Positions 1-64,000 of a stretch of 64,000 bases of DNA are shown here, one piece after another. Each line of letters opens with the position of its first letter. The stretch's first letter is position 1. The stretch is from the NCBI RefSeq assembly GCF_000378205.1, contig NZ_KB899424.1:1-64000 (forward strand). The letters are read 5' to 3'. Both the position numbers and the translations under genes were made by a program. Source of the DNA: Sediminispirochaeta bajacaliforniensis DSM 16054 (GTDB lineage Bacteria; Spirochaetota; Spirochaetia; DSM-16054; Sediminispirochaetaceae). The notes below the pieces were generated by a model. The model was not told where the DNA came from and searched no databases. It saw nothing but the letters and a program-made list of their open reading frames with translations.

Positions 1-1
1 T

Positions 2-112
2 GAGGAGTCTGTATACCAGGCGGAGGTTTTTCCTACGGAACCAGCCCATGAATCGGAGTGGAAGGGAGCTGTGGGTCAGGTGTATTCCCACGGCCTTACG
101 GTGGATGATTGA
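2..112 (+). CDS. C-terminal end of an unidentified protein (partial)
   Basis: An open frame enters from the left edge and runs for 36 codons to a TGA at 110-112. The visible tail is acidic and ends in GLTVDD. Composition and codon use match the genes that follow. The fragment is too short to assign a family. It lies 90 bases before asnB on the same strand, so the two could be co-transcribed, but no promoter or terminator between them is convincing. Confidence 0.5.
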   Translation, partial: EESVYQAEVFPTEPAHESEWKGAVGQVYSHGLTVDD

Positions 113-202
113 CTATCTGCCTTCTTATGCATGGGCTTAAAGGTAAAGGAATCACCACGATTCCGGACAGTAGTAGTATACTATCGTAGTGAGGTGATTT
201 TA

Positions 203-1705
203 ATGTGTGGAATATGCGGCATATGGAATGCAGAAGAAAGACCAATGGTGGAAACAATGGTAGAGCGTATGCGCCATAGGGGGCCAGATGAAGACGGATT
301 TTACGACTGCGAAAATGGCACGCTCGGCCATGCACGTCTTTCAATTATGGATCCGACAGGTGGACGCCAACCTATTTTTAACGAAGACAAAAGTTTAGCG
401 GTCATTGCAAATGGAGAGATCTACAATTATCCGAAACTAAGGCAGAAACTTACCGGCAAGCATAGCTTCAAAACCAATAACGACAGCGAAGTGCTGCTGC
501 ATCTTTTCGAAGAAAAGGGTCCCGAAATGGTGAAACTGCTTGACGGAATGTTTGCCTTTTGCATCACCGATGGGAAGTCGATCTTCTTAGCTCGAGATCC
601 CATCGGCATAAAACCTCTTTACTGGGGTCGGAAGAAAACGGGAAAAGTACTATTCACATCTGAGCAAAAAACAAGTGCAGGAGAGGATTGCCTCCTCTCA
701 GAATTTCCTCCTGGTTGTACCTATTCCACGACAAGGGGGATGGAACGATATTTCACCCTGGCTTCAAAACAAGCCGAGCAGCTTCCCATTGAACAACATG
801 TATCACTGCTGCGCAATGATATAGATAAAGCAGTACATAAGCGACTGATGAGCGATGTACCAGTGGGTTGTTTTTTATCCGGGGGACTCGATAGTAGCAT
901 CATATCGGCTGTAGTTGCCCAGGAAAAGCCGGATCTCCACACTTTTTCGGTTGGCCTTGAGGGAAGCAGCGATCTTGAAGCCGCTCAACTGGTTGCCTCA
1001 CATATAGGATCGAAGCATCATCAATATATCATCACCAAAGAAGAAATCGTGGCTGAGCTGCCACGTATTATCTATCATCTGGAATCATTTGACCAGGACC
1101 TGGTACGAAGCTCTATTCCCACCTATTTCACCGCAAAGCTGGCCGCTCAAGAGGTCAAGGTGATTCTGACAGGGGAAGGAGCCGATGAACTTTTCGGAGG
1201 CTATACCTATTACAGGTCGATTGCCGATCATGCACAACTTCATAAGGAACTACTGCGGTCGATCAAAACGCTTCACAATATCAACCTACAACGGGTTGAT
1301 CGTATTACCATGGCCCATTCTATCGAGGCAAGAGTTCCCTTTCTTGATTTGAAAGTAATCGAAACGGCACAGCGTATTCCCGTAGAGCTGAAATTGAATG
1401 GAACTCCCCCGGCCGAAAAGTGGATATTACGAAAAACATATGAAAAACTCTTACCAGAAAAAATCGTATGGAGACCAAAAGAACAATTCGACGAAGGGAC
1501 GGGAATGACCGACCTTTTACCGCAACTGACATCCGAGCTTTTCTCGGATGAACAAGCAGGAAGGCTCATAAAAAAACATCCGGAGGCTCGGCTACGATCG
1601 AAAGAAGAGGCATATTACTTCCTCCTCTTCCAGGATCTTTTTCGTCACGATGAACAAATGGTGCGGCAGGTCGCCCGCTGGGGAGAACGTCCCGATCTTG
1701 AGTAA
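203..1705 (+). CDS. asnB: Asparagine synthetase, glutamine-hydrolysing
   Basis: Makes asparagine from aspartate, ATP and glutamine in the cytoplasm. The start is the ATG of MCGICGIW, because Cys2 must become the N-terminal nucleophile of the glutaminase domain. A GAGGTG ribosome site lies 7 bases upstream, and the longer frame from 131 would bury that cysteine. Glutaminase motifs RHRGPDEDG and GHARLSIMD are in the first 60 residues. The synthetase half carries the pyrophosphatase loop SGGLDSS and LTGEGADELFGGY. At 500 residues it is a little shorter than E. coli AsnB. A 10-base palindrome TAGTATACTA (174-183) contains a -10-like TATACT, but I see no matching -35. The gene ends exactly where the convergent kinase gene ends, with no space for a separate terminator. 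Confidence 0.96.
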   Translation: MCGICGIWNAEERPMVETMVERMRHRGPDEDGFYDCENGTLGHARLSIMDPTGGRQPIFNEDKSLAVIANGEIYNYPKLRQKLTGKHSFKTNNDSEVLLHLFEEKGPEMVKLLDGMFAFCITDGKSIFLARDPIGIKPLYWGRKKTGKVLFTSEQKTSAGEDCLLSEFPPGCTYSTTRGMERYFTLASKQAEQLPIEQHVSLLRNDIDKAVHKRLMSDVPVGCFLSGGLDSSIISAVVAQEKPDLHTFSVGLEGSSDLEAAQLVASHIGSKHHQYIITKEEIVAELPRIIYHLESFDQDLVRSSIPTYFTAKLAAQEVKVILTGEGADELFGGYTYYRSIADHAQLHKELLRSIKTLHNINLQRVDRITMAHSIEARVPFLDLKVIETAQRIPVELKLNGTPPAEKWILRKTYEKLLPEKIVWRPKEQFDEGTGMTDLLPQLTSELFSDEQAGRLIKKHPEARLRSKEEAYYFLLFQDLFRHDEQMVRQVARWGERPDLE

Positions 1706-2740
1706 TTAGGGATCTCCGGGAAAAAGGAGACGAAAACGGGTTCCCCTTTCTTTATTTCCTTCCCACCAGCAGTTACCCCCAATTTGTTTGGCCAAGCCGT
1801 TAATGACCACAACGCCGAAGGTATTACCATTTTGTACTTCGAAATCGCGGGGGAGCCCCTGACCGTCGTCATAAACAGAGAGTTCTATCTCATGTTCCGA
1901 GGGGGATAGGAGTTGGACGCCTATATTCCCTTTTTCCCCATCGGGAAATGCGTGTTTGAGCGCATTGGTAAACAGTTCGACGGCGATAAGACCAAGAGCA
2001 ATGGCCCGGTCGGTTTTGATGGTAAGGGGAGCAAGGGAAAGATGAAGAGAAATCTGAGAGGTATTCGATAGTGTCGATTGGAAAAGATTTTCGATCAGCT
2101 CTTCCAGGTATTCCTTCAGATCAATGCTGCTGGTTACCTTCCCCTTATAGAGCTTTGTATAAAGCAGTGAAAGAGAATCAATCTTGGCACGCAGTTCATC
2201 GAGAATAGGTGCCAATTTTCTTTCCGTTTTTTTCAGATTTTCCGCATGTAGTCCAATAAGGCTCGACACAAGATTGAGATTATTTTTTACCCGATGATGG
2301 ACCTCACGAATCAAGAGTTCCTTTTCTTTTATGCTACCATCAAGTTTTTTTAGCGTTTCGGTATGGGGAGTCACATCGATAACGGTAAAAAGTGCCAGAG
2401 GTTCCTCATCCTTGCCGGAAAGGGGGCTCACGATCGTCTGTTCGGTGCGCCATGTCCCATTCACCAGCCGAGAAGGAAAAAGATGTGGGTGAAACTGGCT
2501 GGAAAAAATCACAGGCACTCCATCGCTGAAGAGCGGTTCCAAACGAGACGCATAGACAGGATTTTTGAAACAGGGAAGTAAGATACGAAGGTCACGTCCA
2601 AGAGCATCTATGCGACTAATATCCGTCCACTGCTCCATAATGTGGTTCCAGAATCGAATTTGAAACCGACGATCAAGGATTAAAATAGCCTCGGGAAGGG
2701 CATCGAAGAGTTGAAATTGATTATCTCCTTCACCGGTCAT
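1706..2740 (-). CDS. PAS-domain sensor histidine kinase, HisKA_2 type
   Basis: A soluble two-component kinase of 344 residues with no membrane segment. Residues about 11-125 form a PAS-like sensor. A HisKA_2 dimerisation domain follows with EVHHRVKNNLNLV, phosphoacceptor His148 or His149. The HATPase domain has the N box ELFTNALKHAF, DDGQGLP and the G2 region NTFGVVVINGL. HisKA_2 kinases often act on stand-alone receivers. Its start overlaps the end of the CheC gene by four bases (ATGA), and a receiver gene leads the operon. The three probably form one pathway: sensor, receiver and CheC phosphatase. The signal sensed is unknown; a cytoplasmic ligand is likely, since no membrane segment is present. 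Confidence 0.9.
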   Translation of the reverse strand: MTGEGDNQFQLFDALPEAILILDRRFQIRFWNHIMEQWTDISRIDALGRDLRILLPCFKNPVYASRLEPLFSDGVPVIFSSQFHPHLFPSRLVNGTWRTEQTIVSPLSGKDEEPLALFTVIDVTPHTETLKKLDGSIKEKELLIREVHHRVKNNLNLVSSLIGLHAENLKKTERKLAPILDELRAKIDSLSLLYTKLYKGKVTSSIDLKEYLEELIENLFQSTLSNTSQISLHLSLAPLTIKTDRAIALGLIAVELFTNALKHAFPDGEKGNIGVQLLSPSEHEIELSVYDDGQGLPRDFEVQNGNTFGVVVINGLAKQIGGNCWWEGNKERGTRFRLLFPGDP

Positions 2741-3351
2741 TGTGTAAGCCTTCCAAATGAATCCACCAACTCTTGATAACTGGAAATCCCCAAGAAAAAG
2801 ATGAGATCACCCTCAAGATCAAGGCTCTCTGCCCGAAAACGGGTTTTGGCAATGATCAAAATCGTAGCATCATCATCCTTTCTCATCTTATCGATAATTT
2901 GTTTGATATTTCCTTCAAGATAAGCGGGAATCGAATAATTGAGTTTCAAATGGAGCATATTACTCAGGGTCCCGACGACCCCGTTGATAACAACATTTCC
3001 TATCTCAAGAAGACTCCCTGTACGTAAACTTTCCATATCGATGCCGGTATCCGCCTCCCCGCCTCCCGTGGCAAGAACCACCAGCTTATCCACATCGCCT
3101 GCACGAAAAACAAGATTTACCGTACCGGCGAGAGCCCCGAGAAATTCCATATTAACAGCCGCAAGAAGTGGATCGTTGGGCCGTAAGAGGAAGTCGAGAA
3201 AATGTTCCTCCTCGACAATGGTGACGTCGGGAACATCAAGTGTGATATGCGACCCAAGCATCTTGTTAAGTATCTCTCCGCCTTTTCCCACCCCAATGTT
3301 TATCAACTCACGCAACAACTCAAGATGCTCTTCTTTAATGGAAATACTCAC
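2737..3351 (-). CDS. CheC-family phosphatase
   Basis: CheC proteins dephosphorylate CheY-type receivers. The protein has 204 residues, the usual CheC length, and shows both active-site patterns E-x2-N: Glu15/Asn18 in ELINIGVGKGGEIL and Glu116/Asn119 in LLEIGNVVING. The surrounding glycine-rich helices are typical. It sits six bases after a receiver gene and overlaps the kinase gene by four bases, so its substrate is probably that receiver rather than a flagellar CheY. No other chemotaxis gene is in the window. An anti-adaptation or output role without chemotaxis is possible. Confidence 0.88.
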   Translation of the reverse strand: MSISIKEEHLELLRELINIGVGKGGEILNKMLGSHITLDVPDVTIVEEEHFLDFLLRPNDPLLAAVNMEFLGALAGTVNLVFRAGDVDKLVVLATGGGEADTGIDMESLRTGSLLEIGNVVINGVVGTLSNMLHLKLNYSIPAYLEGNIKQIIDKMRKDDDATILIIAKTRFRAESLDLEGDLIFFLGISSYQELVDSFGRLTQ

Positions 3352-3357
3352 AACAGG

Positions 3358-3723
3358 CTACCTCGTCGACTGAAAAAGCATGGCAACAGCAGGAAGAAGG
3401 GTATCGGGATGGGGAGGCTTACTGACAAATCCGTTGGCTCCCGATCGTATGCAACGTTCCCGAGTAGTTTCCTGGATATCAGCAGAGAGGACAATCACAG
3501 GGAGGGAGGGAAAATGCTTTCGAAGTCTCAAAAGGACCGCTTCACCCGACTCCCCCGGCATAAGAAGATCCAGAAGAACCGCGTCCGGCTTTTTTTCTTC
3601 TATCAGAATCATGCCCTCGTTACCATCAGAAGCTTCCAACACCTCGTGATCGGCAGATTCAAGGACCTTCCGAATCATCATACGTGCCACAAAAGAGTCG
3701 TCGATTATCAATAACTTTGCCAT
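3358..3723 (-). CDS. Single-domain response regulator (CheY-like)
   Basis: A 121-residue receiver with no output domain. Visible residues are the acidic pair Asp8-Asp9, phosphoacceptor Asp52 in LLDLLMPG, Ser80 in VIVLSAD and Lys102 in VSKPPHP. This is a complete set for phosphorylation. It is the first gene of a receiver-CheC-kinase operon. With no DNA-binding domain it must signal by protein contact, as CheY does, or pass the phosphoryl group on. The ATG is followed by AKLLIIDDS, the normal beginning of a receiver. Confidence 0.93.
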   Translation of the reverse strand: MAKLLIIDDSFVARMMIRKVLESADHEVLEASDGNEGMILIEEKKPDAVLLDLLMPGESGEAVLLRLRKHFPSLPVIVLSADIQETTRERCIRSGANGFVSKPPHPDTLLPAVAMLFQSTR

Positions 3724-3742
3724 GGAAGATCCCTTCTCGTAC

Positions 3743-3772
3743 TTGCATCAAAATGTCGGTAAATACTATCAT
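3743..3772 (+). promoter_or_regulatory. Predicted sigma-70 promoter of the hemolysin III-type gene
   Basis: TTGCAT (3743-3748) and TATCAT (3767-3772) are 18 bases apart, about 45 bases before the ATG at 3817. An AAGGAG-type ribosome site lies just ahead of that ATG. The element sits in the divergent gap to the receiver gene. The call is by eye and both boxes deviate from consensus. Confidence 0.4.
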
Positions 3773-3816
3773 ATTCCAAGTAATTAATTAAAGAGGCAGC
3801 CGAAGGAGAAAACCTT

Positions 3817-4485
3817 ATGTCAGTAAACAGTTGGCTGGAACAGCACATAACGCTCCACGACCATGACAATCGTCGGGAAGAGACGGCGAATGCCCTCACC
3901 CATTTTCTCGGCGCTATTCTTTCCGTTGGGGCCATTATCTGGATTTTCCTGCGCATCCCCTACTTCTCCAGGAGATCCATGATTACCGGCGCTTTTGTCT
4001 ATGTTGTCTCGATGTTTGTTCTCTACACGGCATCGGGACTCTACCACGCGCTTCCGAAAAATAATCTAAAGCGGATATGTAGGATCCTTGATCATGCAAA
4101 TATCTACTTTCTCATTGCGGGAACCTATACGCCCATCTTTATTTTTCTTAATTCAAGGATCGGCTGGATTCTGCTTGCTTCCGTATGGATCATATCCGCT
4201 CTCGGTGTCCTTTTTACCCTGGTTTTCTGGGGGCGTTACGGAGCTTTACACGTTGTTTTTTATCTTGCCATGGGCTGGATGATTGTTTTCTTCTGGAAAG
4301 ATATCATTCCCTTTCTTCCCAGCGGGCTTACCTCCTGGATTCTTGCCGGGGGTATTACCTACTCCGCTGGCGTTATTTTCTACGCCATGAAGAAGTTGCC
4401 ATACTACCACGCAATTTGGCACCTTTTTGTTCTCGGCGGCAGTATCTTGTTTTTTATCGGATTTGCAGAAAAATTGTTTGGGTAG
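3817..4485 (+). CDS. trhA: Hemolysin III / PAQR-family membrane protein (TrhA-like)
   Basis: A 222-residue membrane protein with about seven hydrophobic segments. The N-terminal part carries ETANALTHFLGAILS, and later parts carry SGLYHALPK, RILDHANIYFLIAGTYTP and near the C-terminus YYHAIWHLF. These are the conserved His/Asp positions of the HlyIII/PAQR family, which bind a metal in the membrane. TrhA has been linked to membrane fluidity and lipid balance in bacteria; the old name hemolysin III does not prove haemolysis. An acyl-CoA synthetase remnant follows four bases after the stop. Confidence 0.9.
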   Translation: MSVNSWLEQHITLHDHDNRREETANALTHFLGAILSVGAIIWIFLRIPYFSRRSMITGAFVYVVSMFVLYTASGLYHALPKNNLKRICRILDHANIYFLIAGTYTPIFIFLNSRIGWILLASVWIISALGVLFTLVFWGRYGALHVVFYLAMGWMIVFFWKDIIPFLPSGLTSWILAGGITYSAGVIFYAMKKLPYYHAIWHLFVLGGSILFFIGFAEKLFG

Positions 4486-4489
4486 GATA

Positions 4490-4794
4490 ATGTTGCGGAT
4501 TGAGGAGTATATTGCCGATTGGCCTGACATAGAGTTTCCCAATTTCATTGCCTGGCTTGAGGAAAGCGAAAAACAGTGGGCAGGAAGAGAAGCTCTCAGA
4601 TACCGAAGGGGCAGCGTGAAGCCGTCAGAGCGTTGGTAAAAAAAGAGGTTGAACAAATCAACAGGGGCCTTGAGTCCTACAAAAAGATATCCAACTTCAT
4701 ATTGAGAGACGAGCCCTTCGAAAAAACATCTTCACAAAAAATAAAACGCTACCTCTACCGCGAATATGAGATGGCAACGAATAACAACGGTTAG
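4490..4794 (+). pseudogene. Acyl-CoA synthetase (AMP-binding) remnant, middle deleted
   Basis: Two short frames look like the two ends of one long-chain acyl-CoA synthetase. From ATG 4490 about 40 residues resemble the family N-terminus (NFIAWLEESEKQWAGREALR). After about 4605 a different frame to the stop at 4794 reads like the family C-terminus, with VKKEVEQINRGLESYKKI, a RDEPFEKT segment and QKIKRYLY. The adenylation core, some 500 or more residues, is missing and the join is out of frame. A near-repeat GAAGC(T/C)(C/G)TCAGA occurs at 4589-4600 and 4618-4629 around the join. A small novel two-frame gene is the alternative but is less likely. Confidence 0.62.
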
Positions 4795-4820
4795 CCCATC
4801 ACTATCGCACACAGCAAGGC

Positions 4821-5471
4821 CTATGAAACAGAAAGCTCGATTTCGATTCGTTCCTTACCCTTGCCGATATTTTTGCGACCGAGTCGTAACGGGCCGATTT
4901 CTCCTGTCCGTTTAAGATGGGTTCCGCCGCAGGGAAGAGAGCCGAAGCCGTCTATACGCCAAAAGCGCCTGGCCGCTGCTTTATCTGAGAAGTCACTTAT
5001 AATGGGAGCATCTTCTGCCACAAGGGCTAAAGCCCGCTCTTCAATCTCGGGCAGCGTCTGACGGAGAACGCTATCGGCAACAAAGTCAAGCCGGCTTTTT
5101 TTTTCACTTATATGCGCTCCGATTTTTTCGATTCCCGGAAACATCTTCATAACAAGTACCAGCACGAGCTCCGCCGCCATATGCAGACGCATCAACTTAT
5201 ATCTACGTTCCCAATCGATACGGATGGTAACAGAATCTCCTTTTTTAAAAGAGGGGATCGTCTCAAGCGTATAGATAATCTCTTTTCCATCTATGCATGC
5301 ATCATCAACCGAGAATCCGCCTATCGTGCCGTAATCACTCTCCTGCCCCCCAGAAAAGGCAAAAAAGATGCTTCGGTCAAGGGTCACCTTCGCCCCGTCG
5401 ATTCCGGTAACCGTCGCATCGGCCTCGGTAAGGTAAGGATCACTCCAGAAAAGCTTCTCAACGGCCATCAT
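4821..5471 (-). CDS. AlaX-type alanyl-tRNA editing protein
   Basis: A 216-residue free-standing relative of the AlaRS editing domain, which removes serine or glycine wrongly attached to tRNA-Ala. The N-terminal half has the beta-barrel part with AFSGGQESDYGTI. The zinc motif appears as HMAAE (His97/Glu101) where the standard family has HxxxH, and as CGGTH (Cys181/His185) at the usual second site. The His-to-Glu change may mark a subgroup rather than loss of function. It starts nine bases after the ABC ATPase gene with an AAAGGGG ribosome site, so it is the last gene of the importer operon. That hints at a link to amino-acid supply. Confidence 0.86.
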   Translation of the reverse strand: MMAVEKLFWSDPYLTEADATVTGIDGAKVTLDRSIFFAFSGGQESDYGTIGGFSVDDACIDGKEIIYTLETIPSFKKGDSVTIRIDWERRYKLMRLHMAAELVLVLVMKMFPGIEKIGAHISEKKSRLDFVADSVLRQTLPEIEERALALVAEDAPIISDFSDKAAARRFWRIDGFGSLPCGGTHLKRTGEIGPLRLGRKNIGKGKERIEIELSVS

Positions 5472-5480
5472 CCACCCCTT

Positions 5481-6272
5481 TCAGGATAAAAGTACCCTAT
5501 CACTGGCAAGATCATGATTACGTAATTCGTGAAATTTTGCCACCAGGCGATCCACGGTCAGGCTGCTTTTTTCTCTACCGTCTATATCGAAAATAATCTC
5601 GCCCCCGTCCATCATGAGCAGTCTGGTTCCATAGCGGATGGCATATTCCATATTATGAGTAATCATGATGGCCGTAAGTCCATATTCGGTAATAAACCGT
5701 TTGGTAAGCTCCAGCACCTTTGCCGCGTTCCGGGGGTCGAGAGCAGCGGTATGCTCGTCAAGCAGGACCAAAGAGGGTCTGCTGATGACCATCATCAGCA
5801 GCGTCAAGGCCTGGCGCTGCCCGCCAGACAAAAGACTCACGTTATTTTCCAGGCGATCTTCAAGTCCCATATCAAGAGCTTTAAGCTCTCGGCGAAAAAG
5901 CTCTCGCATCTTTTGGTTCAGGCTGATCTTCAAGCCCTTAAAGCCTTTACGGTAACTGATCATCATATTATCTTCCAGGCTCATGTTCCCTGCAGTACCC
6001 AAAAGGGGATTCTGGAAGATTCTGCCGATATAGCGTGCCCGCCGATACTCCGGAACCTTTGTTACCTCATTTCCGTTTACGGAAATAGTTCCACTGCTTG
6101 GGGCATAGCTTCCGGCAATAAGGTTTAGGAGGGTAGATTTCCCCGCACCATTCGATCCGATGACGGTAACAAAATCCCCTTCCCGTACGGTAAGATTGAG
6201 GTTTCTGACCGCCGTCGTCTCGTTTACCGTTCCTTCATTGAAAATCTTCGTCACCGACTCAAGATGGATCAT
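5481..6272 (-). CDS. ABC transporter ATP-binding protein
   Basis: A 263-residue ATPase with Walker A GSNGAGKST near residue 38, a Q-loop at FQNPLL, signature LSGGQRQ, Walker B LVLLDEH and switch histidine in MITHNMEYA. The type is COG1101, which pairs with COG4120 permeases and COG2984 substrate-binding lipoproteins. Both partners are directly upstream. Related TrpXYZ-like systems import tryptophan or other aromatic compounds, but the substrate here cannot be read from sequence. Its ATG overlaps the permease stop by four bases, which suggests coupled translation. Confidence 0.94.
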   Translation of the reverse strand: MIHLESVTKIFNEGTVNETTAVRNLNLTVREGDFVTVIGSNGAGKSTLLNLIAGSYAPSSGTISVNGNEVTKVPEYRRARYIGRIFQNPLLGTAGNMSLEDNMMISYRKGFKGLKISLNQKMRELFRRELKALDMGLEDRLENNVSLLSGGQRQALTLLMMVISRPSLVLLDEHTAALDPRNAAKVLELTKRFITEYGLTAIMITHNMEYAIRYGTRLLMMDGGEIIFDIDGREKSSLTVDRLVAKFHELRNHDLASDRVLLS

Positions 6273-7165
6273 ACGCTTCCCCTCCTTCGCTTCTTATGCT
6301 TTAACTGTGAAAGGAACAATGAAAGGATGACCAAAAGTCCGGTAATCAATTTTAAATCGTTTGGAGTCAGATTGATGTAGTAGCCGTAATATCGTCCAAG
6401 ATACATTAGTCCTTTAAACACAACGGCTCCCAACACCACTCGAATAAGCAACGGACCTATCTTATTGGAACTGATGAGGAACTCTCCAATCATGACAGAC
6501 GCGAGGCCGGAGACGACAATGCCCTGTCCAAGGTTTACATCGGCAAAGCCTTGGAACTGGGCAGAAAGGCCACCGGCGACACCAACCAGTCCGTTGGAAA
6601 GACCCACCCCAATCATCTTCATCACCTCGGGGTTGACCCCCTGGCTTATCACCATTTGGGGATTATCTCCCATGGCGCCCATGGCAAGGCCCATATCCGT
6701 ATGAAAAAAAAGATCAAGAAGGACAATACAAGCCACAACAACAAGGAGCAAAAAAAGAAGTACACCATATTCCCGTCCAATGCCTATGCGGTCACTCAAT
6801 TTTTTTACCCAGGAAAAGGCTGTGGTAACGTGGAGAAGCGGCACATTTGCCTTTCCACCGAGAACCCTGATATTAACCGAATAAAGCATCGTCATCGTCA
6901 GAATTCCGGCAAGTAAATTGGGAACCTTCAGTTTGTTATGGATGACGGCCGTTGTGAGCCCAGCAATCACTCCTCCGCCGAGAGCCAGGAGCATAGCGAC
7001 GGGAACCGGAGCTCCCGCCATAATCGAAGAGGCGGCGATTGCTGCCCCGAAGGGGAAGGTTCCGTCGACGGTGAGATCCGGAAAATCAAGAATTCGAAAA
7101 GTGATGAACACCCCCAAGGCGACGATACCGTAGATCAGGCCCTCGTGTAATATACCTTCAATCAC
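6269..7165 (-). CDS. ABC transporter permease (COG4120 type)
   Basis: A 298-residue integral membrane protein with roughly eight hydrophobic segments. It opens with EGILHEGLIYGIVALGVFI and contains the DFPDLTVDGTFPFGAA motif typical of this branched-chain-like permease group. The C-terminus is basic (KHKKRRR), consistent with a cytoplasmic end. It lies between the substrate-binding lipoprotein gene (21-base gap) and the ATPase gene (four-base overlap), so the three encode one importer. The permease probably works as a homodimer with two ATPase subunits. Confidence 0.93.
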   Translation of the reverse strand: MIEGILHEGLIYGIVALGVFITFRILDFPDLTVDGTFPFGAAIAASSIMAGAPVPVAMLLALGGGVIAGLTTAVIHNKLKVPNLLAGILTMTMLYSVNIRVLGGKANVPLLHVTTAFSWVKKLSDRIGIGREYGVLLFLLLVVVACIVLLDLFFHTDMGLAMGAMGDNPQMVISQGVNPEVMKMIGVGLSNGLVGVAGGLSAQFQGFADVNLGQGIVVSGLASVMIGEFLISSNKIGPLLIRVVLGAVVFKGLMYLGRYYGYYINLTPNDLKLITGLLVILSLFLSQLKHKKRRRGSV

Positions 7166-7186
7166 AAATGATCCTTGCTACTTAGC

Positions 7187-8215
7187 CTATTTACGTTCAA
7201 TCTCGCCGTTCTCTACTAGGACCGAGGCACGATCCAGTACACCCTGTGAGAATGTGATACCCACAGCATCTGCAACATCCTTGTTAAGAACGAGCTGATC
7301 CAAATCCTCCGGATCGGTCATAAACTGGGTCGGAATCTCGGCAGGATCGGCACCTTCCAGGATCTTTGCGATAAGCCGTCCCGTGGCACGGCCATGACGA
7401 TAGTAGTCGAAACCGATGGCAGCAAGCACAGGGAAGGTTTCAGCCGATGTGGGATCGGCCGACATAACCGGTATCTGCTTTTCCAAGGCTGTCTCTGCAA
7501 GGGAGTTCAAGGCCGAGAACACGGTATTGTCGGTACTGACATAGATAGCATCCACCCTTCCGAGAATTGCCTGCGTAGCCTGTTTGACCTCCGATGAATT
7601 GGTAACCGTAGATTCGACGAATTCGATGCCCAAATCCTTGCAAACATCCCGAGCCATATCCGCCAGAACCACGGCATTTGCCTCACCTGAGGCATAGACG
7701 TGTCCAAGCCGTTTCAGATCCATGATACTGGCGAGAAACTCAATCTGTTCACGTACAGGGGTCATATCCGAATAACCAGTGATATATTCCCCACCGCGGT
7801 CGAGGGAGGGAACAAGACCAGCTCCCACCGGATCGGTAACCCCGGAAAAAACGATAGGAACCCCGGAGAGCGTCGAAACCAAGGCCTGACTCGTCGGAGT
7901 TGCAATACCGACCGCAAGATCAACCTTATCGGCCTTAAACTTAACCGCTATCTGCTTTGCCGTGTTGGGATCCCCATTCGCATTCTGCAAATCATAGACA
8001 ACATTGTCGTATCCCAGCTGGGCTAACTCATCCTGTATTCCCTTCTCAATGGCATCAAGTGCGGGATGGGAAACAATCTTGGAAATACCGATGGTGATGC
8101 TTTGTTTTTCCGAAACGGGAACCGAGGAAACCTCCTCCGCTGTCTCCTTTGCACACCCTCCAAGTAGCGACAGCAGCATCAACAGGGATATGCCGGCAAA
8201 ACCGATCTTTTTCAT
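7187..8215 (-). CDS. ABC transporter substrate-binding lipoprotein (ABC_sub_bind family)
   Basis: A 342-residue lipoprotein. The signal peptide ends in LLGGC, so Cys21 is the likely lipidation site. The mature part follows the two-lobe ABC_sub_bind (DUF534/COG2984) pattern with ITIGISKIVSHPALD, GVPIVFSGVTDPVGAGL and VPVMSADPTSAE. Relatives bind tryptophan, tyrosine or similar ligands; the ligand here is not known. It is the first gene of a four-gene operon ending in an AlaX protein. A promoter with an overlapping palindrome lies 35-75 bases upstream, so the operon looks repressor-controlled. Confidence 0.93.
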   Translation of the reverse strand: MKKIGFAGISLLMLLSLLGGCAKETAEEVSSVPVSEKQSITIGISKIVSHPALDAIEKGIQDELAQLGYDNVVYDLQNANGDPNTAKQIAVKFKADKVDLAVGIATPTSQALVSTLSGVPIVFSGVTDPVGAGLVPSLDRGGEYITGYSDMTPVREQIEFLASIMDLKRLGHVYASGEANAVVLADMARDVCKDLGIEFVESTVTNSSEVKQATQAILGRVDAIYVSTDNTVFSALNSLAETALEKQIPVMSADPTSAETFPVLAAIGFDYYRHGRATGRLIAKILEGADPAEIPTQFMTDPEDLDQLVLNKDVADAVGITFSQGVLDRASVLVENGEIERK

Positions 8216-8249
8216 GCCTGTACTCCTTATTTTATAGACGTTTCTCTTA

Positions 8250-8268
8250 AAAGTAACAAAGTTACTTT
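8250..8268. promoter_or_regulatory. Operator-like palindrome of the ABC importer operon
   Basis: Perfect inverted repeat AAAGTAAC-AAA-GTTACTTT with eight-base arms and a three-base centre. It overlaps the predicted -10 box of the importer operon and runs past the predicted start point, the usual place for a repressor site. As RNA it could also form a small hairpin, but there is no U-run after it. Confidence 0.55.
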
Positions 8269-8292
8269 ATCCGAAGAGCTTCTTCCGGTCAA
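8264..8292 (-). promoter_or_regulatory. Predicted sigma-70 promoter of the ABC importer operon
   Basis: On the minus strand TTGACC (8292-8287) and TAAAGT (8269-8264) are separated by exactly 17 bases. Transcription would start near 8257, giving a leader of about 40 bases that ends in a ribosome site AAGGAG before the ATG at 8215. The -10 box lies inside the palindrome at 8250-8268. Confidence 0.55.
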
Positions 8293-8364
8293 GCGCTTTC
8301 GGATGGTTTTCTTCCCCGCTTATTTTGTTTATCATGCAGTATGGGCAGAAGTGTGGAGGCACAG

Positions 8365-9075
8365 ATGAAAACAAGTAGATCATTTCGAGCGGTACTTTTC
8401 GATATGGATGGAGTGCTTGTCGATTCCGAGCGGTACATTGCGGAAGCGGCAATAGAAATGTTTCGCCAAGGCTACGATACAGAGGTGGATCCCAAGACCT
8501 TTCTGCCCTTTGTCGGGACAGGAGAGGGCAATTTCATTACAGGAGTAGGGAAACTATATAATATCAGCCTCACCATGCCCCGAGATAAAGAAAAAACATA
8601 TGAAATCTATGAAGAGCTCATACAGGGGCATCTACATGAGATCAACGGGGCCCGGGCCTTCGTTCAGGCCTGCAAAAAGGCCGGCCTTGCCGTTGCCATT
8701 GCTACAAGTGCCGATAAACGCAAAATGATGGCCAATCTTCGGGAGCTTGGTTTCCATCAGGAGGATTTCGATGCCACGGTGCATGGTGCGGAAGTGAAAA
8801 ACAACAAACCGGATCCCGAAATTTACCTGAGAGCGGCACAAAAGGTGGGGATCGATCCAGGTGATTGCCTGGTTGTGGAAGATGCTGTCAGGGGAATAGA
8901 AGCAGGAAAGGCCGCAGGAGCACGCTGTCTCGGCCTTACCTCAAGTTTTGATGCCAAAGCCTTGTTGGCCGCCGGTGCCGATTATGTGGCGGCTGACCTT
9001 GCGGAAGCCCTAAAAACCCCTCCACCGAACCTTTTCCAATCCGAAGGAGGGGCTCCTACAGTAACCCGTACGTAG
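8365..9075 (+). CDS. HAD-superfamily hydrolase, beta-phosphoglucomutase-like
   Basis: A 236-residue cytoplasmic phosphatase or phosphomutase. The start at 8365 is preferred over 8341 because GGAGG lies six bases upstream. Motif I is FDMDGVLVDS with Asp13 and Asp15, motif II is ATSADKR, the motif III lysine is in NKPDPEIY, and motif IV is VVEDAVRGIEAG. The alpha-helical cap after motif I fits the beta-PGM/phosphoglycolate phosphatase subgroup. The substrate is probably a small sugar phosphate. The last residues, PPPNLFQSEGGAPTVTRT, look unlike a family C-terminus, and the stop codon lies inside a transposon-end-like repeat, so the tail may have been altered by an insertion. Confidence 0.85.
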   Translation: MKTSRSFRAVLFDMDGVLVDSERYIAEAAIEMFRQGYDTEVDPKTFLPFVGTGEGNFITGVGKLYNISLTMPRDKEKTYEIYEELIQGHLHEINGARAFVQACKKAGLAVAIATSADKRKMMANLRELGFHQEDFDATVHGAEVKNNKPDPEIYLRAAQKVGIDPGDCLVVEDAVRGIEAGKAAGARCLGLTSSFDAKALLAAGADYVAADLAEALKTPPPNLFQSEGGAPTVTRT

Positions 9076-9145
9076 TGTCCGGAATCGTGGTGATCTTATG
9101 CCGTTTTACCAGAAAAATCCTTACATTTCCAGGATTCGGAACACT
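9074..9145. repeat. 72-base element with imperfect terminal inverted repeats
   Basis: AGTGTCCGGAATC at 9074-9086 is mirrored by GATTCGGAACACT at 9133-9145, an almost perfect 13-base inverted repeat. The ends look like insertion-sequence termini, and the inside is too short to code. It overlaps the stop codon of the HAD gene. It may be a MITE-like remnant or a long hairpin that ends the HAD transcript; there is no clear T-run. Confidence 0.4.
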
Positions 9146-9162
9146 AAGTAACCCATAATTTC

Positions 9163-10563
9163 CTAACGAAGGTAGCGATCGACAACGTCGGAGACTCTGC
9201 GCCCCATATCGATCGCTTTTACCACAAGACTCGCCCCCTGCACCGCATCACCAGCGGCAAAAATGCCTTCCGTATTGGTAGCCAGACCATCATCAACGGC
9301 TATATTTCCCCGTTTATCAAGGCCTATGGCAAAATCCTTGATAAGACGAGAATGTTCGACATGGACAAAACCTGCTGCAATGAGCACCATGTCGAGCTCC
9401 AGGGTGAACTCGGTACCCGGCACTTCTTTCAACTGATCATCCAGATCACAGAAGATTCCCTTCTCGACATTCACTCCTGCCATTCCATACAGTTGCTTTG
9501 TCTTGATACTCCATCGCCTGTCGCTTCCCTCTTCATGGCTTGAAGAGGTGCGAAGGATTCTGGGATAGTCGGGCCACTGGGGGTTCCATGATTCGTGCCA
9601 TTCCCTTGGTTTGGGCATAATTTCAAACTGGTATACCTTCTCCGCTCCCTGACGGTTGGCGGTTCCAACACAGTCTGCTCCGGTATCACCGCCTCCTATG
9701 ACAAGCACCTTTTTACCCCTTGCGGAAATCAGTTCCCTGTCGCTTATTTCTCCGTGAAGATGCTTCGTCACGCTGGTAAGATAGTCGAGGGCAAAGTAGA
9801 TACCTTCGTTATCGATGCCGGGGACCGGAAGCCTTCGAGGCTCCCTTGAGCCAAGGGCAAGAACCACCGCATCGTGTTTTCGTTTTAGATACCGGGCCGA
9901 AATATCGACTCCCACCGTCACTCCGGTCTCGAACTCAATACCCTCTTTTTGAAGGATCTCGAGCCTGCGATCGATGATACGTTTCTCAAGCTTAAATTCG
10001 GGAATGCCATAGCGCAAAAGCCCGCCGGGTTTCGAGGCCTGTTCATAAACAGTGACCTTGTGCCCCATCCTTCGCAGCTGCTGGGCGGCAGCTAAACCGG
10101 AAGGACCGGATCCGACCACCGCCACTTTTTTACCGCTTTCATGTCGTGGCGGTTGCGGGAGAACCCAGCCGTTTTCAAAGGCCATCTCGATAATCGCAAG
10201 CTCGATGGCGCGGATGGTAACCGGGGCATCATTAATAGAAAGCGTACAGGAACTTTCACAGGTTGCAGGACAAATCCTGCCCGTAAGCTCAGGGAAATTA
10301 TTGGTAAGCTCGAGGCGGTCATAGGCCTCGCGCCATAGCCCACGATAGACCATATCGTTAAACTCAGGGATGATATTTCCGAGGGGACAGCCCAGAGCAT
10401 GGCAAAAGGGGGTACCGCAGTCCATACAGCGGGCAGCTTGCTGACTCAACCTTCCATATTCGAGATTTTTCATCACCTCGTGGTAATCTTGAACTCGCTC
10501 GTTCATATCCCGATAACCGCCTAATTGGCGTTGATATTTTAGAAATCCAAGTAATTCTCCCAT
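9163..10563 (-). CDS. gltD: Glutamate synthase (NADPH) small subunit
   Basis: The 466-residue beta subunit passes electrons from NADPH through FAD to the large subunit. The N-terminus holds Fe-S cysteines in CMDCGTPFCHALGCPLG and in CPATCESSC. FAD binding is seen as VVGSGPSGLAAAQQL and NADPH binding as VIGGGDTGADC; the C-terminal FAD part is GIFAAGDAVQGASLV. I chose the ATG of MGELLGFLKY because it begins one base after the gltB stop and has GGGAGG upstream. A longer frame would run back into gltB. Together with gltB it completes glutamine-dependent glutamate synthesis. Confidence 0.96.
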   Translation of the reverse strand: MGELLGFLKYQRQLGGYRDMNERVQDYHEVMKNLEYGRLSQQAARCMDCGTPFCHALGCPLGNIIPEFNDMVYRGLWREAYDRLELTNNFPELTGRICPATCESSCTLSINDAPVTIRAIELAIIEMAFENGWVLPQPPRHESGKKVAVVGSGPSGLAAAQQLRRMGHKVTVYEQASKPGGLLRYGIPEFKLEKRIIDRRLEILQKEGIEFETGVTVGVDISARYLKRKHDAVVLALGSREPRRLPVPGIDNEGIYFALDYLTSVTKHLHGEISDRELISARGKKVLVIGGGDTGADCVGTANRQGAEKVYQFEIMPKPREWHESWNPQWPDYPRILRTSSSHEEGSDRRWSIKTKQLYGMAGVNVEKGIFCDLDDQLKEVPGTEFTLELDMVLIAAGFVHVEHSRLIKDFAIGLDKRGNIAVDDGLATNTEGIFAAGDAVQGASLVVKAIDMGRRVSDVVDRYLR

Positions 10564-10564
10564 G

Positions 10565-13500
10565 TCAGCCTCCCACCTCTTCGGTGATAAAGGCACTCTC
10601 GGACTGGACCACCCTGTTTCGGTTGATCCGTTCGAGGGCCTTTTTGTAATCAATCGGGATAACCTTTACAAACAACGGCACAATTTCATCCCAGATTTCA
10701 AGAATTCTTGCACCGTTCCTGCTTCCCGTGTAACGGACGTGGCGTTCGATATAGTGCCTCATAAAGGCCTCGTCCTTTTCGTCGGTAATCTGCTCGACAT
10801 CTACCATTTCCAGGTTACAGCGAGTGTCGAACAGTTGACTCTCATCAAGGACATAGGCGATACCGCCGCTCATCCCAGCTGCAAAATTGATGCCGGTTTC
10901 ACCAAGAACGATAACAGCACCCCCGGTCATATATTCGCAGCCATGATCTCCGACCCCCTCGACAACGGCGACTGCACCGCTATTACGGACGGCAAAACGT
11001 TCACCAGCCCTCCCGTTTATGTAGGCCTCCCCGCCTGTCGCCCCGAAAAGGTTAACATTGCCGGTAATAATATTCCGCTGTGCGAGAAATTGTGATCCCT
11101 TCGGAGGAAACACCGCAAGCTTTCCACCGGAAAGCCCCTTACCGAAATAGTCGTTGGCCTCACCCTCCAGGGAAAGGCTTATTCCACGGGCCAGAAAGGC
11201 TCCGAAGCTTTGCCCGGCCGACCCCTGCAGATGTACTTTTATGGTATCTTCAGGAAGCCCTTCAAGCCCATATCGACTTGAGACTTCACTGCTGAGCATC
11301 GCCCCGATTGTTCGGTTACTGTTTCTCACCTTATAGCTCAGTTCAACCGGCTCTTTTTTCTCGATTGCCGGCTTGGCCTCCTGGATCATGTGCCAGTCAA
11401 AGGATTTGGTAAAGTCGGTCTTTATGTAGCCAAGACATCGCCGAGGTGCGTCAGAATTCGGATCCGATCCCTCGAGAATCTTTGAAAGATCAAGCCCCGT
11501 CATTTTGTAGTGATCTACCGCATGGGTCACATCCAGGAGATCACTTCGTCCGACCATCTCTTCAAAGCGTCTAAAGCCTAAACTCGCCATGATCTCTCTC
11601 ACCTCTCTGGCAACAAAGAGCATAAAGTTCATTAAATGTTCCGGCTTTCCCTGAAAACGACAGCGCAACCGCTCGTCCTGGGTTGCAATCCCCACAGGGC
11701 AGCTGTTGAGATGGCATTTACGCATCAAGATACAACCGAGACTCACCAGGGTAACCGTACCGAAACCGAACTCTTCGGCCCCCAGCATAGCGGCAACGAC
11801 GATATCGCGTCCGGTCCGCAACTGACCGTCCACCTGGACCCGGATATTTTCCCTGAGCTTATTCTGCACAAGGACCTGTTGTGTCTCGGCAAGGCCCAAC
11901 TCCCAGTATGAGCCAGCATGGTAGAGTGAAGAGAGAGGAGAAGCACCGGTTCCCCCCTCTCCGCTGCTGATAAGCACCATATCGGCCTTTCCCTTTGCAA
12001 CCCCTGCCGCGATGGTTCCCACGCCGACCTCCGAAACCAGCTTGACCGAAACCCTTGCCTTTGGATTTGCATGCTTCAGGTCATAGATAAGCTGCGCAAG
12101 ATCCTCGATCGAATAGATATCGTGATGGGGCGGAGGAGAGATCAACATCACTCCCGGCGTCGAATGGCGAACCCTGGCGATAATATCATCAACCTTGTGA
12201 CCGGGAAGTTGGCCGCCTTCACCTGGTTTTGCGCCCTGAGCCATCTTGATCTGGAGCTCTTTCGCGTTAACCAGGTATTCCCCGGTTACACCGAAACGAC
12301 CCGAGGCGATCTGCTTAACCGTGCTTACGGCGCTGTCTCCACCGGGAAGAGGTTTGTAGCGATGGTTATCCTCGCCTCCTTCCCCCGAATTGCTCATGGC
12401 CCCGAGACGGTTCATGGCAATGGCAATGGTGGTATGGGCCTCTTCACTCAAGGAACCGAACGACATGGCAGCGGAGGCAAAACGCTTTACGATCTCCTCC
12501 GCCGATTCCACCTCTTCCAGGGGGATAGCCTCCCGTTCTTTAAAGGTGAATAAGCCCCGCAGGCTACAGAGGTTTTTTTCGATATTATTAATCTCGCTGG
12601 AATACTCCTTGAAGGTTTCATAATTAGCTTCCCTCACCGCCTTTTGCAGCTTGACAATGGCAAGGGGAGTAAAACGATGACGGGTGGAATTCTTTCTGTA
12701 GTTGTACAGTCCTCCGGAATCGAGATGATCGAGCTGCTTTTCATCAAACCGATAGCCCGATAGGTGGCGCTGGACCGTCTCCCTCTCGATCTCGGCAAGG
12801 CCGATTCCCTCTATGTTCGAAGGGGTATGGGGAAAATATTCCTTCATGAGATCGCTGTTGAGCCCCAAAGCCTCATAGATCTGGGAACCGCGGTAGCTTC
12901 TGAGGGTTGAAATTCCCATCTTCGACATGACCTTAAGCAGCCCCTTTTTAACTGCTGTGATGTAGTTCTCAGCAGCCTGTTCGACAGTGATTTCCTCCGG
13001 GATATAGCCCCTGCGCTTCAGGTCCATCAGGGCCTCGAAGACCATGTAGGGATTCACTCCGCTTGCGCCGTAACCGACGAGGGTCGCCACATGATGGACC
13101 TCTCTCGCCTCTCCTGTTTCTATGATGATACCGGAGAGATGTCGTTTACCCTGTCTGACGAGGTATTGCTGTACCGCTCCCATGGCCAAGAGTGCGGGAA
13201 TCGGCACCATCTCCTGACTCATCCCACGGTCGCTGAGGATGATGAGGGATGCTCCTTCGTCGATTTTCTCTTCAACCTGTCGGCAAAGCTGGTCCAGGGC
13301 AGGTTTTAGAGCCCCACCGGCCTCACAACAGGGGAAAAGCATCGGTACACTTTCTACATGGAAATCGCCGATCTGGCTATTGCGCAGGCGATGTAAATCG
13401 TCGTTGGTAAGTACGGGATGGGCCAACTTTAACTGGCGGCAATGCTCGGGGGACTCGGCAAGAAGATTGCGTTCCCGTCCGACAAAGCTCATGAGACTCA

Positions 13501-15094
13501 TGACAAGATTTTCCCGATAGGCATCAATCGGCGGATTCGTGACCTGAGCAAACATCTGCTTAAAATAATCGTACAAGAGTTGCGGTCGATCGGAGAGTAC
13601 CGCAAGGGCGGCATCGTTTCCCATCGATCCTATAGGTTCCTGAGCATTGACCGTCATAGGCGTAATGATCTTCACCACATCCTCAAGGGTGTAGCCGAAA
13701 GCCCGCAAACGACTTAAAAGAGTATCTTCGTCCAGAGGAACGGGGCTCGGAAGTCCCAAAAGCCCTTTGAGTTCAATTTTATTTTTCTCAAGCCACCTCC
13801 GGTAGGGTTTACCCCTGCTGACAGAGGCCTTAAGCACATTATCCTTGAAGATCCGTTTCTTCTCCGTATCAACGAGGAACATCTTGCCGGGGGCGAGGCG
13901 CCCTTTTTCGATAATTTGTTCCGGGGGAAACTCAAGGACCCCCGCTTCCGAGGCAAGAACGACCTTTCCGCTCTTGGTGGTTACATACCGTCCTGGTCTG
14001 AGGCCGTTTCTATCGAGGGTCGCACCGATACGTATCCCATCGGTAAAGACAATTGCGGCAGGCCCGTCCCAGGGCTCCATGATTGCCGCATGGTATTCGT
14101 AGAAGGCCCGCTTATCTTCGGATATGTGGTAGCGGGTCCCGAAGGCCTCGGGGACCATCATCATCATGGCGTGGTCCATATCCCGGCCCCCTTCCACCAG
14201 CAGCTCGAATACGTTATCGAAGACGGCCGAATCGCTTGTTGCTGGATTTACAATCGGAGAAAGTTTTGTGATCTCATCGCCGAAAAGCGGCGATGAGATC
14301 GAAGTTTCCCTTGCCATCATATTGTTCATGTTTCTTCGAAGAGTGTTGATCTCTCCGTTATGGGCAATATAGCGGAAAGGCTGGGCAAGGGCCCAGGAGG
14401 GAAAGGTATTGGTACTGTAGCGCTGGTGGACCAGTGAAATTGCACTTGTAAAAAGGGGGTCAAGGACATCCGGGTAAAAACCGGTAAACTGCGTCGACAC
14501 AAACATTCCCTTGTAAACGATGGTCCGGGAAGAAAGTGAGGGAATATAGAAATCATCAATCTCCATACCCAGGTCGGACGCCCTTTTTTCCATCAATTTA
14601 CGACAGATATAAAGTCTTCGTTCAAGTTCAAGCCCCTTCAGATCAGAAAAAGAAAAGAAGGCTTGTTCTATGGCAGGCAGGCTTGCAAGAGCGGTCTCAC
14701 CAAGGGCATCGGTATTGATGGGCACCTCTCGCCAACCGAGGAAGGATCCTCCTTCATCTTCTATCGTCGACTCGACGATCTTTTTCCCTTTTTCATAATA
14801 GTCGGCGGACAGGCCGGAGAGGAAAAAAACTCCTACTCCATATTCACCGGCGGGAGGAAGGGTGAAAGAGACCTTGGAACGAAAAAAATCATCGGGGATC
14901 TGGGTCAGCATACCGGCACCGTCTCCGGTCTTCATGTCGCCGCCGACAGCTCCTCGGTGCTCCAGATTAATCAGAATCTGGATACTGTCCTCTACGATAT
15001 CGTGGGCCCTTGTGCCGTCTATATTGGCAATAAACCCCACACCACAGGCATCATGTTCAAATTGCGGATCATATAAGCCTTGCTCAGGTTGCAT
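10565..15094 (-). CDS. gltB: Glutamate synthase large subunit
   Basis: The 1509-residue alpha subunit converts glutamine and 2-oxoglutarate into two glutamates. A short propeptide MQPEQGLYDPQFEHDA precedes the catalytic Cys of CGVGF. The start at 15094 follows a GGGAGGAA ribosome site; the longer frame to 15124 has none. The FMN-binding synthase domain is followed by the 3Fe-4S motif C-x5-C-x4-C in CILMRKCHLNSCPVGIATQ. The C-terminal GXGXG beta-helix is present (GKLAVFPPKG, ATGGEAYINGRAGER). Length and order match bacterial GltB. It leads the gltB-gltD operon from a predicted promoter at 15130-15158. Confidence 0.97.
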   Translation of the reverse strand: MQPEQGLYDPQFEHDACGVGFIANIDGTRAHDIVEDSIQILINLEHRGAVGGDMKTGDGAGMLTQIPDDFFRSKVSFTLPPAGEYGVGVFFLSGLSADYYEKGKKIVESTIEDEGGSFLGWREVPINTDALGETALASLPAIEQAFFSFSDLKGLELERRLYICRKLMEKRASDLGMEIDDFYIPSLSSRTIVYKGMFVSTQFTGFYPDVLDPLFTSAISLVHQRYSTNTFPSWALAQPFRYIAHNGEINTLRRNMNNMMARETSISSPLFGDEITKLSPIVNPATSDSAVFDNVFELLVEGGRDMDHAMMMMVPEAFGTRYHISEDKRAFYEYHAAIMEPWDGPAAIVFTDGIRIGATLDRNGLRPGRYVTTKSGKVVLASEAGVLEFPPEQIIEKGRLAPGKMFLVDTEKKRIFKDNVLKASVSRGKPYRRWLEKNKIELKGLLGLPSPVPLDEDTLLSRLRAFGYTLEDVVKIITPMTVNAQEPIGSMGNDAALAVLSDRPQLLYDYFKQMFAQVTNPPIDAYRENLVMSLMSFVGRERNLLAESPEHCRQLKLAHPVLTNDDLHRLRNSQIGDFHVESVPMLFPCCEAGGALKPALDQLCRQVEEKIDEGASLIILSDRGMSQEMVPIPALLAMGAVQQYLVRQGKRHLSGIIIETGEAREVHHVATLVGYGASGVNPYMVFEALMDLKRRGYIPEEITVEQAAENYITAVKKGLLKVMSKMGISTLRSYRGSQIYEALGLNSDLMKEYFPHTPSNIEGIGLAEIERETVQRHLSGYRFDEKQLDHLDSGGLYNYRKNSTRHRFTPLAIVKLQKAVREANYETFKEYSSEINNIEKNLCSLRGLFTFKEREAIPLEEVESAEEIVKRFASAAMSFGSLSEEAHTTIAIAMNRLGAMSNSGEGGEDNHRYKPLPGGDSAVSTVKQIASGRFGVTGEYLVNAKELQIKMAQGAKPGEGGQLPGHKVDDIIARVRHSTPGVMLISPPPHHDIYSIEDLAQLIYDLKHANPKARVSVKLVSEVGVGTIAAGVAKGKADMVLISSGEGGTGASPLSSLYHAGSYWELGLAETQQVLVQNKLRENIRVQVDGQLRTGRDIVVAAMLGAEEFGFGTVTLVSLGCILMRKCHLNSCPVGIATQDERLRCRFQGKPEHLMNFMLFVAREVREIMASLGFRRFEEMVGRSDLLDVTHAVDHYKMTGLDLSKILEGSDPNSDAPRRCLGYIKTDFTKSFDWHMIQEAKPAIEKKEPVELSYKVRNSNRTIGAMLSSEVSSRYGLEGLPEDTIKVHLQGSAGQSFGAFLARGISLSLEGEANDYFGKGLSGGKLAVFPPKGSQFLAQRNIITGNVNLFGATGGEAYINGRAGERFAVRNSGAVAVVEGVGDHGCEYMTGGAVIVLGETGINFAAGMSGGIAYVLDESQLFDTRCNLEMVDVEQITDEKDEAFMRHYIERHVRYTGSRNGARILEIWDEIVPLFVKVIPIDYKKALERINRNRVVQSESAFITEEVGG

Positions 15095-15129
15095 ACATTC
15101 CTCCCATCGAGTTCTTAACATCATCCGGT

Positions 15130-15158
15130 ATTTAAGTATTTATTTACAAAAATTGCAA
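15130..15158 (-). promoter_or_regulatory. Predicted promoter of gltBD
   Basis: On the minus strand TTGCAA (15158-15153) and TTAAAT (15135-15130) are 17 bases apart and lie about 35 bases before the gltB start. The 240-base gap around it is AT-rich and holds no other gene. The remainder shows no riboswitch fold that I recognise. Confidence 0.35.
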
Positions 15159-15334
15159 TATAACCCCTTTTTAGGTGTATATTTATACTTTTCATTGCAT
15201 ATAAACAGTAAACACCCCCTCAATGGAGGAAGTTGGCAATTTGCTGCGGCAAATTTTATTTTCTCGTAAAAAAGGGAGAAAAGATGTTTCTTTATGAAAA
15301 AACAGAAAAATGCACTTTTTTTAATGAAGAGGAA

Positions 15335-16963
15335 TCACACTGTTCGGTGTTTTCTCCTCTTACCGTCCTCAAAAGATTTTGCTCTGGTAACAAGGGGCTT
15401 TTTCCCTTTACTTTTAAAACCGGCCACTATCTTTTCTGCAAGAAAAAAAGGAACCGTCACGAAAGAAAAATTTTCCATGATTTGAATATCACCGATCTGC
15501 TTCGGACGAACCGGGGATCGACTCGTCAACAGGTCAATGAGCTGCCGGGGAGTGATGCGGTCTTTTTTTCCGAGAGCTACAAATAGTCGAGCAGTGCCGT
15601 GATGATCGACCTGACTTCTGTCCCCGCCTCTAACCTCAGAAATCTCTCCATAGCTATCAGGATTCAAATTATCGTTAAAAGAAAGGGAAAGAAGGGCTGC
15701 AAGGATCTGACTTGGTGATTTACCACTCTCCTCCAGCCACCGTTTTGCCCAATCGTAATAACTTTGATCGATCTCCTTTGTAAAGATAGCACCGAGATCT
15801 TCGTCTATTTTCTTCCGCTTTGCATCGATAATATCCGCTACCTTCGGTAGTTGCGACTTCTTGATGTCGGTTTTGGTGATCTTTCGGATAAACATGAGGC
15901 GTTTATACTCGCTGGGAGTAATAAAGGTTATCGCCGTTCCCTCATTTCCAGCCCTTCCCGTCCTGCCGATTCGATGAACATACGCATCAGGATCCTGGGG
16001 AAGGGAATAGTTGATGACATGGGTAAGGTTATTTACATCGATACCTCTGGCGGCGACATCGGTGGCCACGAGAATATTGATGTTCTGTCGCTTGAATTTT
16101 CCAAGGGTGCGCTCCCGCTGGGCCTGAGAAATATCCCCGTGCAGGGGTGCAGCATCGTAACCGCGATCAAGCAAGTGGTTTACAACGGTATCGACATCAT
16201 TCTTGGTTCGACAAAACACAAGGCCGTAAAAGCGATCTTCAATATCGATAATTCTGCAGAGGGCCTCAAACTTATCTGAAGCCTTCACCTCGAAATAGAT
16301 CTGCTCGGTAAGGTTTGTCGTCAATTGTTCCTTTTCTACAGCGATCAGCTCGTAGCCTTCCATATAATCATTGGCAAGCTTTTTGATCTTATCGGGCATC
16401 GTCGCTGAAAAGAGCAAGGTCCGTTTGTCGGGATTCGTATGTTTCAGGATCTCTTCCATCTCATCGATAAAGCCCATATTGAGCATTTCGTCCGCCTCAT
16501 CGAGAATCAAGTGAGAGATAGCCGTTAGGTTAAGGGTTTTTCGATTCAGATGATCGATAATACGGCCTGGAGTGCCGACAACGATCTGGACCCCCTGTTT
16601 GAGCCTCCGAAGCTGTTGATCAATGGACTGCCCCCCGTAAATGGGAACAATACGTACTTTTTTTGAGCCTCGGAAGGAGTTGATCTCCTCCGAGACCTGA
16701 ATCGCCAATTCTCTGGTCGGTACCAAGACAAGCGCCTGAACCGTCCTGGAAACAGGATCAACCAAATCGAGAAGAGGAAGGCCGAAGGCAGCAGTCTTTC
16801 CGGTTCCGGTCTGGGCCTGGGCTATGATGTTAGCGTCAGAATGAAGCATGACGGGAATGGTACGGGCCTGAATCGTGGTAGGTTCTTCAAAACCTTTTTT
16901 TACAATTGCATCAAGGGTTTCTTGGGAAAGCCCAAGATTCTGAAAAGTGGTTATATTACTCAT
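15335..16963 (-). CDS. DEAD-box ATP-dependent RNA helicase
   Basis: A 542-residue helicase that unwinds RNA duplexes, probably in ribosome assembly or cold adaptation. The core shows the Q motif (GFEEPTTIQARTIP), AQTGTGKT, PTRELA, TPGR, DEAD, SAT, RGIDV and HRIGRTGRAG in order. Residues from about 455 on resemble the DbpA/CsdA RNA-binding domain (GTARLFVALGKKDRITPRQL), followed by a short basic tail. Members with this tail include both CsdA/DeaD and DbpA, and I cannot decide between them. A promoter is predicted at 17007-17035. An RRM protein gene lies nearby on the same strand. Confidence 0.94.
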   Translation of the reverse strand: MSNITTFQNLGLSQETLDAIVKKGFEEPTTIQARTIPVMLHSDANIIAQAQTGTGKTAAFGLPLLDLVDPVSRTVQALVLVPTRELAIQVSEEINSFRGSKKVRIVPIYGGQSIDQQLRRLKQGVQIVVGTPGRIIDHLNRKTLNLTAISHLILDEADEMLNMGFIDEMEEILKHTNPDKRTLLFSATMPDKIKKLANDYMEGYELIAVEKEQLTTNLTEQIYFEVKASDKFEALCRIIDIEDRFYGLVFCRTKNDVDTVVNHLLDRGYDAAPLHGDISQAQRERTLGKFKRQNINILVATDVAARGIDVNNLTHVINYSLPQDPDAYVHRIGRTGRAGNEGTAITFITPSEYKRLMFIRKITKTDIKKSQLPKVADIIDAKRKKIDEDLGAIFTKEIDQSYYDWAKRWLEESGKSPSQILAALLSLSFNDNLNPDSYGEISEVRGGDRSQVDHHGTARLFVALGKKDRITPRQLIDLLTSRSPVRPKQIGDIQIMENFSFVTVPFFLAEKIVAGFKSKGKKPLVTRAKSFEDGKRRKHRTV

Positions 16964-17006
16964 ATATGCTCGCTTCGCGGTGGATTGTTCAATATTGGTC
17001 GAACTA

Positions 17007-17035
17007 TCTATAGTCTACACAAAAAAGGAAAACAA
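17007..17035 (-). promoter_or_regulatory. Predicted promoter of the DEAD-box helicase gene
   Basis: On the minus strand TTGTTT (17035-17030) and TATAGA (17012-17007) are 17 bases apart. The leader would be about 38 bases long. No strong ribosome site is seen before the ATG at 16963. Confidence 0.45.
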
Positions 17036-17086
17036 TGATACAGCAGTACGGAAGGCATCCGTTTACGCTTTGCTCTACTTGCTTTG

Positions 17087-17560
17087 CTAAGGGCTTCCCA
17101 CATCCTTCTGATACCAGCGATCGGCATAGCTATTGTCGTTATATCGGGGAATGGGCCTGTAGCCCCTACGCTCGTACATTGTAGAGGCAGCCTTTAAGAG
17201 AGCATTGGTATCCAGGCGAAATTGCCGAAGCCCCCGCTCTCCGGCAGCCATCTCAAGGCGGTCGAGAATCCGGGAGGCAATTCCAAGTCCACGGGCAGAA
17301 TGATCGACCCACATTCGCTTGATCTCCCCATAGTCAGGTAAAAAACGGATTGCACCGCAGCCCACGGCTTGCCCGTTCCTGCGCGCGACAAGAAGCATAC
17401 CATGGGGCAAACGCATTTCATCGGGCTCCATGGTCGAGGAGACGGAGGGGTCAAAACCGATAGTGAATAATTCGGCAAGCTCCTTGTAATACTGTGAGAG
17501 ACAATGATGTGCATCAGGATCGTTGGGGTCGGAAATTTCAATGGAGACCAATTCATTCAT
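17087..17560 (-). CDS. GNAT-family N-acetyltransferase
   Basis: A 157-residue acetyltransferase that moves the acetyl group of acetyl-CoA to an unknown amine. The CoA-binding part is seen as RMWVDHSARGLGIASRILD (the R/Q-x-x-G-x-G/A type pattern), preceded by the beta strand GCGAIRFLPDYGEIK. The C-terminus has MYERRGYRPIPRYND, the usual last strand and helix. It resembles small PhnO- or YpeA-like GNATs, but the substrate cannot be read. It is a single gene between the helicase and the RRM gene, with a terminator in between. Confidence 0.87.
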   Translation of the reverse strand: MNELVSIEISDPNDPDAHHCLSQYYKELAELFTIGFDPSVSSTMEPDEMRLPHGMLLVARRNGQAVGCGAIRFLPDYGEIKRMWVDHSARGLGIASRILDRLEMAAGERGLRQFRLDTNALLKAASTMYERRGYRPIPRYNDNSYADRWYQKDVGSP

Positions 17561-17620
17561 AATGCTTTACTATATGCATAGTATAATAAAAGAGACAAGA
17601 AGCTATCCTTAGCTTAAAAC

Positions 17621-17649
17621 GAAAAAGGGCTTTCCGTTCGGAAAGCCCT
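17621..17649 (-). terminator. Rho-independent terminator after the RRM gene
   Basis: The ten-base perfect stem AGGGCTTTCC/GGAAAGCCCT (17626-17635 and 17640-17649) with loop GTTC is followed, on the minus strand, by TTTTTC. It lies 26 bases after the RRM stop codon. Confidence 0.85.
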
Positions 17650-17675
17650 GAAACATTCAAATTGACCCGGAGGAA

Positions 17676-17957
17676 TCAGTCACGGTGAAAATCACGCCGT
17701 GGTCGGCGTTCCCGCTCCATAGCCTCGTTAACCCGGAGTCTGCGTCCATCGAGCTCATACCCGTCAAGGGCTGAAATTGCAGCTTCGGCGGCATCATCCT
17801 GCTCCATCTCCACAAAGCCGAAGCCTCTTGAACGTTTGGTTTCACGATCAATGACGATCTTCGCGCTTACTACCTGCCCGTACTGTCCGAAAAGATCTTC
17901 CAGTCCCGGTTCCGTTGAGGAATAACTAAGATTCCCAACATAAAGTTTCTTGGCCAT
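17676..17957 (-). CDS. RNA-binding protein with one RRM domain
   Basis: A 93-residue protein that is almost entirely one RNA-recognition motif. RNP2 is LYVGNL and RNP1 is RGFGFVEM, and the spacing is standard. The tail is very basic (ERERRPRRDFHRD). The start at 17957 has AAAGGA eight bases upstream; an in-frame upstream methionine lacks one. Small single-RRM proteins in bacteria are often induced by cold and work as RNA chaperones. The long leader upstream and the nearby DEAD-box helicase fit that idea, but it is not proven here. Confidence 0.93.
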   Translation of the reverse strand: MAKKLYVGNLSYSSTEPGLEDLFGQYGQVVSAKIVIDRETKRSRGFGFVEMEQDDAAEAAISALDGYELDGRRLRVNEAMERERRPRRDFHRD

Positions 17958-18233
17958 ACCATTCCTTTCCGGGAAAATGTCCCGGTACATAGTGAAATTC
18001 GGCTTGTGACGTCTTTGCTCACGAGAGTTTGCAGAATCGATTTAGGGAGATTTCGAAAAACAAAAAACGGCGGATACCGCAGAAGCAGCAGGCTAAATCG
18101 GCAACTTTAAACTATCACAAGAACATCGCTCGTCAAAAGCGCTCTTTAAAAAGGTTACAACGAGGCAGCAAAAAAATCAACTATTTTTTCTGGATACGGA
18201 TTCAATTGCGGGACAGATACCATATTTCTACGT
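17958..18233 (-). other. Long leader region of the RRM gene
   Basis: This 276-base gap holds no convincing gene. On the minus strand TTGACG and TAGTTT with a 16-base spacer form a weak promoter around 18110-18140. Downstream a small GC hairpin GCGG-TAT-CCGC (18080-18070) is followed by CGTTTTTTGTTTTT, like a terminator inside the leader. It could end uvrB read-through or act as an attenuator in a cold-responsive leader. Confidence 0.35.
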
Positions 18234-20231
18234 TTACTTTTTTCCGAGCTCCTTCAGACGTCCAATCTCATCGCGAACAACGGCGGCCTGCTCGAATTCG
18301 AGATTCTTTGCATGCTCAAGCATCATCTCCTCAAGGTGGCGGATCAATCGTTTTCGTTCGGCAGGAATAAGGATATTATAACCAGCCTTGACCATCTCGA
18401 TGGTCTCTGTTTCGCCCTTCTTTGCCTCTTCTTTCTTTCGTACAAGAATATCCTGTACTGCCTTCTTAATAGTGGTGGGAGTGATGCCGTGCTCTTCATT
18501 ATAGGCCTCCTGAATTGCCCGACGCCGTTCGGTCTCGCCTATCGCTTCTTTCATTGCGTCGGAAATTCTATCGGCATACATGACGACCTTTCCATGTTCG
18601 TTCCGTGCAGCCCGACCAATTGTCTGTATGAGACTGGTTGCCGACCGCAAAAAACCGATCTTATCGGCATCGAGAATCGCAATAAGCGAGACTTCCGGCA
18701 AATCAAGCCCTTCCCGCAAGAGGTTAATGCCGATAAGTACATCGAAGGTTCCCAAACGCAGGTCCCGCAGGATCTCAACCCGTTCGATGGTCTCAATCTC
18801 CGAATGGAGGTACCGTACCTTAAGGCCGAGTCCTGAAAGATAGTCCGTCAGATCCTCCGACATCTTCTTGGTAAGGGTCGTTACCAATGTCCGTTCATTG
18901 CATTCGACACGCTTGCGGATTTCGGCATATAAATCCTCAATCTGCCCCTTTGTCGGGCGAACCTCCAACTCAGGATCCAAGAGCCCTGTGGGACGAATGA
19001 TCTGCTCTACGAGCCTCTCCGAGCGCCGCTTTTCGAGCTTTCCCGGGGTGGCCGATACATAGATGACACGGTCTGTCAGTTCCTCAAATTCGGCATAGAA
19101 AAGAGGGCGATTATCGAGAGCAGAAGGAAGCCTGAAACCGTGCTCGACCAGATTCATTTTTCGTGAACGGTCTCCCTCGTACATGGCCCCTACCTGAGGC
19201 AGGGTGACATGGCTTTCATCGATGAAGGTAAGAAACTTCTCCGGGAAATAATCGAGAAGCACGGCAGGCCTCTGCCCTTCGCCTCGTCCGGAAAGGGGTG
19301 CCGAATAGTTTTCTATGCCGGAACAGTAGCCCATCTCCTGAAGCATCTCCAAATCGTACTCGGTTCGTCCCCTAAGGCGTTGCGCCTCAAGAAGCTTTCC
19401 CCGATGTTCAAAATATTCCAGCTGATCCTTCAGCTCTCTGCGAATACGCTCAAGGGCGCTGTGTACCTGCTCTTCCGGCATCACAAAGTGCTTAGCGGGA
19501 TAGATCTGAACAGAACCGAGCTCCTCGATGGTCTCACCGGTCAGGGGATGAATTCGTCTGATACGGGCCACTTCATCCCAATCAAGCTCCATGCGAAAGG
19601 CTTCCTGGAGATAGGCAGGAAACACCTCTAGGACATCGCCCCGAATGCGGAAGGTACCCCGTTCAAGAACGGCATCGTTTCTGTCGTACTGGAGACGAAT
19701 CAGGTCCCTGGCAAAGGAGGCGATATTCAGGGTTTCACCCACGCAAGCTTTCACTCGCATGTCGCGATAAGCAACGGGACTGCCAAGACCGTAGATACAA
19801 CTCACCGTAGAAACGACTATGACATCGCCACGCTCCATAAGACTACTTGTGGCCGATAATCGGAGACGATCGATCTCCTCATTTATTGAAGAATCTTTTT
19901 CGATATAAAGATCTTTGGATGGAACATATGCCTCGGGCTGATAGTAATCATAGTAACTAACAAAATATTCGACGGCATTATTCGGAAAAAAGCCTTGTAG
20001 CTCACGATACAGCTGAGCCGCAAGGGTCTTGTTATGGCTTAGGACCAAGGTGGGAAGCTGAGCCCTCTGGATAATATTGGCCATGGTGAAGGTCTTTCCC
20101 GAGCCGGTGACCCCTTTAAGGGTCTGGTAGCGAAGTCCGTTTGAAAGTCCATCAGCCAGAGCATCAATTGCAGCCCCCTGGTCTCCTGCCGGGGCATAAT
20201 CTGAAACAAGTTTAAAACCGTCACTCTCCAT
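18234..20231 (-). CDS. uvrB: Excinuclease ABC subunit B
   Basis: A 665-residue damage-verification helicase of nucleotide excision repair that works with UvrA and UvrC. Walker A is GVTGSGKT and the beta-hairpin region is [12 protein letters not shown]. Further motifs are [37 protein letters not shown] and QTIGRAAR. The C-terminal UVR motif for UvrC contact is near [13 protein letters not shown]. The ATG at 20231 begins five bases after the HtrA stop; a TTG at 20243 overlapping HtrA is a possible alternative. uvrA and uvrC are not in the window. Confidence 0.97.
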
Positions 20232-20236
20232 TTTAC

Positions 20237-21469
20237 TTACCAATCAAAACCATCGGGGCGTTCACTCAAAACCAAGGAAATACGTTTTTTGTTTTTTCCC
20301 CGGAAGAATTCTACTTCCACACTATCTCCTGGACGATTATCTTCCAAGGCGGAGAAGAGATCACTAAGCGTCGCCGTCTTCATCCCATCCACTTCGGTGA
20401 TGATATCCCCGCCGAAATAGATGATCGATTGTCCGTATCTCACCCCTTTATCGGGATCTCCCCCTTTGATACCCACCTTCTCGGCATTTCCACCCTTAAT
20501 CACACGGGAAACCAATAAGCCCTTGGAGATAGGCAGGTTTGCATAACGAACGATACTGGGATCAAGCTGAACAGGCACGATTTCGATCCAGCCGCGGTTC
20601 ACCTTTCCACTCGCAATCAGCTCCGGAACCACACGTCGGGCGGTATCCACGGGTACGGCAAAACCGATTCCCACCGATCCACCCGAAGGGGAATAGATCA
20701 TGGTGTTGATACCGACCATTCTCCCTGATGAATCAAGAAGGGGCCCCCCTGAATTACCGGGATTGATGGATGCGTCGGTCTGAATCATATCACGGATAAC
20801 AAGGTTCTGTCGGGTTCTGACGGGCCTGCCGAGGCCCGAGATAATCCCTGTCGTAAGGGTACGATCATAACCAAATGGGTTTCCGATGGCCAGAACTTTT
20901 TGTCCGACCTTCAGCTGGGAAGAATCACCGAAGGCAATAGTCACCAACTCCTTATCACCCGGATCGAACTTCAGAACGGCAAGGTCGTTCTCCTGGTCCT
21001 TACCTATAACCTCGCCTTCGTACTGTGAACCATCATAGAGGTTTACAAAAACCTTATAGGCATTCTCAACGACATGGTAATTTGTGAGGATATAACCTCG
21101 ACGGTCGATGATGGAACCGGAACCGGTACCCCCATCCTGAGGAACAGGTTCGAGAAACCAATTTAGGCTAAGGGTCTCGGTGGTAATGTTCACAACCCCC
21201 TTATTCATCGATTCATAGACCTGAATGTTTATCCGCTCATCCTCACTATAGGATGTATTACCGGTCGAGGTCTCCATAAGCCCCTGAGTCTGCGGTGTCG
21301 AGCTGGTTTCAAGAACGAAAGGGAGGGGCTCACTCTTAACGTTGGTCGCTTGAACCTCGTCGTCTCCCTTCGGCAGCTTGACCAAACCAAATCCGATCAA
21401 AATACATATCAACAGCAACATGCCGCCAATGCTAAAAAAGAGTAACTGGCCTCTGCTGTAGAGTTTCAT
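20237..21469 (-). CDS. HtrA/Deg-family serine protease with one PDZ domain
   Basis: A 410-residue envelope protease for damaged periplasmic proteins. A single membrane segment near residues 9-31 anchors it with the catalytic part outside the cytoplasm. The triad is His in TNYHVVENA, Asp in ENDLAVLKF and Ser in [10 protein letters not shown]. One PDZ domain follows ([20 protein letters not shown]); family members have one or two. The ribosome site AAGGAG is part of a ten-base palindrome GGAGCGCTCC directly before the ATG, which might affect initiation. The gene leads into uvrB with a five-base gap. Confidence 0.94.
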
Positions 21470-21532
21470 GGAGCGCTCCTTACGAGTATCTTCCCTCTAC
21501 TATAAACAGCCGAAGCCCTTTCTGCCAATAGT

Positions 21533-23068
21533 TCAAAGCCTGCACCAGAAAAGATCGCGGTCGCCGAAACGTCGGAAAGCCACGGCCTCACACAAGGCCT
21601 CGGCATCTATCTTCTCCTTGCCGTCAAGGTCCGCAATGGTTCTTCCGACTCGTAAAAGCGAGGCCGAAGCCCTACTGCTGAAGGCAAAACGCTCCACGGC
21701 TTGAGAAAAAAGGAGTCCGGCTTCCCTGTCCAGCACACAATAACGGTGTAGCTTTGCATCCGGCAGAAAGCCGTTCAGTACACCTTCCTCACGGTTTCGC
21801 CTCTCTTCCCTGTCACGGGCAAGTCGAACTCGTTCCCGAACAACACCTGAACCTTCTCCCGGTGGACCGAGAAACAGTTCGGGGGCAAGGGGCGAACATG
21901 GTACTCTGATATCGATTCGGTCCATCAGGGCAGCACCCGCCTTCCTCCAGTAGCGTGCAATCTCTTTTTCGGTACAGCCGCAGCCGCCGTCCGGTCTGCC
22001 GAGTCTTCCGCAGGGACAAACATTGGTGGCAAGAATGAGCTGAAACCGTGTAGGAAACCAATAACTACTCCCGCTTCGTGATATGTCGACCCGTCCACGT
22101 TCTATGGGCTCACGTAGACTTTGCAGAAGGCTTTCACGAAATTCCAAAGCCTCGTCGAGGAAAAGCACCCCTTCATGTGCCAAGGCCACCTCTCCCGGCC
22201 GGTTTTCCTTTTCTCCGCCGATGAGCCCCTCCCGTGTAGCACTATGATGAGGACGCCTGACAGGCGGACGGACCATCAGCGTACCTGATACATTGGAAAA
22301 GGGATCGAGGGAATGAATACGGGTTACCTCAAGGGATCGCTCCAGATCGAGATCAGGGAGAATTGAAGGATAGCGGTCGATCGACATGGTTTTACCGCTG
22401 CCCGGAGGGCCGAAAAGCAGGAGATGATGTCTCCCTGCAGCGGCTATCTCCAAGGCACGGCGAAGGAGCGAAGAACCCTTAATATCGGAAAAATCTCCGA
22501 TGCACGCCTCTTCGGAAGGATATTCCCCATGGTCCCCTGGCTGGAAGAGAAAGCGTTTCGTATCGGAAAGAAGGTCGGAAAGTTCCGACAGATATTCGAT
22601 ACCGGCCACCTTGAGCGCCGAAGAGGCGGCCTCCCGTACATTGGATGAAGGAACCAGGATATGCGTGATGCCCGCCGACTTTGCCGCTGCCATGGCGGCC
22701 AGCGTTCCCCGAATCGATCGTACTCTGCCCGAAAGCTCCAGTTCACCAAGAATCAGCATTCGCCCGGAAGCAAGGGCCGTTCCGGGCCGTACCTGTCCGG
22801 AAGCAAGCAGCAGAGAAATGGCAATGGGAAGGTCGAAAGATGCTCCCCCCTTTTTTAGCCCTGCAGGCGCAAGATTGATCAGGATACGATCCAACGGGAA
22901 GGTAAAACCGCTGTTGCGTATCCCTGCCCGGACCCGCTGCCGTGCCTCCCTCACCGCATTATCGGGAAGACCCACGACCTCGATGCCGGGTATCCCCCTT
23001 CGCAGATCTACCTCGACATGAACCAAACTCCCCTCATAGCCGTGACCGGCGTATGCAAAAATATCCAT
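21533..23068 (-). CDS. ComM/YifB-family AAA ATPase (Mg-chelatase-like)
   Basis: A 511-residue hexameric helicase. ComM of naturally competent bacteria drives branch migration during DNA uptake, and homologues are widespread in non-competent species. The N-terminal domain starts MDIFAYAGHGYEGSLVHVE, with GGASFDLPIA later. Walker A is GPPGSGKT, Walker B is VLFLDEALEF, and cysteines in CPCGRLGRPDGGCGC probably bind zinc. The start at 23068 has GGAGG six bases upstream; the longer frame to 23167 lacks one and would overlap rnhA. It lies 58 bases after rnhA on the same strand. Confidence 0.93.
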   Translation of the reverse strand: MDIFAYAGHGYEGSLVHVEVDLRRGIPGIEVVGLPDNAVREARQRVRAGIRNSGFTFPLDRILINLAPAGLKKGGASFDLPIAISLLLASGQVRPGTALASGRMLILGELELSGRVRSIRGTLAAMAAAKSAGITHILVPSSNVREAASSALKVAGIEYLSELSDLLSDTKRFLFQPGDHGEYPSEEACIGDFSDIKGSSLLRRALEIAAAGRHHLLLFGPPGSGKTMSIDRYPSILPDLDLERSLEVTRIHSLDPFSNVSGTLMVRPPVRRPHHSATREGLIGGEKENRPGEVALAHEGVLFLDEALEFRESLLQSLREPIERGRVDISRSGSSYWFPTRFQLILATNVCPCGRLGRPDGGCGCTEKEIARYWRKAGAALMDRIDIRVPCSPLAPELFLGPPGEGSGVVRERVRLARDREERRNREEGVLNGFLPDAKLHRYCVLDREAGLLFSQAVERFAFSSRASASLLRVGRTIADLDGKEKIDAEALCEAVAFRRFGDRDLFWCRL

Positions 23069-23126
23069 CACAACCTCCGCACCTAATAGTACGGAAGAAA
23101 CGACACGGTTTGTTCTACCCGCTTTT

Positions 23127-23588
23127 TTACTTTCCTTCTCTGATCGCCTGCTGAACCAAGGCATCACACGCCTCGTTCAGCTCGTTACCGTCATGACCTC
23201 GTACCCAACGCCAGGTAACCGTGAGCCTATCATCCAGCTGCTTGAGCCGTTCCCACAATTCACGGTTCTTTACCGCCGAGCCCGAAGCGGTTTTCCACCC
23301 CTTCTTAATCCATCCGCTGATCCAGCTGGTGATCCCGTTACGTACATACTGACTATCGGTATGTAGTTCCACAGAAGATTTTTGCAGCGACGTGCTGGAA
23401 AGAATGGTTTCCAGAGCGGTAATGACCGCCGTTAATTCCATGCGATTATTGGTTGTGGCCGCTTCAAAACCCCGCTTCTCAATCCGATTATCGGAGGAGA
23501 GAATAATACACGCCCAGCCCCCCGGCCCGGGGTTCCCATGGCAACCACCGTCCGTATAGACAATTACAGCTTTTTCTTTTTCGTTCAT
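23127..23588 (-). CDS. rnhA: Ribonuclease HI
   Basis: A 153-residue enzyme that cuts RNA in RNA-DNA hybrids. Catalytic residues are visible: Asp in VYTDGGCHGNPGPGG, Glu in NNRMELTAV, Asp in HTDSQYVRNGI, and His/Asp in WVRGHDGNELNEACD. Length matches E. coli RNase HI. The promoter would be in the divergent gap to the AAA gene: TTGCTG and TAGAGT, 17 bases apart on the minus strand, end six bases before the ATG. That arrangement would leave almost no leader. Confidence 0.96.
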   Translation of the reverse strand: MNEKEKAVIVYTDGGCHGNPGPGGWACIILSSDNRIEKRGFEAATTNNRMELTAVITALETILSSTSLQKSSVELHTDSQYVRNGITSWISGWIKKGWKTASGSAVKNRELWERLKQLDDRLTVTWRWVRGHDGNELNEACDALVQQAIREGK

Positions 23589-23640
23589 CGCCCCACTCTA
23601 CCCGGATACGTGCATCACAGCAAGCGTTTGGGAAAGTTGA

Positions 23641-23670
23641 TTGACTCCCCCCTTGTCCATTCCGTATACT
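23641..23670 (+). promoter_or_regulatory. Predicted strong promoter of the AAA gene, leaderless
   Basis: TTGACT (23641-23646) and TATACT (23665-23670) are 18 bases apart, close to consensus. Transcription should begin near 23677, about two bases before the ATG at 23679. There is no Shine-Dalgarno. Confidence 0.65.
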
Positions 23671-23678
23671 ACATGCCG

Positions 23679-25430
23679 ATGGCTGAACAACTAATCGTAA
23701 AAAACCTGGAGTTCATAAAGGTTCTTCCTTCCTGGGCCCAGGAACTTTCCTATAAATACCTCTCCAAAACAACGAACCTTTATATCGTACACGGTAATAT
23801 CAGGGACTTTCTCCCCAACAAAATGATCGAGGGTGAGTTTATTTTCGTCAGGATTCAGGAATTCGTATCCGAGGTCCTTTTCGGCAATAGAGATATTATC
23901 GCCTATTACGATCGTTCCTCTGGTATCAATTTCTGTACCCCTGAGATGCGGGATCAGTACATCAAGGTGATGCGTCGTCAATATCCGGATCTGGAACCAG
24001 AGGCCTTGATCAGCAGGGATCCCATCAAAGCCTTTGATCTCCTTGAGAAATATTTCCTGCTCAATATCCCCAATAAAAAGCGCATCGTTCTCATCATAGA
24101 TTACGCCGAAACAATCATCCCCTCTACCGACCTTTCCAGAATGGATGATGAAGACCGCTACTGCCTTGTTACCTTAAATCGGTGGAGCCACGATCCGATT
24201 TTTACCCAAGGGGATGTATCGGTCATCCTGCTTACCGAAAATCTGGCGGACCTCAGCCCGCGTCTTGTCGGGACACCCACAACGGTAAAGGTAAACATTC
24301 CTATTCCCGATGAAACGGTCAGGCGAAAGTTCCTTGAATTTCTGGATCGCAGGGACGAGCTGATGCTCGAACATCGGCTAAATCCCGAACGAGTGGCAAA
24401 GATCACCAGCGGCCTCAACTTGATGAACCTCAACCAACTGGCTGCAGAAAGCTATCAGGAAGATAAACCCATTACCCTTGAATATCTGCGGGTGAAGAAA
24501 AAGGAGATTATCGAAAACGAGGGAGCCGGGCTTTTAGAGTTTATCGAATCGGAACATGATCTTTCCATGGTTTCCGGCCACGATTTTGTAAAAAAGCGAT
24601 TTAAGAGCGCGGCAAGGGCCATTAAGCAGGGCCGATTCGATGTTCTGCCCATGGGGTACCTCATTGCAGGGCCGGTAGGGACCGGAAAGTCCTTCATGGT
24701 CACAGCCTTTGCCGGAGAGATCGGTATTCCCATCGTTCGATTTCAGAATTTTCGTTCAAAATGGCAGGGAGTAACCGAATCGAACCTTGAAAAGGCCCTC
24801 AACATTCTAAAGGCAATGAGCCCTGTGGGGGTGATGATCGACGAAGCAGACGCCTTTCTCGGGGATCGTAATCAAGAGGGGGACAGCGGCACCAGTAACC
24901 GTATCTTTGCTCAGATTGCAAGTTTTATGGGAAATACCGAATATCGCGGTAAAATCATTTGGTTCTTGATCACCTGCCGCCCCGATCTCCTCCCCATCGA
25001 TTTGAAACGTCAGGGACGGGCGGAAGAGCACCTTGCCCTTTTTTATCCGGAAACCGCGATAGAAAAAGAGGAACTCTTTTCCACCCTAATCAGAAAGCTG
25101 AAAATGAAGGTAAAGGAGTTTCCCATCAGCGATTTACTCAAGCGCCATAGATTCGAATCCTCCGGAGCCGATCTTGAATCGATCCTGATCCGCGCAAAAT
25201 TTAATGCCGCTATGGAAGGGCATGTCATTGTCACAAGGGAAGATATGGAACAGGCCTTTGAGGATTTTATTCCCCCTGCCTATCCCCACGAGATTGAGCT
25301 ACAGAATTTGGTCGCCGTTTTGGAATGTACAAGCAGAGAGATGGTGCCAAAACGCTTTCAGAATTTGGATCGAACGAAATTGGTAAACCAGATTCGGGAT
25401 CTTAAAGAACTTCTTGGAGAGCGGGAATGA
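23679..25430 (+). CDS. AAA-family ATPase with a degenerate second ATPase-like domain
   Basis: A 583-residue cytoplasmic protein. The C-terminal half is an AAA module with Walker A GPVGTGKSF, Walker B VGVMIDEADAF, a sensor in WFLITCRPD and an arginine-rich region in LKRQGRAEEH. The first 300 residues (NLYIVHGNIRDFLPN, RIVLIIDYAETI, VILLTENLADL) keep the outline of an ATPase fold but have no Walker A. This resembles Ycf46-like proteins. The start is uncertain: ATG 23679 fits the promoter, ATG 23673 would lie before the start point, and 23538 would overlap rnhA. It is divergent from rnhA. A remodelling role is likely; the partner is unknown. Confidence 0.82.
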   Translation: MAEQLIVKNLEFIKVLPSWAQELSYKYLSKTTNLYIVHGNIRDFLPNKMIEGEFIFVRIQEFVSEVLFGNRDIIAYYDRSSGINFCTPEMRDQYIKVMRRQYPDLEPEALISRDPIKAFDLLEKYFLLNIPNKKRIVLIIDYAETIIPSTDLSRMDDEDRYCLVTLNRWSHDPIFTQGDVSVILLTENLADLSPRLVGTPTTVKVNIPIPDETVRRKFLEFLDRRDELMLEHRLNPERVAKITSGLNLMNLNQLAAESYQEDKPITLEYLRVKKKEIIENEGAGLLEFIESEHDLSMVSGHDFVKKRFKSAARAIKQGRFDVLPMGYLIAGPVGTGKSFMVTAFAGEIGIPIVRFQNFRSKWQGVTESNLEKALNILKAMSPVGVMIDEADAFLGDRNQEGDSGTSNRIFAQIASFMGNTEYRGKIIWFLITCRPDLLPIDLKRQGRAEEHLALFYPETAIEKEELFSTLIRKLKMKVKEFPISDLLKRHRFESSGADLESILIRAKFNAAMEGHVIVTREDMEQAFEDFIPPAYPHEIELQNLVAVLECTSREMVPKRFQNLDRTKLVNQIRDLKELLGERE

Positions 25431-25452
25431 TAACAAAACGAGGAGAAAGCAC

Positions 25453-26484
25453 ATGAAGCTTGAACGAAATCCATTCGGCATTACCTCAGACGGTAAGGCC
25501 GTCGATTCCATCACCATGGAAAACGGTAACGGTATTCGATGTACCTTTATCACCTATGGTGCATCCCTTACCAGCTTTCGCATGCCGGACAGATCCGGAC
25601 ATATCGACGAACTTACCCTTGGTTTTGATAATCTTGCATCCTACGAGGGAAATCATCCCTATTACGGTGCGACGGTGGGGCGTTTTGCCAACCGCATCGC
25701 AAAGGGAAGCTTTTCCATCGACGGGATAGACTACAAGGTAGATATCAACGAACCCCCGAATCATCTCCACGGCGGGAAAGAGGGGTTCAGCAGGAAGATA
25801 TGGGAGATGTTTCCGATCAGGCGCGAAAAGGAAGCCGGCGCTACCTTTACCCTCACCAGTGAAGATGGCGATGCAGGATTTCCCGGGACCGTCGATGTCT
25901 CGCTGACCGTGCTGCTCACCGAAGGGAATGAACTGATTTTTTCCTATACCGCCGTCAGCGATAAACCGACCCCGATCAACCTTACCAATCACAGCTACTG
26001 GAACCTTGCAGGTTCATGCAGCAGGCCCATTTACGATCATATCCTCACGCTCCACAGCGATGCCTTTCTCGAGCCGGATGAAGAGCTGATACCAACGGGC
26101 CGGAAAATCAATGTGGCTAACACTCCCTTTGACTTTCGTAGTCCAAAAGCCATCGGTCGGGATATAGAGGCGGCCGGCGGCTACGATCACTGTTTCATTC
26201 TTAGTCATGAACATGCCCTTTCCATTCCCGCAGCAGAGGTAAAAGATGAAAAAAGCGGCAGAAGCATGACCGTGCTGACCATCAACCCGGGGGTCCAGTT
26301 TTATACCGGTAACATGCTTTCAGGTCAGCTCACTCGGGATGGGATCGCAGCCCCCCACTCCGCCTTCTGCCTTGAAACCCAGGAGTTTCCGGACGCCATG
26401 AATCACGACAATTTCCCCATGGCTATCTTACGTCCCGGGGAGCGCTACGAACGAAAAACCATGTATCTGTTCTCGGTAGAATAG
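25453..26484 (+). CDS. galM: Aldose 1-epimerase (mutarotase)
   Basis: A 343-residue enzyme that interconverts alpha and beta anomers of hexoses such as galactose. Catalytic-site landmarks are GATVGRFANRIAKG, His in NHLHGGKEGF, His in TNHSYWNLAG and the general base Glu in CLETQEFPDAMNH. The ATG at 25453 has AGGAG seven bases upstream; the frame could start at 25414 but that would overlap the AAA gene. No other Leloir genes are nearby. Confidence 0.95.
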   Translation: MKLERNPFGITSDGKAVDSITMENGNGIRCTFITYGASLTSFRMPDRSGHIDELTLGFDNLASYEGNHPYYGATVGRFANRIAKGSFSIDGIDYKVDINEPPNHLHGGKEGFSRKIWEMFPIRREKEAGATFTLTSEDGDAGFPGTVDVSLTVLLTEGNELIFSYTAVSDKPTPINLTNHSYWNLAGSCSRPIYDHILTLHSDAFLEPDEELIPTGRKINVANTPFDFRSPKAIGRDIEAAGGYDHCFILSHEHALSIPAAEVKDEKSGRSMTVLTINPGVQFYTGNMLSGQLTRDGIAAPHSAFCLETQEFPDAMNHDNFPMAILRPGERYERKTMYLFSVE

Positions 26485-26526
26485 AAAAAGCTTATATAGT
26501 GAAGATAAAGGACCGAAAAAGAAATT

Positions 26527-27384
26527 ATGAATACTCGCCCCTTCCAAGCGCCGCTGAGCCTTTCCAACGATGGAGCCCTGTCTCTCTTCTTCGTGGGTGT
26601 CGGCAGTGCCTTTAGTAAAGTCAACTATCAAACCAATATACTGATCATCAAAGGAAGGGAACATCTGCTTATCGATTGCGGAACACGGTGCGGTTACGCT
26701 TTCACAGAATTGGGCTCAAACCTTGCCGATATCGATACAATGCTTATCACCCATTCCCATGCCGATCACATAGGAGGCTTGGAAGAGGCGCTTTTAATGG
26801 CTCGATACGTGAGGAAGCGAAAAATTAGCCTTATTCTCCCGGTCCCCTACCGTCGAACATTATGGAACTATAGCCTAAAGGGAGGAGTGGCTTTCAACGA
26901 ACGTCATAACGGCAAAGAGCTTCGTTTTTCGGATGTCGCAAGACTTTTGACTCCCAAACCGATGGATATGTTAGGCAGACAAGCCTACCACTATCGCTTT
27001 GGTTCCATTGACCTCAAACTCCTCCGTACCATGCATATCCCCGATAACGCCGAAAGTTGGAAGGATAGTTTCTGGAGCACGGCAGTGGTGATCGACGATC
27101 GCATCTTTTTCAGCGGGGATACCCGTTTCGACCCGAAGCTGGTAGAAGAGGTCGAAACGACCTTTGAGCCGGAGATTATATTCCATGACTGTCAATTTTT
27201 TACCGGCGGCGTCCACGCGGGGATCGACGAGCTTGCAATCTTACCTGCGGCGGTAAAAAAGAAAATGCTACTTGTCCATTACGGAGATGATTGGGAAAAG
27301 CAAACCACTCGGGTAAGGGAGCTGGGCTTTGCTGGACTTACTCGACAGTGGCTTTTTTACGATTTCCCGGAAAAGAAGCATTAA
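26527..27384 (+). CDS. MBL-fold metallo-hydrolase
   Basis: A 285-residue metallo-beta-lactamase-fold protein with HSHADHIGG as the main metal motif, FFSGDTRFD as the aspartate-bearing motif and the last ligand probably in LLVHYGDDW. FHDCQFF adds another possible ligand. This pattern is close to the RNase Z/phosphodiesterase branch rather than to beta-lactamases. The substrate is unknown. The stop codon overlaps the stop of the converging SufB-like gene by two bases, so transcription of the pair must be separated in or after coding DNA. Confidence 0.87.
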   Translation: MNTRPFQAPLSLSNDGALSLFFVGVGSAFSKVNYQTNILIIKGREHLLIDCGTRCGYAFTELGSNLADIDTMLITHSHADHIGGLEEALLMARYVRKRKISLILPVPYRRTLWNYSLKGGVAFNERHNGKELRFSDVARLLTPKPMDMLGRQAYHYRFGSIDLKLLRTMHIPDNAESWKDSFWSTAVVIDDRIFFSGDTRFDPKLVEEVETTFEPEIIFHDCQFFTGGVHAGIDELAILPAAVKKKMLLVHYGDDWEKQTTRVRELGFAGLTRQWLFYDFPEKKH

Positions 27385-28328
27385 CTCAGCATCCCTTCAA
27401 TAATCATCTCAACCGCCTGCTCTTCGGAAAGGCCCCGGCTCATAAGGGTCTGAAGCTGCTTCGAATCGACCGAACCTATTGCAGCCTCGTGGGTAACATG
27501 GGCCTTGGGGTCTTCCACCTGGACAACAGGAACGGCCTTTGCCCTGGCCCTGTCCTGCACAATTTCGTTGCAATCCACATGGCCGGTTGCATAGGGAGCA
27601 GAGGCGCGCAGATCGTTGAATATTTCGGCAACGGCGTCCCCTCTCAAAGCGATATGAGAAGCAAGCAAGCCCTTTGAATAGGCTCCTGCAAGATGCCCTG
27701 CCTCCCGTATCCTGATTTTGTCATTACCCTTGCCGCTAATCCGAGAGATGAGTTCCATTGTAGCCTTGGGACCGCACTCCACCTCGTAATCGATATCGAT
27801 GGAACCGACCCGCCCCTTGATAAGCTCGAATTCCGACGAGAAAAAGGCCCCCTCCTTCAACTCAACCTGAGCCTTCGGAACAACCGTAAGCCCTCCTTCG
27901 GGGCTGTGGATGTGTCGCTCAAAATAACGATAGCTTGCATTCTTTTCAAGAACGATCTTTGCATCCATCAGATGAGTCACGTCACGTGCGTTTGGAAAGG
28001 TGCAGTGAGCAACAAATTCCGCTTTCGCCCCCTCCTCTATCAGGACATCCATCTCAATTCGCTGCATACCCTGTTCAGGAAGGATACCGAAGCAGAAATA
28101 AACGGGCTTCTCGAGTTCGACCCCGGCAGCGAGGCGTATGATAACCGAAACGCCATCTTCCCGCTCCTCGGATTCAACGGAAAGCCCCGGCAAGGTGTGG
28201 GTCCCAAGGACCTTGTTTCCATGAATTTCCACATGGGCCGTATCTTCGCCGAATTGATGCTTATGCATATTAATTGAAGCAAGAAGCCTTTCCAAAGCCT
28301 CGTTACGATTGCTTGTACCATCATCCAT
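27381..28328 (-). CDS. SufB/SufD-family Fe-S scaffold (SmsB-like)
   Basis: A 315-residue beta-helix protein of the SufBD core family, on which Fe-S clusters are built. Recognisable parts are CGPKATMELISRISGKGNDK, DAVAEIFNDLRASAPYATG, and the C-terminal HVTHEAAIGSVDSKQL with GLSEEQAVEMIIEGML. It is much shorter than E. coli SufB (495 residues). With the SufC-like ATPase it matches the minimal two-component SMS system described in archaea and anaerobic bacteria. No SufS, SufU or SufE is in the window. The start at 28328 overlaps the ATPase gene by eight bases; a longer frame to 28385 is less likely. Confidence 0.87.
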   Translation of the reverse strand: MDDGTSNRNEALERLLASINMHKHQFGEDTAHVEIHGNKVLGTHTLPGLSVESEEREDGVSVIIRLAAGVELEKPVYFCFGILPEQGMQRIEMDVLIEEGAKAEFVAHCTFPNARDVTHLMDAKIVLEKNASYRYFERHIHSPEGGLTVVPKAQVELKEGAFFSSEFELIKGRVGSIDIDYEVECGPKATMELISRISGKGNDKIRIREAGHLAGAYSKGLLASHIALRGDAVAEIFNDLRASAPYATGHVDCNEIVQDRARAKAVPVVQVEDPKAHVTHEAAIGSVDSKQLQTLMSRGLSEEQAVEMIIEGMLS

Positions 28329-29091
28329 TCTCACGGCGTAACCTCTCATCCCATACGGGATTATTTTTGTGCACACAAGGGACACAATGCCCCGTAAAAT
28401 AACCGCTCATTCTTTCTACACGCCCCTTGTCCACTACCTGACCATTACACAGCAAAAACGAGTGATCAGCCCTTTTCAGGACTTCGGGAGAATGGGTTAT
28501 CAGGATAACCGTCGTTCCCCAGTTGCGGAGCTTTTCCAGCACATCAAAAATGTAGTTGATTGCCTCGATATCGACACCTGAATCGGGTTCATCCATAAGA
28601 ACCACATCAGGGCGCATCGCCACGATGGAAGCCAGTTCGATGCGCTTGCGCTCACCACCACTGAGGGTTTTATCTACATTTCTGACAAGATAACGGTCGG
28701 GGTCGAGACCGACAAGCTTCAGCATCTCTCCAGAATCAACGGAACTGCCTTTTGCCTCGGCGGCACTGCGAATAAAACTGTCTACTCCGATGCCTTGAAA
28801 ACGGGCAGGCTCCTGCCAGGCAAGGGTGATGCCACGACGAGCGCGCTTATCAACCGGCAGCTTTTCGATACGTTCACCCCGGTGAAAAATGGCTCCGGTG
28901 TGCCCCAGATAATCAGGTAAGCCCATAATGGTATGGGCAAGAGTACTTTTCCCGGCTCCGTTCGGGCCAACCACCGCGTGGATATGCCCCTCCCAGAAAC
29001 TCATGCTCACCGAATCCAGTATCTTATGCCCATCCAGGATGAGCGTTACATCCTCCAGCCGAATCACCGTATCCGGCTCTTTGTCCTCCAT
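28321..29091 (-). CDS. SufC-like ATPase (SmsC-like)
   Basis: A 256-residue ABC-type ATPase with Walker A GPNGAGKST, Q-loop AWQEPARFQG, signature LSGGERKRIE, Walker B VVLMDEPDSGVD and switch His in LITHSPEV. SufC powers assembly on the SufB scaffold. The last 30 residues include GHCVPCVHKNNP, a CxxC-type tail absent from E. coli SufC. The ATG at 29091 follows GGGGAGA and starts three bases after the CYTH gene; a GTG one codon earlier is possible. The SufB-like gene overlaps its 3' end, so the two are tightly coupled. Confidence 0.91.
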   Translation of the reverse strand: MEDKEPDTVIRLEDVTLILDGHKILDSVSMSFWEGHIHAVVGPNGAGKSTLAHTIMGLPDYLGHTGAIFHRGERIEKLPVDKRARRGITLAWQEPARFQGIGVDSFIRSAAEAKGSSVDSGEMLKLVGLDPDRYLVRNVDKTLSGGERKRIELASIVAMRPDVVLMDEPDSGVDIEAINYIFDVLEKLRNWGTTVILITHSPEVLKRADHSFLLCNGQVVDKGRVERMSGYFTGHCVPCVHKNNPVWDERLRRENG

Positions 29092-29094
29092 CAC

Positions 29095-29661
29095 TTATCT
29101 CCCCTCGAGCAGAAGCTCAATATAATAGCGCTTTTCAAATTCCGTTTCCGCAATCCCCAAGCGGTCAAAGATGGATCGAATGTTGTCCGCCGCCTTTTGC
29201 GGAGGTAAGGAATCCATAGTTTCGGGAAGAACAACTTCGATCTCGATAAAGTAACCGAGGCCACTTACTTCACACAATTCGATATGCGCGGAATCAAGAT
29301 AGTAGCTGTATCCTTTTTTTTCTTTAGTAATATAGTGAGAATATCCGAAGAAAAAAAGCATATCCTCAAAAGAGGACGCAGGATCGACGTTGAATTCGAC
29401 CTCGCGGTTTATTTCAACCTTTCCACGGAAAGATTTCTCTTTTCGGGTGACCACGGCTGGAGAATTTTCCAAGGATTTCGGATCGAGATAACGTATACGA
29501 ATGAGTTGATCACTGTCATGCATCCCCTTGGAGGGAGCATAGTAATAGTCCAGCTTATGAAACGCAGCGTCAAAACGAGCCTCTCGTCGAAGGAAGTCCT
29601 CTATTCTATGCCGTTCTTCCTCACTTCGAACCCAAGCCTTTGCCTCAACCTCGAAGGACAA
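29095..29661 (-). CDS. CYTH-domain protein (class IV cyclase / triphosphatase family)
   Basis: A 188-residue single-domain CYTH protein. The signature ExExK is seen as EVEAKAW at residues 4-10, followed by alternating charged strands (IRIRYL, VTRKEKSF, GKVEINREVEF). The late IEIEVVLPE and EFEKRYYIELL complete the tunnel fold. Members act as class IV adenylate cyclases, thiamine-triphosphatases or tripolyphosphatases; sequence alone cannot choose. Its place in an operon between a membrane protein and a SufC-like ATPase is unusual. The gene starts three bases after the membrane protein stop. Confidence 0.87.
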   Translation of the reverse strand: MSFEVEAKAWVRSEEERHRIEDFLRREARFDAAFHKLDYYYAPSKGMHDSDQLIRIRYLDPKSLENSPAVVTRKEKSFRGKVEINREVEFNVDPASSFEDMLFFFGYSHYITKEKKGYSYYLDSAHIELCEVSGLGYFIEIEVVLPETMDSLPPQKAADNIRSIFDRLGIAETEFEKRYYIELLLEGR

Positions 29662-29664
29662 GCC

Positions 29665-30438
29665 CTACTCCTTCCAAGGAAAGATCATTCCCTTAAGGCT
29701 ACGATGCCCGACCAGCTCACGTTCTTCGACAAGCAAAGCATCCCAGGGAATCTTTCGGCGGTCGGCTTCGGCTTCCTCCTCAAGATAATCGTACTTTTTC
29801 ATCAGAACCCTCAAGGCCCCCTGCCTTGCGAGGAGCACAGAAGAGAGCCCCGGCATGAGAAGAGCCGTCAAACAACTAAAAAGCATGGTAAAAAGCGCAT
29901 GAAATGCCATAAAAATAGTAAAACCCGTATTATCGAAAAAAAGAATAAAACACTTTTTCAGAATAGTTTTCATGTCGCCGGGAAGTTGCACAAGGAGAGG
30001 GAAAAACCACTGTCCGGCAAGCCACCAAGCGATAGAAATCCAAAAGATGAGGCTCAGGGCAGCAAGGCCTACCACACCACCGAGCTGATAATAAAAAGGT
30101 ACGATTATGGTAAGCAGGAATATATGGACAGCATTGATAAGTCCGAAGAAAAATGATTTTGGAAAGGCCTTTCCTATTGCCTTGAAAAGCCCTCGCAAAT
30201 CGGGGCGTTTATAAGCGGCCATCTCGCCGGCGAGATGGGCAACACCCCCGTTGTAAAGAGTTAAAAGAATGACAGCCAACAAAGAGACAAGCATAGTAAC
30301 TTGCCACCCTTCTCCCAAAAGCATCGGCAGGTATGCGGCAGCGGCAATAATGATAATCAGCCCCAGATTAAGGACAATGAGTGAAAGAAGATTGTCCCAC
30401 CCGTCAAAAAACGCTTTCTTGATAAAAAAACCGGTCAT
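29665..30438 (-). CDS. Membrane protein of unknown function
   Basis: A 257-residue protein with about six hydrophobic segments, beginning TGFFIKKAFFDGWDNLLSL. No catalytic motif was recognised. The C-terminal 60 residues are soluble and charged (EEEAEADRRKIPWDALLVEE, then ELVGHRSLKGMIFPWKE). The ATG at 30438 has AAGGATAGGA upstream; a TTG at 30474 overlapping the transporter gene is the alternative. It is the second gene of the five-gene operon. The bend-rich WDNLLSLIVLNLGLI opening recalls bacterial DUF624-like proteins, but I cannot confirm that. Confidence 0.72.
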   Translation of the reverse strand: MTGFFIKKAFFDGWDNLLSLIVLNLGLIIIIAAAAYLPMLLGEGWQVTMLVSLLAVILLTLYNGGVAHLAGEMAAYKRPDLRGLFKAIGKAFPKSFFFGLINAVHIFLLTIIVPFYYQLGGVVGLAALSLIFWISIAWWLAGQWFFPLLVQLPGDMKTILKKCFILFFDNTGFTIFMAFHALFTMLFSCLTALLMPGLSSVLLARQGALRVLMKKYDYLEEEAEADRRKIPWDALLVEERELVGHRSLKGMIFPWKE

Positions 30439-30470
30439 ACGTACTATCCTATCCTTCTGAAGCAGAAGCT

Positions 30471-31748
30471 TCAAGCTGATTGCCGGTCAACTTTACCGAA
30501 GCGTAATGCAGGATAGGCAAGCCCGGATATGAGTCCGAGAAACAGCATTGCATATCCGATTCCCAATCTGTCGGCCGCAAGGCCGAAGAGCGGCGAAAAA
30601 ATCGCCACCAGAATCGTTTTCAACTGACTCTCCCCCGAAAGCCCGGTAGCCATCACCGAATTCTTTATTCGATCGCTAAGCAGTCCCAGACTTGCCGGGC
30701 GCCGTACGTTTTCGAGCAGGTAATAGAAAATAAATACGATGATTGCGGCGACTTTCAGGCCAAGCAAAAGGAATATGCCGACCAATAGCATGGCCCCTAC
30801 CGAACAGAGGAAGGTGGCATTTAGTCCACCATATTTTTGAGAAAAACGATTATGAAATCTGCCTGATCGACTGCTGGCCACACTCGTGAGAAGATACAAA
30901 ACCATGTAGACGATTCCGGAAATCAGTGCAACCCGCTGATTCCCCTCCAAAAAAGCAAAGACAGGAAGCGCCAAAGCAAGGGCCTTTAGAATCGGCTGAA
31001 CATAGTCCTTCACGGTTTTGAAGGAAGCATCAAAAAGACTTGAATTCAGAAGGGCCTGTCTGACCATGGGATCTCGGAACATGGAGGAAAAATCCCTCAC
31101 GGTTTGTTTCATCATTTCAACTCTGCCCCGGGACCTGCGATCGGCGCACTCTTCATCACTATCGCAGGAAAAATCCAGCTCTTTCGGGTAGGTCAAAATC
31201 AAGCCCATTGCTGCTATGTAGGGAACAATACTCCAGAGAAACACGATCCGGTAGCTACCGGAAAAGAACACCAGCAATGCGGCAATCAAAGCGGAAAGTG
31301 CAGAACCCTTCTGAGACCAGCCTCGCGTATGACCATAATACTCTACCTTTTGTTCGGCCATCCCGTTGCGCTTTAGGTACTCCATAATCATCGCCTTATG
31401 GGTTCCTGAACGGAAACTCTCACCAAGGGCAAAGGCAATCATAGCGATAGCATAGAATGAAAAGCCGGGGAAAAGATAGAAAATTGTAAAGCTGATAATA
31501 TAGCTAAGGAAAGCACAAATCATTGCAGTTCTGCGGCCAAGGGTATCGGCAACAATACCGGTTGGAATTTCCGTAATATTTGTTGCAAGCTCGCGAACAG
31601 AATAAAGAACTCCTATTTGAAAAAAACTGATTCCCATTTCCCGGAAAAAGAGAACAAGAAATGGATCGAAAAACTGAAGATTTTTCAGGAAGCCATACAA
31701 AGAAAACTTCCAAAACTGGAGGTCTTTCTTTATTTGAGAAGAAGCCAT
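30471..31748 (-). CDS. MFS transporter
   Basis: A 425-residue permease with about 12 membrane segments. The loop between segments 2 and 3 has GIVADTLGRRTAM, a variant of the MFS signature DxxGRR. A central cytoplasmic loop is rich in charged residues (CDSDEECADRRSRGR). The start at 31748 has AAGGAGGGG six bases before it; the longer frame to 31802 lacks a site. It is the first gene of the operon leading to the SufBC-like pair, from a predicted promoter at 31829-31857. The cargo is unknown. Confidence 0.87.
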   Translation of the reverse strand: MASSQIKKDLQFWKFSLYGFLKNLQFFDPFLVLFFREMGISFFQIGVLYSVRELATNITEIPTGIVADTLGRRTAMICAFLSYIISFTIFYLFPGFSFYAIAMIAFALGESFRSGTHKAMIMEYLKRNGMAEQKVEYYGHTRGWSQKGSALSALIAALLVFFSGSYRIVFLWSIVPYIAAMGLILTYPKELDFSCDSDEECADRRSRGRVEMMKQTVRDFSSMFRDPMVRQALLNSSLFDASFKTVKDYVQPILKALALALPVFAFLEGNQRVALISGIVYMVLYLLTSVASSRSGRFHNRFSQKYGGLNATFLCSVGAMLLVGIFLLLGLKVAAIIVFIFYYLLENVRRPASLGLLSDRIKNSVMATGLSGESQLKTILVAIFSPLFGLAADRLGIGYAMLFLGLISGLAYPALRFGKVDRQSA

Positions 31749-31814
31749 CCTGTCCCCTCCTTGTAAACAGCAAAAAGCCCCCTTCCTTGTAAAAGGGGCC
31801 ATTGGTAGTGGATA

Positions 31815-31824
31815 TGATATATCA
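31815..31824. promoter_or_regulatory. Palindrome TGATATATCA at the predicted start of the MFS/Suf operon
   Basis: A perfect ten-base palindrome begins five bases after the -10 box and covers the predicted start point. It is in position to be an operator, but it is short and AT-rich, so chance is possible. Confidence 0.35.
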
Positions 31825-31828
31825 CTGC

Positions 31829-31857
31829 ATAATATAACGGTTTTCTAACCTTTACAA
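31829..31857 (-). promoter_or_regulatory. Predicted promoter of the MFS-CYTH-SufBC operon
   Basis: On the minus strand TTGTAA (31857-31852) and TATTAT (31834-31829) are 17 bases apart. The leader to the ATG at 31748 would be about 75 bases. It includes an imperfect GC-rich hairpin (GGCCCC... GGGGGC) near 31775-31800. Confidence 0.5.
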
Positions 31858-31898
31858 GGATTCCTGGAATGCTATTCGCACGGGGCTATGGTAAGAAT

Positions 31899-32354
31899 TC
31901 AAGGCTTTACTTCCTGCACGATTTCAACCGAGCAGCAGTTGTCGCCCTTCCACAAGGTCTTTTTTGTGGTGATCCTGGCAGTAGGATCGATGGCGTGAGC
32001 CATTTGATACATCGGTTCAAGGCAGTACATGTTGCAGGGATCGGAGGTCCCCATACTGCGGCAGATGCCGACGAACTTACATGTTTTGCTCTCAATGGTG
32101 GTGGTGCTTTCTTTTTTTGATACTTCCCAGTCGGCACATTCAAACATGGCTGCCGAAAAGAGAAAGGGTTCTTCCACCTTGGTGAATTGGAAGGCCTCTT
32201 TCATGCGCTGAGCGTTCAACTCACCGAATTGGTGTTTGATCTCCGCCGCCTTTTCCTTGATGCCTGTGTCATCCAAAATCTTCTGATGCATGCCGAACTC
32301 ACCCAAAAACGCGGTTTGTAAAAAATTGATTCTGCTTTTATCATCAATCTCCAT
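31899..32354 (-). CDS. ATC-hydrolase family protein (L-2-amino-thiazoline-4-carboxylate hydrolase-like)
   Basis: A 151-residue protein that fits the ATC_hydrolase family by its C-terminal half: CADWEVSKKE, CKFVGICRSM, DPCNMYCLEPMYQMA and GDNCCSVEI. The family is named for a step in the Pseudomonas pathway from aminothiazoline carboxylate to cysteine, but most members are uncharacterised and cysteine-rich. The N-terminal helix part (FGMHQKILDDTGIKE) is typical. AAAGGAG precedes the ATG. It lies 146 bases after a sigma factor gene with its own conserved cysteines, so regulation by that factor is a plausible guess. Confidence 0.75.
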   Translation of the reverse strand: MEIDDKSRINFLQTAFLGEFGMHQKILDDTGIKEKAAEIKHQFGELNAQRMKEAFQFTKVEEPFLFSAAMFECADWEVSKKESTTTIESKTCKFVGICRSMGTSDPCNMYCLEPMYQMAHAIDPTARITTKKTLWKGDNCCSVEIVQEVKP

Positions 32355-32500
32355 AGTCTTCTCCTTTACATGGTTTATTGTTATGTGGAGACGAAAAGGG
32401 AAAAGGTGACCGACAAAATTCAGAAAAGACAGACAGGAAATAGCTAAGTGGCAGGCTGGAATGTATTACTTATCATTTTCGAAGTAAAACCAGGTAGAAA

Positions 32501-33235
32501 TTATGGTTTTTCGGCAACATCGGTGGTGAGCAACGCAAGCCAGTAATTCTTTGAGGGTAGCAGACCTCCTATCGCTTGAATCCGGCCGGTCTCTTTGATA
32601 ACTGCGTGCACCTTGTCGTATTCCGCGGATAAATCCACGTCATCCACGGCCTGTCGAATGGTACAGGTGCACGAATCTTCATGATTGACCAGCCGACATT
32701 GCTGTGTGAGATAGGCTTCCATCTTTTTATTGGCCCTGGATACCCGTTTTCGCAAGGTAGCGACCTCAACCCCGAAAATGCGGCTTAGTTCCGAGTACGG
32801 CAAGGGAATAACATCGCGAAATAAGTAAAGCAGGCGGTCTTCCGGGTTCAGGCAATGGAGCATTGCAGTCAGGCAGTGATCACAACTCTCCTTAACCCAG
32901 GCCTCTTTTTCAGGGTCGGCATTACCGGGGATATCGATAGGATTCTCAGCGTAGTATGCATTCAGCTCGTCTCTACCGTAGACACCTTCTTTGTTCGCAT
33001 GGCGAAGAATAGTCCGTCTGGCAACCGTGTACACCCAGGTGCTCACCGCTGAGTCACCCCGAAAACTCTTCCAGCTACGAACGATCTCAACCCATGCCTC
33101 CTGCGCAGCTTCTTCCGCCACGGCGCGGTTAGAGATCATGCGTCGACTTAAGGAAGAGACCTTCGGGCCAAAATCTATAGCTATCCGTTCAAGGTTGGGA
33201 CGTAGTATATCCATGGAGCAAAGTCTACCGATCAT
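32501..33235 (-). CDS. ECF-type sigma factor with conserved cysteines and C-terminal extension
   Basis: A 244-residue sigma factor. Region 2 is seen in AEEAAQEAWVEIVRSWKSFR with STWVYTVARRTILRH; region 4 is in LNPEDRLLYLFRDVIPL and SELSRIFGVEVATLRKRVSR. It is longer than ordinary ECF factors. Cysteines occur before region 4 (CDHCLTAMLHC) and after it (QQCRLVNHEDSCTCTI), like ECF groups with a CxC C-terminal segment such as CorE, which senses metal. That comparison is from memory of motifs. The start at 33235 has GGGGA upstream; ATG 33214 is the alternative. No anti-sigma gene is nearby. Confidence 0.82.
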   Translation of the reverse strand: MIGRLCSMDILRPNLERIAIDFGPKVSSLSRRMISNRAVAEEAAQEAWVEIVRSWKSFRGDSAVSTWVYTVARRTILRHANKEGVYGRDELNAYYAENPIDIPGNADPEKEAWVKESCDHCLTAMLHCLNPEDRLLYLFRDVIPLPYSELSRIFGVEVATLRKRVSRANKKMEAYLTQQCRLVNHEDSCTCTIRQAVDDVDLSAEYDKVHAVIKETGRIQAIGGLLPSKNYWLALLTTDVAEKP

Positions 33236-33312
33236 AAGCGTCCCCGACAAGATAGAGCGGTCCTCTGCGATTGGATGATATTTTCCTGTTATGAGATGTT
33301 TCGAGAGCGAAT

Positions 33313-33344
33313 AACCACGATTTGCATAAATGCAAATCGTGGTT
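33313..33344. repeat. 32-base perfect inverted repeat (15-base arms)
   Basis: AACCACGATTTGCAT and its exact complement are separated by only AA. It lies between the stop of the membrane protein gene at 33360 and the sigma factor start. As RNA on either strand it would form a very stable hairpin. There is no U-run, so it may be a factor-dependent terminator, a processing site or an operator. Confidence 0.7.
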
Positions 33345-33359
33345 GTATGAAAACTGATC

Positions 33360-33932
33360 TTAGTTGCGACGATTATGAATTCGATATGCGTCACTTACCA
33401 ACAGAATTGATATGATCTGCTGTCCCATCAGTACATAGTACTCCTGCCTCATCATCAATAAAGCAGCGCAAATATTACCGACCGATAGCCAGATATAACC
33501 TGCCGATTTGGATTTTGCAAGAAAATACGTACCGAAAAGGAAACCGGATGCTATTCCAATTTCCATGACTTGATTGAGAGTTATTAAGCCGCCAAAGTCG
33601 TAAAGACTAAGGAACAAACCGGTAGCGATCATGCATTGGGCAAGATGGTTCAACCCCCGACACAAACCCAATGTACCGTTCCCTCGCCGTACAATGATAT
33701 ATCCCATAAGAATAGAAGGAACACCACTTGTCTCAACGGCAGCGGCTATCCAGTTATGTTCCGATATGAAAATAAGAACCCAGAAAGGAACTCCTATTAG
33801 ATAAAACATCCAGGCGGCCATACGCCACTTTTGTTGATTTCGAGGGCCTTTTGTACGTTCGGCCATAGCAAAAAATACTTTGTTGAGAAGATAAAATAGG
33901 CCGCCCGCAAATTGCAGAAATAGATTAACCAT
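33360..33932 (-). CDS. Small membrane protein, PnuC-like outline
   Basis: A 190-residue protein with about six hydrophobic segments. The end YIWLSVGNICAALLMMRQEY followed by QIISILLVSDAYRIHNRR recalls the last helices of PnuC-type nicotinamide riboside transporters, but the match is weak and key residues cannot be checked. The start has AGAGG eight bases upstream. It sits at the edge of the AT-rich patch and is followed by the long inverted repeat at 33313-33344. Confidence 0.6.
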   Translation of the reverse strand: MVNLFLQFAGGLFYLLNKVFFAMAERTKGPRNQQKWRMAAWMFYLIGVPFWVLIFISEHNWIAAAVETSGVPSILMGYIIVRRGNGTLGLCRGLNHLAQCMIATGLFLSLYDFGGLITLNQVMEIGIASGFLFGTYFLAKSKSAGYIWLSVGNICAALLMMRQEYYVLMGQQIISILLVSDAYRIHNRRN

Positions 33933-34286
33933 ATATTGAACCTCTATGCGTCGAATAAACTAATAGCGATAAATCGACAGTGCTGCCGAAGCGCTACAGG
34001 ACTTGAAAAGAGAATGCGAATTTGAGTTTATTCGGAGGCGGCGGAGAGGTAGAAAAAGATATAGGGCAAAAAGAAAGAGGCTTGGCAAGTTTCAGGGAGA
34101 TACTATTGAATAGAACTGTTTTGGCCATTATATACTCCCAAAATCCCAAGCAAAAACCAACAATAGAATGTACCTTTTCGTTTGTGCGTTGTCAATCCAG
34201 GTTCTTTCCGGTACCTTTGGAAAAGATGTATGCTAAGTTTCCATAAAAAGATAGGAAAAATTACCTATATGATATATACTATGAAT

Positions 34287-34384
34287 TCATAAGCCATGGA
34301 AGCGTAGCTTATCTATCCTCTGGAATAAACGCTCCATAGTTGCTCCTATCAAGCCGGCAGAACGTTGTTTTGCCGGCTTTTTTG
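34287..34384 (+). ncRNA. Candidate small RNA with two hairpins
   Basis: From about seven bases after TATACT (34275-34280) the plus strand can fold a nine-pair stem with one bulged A (34296-34305 with 34329-34337). It then runs into a perfect terminator hairpin with six T. The next gene downstream is on the opposite strand, so this terminator has no coding gene to serve. No -35 box is seen and no known RNA family was recognised. Confidence 0.35.
34351..34384 (+). terminator. Intrinsic terminator
   Basis: The nine-base perfect stem AAGCCGGCA/TGCCGGCTT (34351-34359 and 34371-34379) has an 11-base loop and is followed by a T-run to 34383. The T-run is on the plus strand only, so it does not serve the MFS gene ending at 34414 on the minus strand. 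Confidence 0.85.
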
Positions 34385-34413
34385 CTTAAACGCACAGGCT
34401 TTGATAGAGAATC

Positions 34414-35625
34414 CTATTCTTCTTTTTTTATTCGTAAGAAGATACAACTGGAAAGTCCAAATACGATACCTGACAAAATCCATATCCCCGAAATTTTTAT
34501 TATTCCTACTAACAAACTATACGCCAGAGAACCGATAATCCCACCAAACTGCATCATCAGAGACGAAAGCGACAACAGTGATGATCGTTTTTCATCTGGA
34601 ATTACCGAATTCAAAACCGTTCCCTCTGGTATACTTAACATTCCATTTACCATGAAAAGCAATAAATATATTGAGGCAAAAGAAAATAACCTTGCTTGAA
34701 ATGATAGAACAATTATCAAGACACCTGTTATTATCCTGCCCAGGAACAGCAATACATTGGGCTTATCACTTTTTTTCCTTAAAATCAAATTTATTATGCC
34801 GACACCTACCAACGAAGCCAAAAAATATCCGCTATTTATTACTCCGAAGATCCATGTCTTTGTTTCACCTTTTAAAATCCAGCTCATTTTAGGCTGCCAG
34901 TATAATTCTATGGCATTAAAACAGAAGCCCCAAATCATAGTTCCGAATATCAATAAGATAATTTTTCTGCTATTCGCTACTGTGCGCAAAGATTCTTTTA
35001 CATACTTACTCAATCGTTTGTTCGTCTTTGTTGTATCGGCCGGTTCTTTTACCACTAGTAGCGTACATATAAATATGAGGAAAAGTATCAGAATCTGTGC
35101 CGTAAGATTACCATTATATCTATTTTGACCTGGAAAATACTTTTCCCAGACCATAGGTATTACGCCACCTGTCAAAGCCCCCATAGATAGTCCTAAAATT
35201 TCCCCCGCATTTAATATGCTAAGAAACTTATGAAGGCTCTCTTTTCCATGATCTTTGATGTATTTGTTTATGAACAAAGCCTCAATTGACCCCGATGAAA
35301 AGGCCCTTGAAACTCCATACATCGCAAACCCAACAAAAAGAGTAACAATACTATTCGAAAAAAAGACAATGGTATAACCGACAATAGCTATGATAAGCGA
35401 AAACTGATAAACCGTTTTTTGCCCTACTATGTCAGAAATAATACCACTTGGAAACTCAAATATAACGATGAATATAGAATAGAGAGCGGTAATCAATCCT
35501 AATGTATCGACACCACTGCCTTTCGACAACATCATCAGCGACATGACAGAAGTACCAATACCCACTGAAAACCAATGAAAAAATCGATTTAAAAAAGGTA
35601 TGATAGACGCTTTCTCGATTGACAT
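34414..35625 (-). CDS. MFS transporter, AT-rich, probably acquired
   Basis: A 403-residue permease with about 12 membrane segments. The loop pattern PSGIISDIVGQKTVYQ is an MFS-type DxxG signature. Its base composition is clearly more AT-rich than the flanking genes, with many Ile, Lys and Asn codons ending in A or T. Transfer from another host is therefore likely. It starts four bases after the stop of a truncated frame that abuts tRNA-Met. It is related in overall plan to the MFS gene at 30471-31748 but is not a close copy. Macrolide-efflux-like transporters look similar; the cargo is unknown. Confidence 0.85.
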   Translation of the reverse strand: MSIEKASIIPFLNRFFHWFSVGIGTSVMSLMMLSKGSGVDTLGLITALYSIFIVIFEFPSGIISDIVGQKTVYQFSLIIAIVGYTIVFFSNSIVTLFVGFAMYGVSRAFSSGSIEALFINKYIKDHGKESLHKFLSILNAGEILGLSMGALTGGVIPMVWEKYFPGQNRYNGNLTAQILILFLIFICTLLVVKEPADTTKTNKRLSKYVKESLRTVANSRKIILLIFGTMIWGFCFNAIELYWQPKMSWILKGETKTWIFGVINSGYFLASLVGVGIINLILRKKSDKPNVLLFLGRIITGVLIIVLSFQARLFSFASIYLLLFMVNGMLSIPEGTVLNSVIPDEKRSSLLSLSSLMMQFGGIIGSLAYSLLVGIIKISGIWILSGIVFGLSSCIFLRIKKEE

Positions 35626-35629
35626 GCTC

Positions 35630-35749
35630 TTATATATTTACTTTTTTACCAACCAATGTCCACCATGCATATGAATCAACCCCAACACTTGCATGGCAAT
35701 CTAACCATTCTAAATATTCATGCTCACTAAAATTATCAATACGTACATT
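35630..35749 (-). pseudogene. Truncated 39-codon C-terminal fragment beside tRNA-Met
   Basis: Directly after the tRNA 3' end on the minus strand an open frame of 39 codons has no start codon and ends four bases before the MFS ATG. Its sequence looks like genuine protein: charged and aromatic residues such as SEHEYLEWLDCHA and VDSYAWWTLVGKKV. It seems to be the tail of a gene whose front was lost when this DNA joined the tRNA. The family was not recognised. Confidence 0.45.
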
Positions 35750-35750
35750 T

Positions 35751-35823
35751 TAGTGGCGAAGGGATTTGAACCCCTGACCGAACGGATATGAGCCGTTTGC
35801 TCTACCAACTGAGCTACGCCACC
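35751..35823 (-). tRNA. tRNA-Met (anticodon CAT), elongator type
   Basis: A 73-base cloverleaf. The acceptor GGTGGCG pairs with CGCCACT, with a G-U at the first pair. The D-arm is GCTC/GAGC, the anticodon stem AACGG/CCGTT has loop CTCATAT with anticodon CAT, and the T-arm AGGGG/CCCTT has TTCAAAT. The discriminator is A and the CCA end is not encoded. The paired first position argues against initiator tRNA. A tRNA-Ile reading AUA after modification is the other possibility for CAT. Confidence 0.92.
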
Positions 35824-35839
35824 ATGTTGAACGACGCAC

Positions 35840-35868
35840 ACTATACCAATCACCCTTTTTTATGTCAA
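35840..35868 (-). promoter_or_regulatory. Promoter of tRNA-Met
   Basis: On the minus strand TTGACA (35868-35863) and TATAGT (35845-35840) are 17 bases apart, nearly consensus. It lies 17 bases upstream of the mature tRNA. Confidence 0.75.
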
Positions 35869-35904
35869 TATCTTTATGATTTTTTACCGGAAGGAGTACT
35901 TCAT

Positions 35905-36303
35905 ATGACACACTCATACACATTGACCGTCCGGAGTTACGAATGCGATATGCATCGCCATGTAAACAACGCGGTCTACCTCAATTATCTGGAAGCGGCT
36001 CGAATGGGTTTCTTGAACGACGTCGACTTTGATTATGAAGCATTTCTCGACGCGGGATACGCTCTTTTTGTCGTCAATATTAATGCCCCTGCATTCCTCA
36101 ACGATATACTGACGGTGCAGACAAGCCCTATAAAACGAAAACGCTTATCCGGCACATTCCTCCAGGAAGTGAAGAGGAAAGAGGCCTTACTGGCGAGGGC
36201 GGAAGTGACCTGGGCTTGCGTCAATCACTCAGGCAAACCCGTCCCGTTGCCGGAAGAATTTTCCGGACCTTGGATTGATCCCGAACCTGTGACGGTGGCG
36301 TAA
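35905..36303 (+). CDS. Acyl-CoA thioesterase, 4HBT hotdog fold
   Basis: A 132-residue hotdog-fold enzyme that hydrolyses acyl-CoA thioesters. The YECDMHRHVNNAVYLNYLE segment is the family signature, in which the acidic residue near HVNN is catalytic. The second strand set LLARAEVTWACVNHSGKPV is typical. The ATG at 35905 has GGAAGGAG eight bases upstream. A longer frame starting at 35788 would read through the tRNA and is rejected. It is a single gene; the 972-residue regulator ends four bases away on the other strand. Confidence 0.9.
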   Translation: MTHSYTLTVRSYECDMHRHVNNAVYLNYLEAARMGFLNDVDFDYEAFLDAGYALFVVNINAPAFLNDILTVQTSPIKRKRLSGTFLQEVKRKEALLARAEVTWACVNHSGKPVPLPEEFSGPWIDPEPVTVA

Positions 36304-36306
36304 ATC

Positions 36307-39225
36307 TCAGATCAGTTTAGCAGCCCGGCCTTGGGCCGTCAGCTTGGCATTCCAGTAATTTCGTTTTAGGTAATCCTGACGGTCCACAGGAACCTCTATG
36401 CGGCTGCTGATTCCCTGAACGGAACGTAGTGCCTTTGACAGCTGTGTAAGGCGGTCGAGACCTTCTTGTGTCCCCCCTTGGCCGCTATCCGACATTGTCA
36501 GTGTCTGAAAGAAGAGGTAGAGATGGCTGTAAGGATCGTTGTCCGCCAGTTTCTCTTCACGGGTGATCCTTGACAGCTCCTGTTTCGCCTCCTCAATCCG
36601 TCCGATTCTGGAAAGGATAAGTCCACGCCATGCCCTTGCCATTTGATAAAGCACCCCATGTCCACCGGGAACGGCAAAAGCAAGATCCTCAACACAGGCG
36701 AAGCCGGACTCCCAGTTCCACGGCAGGGGGCGGGAAAAGAGCTTGAGCCGATCTTTCTCAAGTCGGCAAGAGGATTCAATGGCCTCGAAGGCCTGATCGT
36801 ACCGTTCATCGAGAAAAGCCGCTTCGGATAGAAAAAAGAGATGCTCCGGATTATCGACAGAAGGGGATAAACGTTTTATTGCGGATTCGATTTTTCCCTG
36901 ATAGGTTTGACACCTTGCTATCCATCCTTCAACCATTTCGAAATACCCCTCTTCCGGATACAGAAGCGCATTGTTCAGGCAAATGAAAAATCGATTTAAG
37001 GCCTCTTCGTAACGACCAAGCGCAAACAAAACACGGGCGCAAAGGAAATCGGCATAGAGTTCCCATTGCCGTTTGCCACTGTTACGCGCAAGAACGGCAC
37101 CTCTTTCGGCTTCCCGAAGGGCAGCACTCATGTTACCACCGAGAAATACCGCAAGGGCGCTCCACAGAGCGACCTCCTCCGAATGATCCTCCTCATCGGG
37201 AGAAAACCCCACTTCACCCGCAATGTTGAAATAGTCTTTTGCCTCATCGATCCTACCCATTGCAAGGATGACACGCCCGAGCAGAAGATTCGCCACCGCT
37301 TCTCCTGGAGTTCCGGGTAGATCCTGCAGCTCAAGGAGGGCCGCTTTGGCAGGCTCCATCGCCTTTCGATATGCATGAACGGCAAGTAGATACTCTCCTA
37401 ATGCCAGACGACGCAGATTACGGACCTTCCAATCCCGAGGTTCGGGGCGTTCGTTAAAAAGGGAGATAATCTCTTTCGCAAGAGAATCTCGCCCTTCTTG
37501 AATCGCCGACAGCAGGTAGAGTGCCTGCAAATGATCGCTGAGTTCCCCCTCTCCCGGCGAAAGCCGATGCAAGCTCTTTGTGGCCTCTTCAAAAAAAGGG
37601 GTGGCAAGCGAAAGGCGGCCGGAACACACCAGGCGGCCAAGGCGATCGAGAAGCCACGATGCGCTCTGGTCTGCAGGCTGCTCCTCCAACATGATACTGT
37701 TGTTTCGATAAGCATTCCTGCCAGAGCCCTCCGTATCCTTGCTGAGATAGACGGTAAAGAAAGACGCAAGCTTTTCACCTTCGCCCCCCAGCTCCCGCTT
37801 CAGGTAATCCCTCAACTCGGGAAAAACCGGCCGCAGCAGTTCCGATTCGGCCAAAAGCCCCAAATCGATAAGATCGGTAGCGATGGTACGGAATTCTCCC
37901 GGCTCAACTGAATCAATTCCGAAAAGCGCCCGTAGCTGCTCTGCAGAATAGAGCCCCCCGGTGATAAAGGTAAGATAAAGCAATTTTTGGTGAAAGACAG
38001 GCAACTCACGGATAAGTCGTTTTGTGGCGGCAAGACCGGAAAACCCCCTTGAGCCCCTGCGCAGCAACAAACCCATATGGTAGAGGCTTATCGCCGTTTC
38101 CTCTTTTTCAACGTCCAAACCGACAAGGAGCTCCTCATCTACCATCCGAGTCAACTCTTTCTGATGCCACAGTTGAAAAGCCATCTTGTTAACCGCATAG
38201 TCGGAAAACTCGGCCGGGAGCTCCCCCTCCCTACTCGAAATCACGGCAAGCAAGCCCTCTTTGCCCTGGTGTAGGCCGAAACACCGGGAAAGCGAACGAA
38301 CCGTTTCCCTCCTGTATCTATCAAGCCCCTCTATGAACAAAATAGGCGGAAGCAACGCCGCTTTCATCTCTGCAACGTATGCTTCAAGATAGAGGGCGAA
38401 AATCAACTCGGCATCCTCTCTTCTCACCGTTTCGGGATCACGTTCAAGTAGGTGAAAAAGGGAATTCCAGCAAACCATGGAACCGGGAGAAAGCATGGAC
38501 GCAATGCCTTTCCATCCCCGTCTGACCATTGCCTCCAGAAGGGGAACACCGACGCCGGTGAATCCTTCTGGAGGTTCTATCCGAAGAAACGGGAGGTCCT
38601 CTTTTCGAAATGCAATATGCCGTCGCAGATAGTCCAAAGCATGAATTTTCCCACTTCCCGGAGGTCCCCAAAGAAAAAGGATCCCCGTCTTTTCACCGTT
38701 CAGAAAGGGGGTAAAGCTATCAAGAAGCCCATCCATTGAGCAGTGGCCATCGAGAAACGTCAAAATCGAATCATGGTTGTCGGTGGAATCCTTTCGGCTA
38801 CCGGTTACAAGAAACCCTTGTTCCTCTTTGCTTAACTCGGCAAATGGAGAGAAAAGCTCGGCAGCACCAGGCTCCATCCAGAAGGAACCATCAGGCTTTA
38901 CGGTAAAAAGATAGCGCCAAAGCTTTGCTTCGAGCTCTTCATCATCTCCGAACTCCTCCTTCACAACAACAAAATTAAGGCCCCGAAGTTTTCTCGCCTT
39001 TGCCTCAAGCATGCTCCAGCCATGGAGAAGCTTTTCAAAGAGTCCCCCAAGCTCGCGCTTCCCAGGAGAAAAGCGATAGAGCAAAACCGAACCGAAGTTC
39101 CGAGGGGCTTCGATAGCCCAAGCGAGAAAAAGGTGATTAAGGGAGGAGCATAGCTCATTGATAAGCTCCGGCTCTATCACTTTTAATTGTTCCAGACCAT
39201 TGATTTCTATCAATACATCTACCAT
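36307..39225 (-). CDS. Large NTPase-TPR regulator (STAND-like), variant Walker A
   Basis: A 972-residue cytoplasmic protein. The first 130 residues have an alpha/beta pattern that may be a worn nucleotide-cyclase-like domain. A P-loop follows at 187-194 as GPPGSGKI, where the usual Ser/Thr after Lys is Ile. The second acidic motif is ILFIEGLDRY near 295-305. The C-terminal 500 residues are helical repeats of TPR type (MGRIDEAKDYFNIAGEVG, LGRYEEALNRFF). The layout recalls MalT-like STAND ATPases, but no DNA-binding end is seen. No Shine-Dalgarno precedes the ATG, and a -10 box lies seven bases before it. Confidence 0.75.
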   Translation of the reverse strand: MVDVLIEINGLEQLKVIEPELINELCSSLNHLFLAWAIEAPRNFGSVLLYRFSPGKRELGGLFEKLLHGWSMLEAKARKLRGLNFVVVKEEFGDDEELEAKLWRYLFTVKPDGSFWMEPGAAELFSPFAELSKEEQGFLVTGSRKDSTDNHDSILTFLDGHCSMDGLLDSFTPFLNGEKTGILFLWGPPGSGKIHALDYLRRHIAFRKEDLPFLRIEPPEGFTGVGVPLLEAMVRRGWKGIASMLSPGSMVCWNSLFHLLERDPETVRREDAELIFALYLEAYVAEMKAALLPPILFIEGLDRYRRETVRSLSRCFGLHQGKEGLLAVISSREGELPAEFSDYAVNKMAFQLWHQKELTRMVDEELLVGLDVEKEETAISLYHMGLLLRRGSRGFSGLAATKRLIRELPVFHQKLLYLTFITGGLYSAEQLRALFGIDSVEPGEFRTIATDLIDLGLLAESELLRPVFPELRDYLKRELGGEGEKLASFFTVYLSKDTEGSGRNAYRNNSIMLEEQPADQSASWLLDRLGRLVCSGRLSLATPFFEEATKSLHRLSPGEGELSDHLQALYLLSAIQEGRDSLAKEIISLFNERPEPRDWKVRNLRRLALGEYLLAVHAYRKAMEPAKAALLELQDLPGTPGEAVANLLLGRVILAMGRIDEAKDYFNIAGEVGFSPDEEDHSEEVALWSALAVFLGGNMSAALREAERGAVLARNSGKRQWELYADFLCARVLFALGRYEEALNRFFICLNNALLYPEEGYFEMVEGWIARCQTYQGKIESAIKRLSPSVDNPEHLFFLSEAAFLDERYDQAFEAIESSCRLEKDRLKLFSRPLPWNWESGFACVEDLAFAVPGGHGVLYQMARAWRGLILSRIGRIEEAKQELSRITREEKLADNDPYSHLYLFFQTLTMSDSGQGGTQEGLDRLTQLSKALRSVQGISSRIEVPVDRQDYLKRNYWNAKLTAQGRAAKLI

Positions 39226-39232
39226 TATTGTT

Positions 39233-39260
39233 ATTGTAACGTTATAGAGGAAAATGGCAA
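39233..39260 (-). promoter_or_regulatory. Predicted leaderless promoter of the 972-residue NTPase gene
   Basis: On the minus strand TTGCCA (39260-39255) and TACAAT (39238-39233) are 16 bases apart. The start point falls at 39225-39226, the A of the ATG or the base before it. There is no Shine-Dalgarno. Confidence 0.5.
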
Positions 39261-39272
39261 AGCAGAATTCAT

Positions 39273-39809
39273 ATGTCTTACATCAGCTATAAAGGAAAAA
39301 AGTATCGACAAGTGAAGTTTACGTTTTCGACCAAGGCTCCGTTTGAGAAAATTCTGGAAACCCTTAATCAGATCAGTTTTAACGGTTCTTTCAGAAGTGA
39401 TGAACAGGCAATCTATGCCATTTTGGAGTTGGTAAGCAACTCCCTGCGTGCTCATAGAGAAAAAGCGGTTAAAGAGAAAATCGTCTTGAAAATTCAGGGA
39501 GAAAGAGAACGCACCTTTGTCCGCCTGAGAGACCTTGGCGGTGGTTTCGATATCTCAAAACTTCCCTATGATATTACCCAGCCCGTCAATGAAATCGACA
39601 CCATTAGCGATGCATTTGAAGCATATCGACAAAAGAACAATTATCGTCGTTTCGGAATGGGAATCTTGTTGGCCAGAAAGGTATTTCCAGGTTTCAGACT
39701 TACCTTCGACGAGCAAAACGGCACCATTGCCGGTACCATCGTCGATCTTTCCGATAAGGTTTTCGATACGGTAGGCCCCAGGGCCCCGGCCGGTGGAGCA
39801 TTATCGTGA
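39273..39809 (+). CDS. GHKL-type ATPase domain protein (anti-sigma/kinase-like)
   Basis: A 178-residue protein made of one histidine-kinase-type ATPase domain without a phosphoacceptor domain. The N box is AILELVSNSLRAH, G1 is RDLGGGFD and G2 is RRFGMGILLARKV. Stand-alone domains like this are RsbW/SpoIIAB-like serine kinases or partner-regulated ATPases. The first 20 residues (YISYKGKKYRQVKFTF) form beta strands. The PilZ gene begins at its stop codon (TGATG), so the pair is probably translated together. It is divergent from the 972-residue NTPase gene with only 47 bases between them. Confidence 0.85.
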   Translation: MSYISYKGKKYRQVKFTFSTKAPFEKILETLNQISFNGSFRSDEQAIYAILELVSNSLRAHREKAVKEKIVLKIQGERERTFVRLRDLGGGFDISKLPYDITQPVNEIDTISDAFEAYRQKNNYRRFGMGILLARKVFPGFRLTFDEQNGTIAGTIVDLSDKVFDTVGPRAPAGGALS

Positions 39810-40144
39810 TGGAACGACGGACCGACCCGCGTAACCGTAGCTATGCAAAGGCCTTTCTCCCGGATCACAACGCCATCGGGTATATTCGTGATATTTCAAC
39901 CGGCGGTTTCAGAATTGAAGCCTTGGGTGATCCCGGTATTCCTGAAAAGGTGGAAGTGACCGCTGTCTTTATTCCGAACGAGGAGATGCGCTTTCCACCC
40001 TTCACCCTGCGGGGACGGGTGGAGTGGCGCCATGAAAATCCCCCGACAACCAGCCTTGGTATCGCCGTCACTCGCTATGTCAGTCCGGGAAGTGCCCGCC
40101 TGTTCCGTCGTTTTCGAAAGATATGGAAACGGCTCGCAACATAG
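39809..40144 (+). CDS. PilZ-domain protein
   Basis: A 111-residue single PilZ domain. The c-di-GMP-binding pattern is present as RRTDPRNRSYA (R-x3-R type) and RDISTGGFRI (D/N-x-S-x-x-G). PilZ proteins change partner activity when c-di-GMP rises. The ATG overlaps the preceding stop as TGATG; a GTG one codon earlier is possible. It probably works with the GHKL ATPase next to it. The C-terminus is very basic (ARLFRRFRKIWKRLAT). Confidence 0.9.
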   Translation: MERRTDPRNRSYAKAFLPDHNAIGYIRDISTGGFRIEALGDPGIPEKVEVTAVFIPNEEMRFPPFTLRGRVEWRHENPPTTSLGIAVTRYVSPGSARLFRRFRKIWKRLAT

Positions 40145-40153
40145 GCTTCCGTA

Positions 40154-41413
40154 TCAGAGGACTACTTCCGGAGGCTTTGCCCCCCCTTCCCAGAGGCGGT
40201 CGTCCCGCTCGGTAAAAGAACGGCCGTACACAGCCTCAAAGAGATAGCGAAAATCTTCCGGCTTCATTTCCATAAATTGTAAACCGTAATAGGCCCTGTT
40301 TTCTTCATGATATTTTCTCATTACCCTGCAGGCTATTTGCATGGGGCGACCCGACAGGGTCAACCGAATGGAAAGATCACTGTACATTCCGATCTGGGAA
40401 GCAAGCTCGGCAGAGGAATGGGTAAAGAGAAGCCCAGATGCACTGATATTGACAATCTGAGGCTCATAGGATTCCACTTGTCGCTTTCCACCTGCAAAGT
40501 AGCCGTTTTGCTGCAGAGAATGGACAAGAATCGAAGCGAATTCACTGCAGATGTCGAAGACCTGGAGAGTAAAAGGTATCCCTCTGCCAATACCCGTTTG
40601 CAAAAGGATCACCCCGATCACATATTCGCGGTAGCATATCGGCATGACAAGCTCGGAAAGAATACCCTCGTGCCCCAAATCCCGGAGCCAACTTTTAAGC
40701 TCCTCCCGCTTTTTGCCGCAGAAGAGATCGCTATCCCCGAGCGGAAGCTCTTCATCCACAACCATACGCCGCCCTTCCGCCTCCTCGAGGGAAGGAAAGG
40801 ATCGTGAGGTGTCGGGTAAAAAAAGCGCATTTCCTCCTGAGGCAACCACAAGCTCTTCAAATATTTCTGGCTTTTTTTCCCGAAACATTCGAATCTTGGC
40901 AACCTCCGCATATTGAGCGATGACATGATTGAACTGTTCGAGAAGTCCCTGAATTGAAGAGGCATCAAAGACAGAAGAAAAAATCATCTCCTCTTGATCA
41001 ACCTGTGTGAACTGGGATGTCCGGGGAAAATCGAGCTCAATGCGGCTGCTTGCAATATCGAAACTAAGATGGATATTGCCCTCTGGAGGAGGCACACGCT
41101 CGAATTTCCTTTGAAGATTCTTCACAACCGTATTCGGAATCGAAATAAGGAGCTCTTCTCCACTTTCGAGGATGCTTCCTTCAAAGGTCATGGTGTGGTC
41201 GAAAAAATTAAAAAAGAGACGAACCGGCTCTCCTTTTATGAAAACTGGCTCGGAAGGAGAAAGCTGCTGTAATCGAAGTGTAGAAAGATCGACAAGGGAA
41301 AGAACCTTTGCCGAGGCCCGTTTCCGCTCACCGTGAACGGCAATCTCAATCTGCTGTTCCTCCATTTTCACGAGAACGAACTCCCGTTCTATTCTCCCCA
41401 GCGTATTGCCCAT
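40154..41413 (-). CDS. DUF1577/PlzA-like PilZ protein
   Basis: A 419-residue protein of the spirochaete DUF1577 type. The N-terminal 130 residues form a PilZ-like barrel. The middle (VMPICYREYVIGVILLQTG, FDICSEFASILVHSL) looks GAF-like. The C-terminal PilZ has VNISASGLLF and YYGLQFMEMKPEDFRYLFEA. The canonical R-x3-R is not clear in this last domain, so c-di-GMP binding should not be assumed. The start at 41413 has AAAGGAG upstream. It overlaps the preceding gene by 68 bases. Confidence 0.82.
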   Translation of the reverse strand: MGNTLGRIEREFVLVKMEEQQIEIAVHGERKRASAKVLSLVDLSTLRLQQLSPSEPVFIKGEPVRLFFNFFDHTMTFEGSILESGEELLISIPNTVVKNLQRKFERVPPPEGNIHLSFDIASSRIELDFPRTSQFTQVDQEEMIFSSVFDASSIQGLLEQFNHVIAQYAEVAKIRMFREKKPEIFEELVVASGGNALFLPDTSRSFPSLEEAEGRRMVVDEELPLGDSDLFCGKKREELKSWLRDLGHEGILSELVMPICYREYVIGVILLQTGIGRGIPFTLQVFDICSEFASILVHSLQQNGYFAGGKRQVESYEPQIVNISASGLLFTHSSAELASQIGMYSDLSIRLTLSGRPMQIACRVMRKYHEENRAYYGLQFMEMKPEDFRYLFEAVYGRSFTERDDRLWEGGAKPPEVVL

Positions 41414-41960
41414 ATCCACTCCTTTCAAAAGGATCAAATAGGAAAAAATCTGCCGCAGCAATTTTCCATCCCTTTGCATAGTGTCTAAAAAAGAGGGTAC
41501 CTACCCTGCTGCCGCCTTTTCCATCGAAAAACCGCAAGCGAACCGAAGCCTTTTCTTCTGCCGCAAAAAGGGAAAAACGACCGACACGCAGCTCCGTAAT
41601 GGAGCGGGGCTTTTCCTCCCCATCCTCGGCAACCCTGTGAGCTCGTTCATAGGCCTGCCGTATTTCCTGATCGATAAGCGGTGAATCACTATTGGTGTCG
41701 GCAAAGAAACGGTATAGTTCCTGAACCACCTCCTCGAAACCACCCTGGTCCTGTTCCGGTCGGTAAAGAGTCCCGATTTCAGGATCCTCGGGATAGAGAG
41801 GAGATGCCTCCTGGCGTAAGAGGTAGAGAAAAGGCGATTGTTCTTCGTCACTATTGCCGCCGATAACAACAACATCATCCTGCTTCTGTGAAAACAGAAA
41901 GCGTGTCGGTACTATCAGAAAAAAGGTGACAAGATACAGAATAAGCATCTTTTTGCCCAT
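41346..41960 (-). CDS. Secreted or envelope protein of unknown function
   Basis: A 204-residue protein with a signal-peptide-like start (KKMLILYLVTFFLIVP) and no lipobox. The mature part is acidic, then has an alpha-beta stretch VGRFSLFAAEEKASVRLRFF with LFFRHYAKGWKIAAADFFLF, like a small folded domain. No family was recognised. Its last 68 bases overlap the start of the DUF1577 gene in another frame, and they carry the ribosome site for that gene. The two are probably co-transcribed. Confidence 0.7.
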   Translation of the reverse strand: MGKKMLILYLVTFFLIVPTRFLFSQKQDDVVVIGGNSDEEQSPFLYLLRQEASPLYPEDPEIGTLYRPEQDQGGFEEVVQELYRFFADTNSDSPLIDQEIRQAYERAHRVAEDGEEKPRSITELRVGRFSLFAAEEKASVRLRFFDGKGGSRVGTLFFRHYAKGWKIAAADFFLFDPFERSGYGQYAGENRTGVRSRENGGTAD

Positions 41961-42073
41961 ACCCTTTTGTATATCACCCCACCTCCTTTGTCAAACGCTG
42001 GACATCGCTCGGTCAGTCAGGATACACTTGTTATGGTATATTATAGTGCGAACGTCTTTTTCGGAGGATAGCG

Positions 42074-44020
42074 ATGACCTACACCGCAGCGGAAAAAATT
42101 CTAAAAACACATCACAGAGAAGGTGATTTTCTTAAAGGCAAGGAGATCGGCATTACCATCGACCAAACCCTTACCCAGGACGCTACAGGAACCATGGTCT
42201 ATTTACAGTACGAGGCCATGAAAATTCCACGGGTAAAAACGGAATTGTCGGTCTCTTATGTCGATCACAACACGCTGCAAAATGACTATCGTAATATGGA
42301 TGATCACCGCTTTCTTCAGTCGGCCGCCGCAAAATTCGGCATCTACTTCTCCCGTCCAGGCAATGGGATCTGCCACCAGGTTCATCTCGAACGTTTCGGT
42401 AGGCCTGGAAAGACCCTTCTTGGAAGCGACAGTCACACCCCAACCGGCGGAGGATTGGGGATGATTGCAATCGGGGCGGGAGGCCTTGATGTTGCCGTTG
42501 CAATGGCCGGAGCACCTTTTTATCTCACCTATCCCGAGATCATCGGCGTTAAGCTGACCGGCAAACTGGGAAGGATGTGCAGTGCAAAGGATGTCATCCT
42601 CACCGTACTAAAGCTTGAGACGGTAAAAGGCGGGGTTGGTAAAATTTATGAATACTTTGGTCCGGGCGTAAAAAGCCTGACCGTACCGGAAAGGGCAACC
42701 ATTACAAACATGGGTGCGGAACTTGGTGCGACCACAAGCCTCTTTCCCTCCGATGAGGTTACAAAGGCCTTTCTTGAGCTGCAGGGACGGGGCGATCAAT
42801 GGGAAGAGGTGAAAGCCGACGAGGGAGCCGTGTACGACAAGATTATCGAGATTGATCTCTCAAAGGTGGAGCCTATGGCCGCTTGTCCTCACATGCCCGA
42901 TATCGTTGTTCCGGTTTCCGAACTGGCAGGTAAGCCCCTTCAGCAGGTAGCCATAGGTTCCTGCACAAACAGTAGTCTCGACGACCTCGGCGTGGCCGCC
43001 GACATTCTCGCCGGAAAAACGATTGCCCGGGGAGTGAGCCTCGGTATCAGTCCGGGAAGTAAACAAACCCTTTCGGCGGCGATGAAAAACGGTATCATCG
43101 AAAAGCTGGTGGATGCAGGAGCCAGAATACTCGAAAGTGCCTGCGGGCCCTGTATCGGCATGGGGTTCGCCCCCTCTTCGGGAGGTGTCTCCCTTCGTAC
43201 CTTCAACAGAAATTTCAAGGGACGCAGCGGTACGGCCGATGCCCAGGTCTATCTGGTCAGTCCGGAAACAGCGGCAGCATCGGCTCTTATGGGTGCTATC
43301 ACCGATCCCAGGGGTATAAAAGGGGTGGAGCGAAAAGATTACCTTGTCTACACCGAGATAAAAGACAATATGATTATTCCGCCTTTCGACGAAAAAGAAG
43401 CGGCAAAGGTGGAGATTGTACGCGGACCGAATATCAAGCCCTGCCCCACGGCAAAGGCAGTGGCAGATAATCTGACGGCAAAAGTTCTACTGAAGACCGA
43501 AGACAACATAACAACCGATCATATCATGCCTGCCGGATCTAAGATTCTTCCCCTCAGATCCAATATCCCAGAAATCTCGAAGCATGTGTTTGAAGCAGTC
43601 GATCCCGACTTCCCCGAAAAGGCCCTTGCCGCCGGTGAGGGCATCATCATTGGCGGAGAAAACTACGGTCAGGGTTCCAGCAGAGAGCATGCGGCCCTTG
43701 CCCCCATGTATCTGGGAATAAAAGCGGTCATTGTCAAAAGCTTCGCACGAATTCATAAGGCAAACCTCATTAATTTCGGTATTTTGCCTCTAACCTTTTC
43801 CAATCCCTCAGACTACGACAACATAGAAGAGGGAGTAAGCCTTTCGTTCGAAAAGCTTCCGGAACAGCTGAAAGCAGGTAAAGAGGTGACCGCAACCCTT
43901 GTCGGGGGACCCGGCGACGGCACAAGCATGGTCTTCCTCCACGATATGGAGGAACGTCTCCTCAATGTAGTTCTGGCCGGAGGACTGTTGAACTTTACCC
44001 GGCAAGGCAATGGGCGATAA
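42074..44020 (+). CDS. acn: Aconitate hydratase
   Basis: A 648-residue enzyme that converts citrate to isocitrate. The 4Fe-4S cysteines are in GSCTNSS (near 297) and ACGPCIGMG (near 357 and 360). Substrate-site parts are GSDSHTPTGGGLGMIAIGAG, YGQGSSREHAALAP and FARIHKANLINFGILPL. The length and the C-terminal swivel domain within one chain fit the short, Aquifex-type aconitases, which are smaller than E. coli AcnA (891). GGAGG precedes the ATG at 42074. No other citrate-cycle gene is in the window. It overlaps the HD-domain gene by one base. Confidence 0.95.
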   Translation: MTYTAAEKILKTHHREGDFLKGKEIGITIDQTLTQDATGTMVYLQYEAMKIPRVKTELSVSYVDHNTLQNDYRNMDDHRFLQSAAAKFGIYFSRPGNGICHQVHLERFGRPGKTLLGSDSHTPTGGGLGMIAIGAGGLDVAVAMAGAPFYLTYPEIIGVKLTGKLGRMCSAKDVILTVLKLETVKGGVGKIYEYFGPGVKSLTVPERATITNMGAELGATTSLFPSDEVTKAFLELQGRGDQWEEVKADEGAVYDKIIEIDLSKVEPMAACPHMPDIVVPVSELAGKPLQQVAIGSCTNSSLDDLGVAADILAGKTIARGVSLGISPGSKQTLSAAMKNGIIEKLVDAGARILESACGPCIGMGFAPSSGGVSLRTFNRNFKGRSGTADAQVYLVSPETAAASALMGAITDPRGIKGVERKDYLVYTEIKDNMIIPPFDEKEAAKVEIVRGPNIKPCPTAKAVADNLTAKVLLKTEDNITTDHIMPAGSKILPLRSNIPEISKHVFEAVDPDFPEKALAAGEGIIIGGENYGQGSSREHAALAPMYLGIKAVIVKSFARIHKANLINFGILPLTFSNPSDYDNIEEGVSLSFEKLPEQLKAGKEVTATLVGGPGDGTSMVFLHDMEERLLNVVLAGGLLNFTRQGNGR

Positions 44021-45297
44021 TGGCAGACTACCTTAGTTCGGCCTTTGAGCTCCCCGTCAGGGATCCGGTCTGGGGTAATATCGGTTTAACACCCGAATTT
44101 AAGCGGCTGACCGATGAGACGGCATTTCAGCATCTTGCAGGAATCAGGCAACTGGGGCCCAGTTATCTTGTCTACCCCGGAGCCGTCCATACCAGGCTCG
44201 CCCACAGTCTCGGAGTGTTTCATCTGGCAAGACGTCTGCTTTTGACTTTTGCCGGTCATGAGGAGGAGTTGATTCTTGACCGCGATGAAATAACCATTTT
44301 TCTTGCAGCGGCCCTCCTTCATGACCTCGGCCATTTTCCCTTTGCCCACTCCTTCAAGGATCTTCCTTTAAAGAAACATGAGGAGATTACCGCTGAAATT
44401 ATCAGCTCTTCCCGTCTTGCCGGGGTCATACGGCGGGAACTTGGGATTGATCCCGAGCTTGTCGCCGCAGTCATCGACCACGATCTGCCTGTTCCGGCAG
44501 AAAAAATCGGAGAGCGGATACGTCTTTTTCGAAGACTCTTATCCGGAGTGCTCGATCCCGACAAACTCGACTATCTCAACCGTGATGCTTTTTTTTGCGG
44601 TGTCCCCTACGGCAATCAGGATGTGGACAACATCCTTGACTGTACCCGTATTCTTCCCTCTGGAAAGGTAGGAGTAGATGCATGCGGAACAGTGGCGGTG
44701 GAAAACCTTCTCTTTTCTAAATATCTCATGTACAGAACCGTCTATTGGCACAAGACGGTCCGTATCGCCACTGCCATGATAAAACAGGCGGTCATGATGG
44801 CCCTGACCGACGGGAAGATAAAACCGGAGGCTCTCTACGGACTTGATGACGATGCCTTCTGCCGTATGGCAGGCGAAACAGACTACCCACCCCTTGAACT
44901 TGTAGCATCGGTACGCCGGCGGCATCTTTATAAGATGGTGACGGAGTTTGACGAAGAAGAAGGCGAGCTTCTCATCAATTCGCTTTCAGCCTCTCCTGAA
45001 GAGCGACTCGAAGCCTCTATCCAAGCCTCTTCCCGCCTCTCTTCTCTCCTTGGCCGAGATGTTTCCCCCGAACAAATTATCATCGACATTCCGGAGCCGA
45101 TAAGCTTCGAAACCGACATGGATGTCCTGCAAGGCGGCAGGGAAATCGACTTTGTTTCTTCCGGAACGCTTTTTACCACCGAGGTGGTCGGCCAATTTGC
45201 CAGAAGCCTACGAAAACTGCGAATATGTGCCGAACCATCCCTCGCCGAAAGGCTTTCGGTCATGCGACAAGATAAAATCATGGAGCTGTTCCTGTAA
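44020..45297 (+). CDS. HD-domain phosphohydrolase
   Basis: A 425-residue metal-dependent hydrolase. The metal ligands are His62 in RLAHSLGVFHLA, His101-Asp102 in LLHDLGHFPFAHS, and a later Asp in AAVIDHDLP with YLNRDAFFCGVPYG. This is the SAMHD1/dGTPase-like branch, which acts on nucleotides, but the substrate is unproven. Translation starts at the last base of the aconitase stop (TAATG), so the two are coupled. TtcA follows after three bases. Confidence 0.87.
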   Translation: MADYLSSAFELPVRDPVWGNIGLTPEFKRLTDETAFQHLAGIRQLGPSYLVYPGAVHTRLAHSLGVFHLARRLLLTFAGHEEELILDRDEITIFLAAALLHDLGHFPFAHSFKDLPLKKHEEITAEIISSSRLAGVIRRELGIDPELVAAVIDHDLPVPAEKIGERIRLFRRLLSGVLDPDKLDYLNRDAFFCGVPYGNQDVDNILDCTRILPSGKVGVDACGTVAVENLLFSKYLMYRTVYWHKTVRIATAMIKQAVMMALTDGKIKPEALYGLDDDAFCRMAGETDYPPLELVASVRRRHLYKMVTEFDEEEGELLINSLSASPEERLEASIQASSRLSSLLGRDVSPEQIIIDIPEPISFETDMDVLQGGREIDFVSSGTLFTTEVVGQFARSLRKLRICAEPSLAERLSVMRQDKIMELFL

Positions 45298-45300
45298 GGT

Positions 45301-46095
45301 ATGAGAGTAAACGACGCTGCGGCATTGGCGGAGAGGCTTTCCGTCGAAATGGTGATGGGGGGAAATATCCCCCCCTGGATCATGCGTTTTACAAAGGCTG
45401 CAGGTAAGGCAATCAACCACTACTCCATGATACAAGAGGGAGAAACCGTCATTCTCGGAATCAGCGGGGGAAAAGATTCCCTGGCACTGGCACTGGCACT
45501 TTCGCTCAGGTTAAAATGGCTGCCGATCAGCTACAAGCTTCATGGTCTGCATATCGACTGGGAGGAGTATCCCGTTCCCGATCAGAAATTAACAGCCTTA
45601 CGCCGCTATTTCGATCTGCTTGGAATTCCGCTGGAAACGGTTCGTGCGAGTATGTTTCCCGAATCCTTCGATGGGAAATTCAACTGTTATCTCTGCAGTA
45701 GAAACAGACGTCGCATTTTTTTCGAGAAAGCGAGGGAATTGGGTGTCCGAAAGATTGCCCTCGGACATCACCTTGACGATATTGTGGAAACCACGATGAT
45801 CAATCTTTTTTTCAGGGGACAGTTCGACAGCATGCAACCCGTTCAGGATTTTTTCGGGGGAGATCTATTCGTGATCAGGCCTATGTGTGAGGTGCGTGAA
45901 TCGATCATACACAGACTTACCTCTGCCCTCGATCTTCCGGTGGTGAAACCCGACTGTCCCTATCACGAAACAAATATTCGTGCACGTTTGAAGCCGATCG
46001 TTCGGGAACTATCCCATATCGATCGCTATGCAAGGGAACATGTCTATAATGCCCTCAATTTCCCCACCGATCTCATGAAAAGCTTGCAACGGTGA
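45301..46095 (+). CDS. ttcA: TtcA-like tRNA thiolation enzyme (PP-loop ATPase)
   Basis: A 264-residue ATP-pyrophosphatase of the TtcA/TtuA family, which inserts sulfur into tRNA cytidine 32 with a 4Fe-4S cluster. The PP-loop is ILGISGGKDSLALA. The first cysteine pair is in FNCYLCSRNRRR, and the third cluster cysteine is probably in VVKPDCPYHETN. LGHHLDDIVETTMINLFFRG is the family core. The start at 45301 has only a weak ribosome site; ATG 45352 is the alternative. It closes a three-gene operon with aconitase and the HD protein; two of the three products carry Fe-S clusters. Confidence 0.85.
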   Translation: MRVNDAAALAERLSVEMVMGGNIPPWIMRFTKAAGKAINHYSMIQEGETVILGISGGKDSLALALALSLRLKWLPISYKLHGLHIDWEEYPVPDQKLTALRRYFDLLGIPLETVRASMFPESFDGKFNCYLCSRNRRRIFFEKARELGVRKIALGHHLDDIVETTMINLFFRGQFDSMQPVQDFFGGDLFVIRPMCEVRESIIHRLTSALDLPVVKPDCPYHETNIRARLKPIVRELSHIDRYAREHVYNALNFPTDLMKSLQR

Positions 46096-46134
46096 GGCTT
46101 CTTCAATAGAGTTACTGTTGAGGCAAAGGAGAAG

Positions 46135-46878
46135 ATGATGCAGGTATTTAATGTGATGGAAGAGCTCGTTCTTGAAATGGTGCATGAAATTTTCGAGGAA
46201 AAGCGAGGTAAAGGCTTCCCACTTGTCGACTGTGAACAATGCAGACTCGATGTAGCATGCTATGTTCTCAATCGGATAGAACCTGAATACCTCATCTCAG
46301 GCCGGGGCGTCGTCCACGTTCAGAACGAATTACGGCAAAATTTTCAAAAACGGGCGGATATTGTATCCCTTGTCAACGAAGGGATACGGATCATCACTCA
46401 GAATCAGCGCCCTTATTATGAGGCACATGAAGATGAATCGGCTAAAGAGGAAGGAATCTCCAGGGGCCCTTATTTTAATTTTCCGGCGATCATCGGTACG
46501 ATCCTCAATGGAAAAACCTTCGAACCTGCGGAAAACCTCAATGTCTTTCTTTTCCAGGACGGTAAGCCTGTTTCCATGATCGACAGGAGCTGGCCCAATC
46601 CATATTTCATCGTCCGGAGCACAAGAGGTAGCTTCAGTTTCTGGCCCAGGCCGATCAAGGCGTCCCGAGAAAACGAAAAGAAAAACGTCAATCTCGAAAT
46701 CAGGGCCGAAGCGGAAGGATTTCAGCCGATCAGACACTTTATCGATATTCAACTCACTGCCGTCCAAGCCTACTGTACTACCTTCTCCATGGAAAGGAGC
46801 CTGAAGGTAGGCAACCTCTATTTTTTCACAAAGGCCAGCGAGGAGGAACAACGGGAACTTGGGGTCGAAGACCTATAA
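46135..46878 (+). CDS. ComFB-domain protein with C-terminal beta domain
   Basis: A 247-residue protein. Residues about 1-95 match ComFB: FNVMEELVLEMVHEIFEE, DCEQCRLDVACYVLNRIEP and YLISGRG. ComFB proteins are reported receptors of cyclic dinucleotides in some bacteria. Residues 110-240 form a beta-rich domain (PAIIGTILNGKTFEPAENL, SFSFWPRPI, IRAEAEGFQPIRHFIDI) like a transthyretin or CarboxypepD_reg fold. Ordinary ComFB proteins end near residue 100, so this looks like a fusion. AAAGGAG precedes the ATG. No competence gene is nearby. Confidence 0.78.
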   Translation: MMQVFNVMEELVLEMVHEIFEEKRGKGFPLVDCEQCRLDVACYVLNRIEPEYLISGRGVVHVQNELRQNFQKRADIVSLVNEGIRIITQNQRPYYEAHEDESAKEEGISRGPYFNFPAIIGTILNGKTFEPAENLNVFLFQDGKPVSMIDRSWPNPYFIVRSTRGSFSFWPRPIKASRENEKKNVNLEIRAEAEGFQPIRHFIDIQLTAVQAYCTTFSMERSLKVGNLYFFTKASEEEQRELGVEDL

Positions 46879-46892
46879 GAGGTTACGGCAGA

Positions 46893-47183
46893 TTAATCGA
46901 AGTGCTCACTATGCACGCCGTAATGCTGAATACGGCCGGGAATTTCATCTTCAAGAAAAAGCATTACCTTATTCATAACACGCTCTCCATGTTCCCGGCT
47001 GTTTGTCACAAAGGCCCCTCCGATCTGTCCGAAGCGAAGGCTGTCGTGTAGATCGACCTCAGCAGCGGATATGCGGAATTTATTCCCTAATCGCGCGACC
47101 ACCGACTTGATAACCCGCCGCTTCTCTTTGAGGCTGGTTGTCTCAGGCAGTTCGAAAAGGCACTGCATCATTGTCACAATCAT
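46893..47183 (-). CDS. DUF503 family protein (YlxP-like)
   Basis: A 96-residue protein of the DUF503 family. The signature is LPETTSLKEKRRVIKSVV with ISAAEVDLHDSLRFGQIGGAFV. The family often lies beside rbfA and infB in other bacteria, but here it stands between a ComFB fusion and a membrane protein. Its role is not established. Confidence 0.9.
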   Translation of the reverse strand: MIVTMMQCLFELPETTSLKEKRRVIKSVVARLGNKFRISAAEVDLHDSLRFGQIGGAFVTNSREHGERVMNKVMLFLEDEIPGRIQHYGVHSEHFD

Positions 47184-47193
47184 TATTGTTCCC

Positions 47194-48324
47194 TCACTTC
47201 AGTCCATTCAAATCCCCGAGAGATTCCAGTGTGAGGGCACTGTGTTCCCGGCTTTCGGGAGTGCGCTCTCGAATCTTCATCGGCAGATAGGTTTCATTGT
47301 AAAGACGGGATAGTATGAAAAGGTCATCCCCGCTGTAGCGGGATGGAATACGAACCTCCAGATTGTAATCCGGCTCTTCATAGCCTCGACGCATGACATG
47401 AACGGGATCAGTCACCGTTACGGCGAAATGAGGGCCGTAAAGAAAGAGTAATGCGATGAGAAGCAACACTACTATGGAGAAAACCAGCAATTGCTGGGCA
47501 GCAGAGGCGGCTCTTGCATCCCGAATGTCAAAAAAGAAGGCATGAGAGCCCTTTTCTGCAACCCGGTAATCTTCCACATCGAAATGGCGTCGATAGTAAT
47601 CATTGTTAAAACGGGTATAGAGGGTTAGATCCTTATCGGTATCACGGACCAGCAGCAAATCGCTCTTCATATGAAAAAGATCTTCGAAATATCGTTCCGC
47701 TTTCACGTTTTCATCCACAGCGTCAAGAAAGCGGTTCTGTTCAGCCTCTGCCACCCCGGTCGGTGTGGGAATATGCAAAACCGAAACAAAAAAACCATAG
47801 ACGAGAGCAGCAAAAACAACGGTCGAAACGGCCAGAGTCGACAGCCGTGTCAGATGACGCTGTGCCATGGAGCTGTCGACATATTTTATGTTTCGAAAGA
47901 GTTTCAAGACCCGAAGGAAACGCAACACCCTTGCAAGGCGAATGGCTTTCACCGCTTTCAGCATGTTAAGCGCACCGCCACCGGCAAGAAAGAGCGATCC
48001 GCCGAGGCTTAGCACATACACCCGCGGTCCGCTGTCGAAAAGCAAAAGAGGAAGGGCAGCAAGAAAGTCCACCCACCCTCGCCGGCGGAAGAAATAGTCG
48101 CCCCCCTCTTTTCGACCAAGCGCAGTGAACCACCTTACCAGGAATTCGATGGTAAAAAGCAGATCAAAGGCAAAGCCTGCGCAGGCAAGATAACCCCTCA
48201 CCTGGGCAGGCCAGTAGGCTATAAGGGCAATCTCTTCAAAAAAGGTTTGAATAAGTACAAGAAAAATCGCCACGGTCAGAAAGGTATCTAATGCTCCTCG
48301 TTTCTCTTCTTTCATTGTTACCAT
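47194..48324 (-). CDS. Voltage-sensor-like membrane protein with periplasmic domain and HAMP
   Basis: A 376-residue protein. Residues 12-145 have four hydrophobic segments in ion-channel voltage-sensor style: S2 has FDLLFTIEFLVRWF, S3 has WVDFLAALPLLLF, and S4 has KAIRLARVLRFLRVLKLFR with a positive residue every third position. A pore with a potassium filter is absent. A fifth segment (161-184), an exported region of about 90 residues, a sixth segment (278-297) and a HAMP-like linker (VTDPVHVMRRG, SGDDLFILSRLYN) follow. The chain then ends without an output domain. It overlaps the previous gene by seven bases. A partner probably receives the signal. Confidence 0.75.
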   Translation of the reverse strand: MVTMKEEKRGALDTFLTVAIFLVLIQTFFEEIALIAYWPAQVRGYLACAGFAFDLLFTIEFLVRWFTALGRKEGGDYFFRRRGWVDFLAALPLLLFDSGPRVYVLSLGGSLFLAGGGALNMLKAVKAIRLARVLRFLRVLKLFRNIKYVDSSMAQRHLTRLSTLAVSTVVFAALVYGFFVSVLHIPTPTGVAEAEQNRFLDAVDENVKAERYFEDLFHMKSDLLLVRDTDKDLTLYTRFNNDYYRRHFDVEDYRVAEKGSHAFFFDIRDARAASAAQQLLVFSIVVLLLIALLFLYGPHFAVTVTDPVHVMRRGYEEPDYNLEVRIPSRYSGDDLFILSRLYNETYLPMKIRERTPESREHSALTLESLGDLNGLK

Positions 48325-49235
48325 CCGTTTTCAGCGGCGAGCCGGTATAGCTCATCCGTCATCTTCACATCATATCCAAAAAGCCGGTGGTTCCGTCGGG
48401 CAATGCCGAACCAACTACGTTCCTGCCCCACCGCCCCACGATCGACCTTGAGCCCGGGATGAAAATCGCATGCCAGCATACTGAAAAGGGCGGAAAGCCG
48501 GGCGGTAGCCGGAATATCATTTCTTTCGTCGAAAGAGACATTGCTGTAAACCGCACTCTCAAGAAGCTCAGCAGGTAAAAAAGGAAGCTCTTTTTCCAAG
48601 GCCTGTATCACCTTTTGAGCAAATTGAAAGGGAATAAGCCCGGCCACCTCATGTTGTCCCGGAAGCCTTGCAACCTGGAAAAGGAATACGGCAGGCCGTA
48701 AAAGGATAGAGGTTCGAATGAGATTCTTCACCTCTTCCTGGCTCATCGCAAGCTTTTGAACCTTTTCAAGCTCAAAGCGGATATAACCCCTTCCGTCGTA
48801 TATAAGGTCGAGATAGCGATGCGCGAGATGAAGCTGTATGGCACTGTAGGGGCCGGTAAGAGCCTTTCGGGCCAAAGGATGAGCAATCAGCCTCATCATA
48901 AAAGAGAAAAGACGAGTTTCCCGATCATCGGAACGCCCCGTGGGCCGGGGAAAAAAGGAGAGAAAATGGAAATTGATGGTTCGGGAAAAAAACTCCTTCA
49001 ACCCCGAAACCACCGATTCGGAGGTAGAGGCATAAAGTGCCTGCATAAGTAGTTTATAGATCTGATTCCAGGACTGTCCAGGAAAAAAGTCGGGAGAAGA
49101 AAGGGTCGGATAGAGCCGCCCGGCATTGATCCGCAGAAAGGAAATAATCTGCTCTTCCTTTTGGAGCGGAGCATAGGCTTTCAAAGAGGGATTGGCCAGC
49201 AGATGCCGCACAAACTGACTCGCTTTCTGATCCAT
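48318..49235 (-). CDS. Protein of unknown function, helical, cytoplasmic
   Basis: A 305-residue protein without signal peptide or membrane segment. It is rich in helices with Phe and Leu (NFHFLSFFPRPTG, AELLESAVYSNVSFDE). No catalytic motif was recognised. The stop overlaps the start of the voltage-sensor-like gene by seven bases, so the two are translated together and may act together. No Shine-Dalgarno is present; a TACAAT box ends seven bases before the ATG. It is divergent from the giant surface-protein gene. Confidence 0.65.
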   Translation of the reverse strand: MDQKASQFVRHLLANPSLKAYAPLQKEEQIISFLRINAGRLYPTLSSPDFFPGQSWNQIYKLLMQALYASTSESVVSGLKEFFSRTINFHFLSFFPRPTGRSDDRETRLFSFMMRLIAHPLARKALTGPYSAIQLHLAHRYLDLIYDGRGYIRFELEKVQKLAMSQEEVKNLIRTSILLRPAVFLFQVARLPGQHEVAGLIPFQFAQKVIQALEKELPFLPAELLESAVYSNVSFDERNDIPATARLSALFSMLACDFHPGLKVDRGAVGQERSWFGIARRNHRLFGYDVKMTDELYRLAAENGW

Positions 49236-49269
49236 GGCTCTTATTGTACACGAAATCTCAGCGCTGCGC

Positions 49270-49275
49270 TATAAT
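49270..49275 (+). promoter_or_regulatory. TATAAT -10 box of the giant surface-protein gene, possibly leaderless
   Basis: A perfect TATAAT lies seven bases before the ATG at 49283, so the start point would fall on or beside the ATG. The -35 is doubtful: the nearest match, TTGTAC at 49244-49249, is 20 bases away. No Shine-Dalgarno is present. Confidence 0.4.
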
Positions 49276-49282
49276 GTGATAT

Positions 49283-52200
49283 ATGTCGCATCAGCGAAGA
49301 ACCCTTCACATCTGCATGCTGTTTTTTTGCGTTGTTCTCCGCGTCTCGGCGGCAGACGAGGTTCCGCTTCCTTCGGAAGAGGTTCCCGCCACCCTCTTTG
49401 CATCGATTCCTGAAGAAGATATCGACCTCTATGTCTCAGGAACCTGGCAGGCCGAAGTTTCGGCGGGATTCGCCCTCACATGGAGTACCCTCTCCCCGGT
49501 CATGCAAACAACAACGATCTCCGATATCGACAGTGGATTTCGTTTCGACCAGTATCCGGATATCATTATTTCTCTATGGATACGAGACCGCTGGTTTTTC
49601 GATCTCTCCTTCAAAGAGGGCAACGACGTCAATTCTATTGTAGCGGGCTATCAGGGGAAAGAGGGAGAGCTTGTGCAGGAGGTACGGGTCGGTAATATCG
49701 ATATCGGTTCCTTCGAATCAAGCTTTTTCACCCTTCCGGAAGCGGGGATAGATTCCCTCGGTCTCTGGGCTCGGCTGACCCCTGAGCACTCCGAACACAG
49801 CTTCGCCCTTCGCTACGACCCCGCCGCATACCAGCGTGTTACCTTCAGAGGGATGAACGAGGTAAAACAGGAGCAGTTCGACCTGGACGATTATTCGACA
49901 AACAGGGTCTTCGTTCTTCCCGACGACGATGTTGAGGATGTGGTGCTCTATATCCAGGATGAAGACGGAGCGTTTCAGGAAGCCGGCACCGATGATGCGG
50001 TGGTGGATACCGAAAACGGGATTGTCTACCTGAAAGAGGCCCCCACCGGCAGGGTGGCGGTCTACTACAAAAAAGGGGGAAAGGAAGTCGGAGATAGCGG
50101 CCTTGGCACCGATGCCCTCTGCGGTATCAATGCCGACGGCCTTTTTGATCCCAAGGCAACGCCGGTCGACTTTTCTTTTAGCGGAACCTATACAGGATTG
50201 GGAATAACTCTTTCCGAATTTCGATACGACGAACAGATTGACGGTCATGATGTCCTACTCCTCTACCGCCCCGGCCTCTGGTCCCCCTTTCTCCACCGCG
50301 GCATCTACGAACTTTCCACGACCCCACAGGAGAATGAACTCTATGCGGCCCTCATGAGCGGCAGCGACGAGTACGATGGTATGACCCTTGAGGCCGAGCA
50401 GCTTAGCTATGGAGAAGAGGACTTCGGTAAGCTGATACGTATCGTGGATGAGGATCGGGAGCTTTCGGATATGCGATCATTGTATCGTCGTTATCCTCTG
50501 GCACGGGCTATCATCGAGGCAGGCTACAATAGCGATATCTACGGCCCGAAGCGGGGAATAAGCGGAGATGCAGCCCCCTGGTTGCTTCAAATTGAACACC
50601 TTTCGGAGGTTTCTGCCTTTCAACTCGAAGAGGGGGTTCTTGGGGATTCGGTATCGGTGACAAAAAACGGTAAAGAGCAGTCCCGCTTTACCGTAGACTA
50701 CGACACAGGAGTGCTTACTCCGCTTTTTACCGTAAACGATGACGATCTGATCGTTGTTACCTACCGTACAAGAAGCGGAGGGGATCTTGGAGACCTGATC
50801 TTCGCCACCCAAAACAGCTTTACCCTTACCGACAGGCTGAGCCTGGGCCTGGATGCGGGGTTTCGCTGGAACATTGCCGGTCAATCTTACACCACCGAAT
50901 CCGATCAGGCCCCGGGATTCATTGCCGCCGGTACGAGCCTCTTTTACGATAACAAGGACGAGGAAGATTACGCCCTGAGCTTCAGCGTGGAAGCGGGGCT
51001 CTCGTTGAATAATCCAGACACCACCGGATTTTTCCGGCTTCTGGGTATGAACGATGCGGGAGTCGATGTTCCCATCAGTAACAAGCGCCTTTTTCCAGCC
51101 GCCGCCGACGATGCAAATAGCAGCCCCAGTTTTCCTGAAAACGATCGCGGGAAACTCTTTTACTACGACTTCTACAGCTACCCCACGGTGGGAAGCGCCG
51201 TCCTTAAACGATATGACTGGAGCGTTCCCTCGGACCAGAGATACCCCTACGACGAAGATGAGGGGGAAGACCGGGTTGGACCTTCCATAGCGGCGACGGG
51301 CAGCGAGACCGACGGCAACGCCCTGGTCTTTACCTACGAGCTTGACGCCGGAGAGTGGGTCGGCGGCCGCATACCTTTGAGCACCGGCGGGAACGCCCTG
51401 GATCTCTCTTCTGCGACCAGAATCGATCTATTGGTCCGTCCCCGCCAGGATATCAGCGACCTAAACATCTATCTCCGAGTCGGAGACCTCATCGAAGATC
51501 TTGACGGGGACGGCCTGCTCGATGAGGAATCGGGTTCCCTCTCTTCCGGTTTCTCCTTCGATCCCGACGGTATCGACCGTCCTGTCGGAGGCGACAACGG
51601 CAAGACCGACAGCGAGGATCTCAACGGCGACGGTGAGCTAAGCTGGACAAGCGGAGAGGATGACGATCTGGTGTGGAAATCACAGGCCCTTGATGTCGAT
51701 GGAACCAGCAACAGCTGGCAGCGGATCAGCATCGACCTCTCGGCGGCAGAGCGGGCCAAGCTTCAATCGGTTACCGCTATGGACATCATGATCGTCAATG
51801 AAGGATCAGTGGATGATACGACAGGCACCATCCTGGTTGCCGACCCCATCTTTGTCGGCACCAGCTTCTCCGTGAACCCGGATGATTCCACAAGCCAGAC
51901 GGTGACGGCAAGCGAGGCCCTTGAAACACGGGCCGGGGCAAGTTCGGCATCTACAAGCCTTGCCGAGGCCTTCCCCGATGAGACCGATATTTTCACAGAC
52001 GGAGAGACCCAGCGCTGCGCCCTTTTTACCTGGGATGCCGGCACTGCCGGCGGCACATGGAGCGCATCCACCCTCACCCCCACTGCCGATCTTGGAAACT
52101 ACCAGGCACTGCAATTTTTTCTCAGAACCCCCGATCCTGCCCCTGATAACATAACGGTCTCTCTAAGCTCCACCGAAGGGAAAGGCGTTACCGCAACCTT

Positions 52201-54121
52201 TGTTCCAATCGAAAGCGATGCATGGCAGCTTATCACCATCAATCTCGACAAAAAAAGGATAAAAAGCAGCGAAGGAACCATATCAGATCAAGAGGTTTCC
52301 GTTAACAATCGGGACGCCGCCGTATCCTATTTCAAGATGGAGGTCGAGACTTCTTCCGAAGACACTTCCGGAGAGCTTTGGCTCGATGAGCTGCATCTGA
52401 CAGATGCCCTCATGTCCCTGGAATCCACGGTTAAGAGCTCCGTTGCCTACCACAAGCAGGGGACCTATTTTTCTTTAAAAGGGAAACCGGTATTATCCGA
52501 GTTTGATTTCGCCTCCGAATCAACCTGGAACGGTGATTACGGGACCGCCGCAGGTAGTGATTCCACCCACTCCTTTTATTCATCATCTGCACTCAGCAGC
52601 GCTCTTTTTAACGGAAATGTCTATGGTGATTTCGCCTTCTCGGCCGAAGCCTACGAGTTTCTTCCCTCCTTTACCGCAGGCTACGCCATGCCCGTTGCAT
52701 CGGGAAGGATCAAGGCAGCCGAAGAGTATGCCGAAGACCACGCCGCAGAGGGGATCACCTTCAGCCATTCGGCCGAAATTACCTTTGCTCCCTGGATTGC
52801 CAACCCGGAACGCATACTTTCTCTGGAGAGCAGTTTTTCAAAACCAAAGACAAAGGTCAAACAACAGTGGGCCATAGGCATGGGAGCCGGCAGAAATGAG
52901 ACTCATAATGCCTTTTCCCTTTCACTCTCAAACGCACTTACAGGGAGCGACGAAGAGGAACATGAAACCTTTTCAGAGCGGATGTCGGAAAGTACCGAAG
53001 GCCTGTTGCTTCCCCAAATGGACCAGGTTACACGCCGAAACTCGAAATTGGATCTTATGCAGATGTTCCCCCTTCCCCTTGGTTTTCTCACGGTGGAGGC
53101 AGACGGAAGCACCACCGCGCGCAGTTCCTCATCCAAGCGGCTTGATGCCGACCATCTGTTGAGTACAACCTGGGATCTGCCTATGGAGAAAAAAAGAAAC
53201 CTGCGATTTCGTCTCTACCATGAATTGGAGGCAAAAGTAAGCATAGAGGATATAACATCCACTCCGTCCACACCGCTACATTCGCTGATTCTCGATGCAA
53301 AGGGCTTCTCCACCGGTATCGGTTCCATCTATGCCCTGCTCTCCTCAGACCCCTTATCGGTGTTTGGAACGGGGCCTTTTACGGGAGAGGAAGAAAAGCT
53401 TTTAACCGCATCCTATACCCCGGCAGCCTCATGTTCCTTTAGCCGCAATCCGGGGAGCGCCCTCAGCGACCTCATTGTCCCGGCAACATTCGACATCACC
53501 CGCTCCACCACCTATGAAAAAAGCTATGATGAGATTGGCAGAAGCGGAGTAACATCGATTTCGTGGACAAGCTCTGCGATTAATCTCTTCGGCCGTTTAG
53601 GCAGCTACCCTCTTGCCGATTGGTACAGGACCGATGCATTTGCTTCCTCCGCCAGGTTCGACATTGAGGATAGCGGGGCCCTCGACGCTCTTCATGTCGC
53701 ATCATTTCTTCTTCAGATCAATGAGAAGTATTCGCTTAAGGGCGAAAACGACTTTAGCGCAAGCTTCGACGACGGAGCCACTCTGGATACCCTGAAAAAT
53801 GAAACAACGTTGACGCTGATCAGTAGAAAGGGAGAACCGAGGCGCTTGCCGATTCCCCATTACCTCAGAGGGGACAGCCCGGTACGCCTCATCCATGAGC
53901 TTTCCTTTGGCAACGATCTTCTCTTCGATAATGAAGAGAATGAACAAGATCTTACCCTTTCACTTTCTCATGAAACGACCCTCGATCTCTCCTCCCGGGG
54001 AGAGATCAATGCACATCTTACCGGGCTTTTCATGCGTGAGGCCTATGCATCCGGAAGTGATTCCGTCACATACTATACCATAGGTTTCGAAGCAGGCCTC
54101 GGCTTCACTCTCTCCTTTTAA
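49283..54121 (+). CDS. Giant outer-membrane/surface protein, SprA-like
   Basis: A 1612-residue exported protein with a short signal peptide (MLFFCVVLRVSAADE). Repeated beta modules carry phrases such as VDTENGIVYLKEAPTG and VDYDTGVLTPLFTVNDDD. Two acidic calcium-type loops, DLDGDGLLDEES and DLNGDGELSW, lie near residues 740-780. A galactose-binding-like part ends in GELWLDELHL. From about 1050 the chain is strongly beta with alternating residues and ends GFEAGLGFTLSF, the terminal Phe of outer-membrane barrels. The phrases and size recall SprA, the Bacteroidetes surface/translocon protein; this is by eye. No Shine-Dalgarno is present; TATAAT ends seven bases before the ATG. Confidence 0.72.
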   Translation: MSHQRRTLHICMLFFCVVLRVSAADEVPLPSEEVPATLFASIPEEDIDLYVSGTWQAEVSAGFALTWSTLSPVMQTTTISDIDSGFRFDQYPDIIISLWIRDRWFFDLSFKEGNDVNSIVAGYQGKEGELVQEVRVGNIDIGSFESSFFTLPEAGIDSLGLWARLTPEHSEHSFALRYDPAAYQRVTFRGMNEVKQEQFDLDDYSTNRVFVLPDDDVEDVVLYIQDEDGAFQEAGTDDAVVDTENGIVYLKEAPTGRVAVYYKKGGKEVGDSGLGTDALCGINADGLFDPKATPVDFSFSGTYTGLGITLSEFRYDEQIDGHDVLLLYRPGLWSPFLHRGIYELSTTPQENELYAALMSGSDEYDGMTLEAEQLSYGEEDFGKLIRIVDEDRELSDMRSLYRRYPLARAIIEAGYNSDIYGPKRGISGDAAPWLLQIEHLSEVSAFQLEEGVLGDSVSVTKNGKEQSRFTVDYDTGVLTPLFTVNDDDLIVVTYRTRSGGDLGDLIFATQNSFTLTDRLSLGLDAGFRWNIAGQSYTTESDQAPGFIAAGTSLFYDNKDEEDYALSFSVEAGLSLNNPDTTGFFRLLGMNDAGVDVPISNKRLFPAAADDANSSPSFPENDRGKLFYYDFYSYPTVGSAVLKRYDWSVPSDQRYPYDEDEGEDRVGPSIAATGSETDGNALVFTYELDAGEWVGGRIPLSTGGNALDLSSATRIDLLVRPRQDISDLNIYLRVGDLIEDLDGDGLLDEESGSLSSGFSFDPDGIDRPVGGDNGKTDSEDLNGDGELSWTSGEDDDLVWKSQALDVDGTSNSWQRISIDLSAAERAKLQSVTAMDIMIVNEGSVDDTTGTILVADPIFVGTSFSVNPDDSTSQTVTASEALETRAGASSASTSLAEAFPDETDIFTDGETQRCALFTWDAGTAGGTWSASTLTPTADLGNYQALQFFLRTPDPAPDNITVSLSSTEGKGVTATFVPIESDAWQLITINLDKKRIKSSEGTISDQEVSVNNRDAAVSYFKMEVETSSEDTSGELWLDELHLTDALMSLESTVKSSVAYHKQGTYFSLKGKPVLSEFDFASESTWNGDYGTAAGSDSTHSFYSSSALSSALFNGNVYGDFAFSAEAYEFLPSFTAGYAMPVASGRIKAAEEYAEDHAAEGITFSHSAEITFAPWIANPERILSLESSFSKPKTKVKQQWAIGMGAGRNETHNAFSLSLSNALTGSDEEEHETFSERMSESTEGLLLPQMDQVTRRNSKLDLMQMFPLPLGFLTVEADGSTTARSSSSKRLDADHLLSTTWDLPMEKKRNLRFRLYHELEAKVSIEDITSTPSTPLHSLILDAKGFSTGIGSIYALLSSDPLSVFGTGPFTGEEEKLLTASYTPAASCSFSRNPGSALSDLIVPATFDITRSTTYEKSYDEIGRSGVTSISWTSSAINLFGRLGSYPLADWYRTDAFASSARFDIEDSGALDALHVASFLLQINEKYSLKGENDFSASFDDGATLDTLKNETTLTLISRKGEPRRLPIPHYLRGDSPVRLIHELSFGNDLLFDNEENEQDLTLSLSHETTLDLSSRGEINAHLTGLFMREAYASGSDSVTYYTIGFEAGLGFTLSF

Positions 54122-54146
54122 TAGATCATAGATTACAGACACGCTG

Positions 54147-54175
54147 TTGTTTTATGGGTATGAGGGATATACTAT
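54147..54175 (+). promoter_or_regulatory. Predicted promoter of the outer-membrane protein pair
   Basis: TTGTTT (54147-54152) and TACTAT (54170-54175) are 17 bases apart. The leader to ATG 54224 is about 42 bases and ends in a strong ribosome site AAAGGAGGGG. Confidence 0.55.
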
Positions 54176-54223
54176 AAAAGGTAAAGGATGTAAAAAATAT
54201 TAAGTTTGTAAAAGGAGGGGCGT

Positions 54224-55579
54224 ATGCGCAAACCACTTCCCTATGTAATTATAGGCTTTGCACTCTTAGCCGTTTTTCCTCTTGCCGCGCAGAGCGATGA
54301 AAACCAAGATATAATACAAGAAGGGGAACATCCGGCGTTTCATTTCCAGACCACCATAGCGTTGGGGGCTAAAACCTTTAACGAAGAGGACGGCGAAGTT
54401 ACCTACAGTATGATCAGTTTTACTCCAGACCTCTCCTTCGGTAAAGTAGGCATCGGTTTGGACCTCACTCTGCATTATCAGAGTGCCGACGGCTTTGAGG
54501 TACGGGAAGAAGATTGGGTTCCAAAAGATGGAAAGAGCTTCCTCGATCTGTACCTCCCCATCTTTCGTTATGTCCGCTACGGAGAGAAAGGTGATGATCT
54601 ATATGCGAAAATCGGAACCATCGAAGACGGAACCCTTGGCAACGGCTTTATCATGCGCAACTACTCCAACGCCCTCTTCCTTCCCGAGCAGAGGATCGTA
54701 GGTATTGCCCTCGATCTTGACGGGCGGCTCTTCAATTTTCCCTACATCGGTCTGGAAACCTTTACCGGTAACCTTGCCCGTTTCGATGTTTTCGGTACCC
54801 GCCTCTATGCACGGCCCCTTGCAGCCACGGAACTGCCGCTTCTCAATAACCTGCAGATCGGAGTGAGCTATGCCGCAGATTTCGATCCCGAAGCAAACTA
54901 TGACTTTACCGTCTATACCGACAGTGGTACGGTTTCCATGTTCGATGTCGATTTTCAGCAGCCGCTGCTTACCGGGGACCTCGCAACCCTTGTCTTATTC
55001 GGTGATGTGGCCCTCCAGACGGGCGACGACGATCCTCATAGTGGTGCAATGACGGGTTTCGGAGGCAAGCTTTGGGGCTTTCTCCAATATGGTTTCAGCC
55101 TGCTTTTCCTCGGTGACAACTTCGTGCCCTTCTATTTCGACGCCACCTATGATCTCTACCGCGAAGCAAAATACGCGATCTACTCGGGAGAGTTGGAGAG
55201 CGACGGCTACAATGGCTGGATGACCGTCGTCGGTTTCTCTTTTCTTGGCGATATGCTGGCATTTTCAACCACCGTCGACGGTTCATTTGCCCCCGACAAC
55301 AGCACCGAAGATACTAAACTCCTTACCTATCCCCATCTCCGCGGGACGCTAAGTGTGGGAGAGGGATTACTACCCGGCTTCTTTTTCGACGCCTTTTACG
55401 ACAAGCGGTATATCAACAGTTTTGATGATTTTGGCGATCCGGAAAACGCCACTATAGGTGCCGAGGTCAACTATAAAACGGGACCGGCGGTTATTACCCT
55501 CGGTTACAATCTACGATACGTACCTGAAGACGGATCCTGGGAGACCAGCAGCAGTCTGACGAGTTCCATCAGTTTTTAG
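54224..55579 (+). CDS. Outer-membrane beta-barrel protein
   Basis: A 451-residue exported protein. The signal peptide ends in FPLAAQS. The mature part is strongly beta with alternating residues and ends SSLTSSISF, a typical barrel end with C-terminal Phe. Its middle (FRYVRYGEKGDDLYAKIGTI, GTLGNGFIMRNYSNALFLPE) corresponds to a stretch in the following FecR-containing protein (YVEYGDNRNPFYLRLGNL, GHGILMKDYANDFDFPAIR). The two are therefore paralogues with similar barrels. It starts a pair with the FecR gene 14 bases later. The function may be transport or adhesion. Confidence 0.8.
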   Translation: MRKPLPYVIIGFALLAVFPLAAQSDENQDIIQEGEHPAFHFQTTIALGAKTFNEEDGEVTYSMISFTPDLSFGKVGIGLDLTLHYQSADGFEVREEDWVPKDGKSFLDLYLPIFRYVRYGEKGDDLYAKIGTIEDGTLGNGFIMRNYSNALFLPEQRIVGIALDLDGRLFNFPYIGLETFTGNLARFDVFGTRLYARPLAATELPLLNNLQIGVSYAADFDPEANYDFTVYTDSGTVSMFDVDFQQPLLTGDLATLVLFGDVALQTGDDDPHSGAMTGFGGKLWGFLQYGFSLLFLGDNFVPFYFDATYDLYREAKYAIYSGELESDGYNGWMTVVGFSFLGDMLAFSTTVDGSFAPDNSTEDTKLLTYPHLRGTLSVGEGLLPGFFFDAFYDKRYINSFDDFGDPENATIGAEVNYKTGPAVITLGYNLRYVPEDGSWETSSSLTSSISF

Positions 55580-55593
55580 GTAAGGAGGTAACT

Positions 55594-57831
55594 ATGCGAA
55601 AAGCTGTCGCGATCCGGATCATACCGGTAATCCTACTTTTACTATTTCTTTCATCCACGGCTTTCGGTCAGTATGGAGAGCCTAAAGCAATTATTGCGTA
55701 TGCTGCCGACGAATTCGAACTCGAAGTCGTCGATGCCGGCGGAAATATCCTTACCAATGTCACTATCGGTACTCAGCTTTCAGAGGGAGACACCATACGG
55801 ACCAATGGAACGGTGGCGGAGCTTTCTCTTGATCCCAACGGATCCATTATCAAGCTTGCCCCCAATACGGTATTTACTATTAACCAGTTCCAACGTTCGG
55901 ATGATACCGTAAACGATTTTCATATGGTGGCAGGAAAGCTGAGAACAATTGCTGCCCGGGGTTCTCTTACCAATCGATACAGACTCAGCACACCCTCCGC
56001 CGTCTGCGGTGTCAGGGGGACCGACTTTGGGCTAATCTCGATTCCGGGATCCGAAGAAAGGGCCTTCGTCGTCGACGGATTGATCGATTATACCAACAAT
56101 ATGGGGCAAACCATCAGCCTCGCTTCAGGAGAGATTGCGGACGCCCTTGCCGCCACCTTCGAAGCGATTCAAGCCTCTCAGCAACAGATGCAGGATTTGC
56201 TCAGCGATATGGTTTTCGAACAGCTCGATCCGAACCTCGTTCCGGGCCATACTCCCCAGGTCCAAGAACAGCCCCCGGCAGAAGAGGCACCTGCCGAAGA
56301 GCCTCAGGCAGAGACCCCTCCCCCCGAAGAGAATAAGCAGCAGCCCCCGGCAGAAGAAACGATAACAACGGCGAAAACAGCACCTGTGCTGCCTGAAACA
56401 GCCTCTGCCGCTGGATCGGGCAAGGCGAAAGGAGATGGGGCCCTTGGAAAATTGGGAAACATCCTCGGACTTCAGATCGGGACCGTAACCATCGATGGCC
56501 TGACCTATTCGAAGGCCGTGCTGCAGCCTGTCTTCGAGATTGGAAAGCTGAAAGCGGCCCTCTACCTTCCCATCATCTACACCAACGATCTCTTTGATTC
56601 CGATGACTGGTATCGCCCCAGGGGAAATAACGAATGGTCCTTCGGTGCCGACCATGATTGGGAGGGCGATCCCCTCGATGCCGCAGGTGATCTTTTTTCC
56701 GACATCTTCCTGAAAATCCGTTATGTCGAATACGGAGATAACAGGAATCCCTTTTACCTGAGACTTGGCAATCTACGAACCATGACCATCGGACACGGCA
56801 TACTTATGAAGGATTATGCCAACGATTTCGACTTTCCTGCCATTCGGCGAATTGGTTTCAATACAGGTATTCAAGGGAATAAGATCGGTCTGGAAGCGGT
56901 CGTCAACGATCTTAGCAAACCGGAAATCTTCGGAGGCAGAATGGTATTGCGTCCTTTTGGAATGGCCTTTCCCCTCGGCTTCGGTTTTTCAGGGATTATC
57001 GATATCGATCCCGACAGCATGACAGATCCCCTCACGGCCCCGACGGATATGCCGAGCGATATCATGCTCTCTGCCGCAGCTGTCGATATGGAATTACCGG
57101 TTATCCAAAAGAGTGCTTTGTCCATTATTCTTTACGGCGATATGGCGGCGATGGTACCTATCATCGACGGAAATTTCGAATTTGATGCCGTATGGGATGA
57201 TGGTGCCTCTTCGATTAGCGGCCTCCGGAATTACGGAGTGGACAGCGGTCTCTTCGGTAACATTATCTTTCTCGATTACCGTCTCTCCTATCGTTATTAC
57301 GATGGAGTATTCCATCCGACACTTTTCGGGCCGAATTACGAAAGGCTTCGTGGTATCTATGCCGTCGAGGCATACAACTACCTCCAGGATCCATCCTCTT
57401 CCGACTATGACAGAAGCGTCATGGGAATATACGGAGAAGCCGGAGCAACCCTTTTTCAGGCGTTTAGGATAGAAGCAAGCTATTTCGGACCATGGAGCCC
57501 CGACGGAGGGGAAGTTGAAGAAGATGAAATGAGCCTGACTTTGAGCATACTACCGGAGGTGATTCCCGTTCTCGGGATCTACGGCTCTGTTACCTATTCG
57601 AGAACGAAATTCTTCCCGCTTCTGGCAGGAAGTAGTGATGAGGATCTTTCACTCTTCGATGCATACGCAGCCTTCAGCGGGGGAATCGTCTATCCCGCTG
57701 CCCCGACCCTTGATATCGCGCTTTCAGTGGGGACCGCAATGAAGTATGACGGTCAGGATCCTGTCTATAATGACGACGGGACTCCCGATATGGCTCCAAG
57801 TTTTACCCTTGAAACACGCATACACTTTTAG
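55594..57831 (+). CDS. FecR-domain protein fused to an outer-membrane barrel
   Basis: A 745-residue exported protein. After a signal peptide, residues about 45-165 form a FecR domain (VTIGTQLSEGDTIRTNGT, FTINQFQRSDDTVNDF, STPSAVCGVRGTDFG). A Pro/Glu-rich spacer lies near 225-275, for example PPAEEAPAEEPQAETPPPEE. Residues about 295-745 are a barrel related to the preceding gene and end in FTLETRIHF. In TonB systems FecR is a separate inner-membrane regulator; here it faces the periplasm on the barrel protein itself. It may bind sugar or peptidoglycan. AAGGAGG precedes the ATG. Confidence 0.82.
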   Translation: MRKAVAIRIIPVILLLLFLSSTAFGQYGEPKAIIAYAADEFELEVVDAGGNILTNVTIGTQLSEGDTIRTNGTVAELSLDPNGSIIKLAPNTVFTINQFQRSDDTVNDFHMVAGKLRTIAARGSLTNRYRLSTPSAVCGVRGTDFGLISIPGSEERAFVVDGLIDYTNNMGQTISLASGEIADALAATFEAIQASQQQMQDLLSDMVFEQLDPNLVPGHTPQVQEQPPAEEAPAEEPQAETPPPEENKQQPPAEETITTAKTAPVLPETASAAGSGKAKGDGALGKLGNILGLQIGTVTIDGLTYSKAVLQPVFEIGKLKAALYLPIIYTNDLFDSDDWYRPRGNNEWSFGADHDWEGDPLDAAGDLFSDIFLKIRYVEYGDNRNPFYLRLGNLRTMTIGHGILMKDYANDFDFPAIRRIGFNTGIQGNKIGLEAVVNDLSKPEIFGGRMVLRPFGMAFPLGFGFSGIIDIDPDSMTDPLTAPTDMPSDIMLSAAAVDMELPVIQKSALSIILYGDMAAMVPIIDGNFEFDAVWDDGASSISGLRNYGVDSGLFGNIIFLDYRLSYRYYDGVFHPTLFGPNYERLRGIYAVEAYNYLQDPSSSDYDRSVMGIYGEAGATLFQAFRIEASYFGPWSPDGGEVEEDEMSLTLSILPEVIPVLGIYGSVTYSRTKFFPLLAGSSDEDLSLFDAYAAFSGGIVYPAAPTLDIALSVGTAMKYDGQDPVYNDDGTPDMAPSFTLETRIHF

Positions 57832-57843
57832 TATGTTCTGACT

Positions 57844-59685
57844 ATGGAGAGAAAACAACAGGACCGATCCCGAAGCATTCATCTGCTTCGGGACCAGGTC
57901 GCCCGAAAAATAGCGGCCGGCGAGGTTATCGACCGGCCTTTTTCTTTGCTTCGTGAGCTAATGGACAATGCCGTGGATGCCGGAGCAGATACCATTGACG
58001 TCCACCTTACAGGCGGAGGCACCCGAAGTGTTCGAGTAGTCGACAATGGTTGCGGAATGGAACGGGAAGACCTGGAACTCTGCTTTCTTCCCCATGCCAC
58101 CAGCAAAATTTCCGAGGTCGAAGATCTCGATAGGATAACGAGCCTGGGCTTCAGGGGTGAAGCACTTTCTTCCATAGCCGCCTGCAGTAGGTTGAGGATT
58201 ACCAGTGCCGTCGCCGAAGGAGATGCCTTCACCATAGAGGTGGACAACGGAAAGCTGCTTTCTCTCCAGCCGTCGAAGGGTAGAAAAGGAACTATTGTCG
58301 AGGCATCAGATCTCTTCTATTCCATACCTGCCCGAAAGCGTTTTCTCAAGAGTGATCAGGCTGAATTGTCGGCATGCCGTAAGCTCTTTGCGGAAAAGGC
58401 CCTCGCTTTTCCCGAAATCAGCTTCCGTCTTTTTTCCGAAGGGGAGCTGAAACTCTTTCTTCCGGCCTCGTCCCTCATTGATCGAGTCACGGCCTCCTAT
58501 CCCAGTCAGGTACATTCCTCGATGATCCATACAATCCAGGGAGCCGGAGAAGGCTTTCGCTTCGCAGCCCTTGGTTCAGGGCTCTCGCTTTATCGAAAAG
58601 ACAGGCGTTACATCCATATCTATGTCAACAAGCGAAAAATCGATGAATTTTCCCTGGTCCAGGCCGTTAGTTACGGATACGGCGAATACCTACCGGGGGG
58701 AACCTTTCCTGTCTGTTTCCTTTTTCTCGAGGTTGATCCCGAACGGGTGGATTTCAACATTCATCCGGCAAAAAAAGAAGTACGCTTTCGAGGCCTCAAA
58801 GAGATCCATCATCAGGTCTCCTCGGGAATTCGCGACTTCCTTCGCAGCAAGTGGCCGACGCCCCTGCCCTATGAGATACCGGCCGCAAACGATAGTCCTG
58901 ACCTTTCCGAAGGGGAGAAAAATGATTTCGGCTCCCCAAGTTTTTCAAAACCATTCTACGACAAGGCCTCCTTTTCAAGGTCCACTATAAGCCCTCGGAC
59001 GAAAGGTTCTTTTTCTTTTTCATCATCACCGCCTTCGCCCCCGGCAAAAAGCAATACCGAACAAAATCGCCAGTTCTACGATCGCTTCGAACAGACCCGA
59101 AGCCGGCAGGAACAGCAAGCCGCAGAGGAATCGCAGGCCTACGACTTTCGCTACCTCGGACAGGTTTTCGGCCTCTTCCTTGCCGCGGAAAAGGAGGGAA
59201 CTTTCTACCTCATCGACCAGCATGCGGCCCATGAGAGGATTCTCTACGAACGGTTTGTAGCGGGTGCATCGCATAAACAGCAACTTCTTATACCAAAACG
59301 GCTGCAACTCGACGATGAAGGCAAAACCCTGCTTCAAGGTCAAATCGATTACTATCGCGGGCTGGGAATCGTTATCGAGGGAGAAAAGGAGGGAGATAAT
59401 CTGCTTTTGACAGCCCTTCCGGAAAGCTGCGTTCATCTTGAGAAGGAGATCACAACCTTCATCGAAAGCCAGGAAACGGGAAGCGACGGCTTTTCCGAAC
59501 GGATCTTCGCCAATCTCGCCTGCAAAGCCGCTATAAAAGAGGGGGAATTTCTTCCCCCGGAAACGGCCAAAAAGATCATTGCCGGGACCTTCGCCCTAAA
59601 ACAGCACCGCTGTCCCCACGGAAGGCCCCTCTATTTCTCTGTTACCGAAAAGGAACTCTACAAGGCCGTGGGAAGAACCTTTTAG
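57844..59685 (+). CDS. mutL: DNA mismatch repair protein
   Basis: A 613-residue GHKL ATPase that links MutS recognition to strand removal. The N-terminal motifs are KIAAGEVIDRP, MDNAVDAGAD, DNGCGM and LGFRGEAL with SSIAACS. One motif differs from the common VVKELVENSLDAGA (here LLRELMDNAVDAGA) but keeps the Asn. The C-terminal part carries DQHAAHERILYE, the metal-binding motif of endonuclease-type MutL, and CPHGRPLYF near the end. Strand cutting by MutL itself is therefore likely. It starts 12 bases after the FecR gene. mutS is not in the window. Confidence 0.95.
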   Translation: MERKQQDRSRSIHLLRDQVARKIAAGEVIDRPFSLLRELMDNAVDAGADTIDVHLTGGGTRSVRVVDNGCGMEREDLELCFLPHATSKISEVEDLDRITSLGFRGEALSSIAACSRLRITSAVAEGDAFTIEVDNGKLLSLQPSKGRKGTIVEASDLFYSIPARKRFLKSDQAELSACRKLFAEKALAFPEISFRLFSEGELKLFLPASSLIDRVTASYPSQVHSSMIHTIQGAGEGFRFAALGSGLSLYRKDRRYIHIYVNKRKIDEFSLVQAVSYGYGEYLPGGTFPVCFLFLEVDPERVDFNIHPAKKEVRFRGLKEIHHQVSSGIRDFLRSKWPTPLPYEIPAANDSPDLSEGEKNDFGSPSFSKPFYDKASFSRSTISPRTKGSFSFSSSPPSPPAKSNTEQNRQFYDRFEQTRSRQEQQAAEESQAYDFRYLGQVFGLFLAAEKEGTFYLIDQHAAHERILYERFVAGASHKQQLLIPKRLQLDDEGKTLLQGQIDYYRGLGIVIEGEKEGDNLLLTALPESCVHLEKEITTFIESQETGSDGFSERIFANLACKAAIKEGEFLPPETAKKIIAGTFALKQHRCPHGRPLYFSVTEKELYKAVGRTF

Positions 59686-59716
59686 CCTACGCCTTGCGTT
59701 CTGCCGAGGTGGGAAA

Positions 59717-59749
59717 GGGCGGCCTTGAACGTGGGGCCGCCCCGCGTTT
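59717..59749. terminator. Terminator between mutL and the TPR gene
   Basis: The stem GGGCGGCC/GGCCGCCC (59717-59724 and 59735-59742) has a ten-base loop. CGCGTTTT follows on the plus strand, and TTTCCC on the minus strand. The two genes converge on it, so it probably works both ways. Confidence 0.7.
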
Positions 59750-59755
59750 TCCATA

Positions 59756-61696
59756 CTAGCGAATCAGCTCCTCGATCTCCTGCTTCTTTGGATAATCGGG
59801 CTGTTTTTCCAAAAGCTTGTTAAGGATGTTCTTCGCCGAATCGCTCTGGCCTTTTGCAAAAAGAAGCTTCCCAAGCTGATAATAGGCATCCCAATAGCTC
59901 GGATCGACCTTTATAAGCTCCTGGAGGCTTCCGATGGCATCATCCTGGTCCCCGGTTTCGATGTATGCAAGGGAAAGATTATAGCGCATGAGGGTAGCAT
60001 TCGGTTTCTTTTCGATTGCCGCCTTATAGTGTTTGATGCTGTCCTGGTAGAGCTCCTTGTGAAGGTAGACATTTCCCAGATTGTTGTTCACCTCGAGAGA
60101 CTTCGGGTCGATCGCATAGGCGGCAAGTAGCTGATCAAGGGCCTCATCGTATTTTCCCTGATCATCGTAGAGTTTACCGAGGTTGATTTTCGGAGGAAGG
60201 TAGCCGCGGTCCTTGGCAATGGAGGCCTGATAGGCGCTCACCGCCCCGTCGCTGTTGCCGACCGCCTCACTCGTAAGGCCGAGGGTGTAGAGGTAAACGG
60301 CCGAAGAGGAATCAAGCTGAACCGCCTTTGCCGCATTCTCAAAGGCATCATTATTTTTGCCAAGCTGCAACTGGACCAGTGCGATATTATAACGTGCAAC
60401 GGGGTCTTCAGAGTCGGCGGCAATGGCGCGCTTATATGCAGCCTCCGCCTCCTGATATTTACCGAGGGCGGTTAATGCTACGGCATAGGAGCCCTGGTAG
60501 ATATTTCTGTCGGGCTGAAGAGCGGCAGCCTTCTGATAGTTTTCCGAGGCTTGTTTCATATCGCCTTTCTGCTTATACAATTCACCGAGCTGATAAAATG
60601 CAACATCACTCTCTTTATTGATCTGTGCAGCCTTGCCGAAGGCATTGATTGCCGCGTTGACATTGCCAAGCCGACGCTGGGTTACGCCGAGATTGAGATA
60701 CGCCTTTTCATGCTGGGGATCGATATGGATGGCGGCCTCAAAGGATTGCCGTGCATCGTCATATTTTCCGGCACGATACTGCGCCTTTCCCAGTTCAAAG
60801 AGCAGATCGGCATTTTCAGGATTAAGCCGTGCAGCTTGTTTGTAGGAATCGATGGCATTGTTCCATTGCCGCTGCTTGCTGTACACCTTTCCGAGGGTGT
60901 TATATGGTACCCACAAATTGGGATCGCTTTGAATAGCGCGATTTGCGTAATCAACGGCCTTTTTAATATTCGAATCACTATTTTCGTCTTCCCGGAAAAA
61001 GGTTTCACCCGTATTTGCCAGAGCAGGAGCCGAAGAGGGATCGATATCGAGGGCCTCAGAGAAGAAGCCGCGAGCACCGATATAGTCTTTTTGATCCATG
61101 GCTTCTTCACCCTGACGCACCAGATTCTTGAGTTTCTCAGCCTTTTCCCGTTCCGCCTTATCAAGGGCCGCAAGACGATCGGTTTCCTGACGCTGTCGCT
61201 CTTCCGCTGCCTTGCGCTGATCTTCCAGCTTGCGAAGCTCCTCCTGGCGTTTGGCCTCAAGTTGCCTATCCCGTTCCTGTTCGGCGGCGCTGGTTTCGCT
61301 ACTTTTCAGGCTTTGACCAAGATCGGAAAGGGTGTCTTTCAGTGCATCCTGACTCTGTCGCTGCGCCTCAGCCGCCCTTTGCTCGGCCTGCCTCCGCTCC
61401 GCGATGATTTGATCACGCAGATCCTTGGCATCCTGGTCGTCGCCATTCTCAATCAAAAGGCCGTCCAGCAAATCGAGGGCGCGTTGATACTCCCCCTCTT
61501 TGAAATAATCTTGGGCCAGACGCAGGGTGTTTTCCCTCCGCTTGGCAACATCACTGACAACGGCCGAACCGCTGCCTTCGCCGCTGTCGGCCGTTCCCGT
61601 TGTCTGACGTCCCCTGCCTATCAGCAGTGCCCCTCCGCCGAGAAGAAGAAGGAGCGCCAAGGCCCCTCCGATGATTACTCCTTTACGCTTATCCAT
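59756..61696 (-). CDS. Membrane-anchored TPR protein with coiled coil
   Basis: A 646-residue protein. A membrane segment (GGALALLLLLGGGALLIG) is near the start, then a Ser/Gly-rich spacer. A charged Gln/Glu/Arg coiled coil at about 105-190 (ERQRQETDRLAALDKAERE) follows an initial short repeat (FKEGEYQRALDLLDGLL). The remaining 440 residues are about 12 TPR units (YNTLGKVYSKQRQWNNAID, YLNLGVTQRRLGNVNAAIN). Such proteins scaffold other envelope proteins. It is on the same strand as the next TPR gene, 18 bases after it. Confidence 0.85.
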   Translation of the reverse strand: MDKRKGVIIGGALALLLLLGGGALLIGRGRQTTGTADSGEGSGSAVVSDVAKRRENTLRLAQDYFKEGEYQRALDLLDGLLIENGDDQDAKDLRDQIIAERRQAEQRAAEAQRQSQDALKDTLSDLGQSLKSSETSAAEQERDRQLEAKRQEELRKLEDQRKAAEERQRQETDRLAALDKAEREKAEKLKNLVRQGEEAMDQKDYIGARGFFSEALDIDPSSAPALANTGETFFREDENSDSNIKKAVDYANRAIQSDPNLWVPYNTLGKVYSKQRQWNNAIDSYKQAARLNPENADLLFELGKAQYRAGKYDDARQSFEAAIHIDPQHEKAYLNLGVTQRRLGNVNAAINAFGKAAQINKESDVAFYQLGELYKQKGDMKQASENYQKAAALQPDRNIYQGSYAVALTALGKYQEAEAAYKRAIAADSEDPVARYNIALVQLQLGKNNDAFENAAKAVQLDSSSAVYLYTLGLTSEAVGNSDGAVSAYQASIAKDRGYLPPKINLGKLYDDQGKYDEALDQLLAAYAIDPKSLEVNNNLGNVYLHKELYQDSIKHYKAAIEKKPNATLMRYNLSLAYIETGDQDDAIGSLQELIKVDPSYWDAYYQLGKLLFAKGQSDSAKNILNKLLEKQPDYPKKQEIEELIR

Positions 61697-61714
61697 AGCC
61701 GCTCCATATTCGTC

Positions 61715-62440
61715 TTAATCAATAATATCAAAGGATCCTTCATAATCCTCGGTTTTTTCGGTCCCTGCCGAAAGATTGGTAGTGTCGCTCCCTGCATTTT
61801 CCAAAGAACCGAGGACCTGATCCAAGAGGGCCTGCTGCCGCGCAGCCTCCTCCTTCTGCCTTCGCTGCTCTTCGAGTTTCTTACGCTCCTCTTCCTGTAC
61901 CGCCCCGCTAAGCAGAGAAATCATCTTGTCGATGGCTCCCTTCTGGGGATCGTTCGGCTTGAGGACAAGGTACGTCTGATAATCGCTTACCGCTTCCCGA
62001 TACGATCCCTTCTTTACCCGAAGATTTCCGCGGTTGAGATACGAGGGGGCAAAAGAGCCATTTGCCATGACACTCTTTCCATAATACTCAAGTGCCTTAT
62101 CCGTTTGTCCGAGACGCAAATAGTTGTTTGCCATATTGAAATAGAAGGCATCCTTCGAAGCCGAAGAGGAGGCCAGTCCCCTTTCATATGCAGAGATTGC
62201 ATTTTCGTACTGCTCAAGCTGCTCATAGGCGATTCCGAGATATTGATAGGTCTTTGCGTTGGCAGGGTCCTCTTTTACGGCATTTTCGAGAACCAAGACG
62301 GCACGGGCCGGCTCATTATTCACAAAGAGTTTTTCTCCCTGTTCGAAGAGAGTCTCGGCGCCAATCGGGAAAGCAACAGAGAAAAAGGTTGTCCAGAGGA
62401 AAACAAGAGGAAGAAGCCTCATCTGGACATGTCGTTTCAT
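61715..62440 (-). CDS. Exported TPR protein
   Basis: A protein of about 241 residues with a signal-like hydrophobic start (LLPLVFLWTTFFSVAFPIGA) and four TPR units (YQYLGIAYEQLEQYENAIS, FNMANNYLRLGQTDKALEY). A Lys/Glu/Gln-rich stretch follows (EEERKKLEEQRRQKEEAARQ), and the C-terminus is acidic. The start is uncertain: frames at 62485 or 62494 give longer N-termini, and 62422 is shorter. It probably works with the next TPR protein 18 bases downstream in the same operon. Confidence 0.75.
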   Translation of the reverse strand: MKRHVQMRLLPLVFLWTTFFSVAFPIGAETLFEQGEKLFVNNEPARAVLVLENAVKEDPANAKTYQYLGIAYEQLEQYENAISAYERGLASSSASKDAFYFNMANNYLRLGQTDKALEYYGKSVMANGSFAPSYLNRGNLRVKKGSYREAVSDYQTYLVLKPNDPQKGAIDKMISLLSGAVQEEERKKLEEQRRQKEEAARQQALLDQVLGSLENAGSDTTNLSAGTEKTEDYEGSFDIID

Positions 62441-62522
62441 TCTCCGTATTATTGTATCATGTTTAGTTCGTTTGACATGAATCATCTTTCTCACTTAACC
62501 TTATCTGAGGAGACGATATAAA

Positions 62523-63884
62523 ATGCCATTAGTCATCGCCCTCATTATCATACTCGGCATAGGAATCGGCCTGTTTACCTTTTTTCTTGTTCGGTCAATT
62601 ATAGCACCGAAACAGGTTGCTTCCCTTGAAAACGCACTCAAGCAGGGAAAGCCGAATACCGTTGTCAGGATAGCAAAACAGATCATCGCAAAAAATCCTC
62701 GCAATGCCGAGGCCCATTACTATCTTGGCCTTGCCTATTTGGCCCAAGAAAAACCGGAACTGGCCCTTATGGAACTGAAAACCGTCAATCAAATCGGGAC
62801 CTTCGGTCCGGGGCTCTCCGAAGTGGCCTTTCGGAAAAGAATAGCCGATCTTTTTGAACGATTCAACCAGGAAGAAGAAGCCCTTAAAGAATACCTTCTG
62901 CTTATCAAACTGGAACCACAGAGCGCCAATCACTATTATAAGGCAGGTACACTCTTTGAATCTCGGCAAAGAAGTGAAAAAGCGCTCAACTATTACAGGA
63001 AAGCAATCGAACTCGATCCACGTCACTCCGACGCCCATTACAGCCTGGGCTATGCCCTGTTTAGAGGTAAAAAGGTTGTTGAGGCGAAGATCGAGTTGGA
63101 AGAAGCTCTCAAACATAACCCGAATAACTACAAGGCCCACTTCTACCTCGGAAAGCTGTTGAAAGAGAACCACGACTACGTTGCGGCGCTTTTGAATTTT
63201 GAGAAAGCACAACGGGATCCGGAGCTCAAGATACGGGCTCTTGTGGAACGGGGAAGCTGTTACATGCACATGAACAGCTTCGACAAAGCGGTGACGGAAC
63301 TGGAACGGGCCATCAAGCTTTCCAATAACGATAGTTCGCAGGAGGTGCTGTACGCCCGGTATTTTCTGGCACTTTGCTACGAAAAAAGCCGAGATTTTGA
63401 AAAGGCAATAGAACAGTGGGAAGGAATTTACAAAAAGAAACCTTCTTTCCGCGACGTCGCCGAAAAACTGAGCCAGTACCAGGAGCTGCGGACAGACGAT
63501 CATATTAAGGATTATCTAACAGCAGGACCTGTCGAATTTCTTGAAATTTGCAAGGGCATAGCCCTTTCCATGGAGCTCAATATCCGGGATGTGACCGACA
63601 TCAAAAACGGCTGCCAAATCATTGCCGTGGAAAGCGATTCACGGTGGAGAAACGCAAAAAAGATGCCGAAACTCCTCTGGTTCCTCAGGGTTCCTGAGAT
63701 GATAACCGAGTCGACGGTTAGATCGATCCTCGACGAAATGAAAAAGATGTCGGTTACCAGAGGTGTTATTTTTACCAGTTCGAATTTCTCCAGGCGGGCG
63801 GCCGAATTCAGTGAAAGCAGGCCCGTCGAGCTTATCGATAAGGATGCACTTCAAAACATACTCCGCAAGGTAAAATTGAATTGA
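62523..63884 (+). CDS. TPR protein with a C-terminal Mrr-like nuclease-fold domain
   Basis: A 453-residue protein anchored by one N-terminal segment (VIALIIILGIGIGLFTFFLV). Residues about 35-310 are TPR units (AEAHYYLGLAYLAQEKPELA, HYSLGYALFRGKKVVEAK). The last 110 residues (GVIFTSSNFSRRAAEFSES, VELIDKDALQNIL) match the last strand and helix of Mrr-cat restriction-endonuclease-like domains. The catalytic D-ExK core is not clear, so it may be a binding domain. A TPR and Mrr-like fold together on a membrane anchor is unusual. It is followed by a metallophosphoesterase gene seven bases later. Confidence 0.75.
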   Translation: MPLVIALIIILGIGIGLFTFFLVRSIIAPKQVASLENALKQGKPNTVVRIAKQIIAKNPRNAEAHYYLGLAYLAQEKPELALMELKTVNQIGTFGPGLSEVAFRKRIADLFERFNQEEEALKEYLLLIKLEPQSANHYYKAGTLFESRQRSEKALNYYRKAIELDPRHSDAHYSLGYALFRGKKVVEAKIELEEALKHNPNNYKAHFYLGKLLKENHDYVAALLNFEKAQRDPELKIRALVERGSCYMHMNSFDKAVTELERAIKLSNNDSSQEVLYARYFLALCYEKSRDFEKAIEQWEGIYKKKPSFRDVAEKLSQYQELRTDDHIKDYLTAGPVEFLEICKGIALSMELNIRDVTDIKNGCQIIAVESDSRWRNAKKMPKLLWFLRVPEMITESTVRSILDEMKKMSVTRGVIFTSSNFSRRAAEFSESRPVELIDKDALQNILRKVKLN

Positions 63885-63891
63885 GAAGTCT

Positions 63892-64000
63892 ATGCGTAAA
63901 CACAAGTCTCAGCCCCCCAGAACGGTAAAGGTTCTCTGCGTCTCCGATCATATCGATCCGCTCATCTATTCCAATGGGATCAAAGAACGCTTCAAATCCA
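63892..64000 (+). CDS. Metallophosphoesterase, N-terminal part
   Basis: The ATG at 63892 opens a frame that runs off the right edge. The 36 visible residues include KVLCVSDHIDPLIYSNGI, where the Asp-x-His of the calcineurin-like phosphoesterase motif I is seen as SDHID. This form is known from spirochaete phosphoesterases. It overlaps no gene and follows the TPR gene by seven bases. Confidence 0.6.
   Translation, partial: MRKHKSQPPRTVKVLCVSDHIDPLIYSNGIKERFKS

Follow-up and report, generated by a model that had tools for sequence, protein, structure and literature searches.

The DNA analysed here (the window) is a stretch of 64,000 nucleotides, which carries at 47194–48324, on the minus strand, an ORF of 376 aa whose place and strand, as given in a preliminary description made from the sequence, were confirmed by an ORF check. 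Comparison of its start with those of homologues favours the second ATG, at 48315, which would yield a protein of 373 aa and with which the overlap with the upstream 305-aa gene would vanish. An AlphaFold2 model of the whole protein, built from 24 sequences and of middling quality (mean pLDDT 74, with residues 107–122 below 50), shows S1–S4, a long TM5, a periplasmic domain and TM6, followed at the C-terminus by helices that a connector joins. The order of parts along the chain, namely S1–S4 (the VSD), TM5, a small periplasmic domain, TM6 and a HAMP-like module, is secure. The features are as follows.

47194..48324, minus strand: VSD-TM5-periplasmic-TM6-HAMP protein, 376 aa (probable true start at ATG 48315, 373 aa)
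48217..48288, minus strand: S1, residues 13–36, ending in the acidic pair E30/E31 (AlphaFold2 helix; conservation)
48115..48207, minus strand: S2, residues 40–70, with D54 and F57-x2-E60-x3-R64 (conservation)
48004..48078, minus strand: S3, residues 83–107, with D86 (conservation)
47884..47958, minus strand: S4 ladder, K123 to K147, nine basic residues three apart (conservation; shuffles)
47779..47862, minus strand: TM5, residues 155–182 (AlphaFold2 helix, hydropathy)
47521..47775, minus strand: periplasmic alpha/beta domain, residues 184–268 (AlphaFold2, H-H-E-E-H-E-E)
47440..47502, minus strand: TM6, residues 275–295 (AlphaFold2 helix, hydropathy)
47269..47439, minus strand: HAMP-like module, residues 296–352 (hhalign to HAMPs; conservation)
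47203..47247, minus strand: C-terminal tail, approximately LxLxxDDhxxLh, residues 360–374, a candidate docking peptide (alignments, by eye)
48318..49235, minus strand: partner gene, 305 aa, directly upstream (no Pfam match; all-helical prediction)
46893..47183, minus strand: DUF503 protein, the next gene downstream

The DUF503 gene is a conserved neighbour in most of the Spirochaetia loci that we looked at. A gene for a 1612-aa protein with no Pfam match (49283–54121), which diverges from the pair at a distance of 47 bases, is likewise conserved in most loci inspected; a 247-aa ComFB-domain protein (46135–46878) is also conserved near the locus. A promoter scan returned sites no more numerous than in shuffles, and a terminator scan gave five sites against 3.2 expected and was not used. 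Elsewhere in the window, GC content drops to 0.377 at positions 34001–36000, compared with 0.46–0.56 in the remainder.

Voltage-sensor module and the region after S4

The Pfam family Ion_trans matches residues 13–195 with an E-value of 5e-11, covering profile positions 5–157 of 241, and was matched by all 24 of the aligned members. In S2, the spacing F57-x2-E60-x3-R64 equals that of the Kv charge-transfer centre (Kv1.2), and these three residues are conserved at 97, 96 and 95% respectively, with D54 at 100%; D86 in S3 is present in 100% of 94 rows. The charge-transfer centre is thus represented by its Phe and Glu in S2 and its Asp in S3. The acidic pair that ends S1 is also retained in the alignment (84% E and 10% D at position 30; 88% D and 11% E at position 31).

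The S4 ladder runs K123-K126-R129-R132-R135-R138-K141-R144-K147, with an exact spacing of three. In a conservation alignment of 95 rows, of which 91–94 are filled at the seven positions concerned and which includes the Borrelia-type copies L027 and L028, positions 123, 126, 129, 132, 135, 138 and 141 are basic in 95–100%, and the last two are looser, with R or K in about 72% at position 144 and K or R in about 84% at position 147. The longest such ladder in 20000 shuffles of the protein was five residues (seven cases), compared with nine in the real one, and ladders of five or more were confined to this VSD family when 363 ORFs with a length of 100 aa or more were compared from the neighbourhoods of its loci. 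Conservation, shuffles and the ORF comparison together rule out a chance origin. The resemblance of S1–S4 to a channel voltage sensor with a full S4 charge ladder, as put forward in the preliminary description, is thus borne out. Loss of the S4 charges in homologues, which that description had said would speak against it, was not seen in most members, but the ladder is eroded in L027 and L028, and the charges are also eroded in some HAMP-less or diverged copies.

The same description had held that the pore filter is missing, had named a predicted pore domain as evidence to the contrary, and had proposed structure prediction and comparison with Ion_trans proteins as checks. Neither a pore loop nor a filter was found between TM5 and TM6, the S5/S6 positions: the match to the profile goes no further than position 157 of 241, before the pore, and the AlphaFold2 model has in this place a helix–helix–strand–strand–helix–strand–strand domain, so that no pore domain is predicted. 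In 60 genomes, Ion_trans matches of this VSD family mostly end at profile positions 144–157, with a few reaching further (201 in G080, 202 in G068 and 219 in G070), whereas many others run to 233–240 and some are limited to the second half of the profile; an extent to about 236 of 241 is common in other Ion_trans proteins of spirochaetes. Two homologues, L199 and L196, have alignments that reach TM6 (profile positions 219 and 202 respectively), which suggests that TM5 and TM6 may descend from channel S5 and S6, the old pore loop having been replaced. TM6 itself reaches a hydropathy maximum of 3.0 in the near-identical L029 copy.

The periplasmic domain had no Pfam match and is more variable than the gating residues, which are some of the best conserved in the chain. 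It is gone from three members (L194, L201 and L202), all of which keep the HAMP-like module and the partner, and in L201 and L202 S4 has diverged too. By hydropathy, TM5 and TM6 of L194 are approximately 14 residues apart, which leaves no room for a canonical pore loop. A pore-bearing channel as the main reading is ruled out for want of a pore loop, on the evidence of the Ion_trans range, the model and the L194 loop.

A Foldseek search of the PDB with the whole chain gave WalK as the top match (probability 0.94, E 0.08, aligned range not given), and below it the voltage sensors of Kv1.2/2.1, Kv2.1, KCNQ and Ci-VSP, mixed with unrelated entries; all of the E-values in this search were weak, none being better than 0.001.

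HAMP-like module, C-terminal tail and the upstream gene

After TM6 the model shows a helix–connector–helix module in which Y296, F300, G314, Y320, N343, L347 and K350 are conserved at 96–100%, far more than is usual for HAMP. Single-sequence searches with Pfam HAMP (PF00672) gave no match in any of 24 members. In a profile comparison by hhalign with a HAMP profile made from 30 HAMPs of the same genome, however, residues 296–354 aligned with a probability of 84.6 and a score of 26.3 (probability 94.9 with TM6 included), whereas no score above 12.3 came from 30 column shuffles, and probabilities stayed below 1% for six segments taken from elsewhere in the protein. The preliminary description had read this part of the protein as an exported region and a HAMP-like coil after which the chain stops. 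The periplasmic domain and the HAMP resemblance agree with this, but in most partner-bearing members the chain continues beyond HAMP into a short hydrophobic/acidic tail, identified by eye, which is missing from the partnerless L175-type group. A regular expression for the tail matched 58 of 91 partner-bearing tails and was too strict, so that the tail is described from reading by eye.

The product of the upstream gene was predicted to be all helical at a pLDDT of 90. Searches of Pfam, NCBIfam and PDB sequences with this 305-aa protein gave nothing convincing, and nor did Foldseek against the PDB (best E 1.2, probability 0.05). Among HAMP-bearing loci with enough upstream sequence, the gene lies directly upstream, in the same orientation and no farther away than the set distance, in 90 of 106, and it is also present, with a larger overlap, in L087. 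None of the five HAMP-less members (L050, L187, L188, L189 and L192) has it. L050 and L187–L189 appear from their flanking genes to share one locus (L187–L189 by eye), and about three changes are required to account for the HAMP-less group on the VSD tree, which has long branches and is poorly resolved. An independent-pairs test for joint loss of HAMP and partner was underpowered (p = 1) and, given this and the long branches, the link between the two is an association and not proof.

For 15 of the HAMP-bearing members, of which seven are of the L175 type, four of the Leptospirales type and four of neither, no adjoining partner could be detected; one of these, L193, has partner copies elsewhere in its genome. 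The idea that HAMP talks to the product of the overlapping 305-aa gene, also raised in the preliminary description, is supported by adjacency and by the lack of the partner in the HAMP-less members, and the 15 partnerless members count against it. Several partnerless loci have other neighbours. In L175 (6386–9272) a polysaccharide deacetylase gene adjoins, and upstream there is a fragment, caspase-like and containing masked bases; L179 (6457–9654), also of the L175 type, has a caspase-domain gene on one side and a polysaccharide deacetylase gene on the other; the Leptospirales-type L181 (6114–9595) lies between a DUF218 protein and an Ion_trans plus cNMP-binding protein, the Ion_trans match of which covers positions 2–236; and a neighbour of the partnerless member in L190 (2838–4370) has a weak, sub-threshold GGDEF match.

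Distribution among spirochaetes

Matches to the VSD family were found in 28 of 60 relatives and, by profile, in 137 of 393 Spirochaetota genomes, about one-third, a count that includes weak partial matches, probably to ordinary channels. The partner was found in 95 of the 393 genomes, 93 of which also match the VSD family (the exceptions being G113 and G252, with the lists compared by eye). An alignment-based scan of genome contigs confirmed 100 relatives, of which 80 were kept, all from spirochaetes as judged by their titles, and a scan of the contigs with a single sequence found none; as the contig scan used two short patterns, it does not show the family to be absent outside the spirochaetes. 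The occurrence of this family in the Spirochaetota and its link to the 305-aa partner gene are new here.

In the Borrelia-type copy of L049 the S2 Glu is gone and S4 is partly lost, and the pair is kept. Retention of the partner and the HAMP region in such copies, despite the eroded ladder and S2 Glu, indicates that the pair is maintained for other reasons besides voltage. At this locus (8815–11230) the partner is 288 aa long and a 170-aa gene lies between the pair and genes that we take, from their lengths, sequences and order, to be flaA, cheA2, cheW3, cheX and cheY3.

Proposed function and comparison with known proteins

In our assessment the protein is most likely a voltage-modulated receptor that signals through the HAMP-like module to the 305-aa partner, and we give this reading a probability of about one half. 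The protein would be a dimer held by HAMP, in which a change in membrane potential would move S4 and this movement, via the S4–TM5 linker, would shift TM5 and TM6, with the periplasmic domain acting as a second input. In the cytosol, the 305-aa product of the gene directly upstream would receive this state from the HAMP-like module and the C-terminal tail and would in turn act on some target. What argues for such a receptor is the 95–100% conservation of the S4, S2 and S3 residues with an Ion_trans match that ends before the pore, the HAMP resemblance with its controls and the Foldseek matches to WalK, Kv, KCNQ and Ci-VSP (weak E-values), the presence of the partner in about 90 of 106 HAMP-bearing and none of five HAMP-less loci and of the VSD family in 93 of 95 partner genomes, and the retention of HAMP and partner in members without a periplasmic domain. 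Against it stand the failure of single-sequence Pfam HAMP searches, the middling model, the roughly three events behind the association (p = 1), the 15 partnerless HAMP-bearing members and the Borrelia-type copies with an eroded ladder.

The TM5–periplasmic–TM6–HAMP arrangement is that of a receptor, with WalK as the top Foldseek match, and one might accordingly suppose a Cache/PDC-HAMP-type receptor for a periplasmic ligand, in which the VSD serves only as a membrane scaffold or assembly module and voltage is irrelevant; the loss of much of the ladder in Borrelia-type copies would agree with this. Against it, conservation in the protein is at its highest in positions that include the gating residues, while the periplasmic domain varies more, and HAMP and partner are kept in the three members that lack that domain (S4 having diverged in two of them); we regard this reading as unlikely, although worth serious consideration. 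Ion conduction, either of protons through the VSD, as described for Hv1 (PMC5065317), or through an unusual TM5/TM6 pore, is in our view improbable. A pore would draw on the possible descent of these helices from S5/S6 (Ion_trans to 219 in L199 and 202 in L196), but the model has no pore helix or filter between them and L194 is a natural variant with a loop of approximately 14 residues. More doubtful still is a module that is no HAMP and has no signalling role, in a protein that anchors or positions the 305-aa protein at the membrane: the want of a single-sequence HAMP match and a conservation far beyond that usual for HAMP would suit such an anchor, whereas the controlled profile comparison and the helix–connector–helix of the model argue for HAMP.

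Pore-less VSD proteins are known from eukaryotes, namely VSP, Hv1, TMEM266 and sNHE. The voltage-sensing phosphatase Ci-VSP likewise joins a pore-less VSD to a non-channel output in one chain, but it is eukaryotic, its output is an enzyme placed after S4, and it has no TM5/TM6, periplasmic domain or HAMP. The voltage-gated channels of PF00520 (Kv, BacNav, KCNQ) share the S1–S4 homology, the charge-transfer residues and six TM segments, whereas here a periplasmic domain replaces the pore loop and a HAMP-like module follows TM6. The TM–periplasmic domain–TM–HAMP layout is shared with HAMP receptors, for example the histidine kinase WalK, but in the present protein a VSD precedes it and output domains of the kinase, receiver and methyl-accepting kinds are all lacking. 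Hv1 and TMEM266 also have a VSD without a pore domain, their S4 running on into a dimerizing coil (PMC13095418), but they have four TM segments and Hv1 conducts protons. PMC13095418 treats channels, VSP, Hv1 and TMEM266, and those mentioned in PMC10651576 are channels, Ci-VSP and sNHE. In agreement with the preliminary description, which knew of no described protein with the order VSD–periplasmic–HAMP, we found no description of a VSD-HAMP protein in a search of open-access papers.

We tentatively suggest that the family may represent a phylum-wide bacterial receptor dedicated to membrane potential and a second, periplasmic input, with its output relayed by a HAMP-like module to a protein of the cytosol that has no recognized fold relative. 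If the voltage sensing is real, the protein would be a candidate receptor for bacterial electrophysiology with its likely partner gene already in hand, and the existence of a dedicated bacterial sensor of membrane potential would become a directly testable question.
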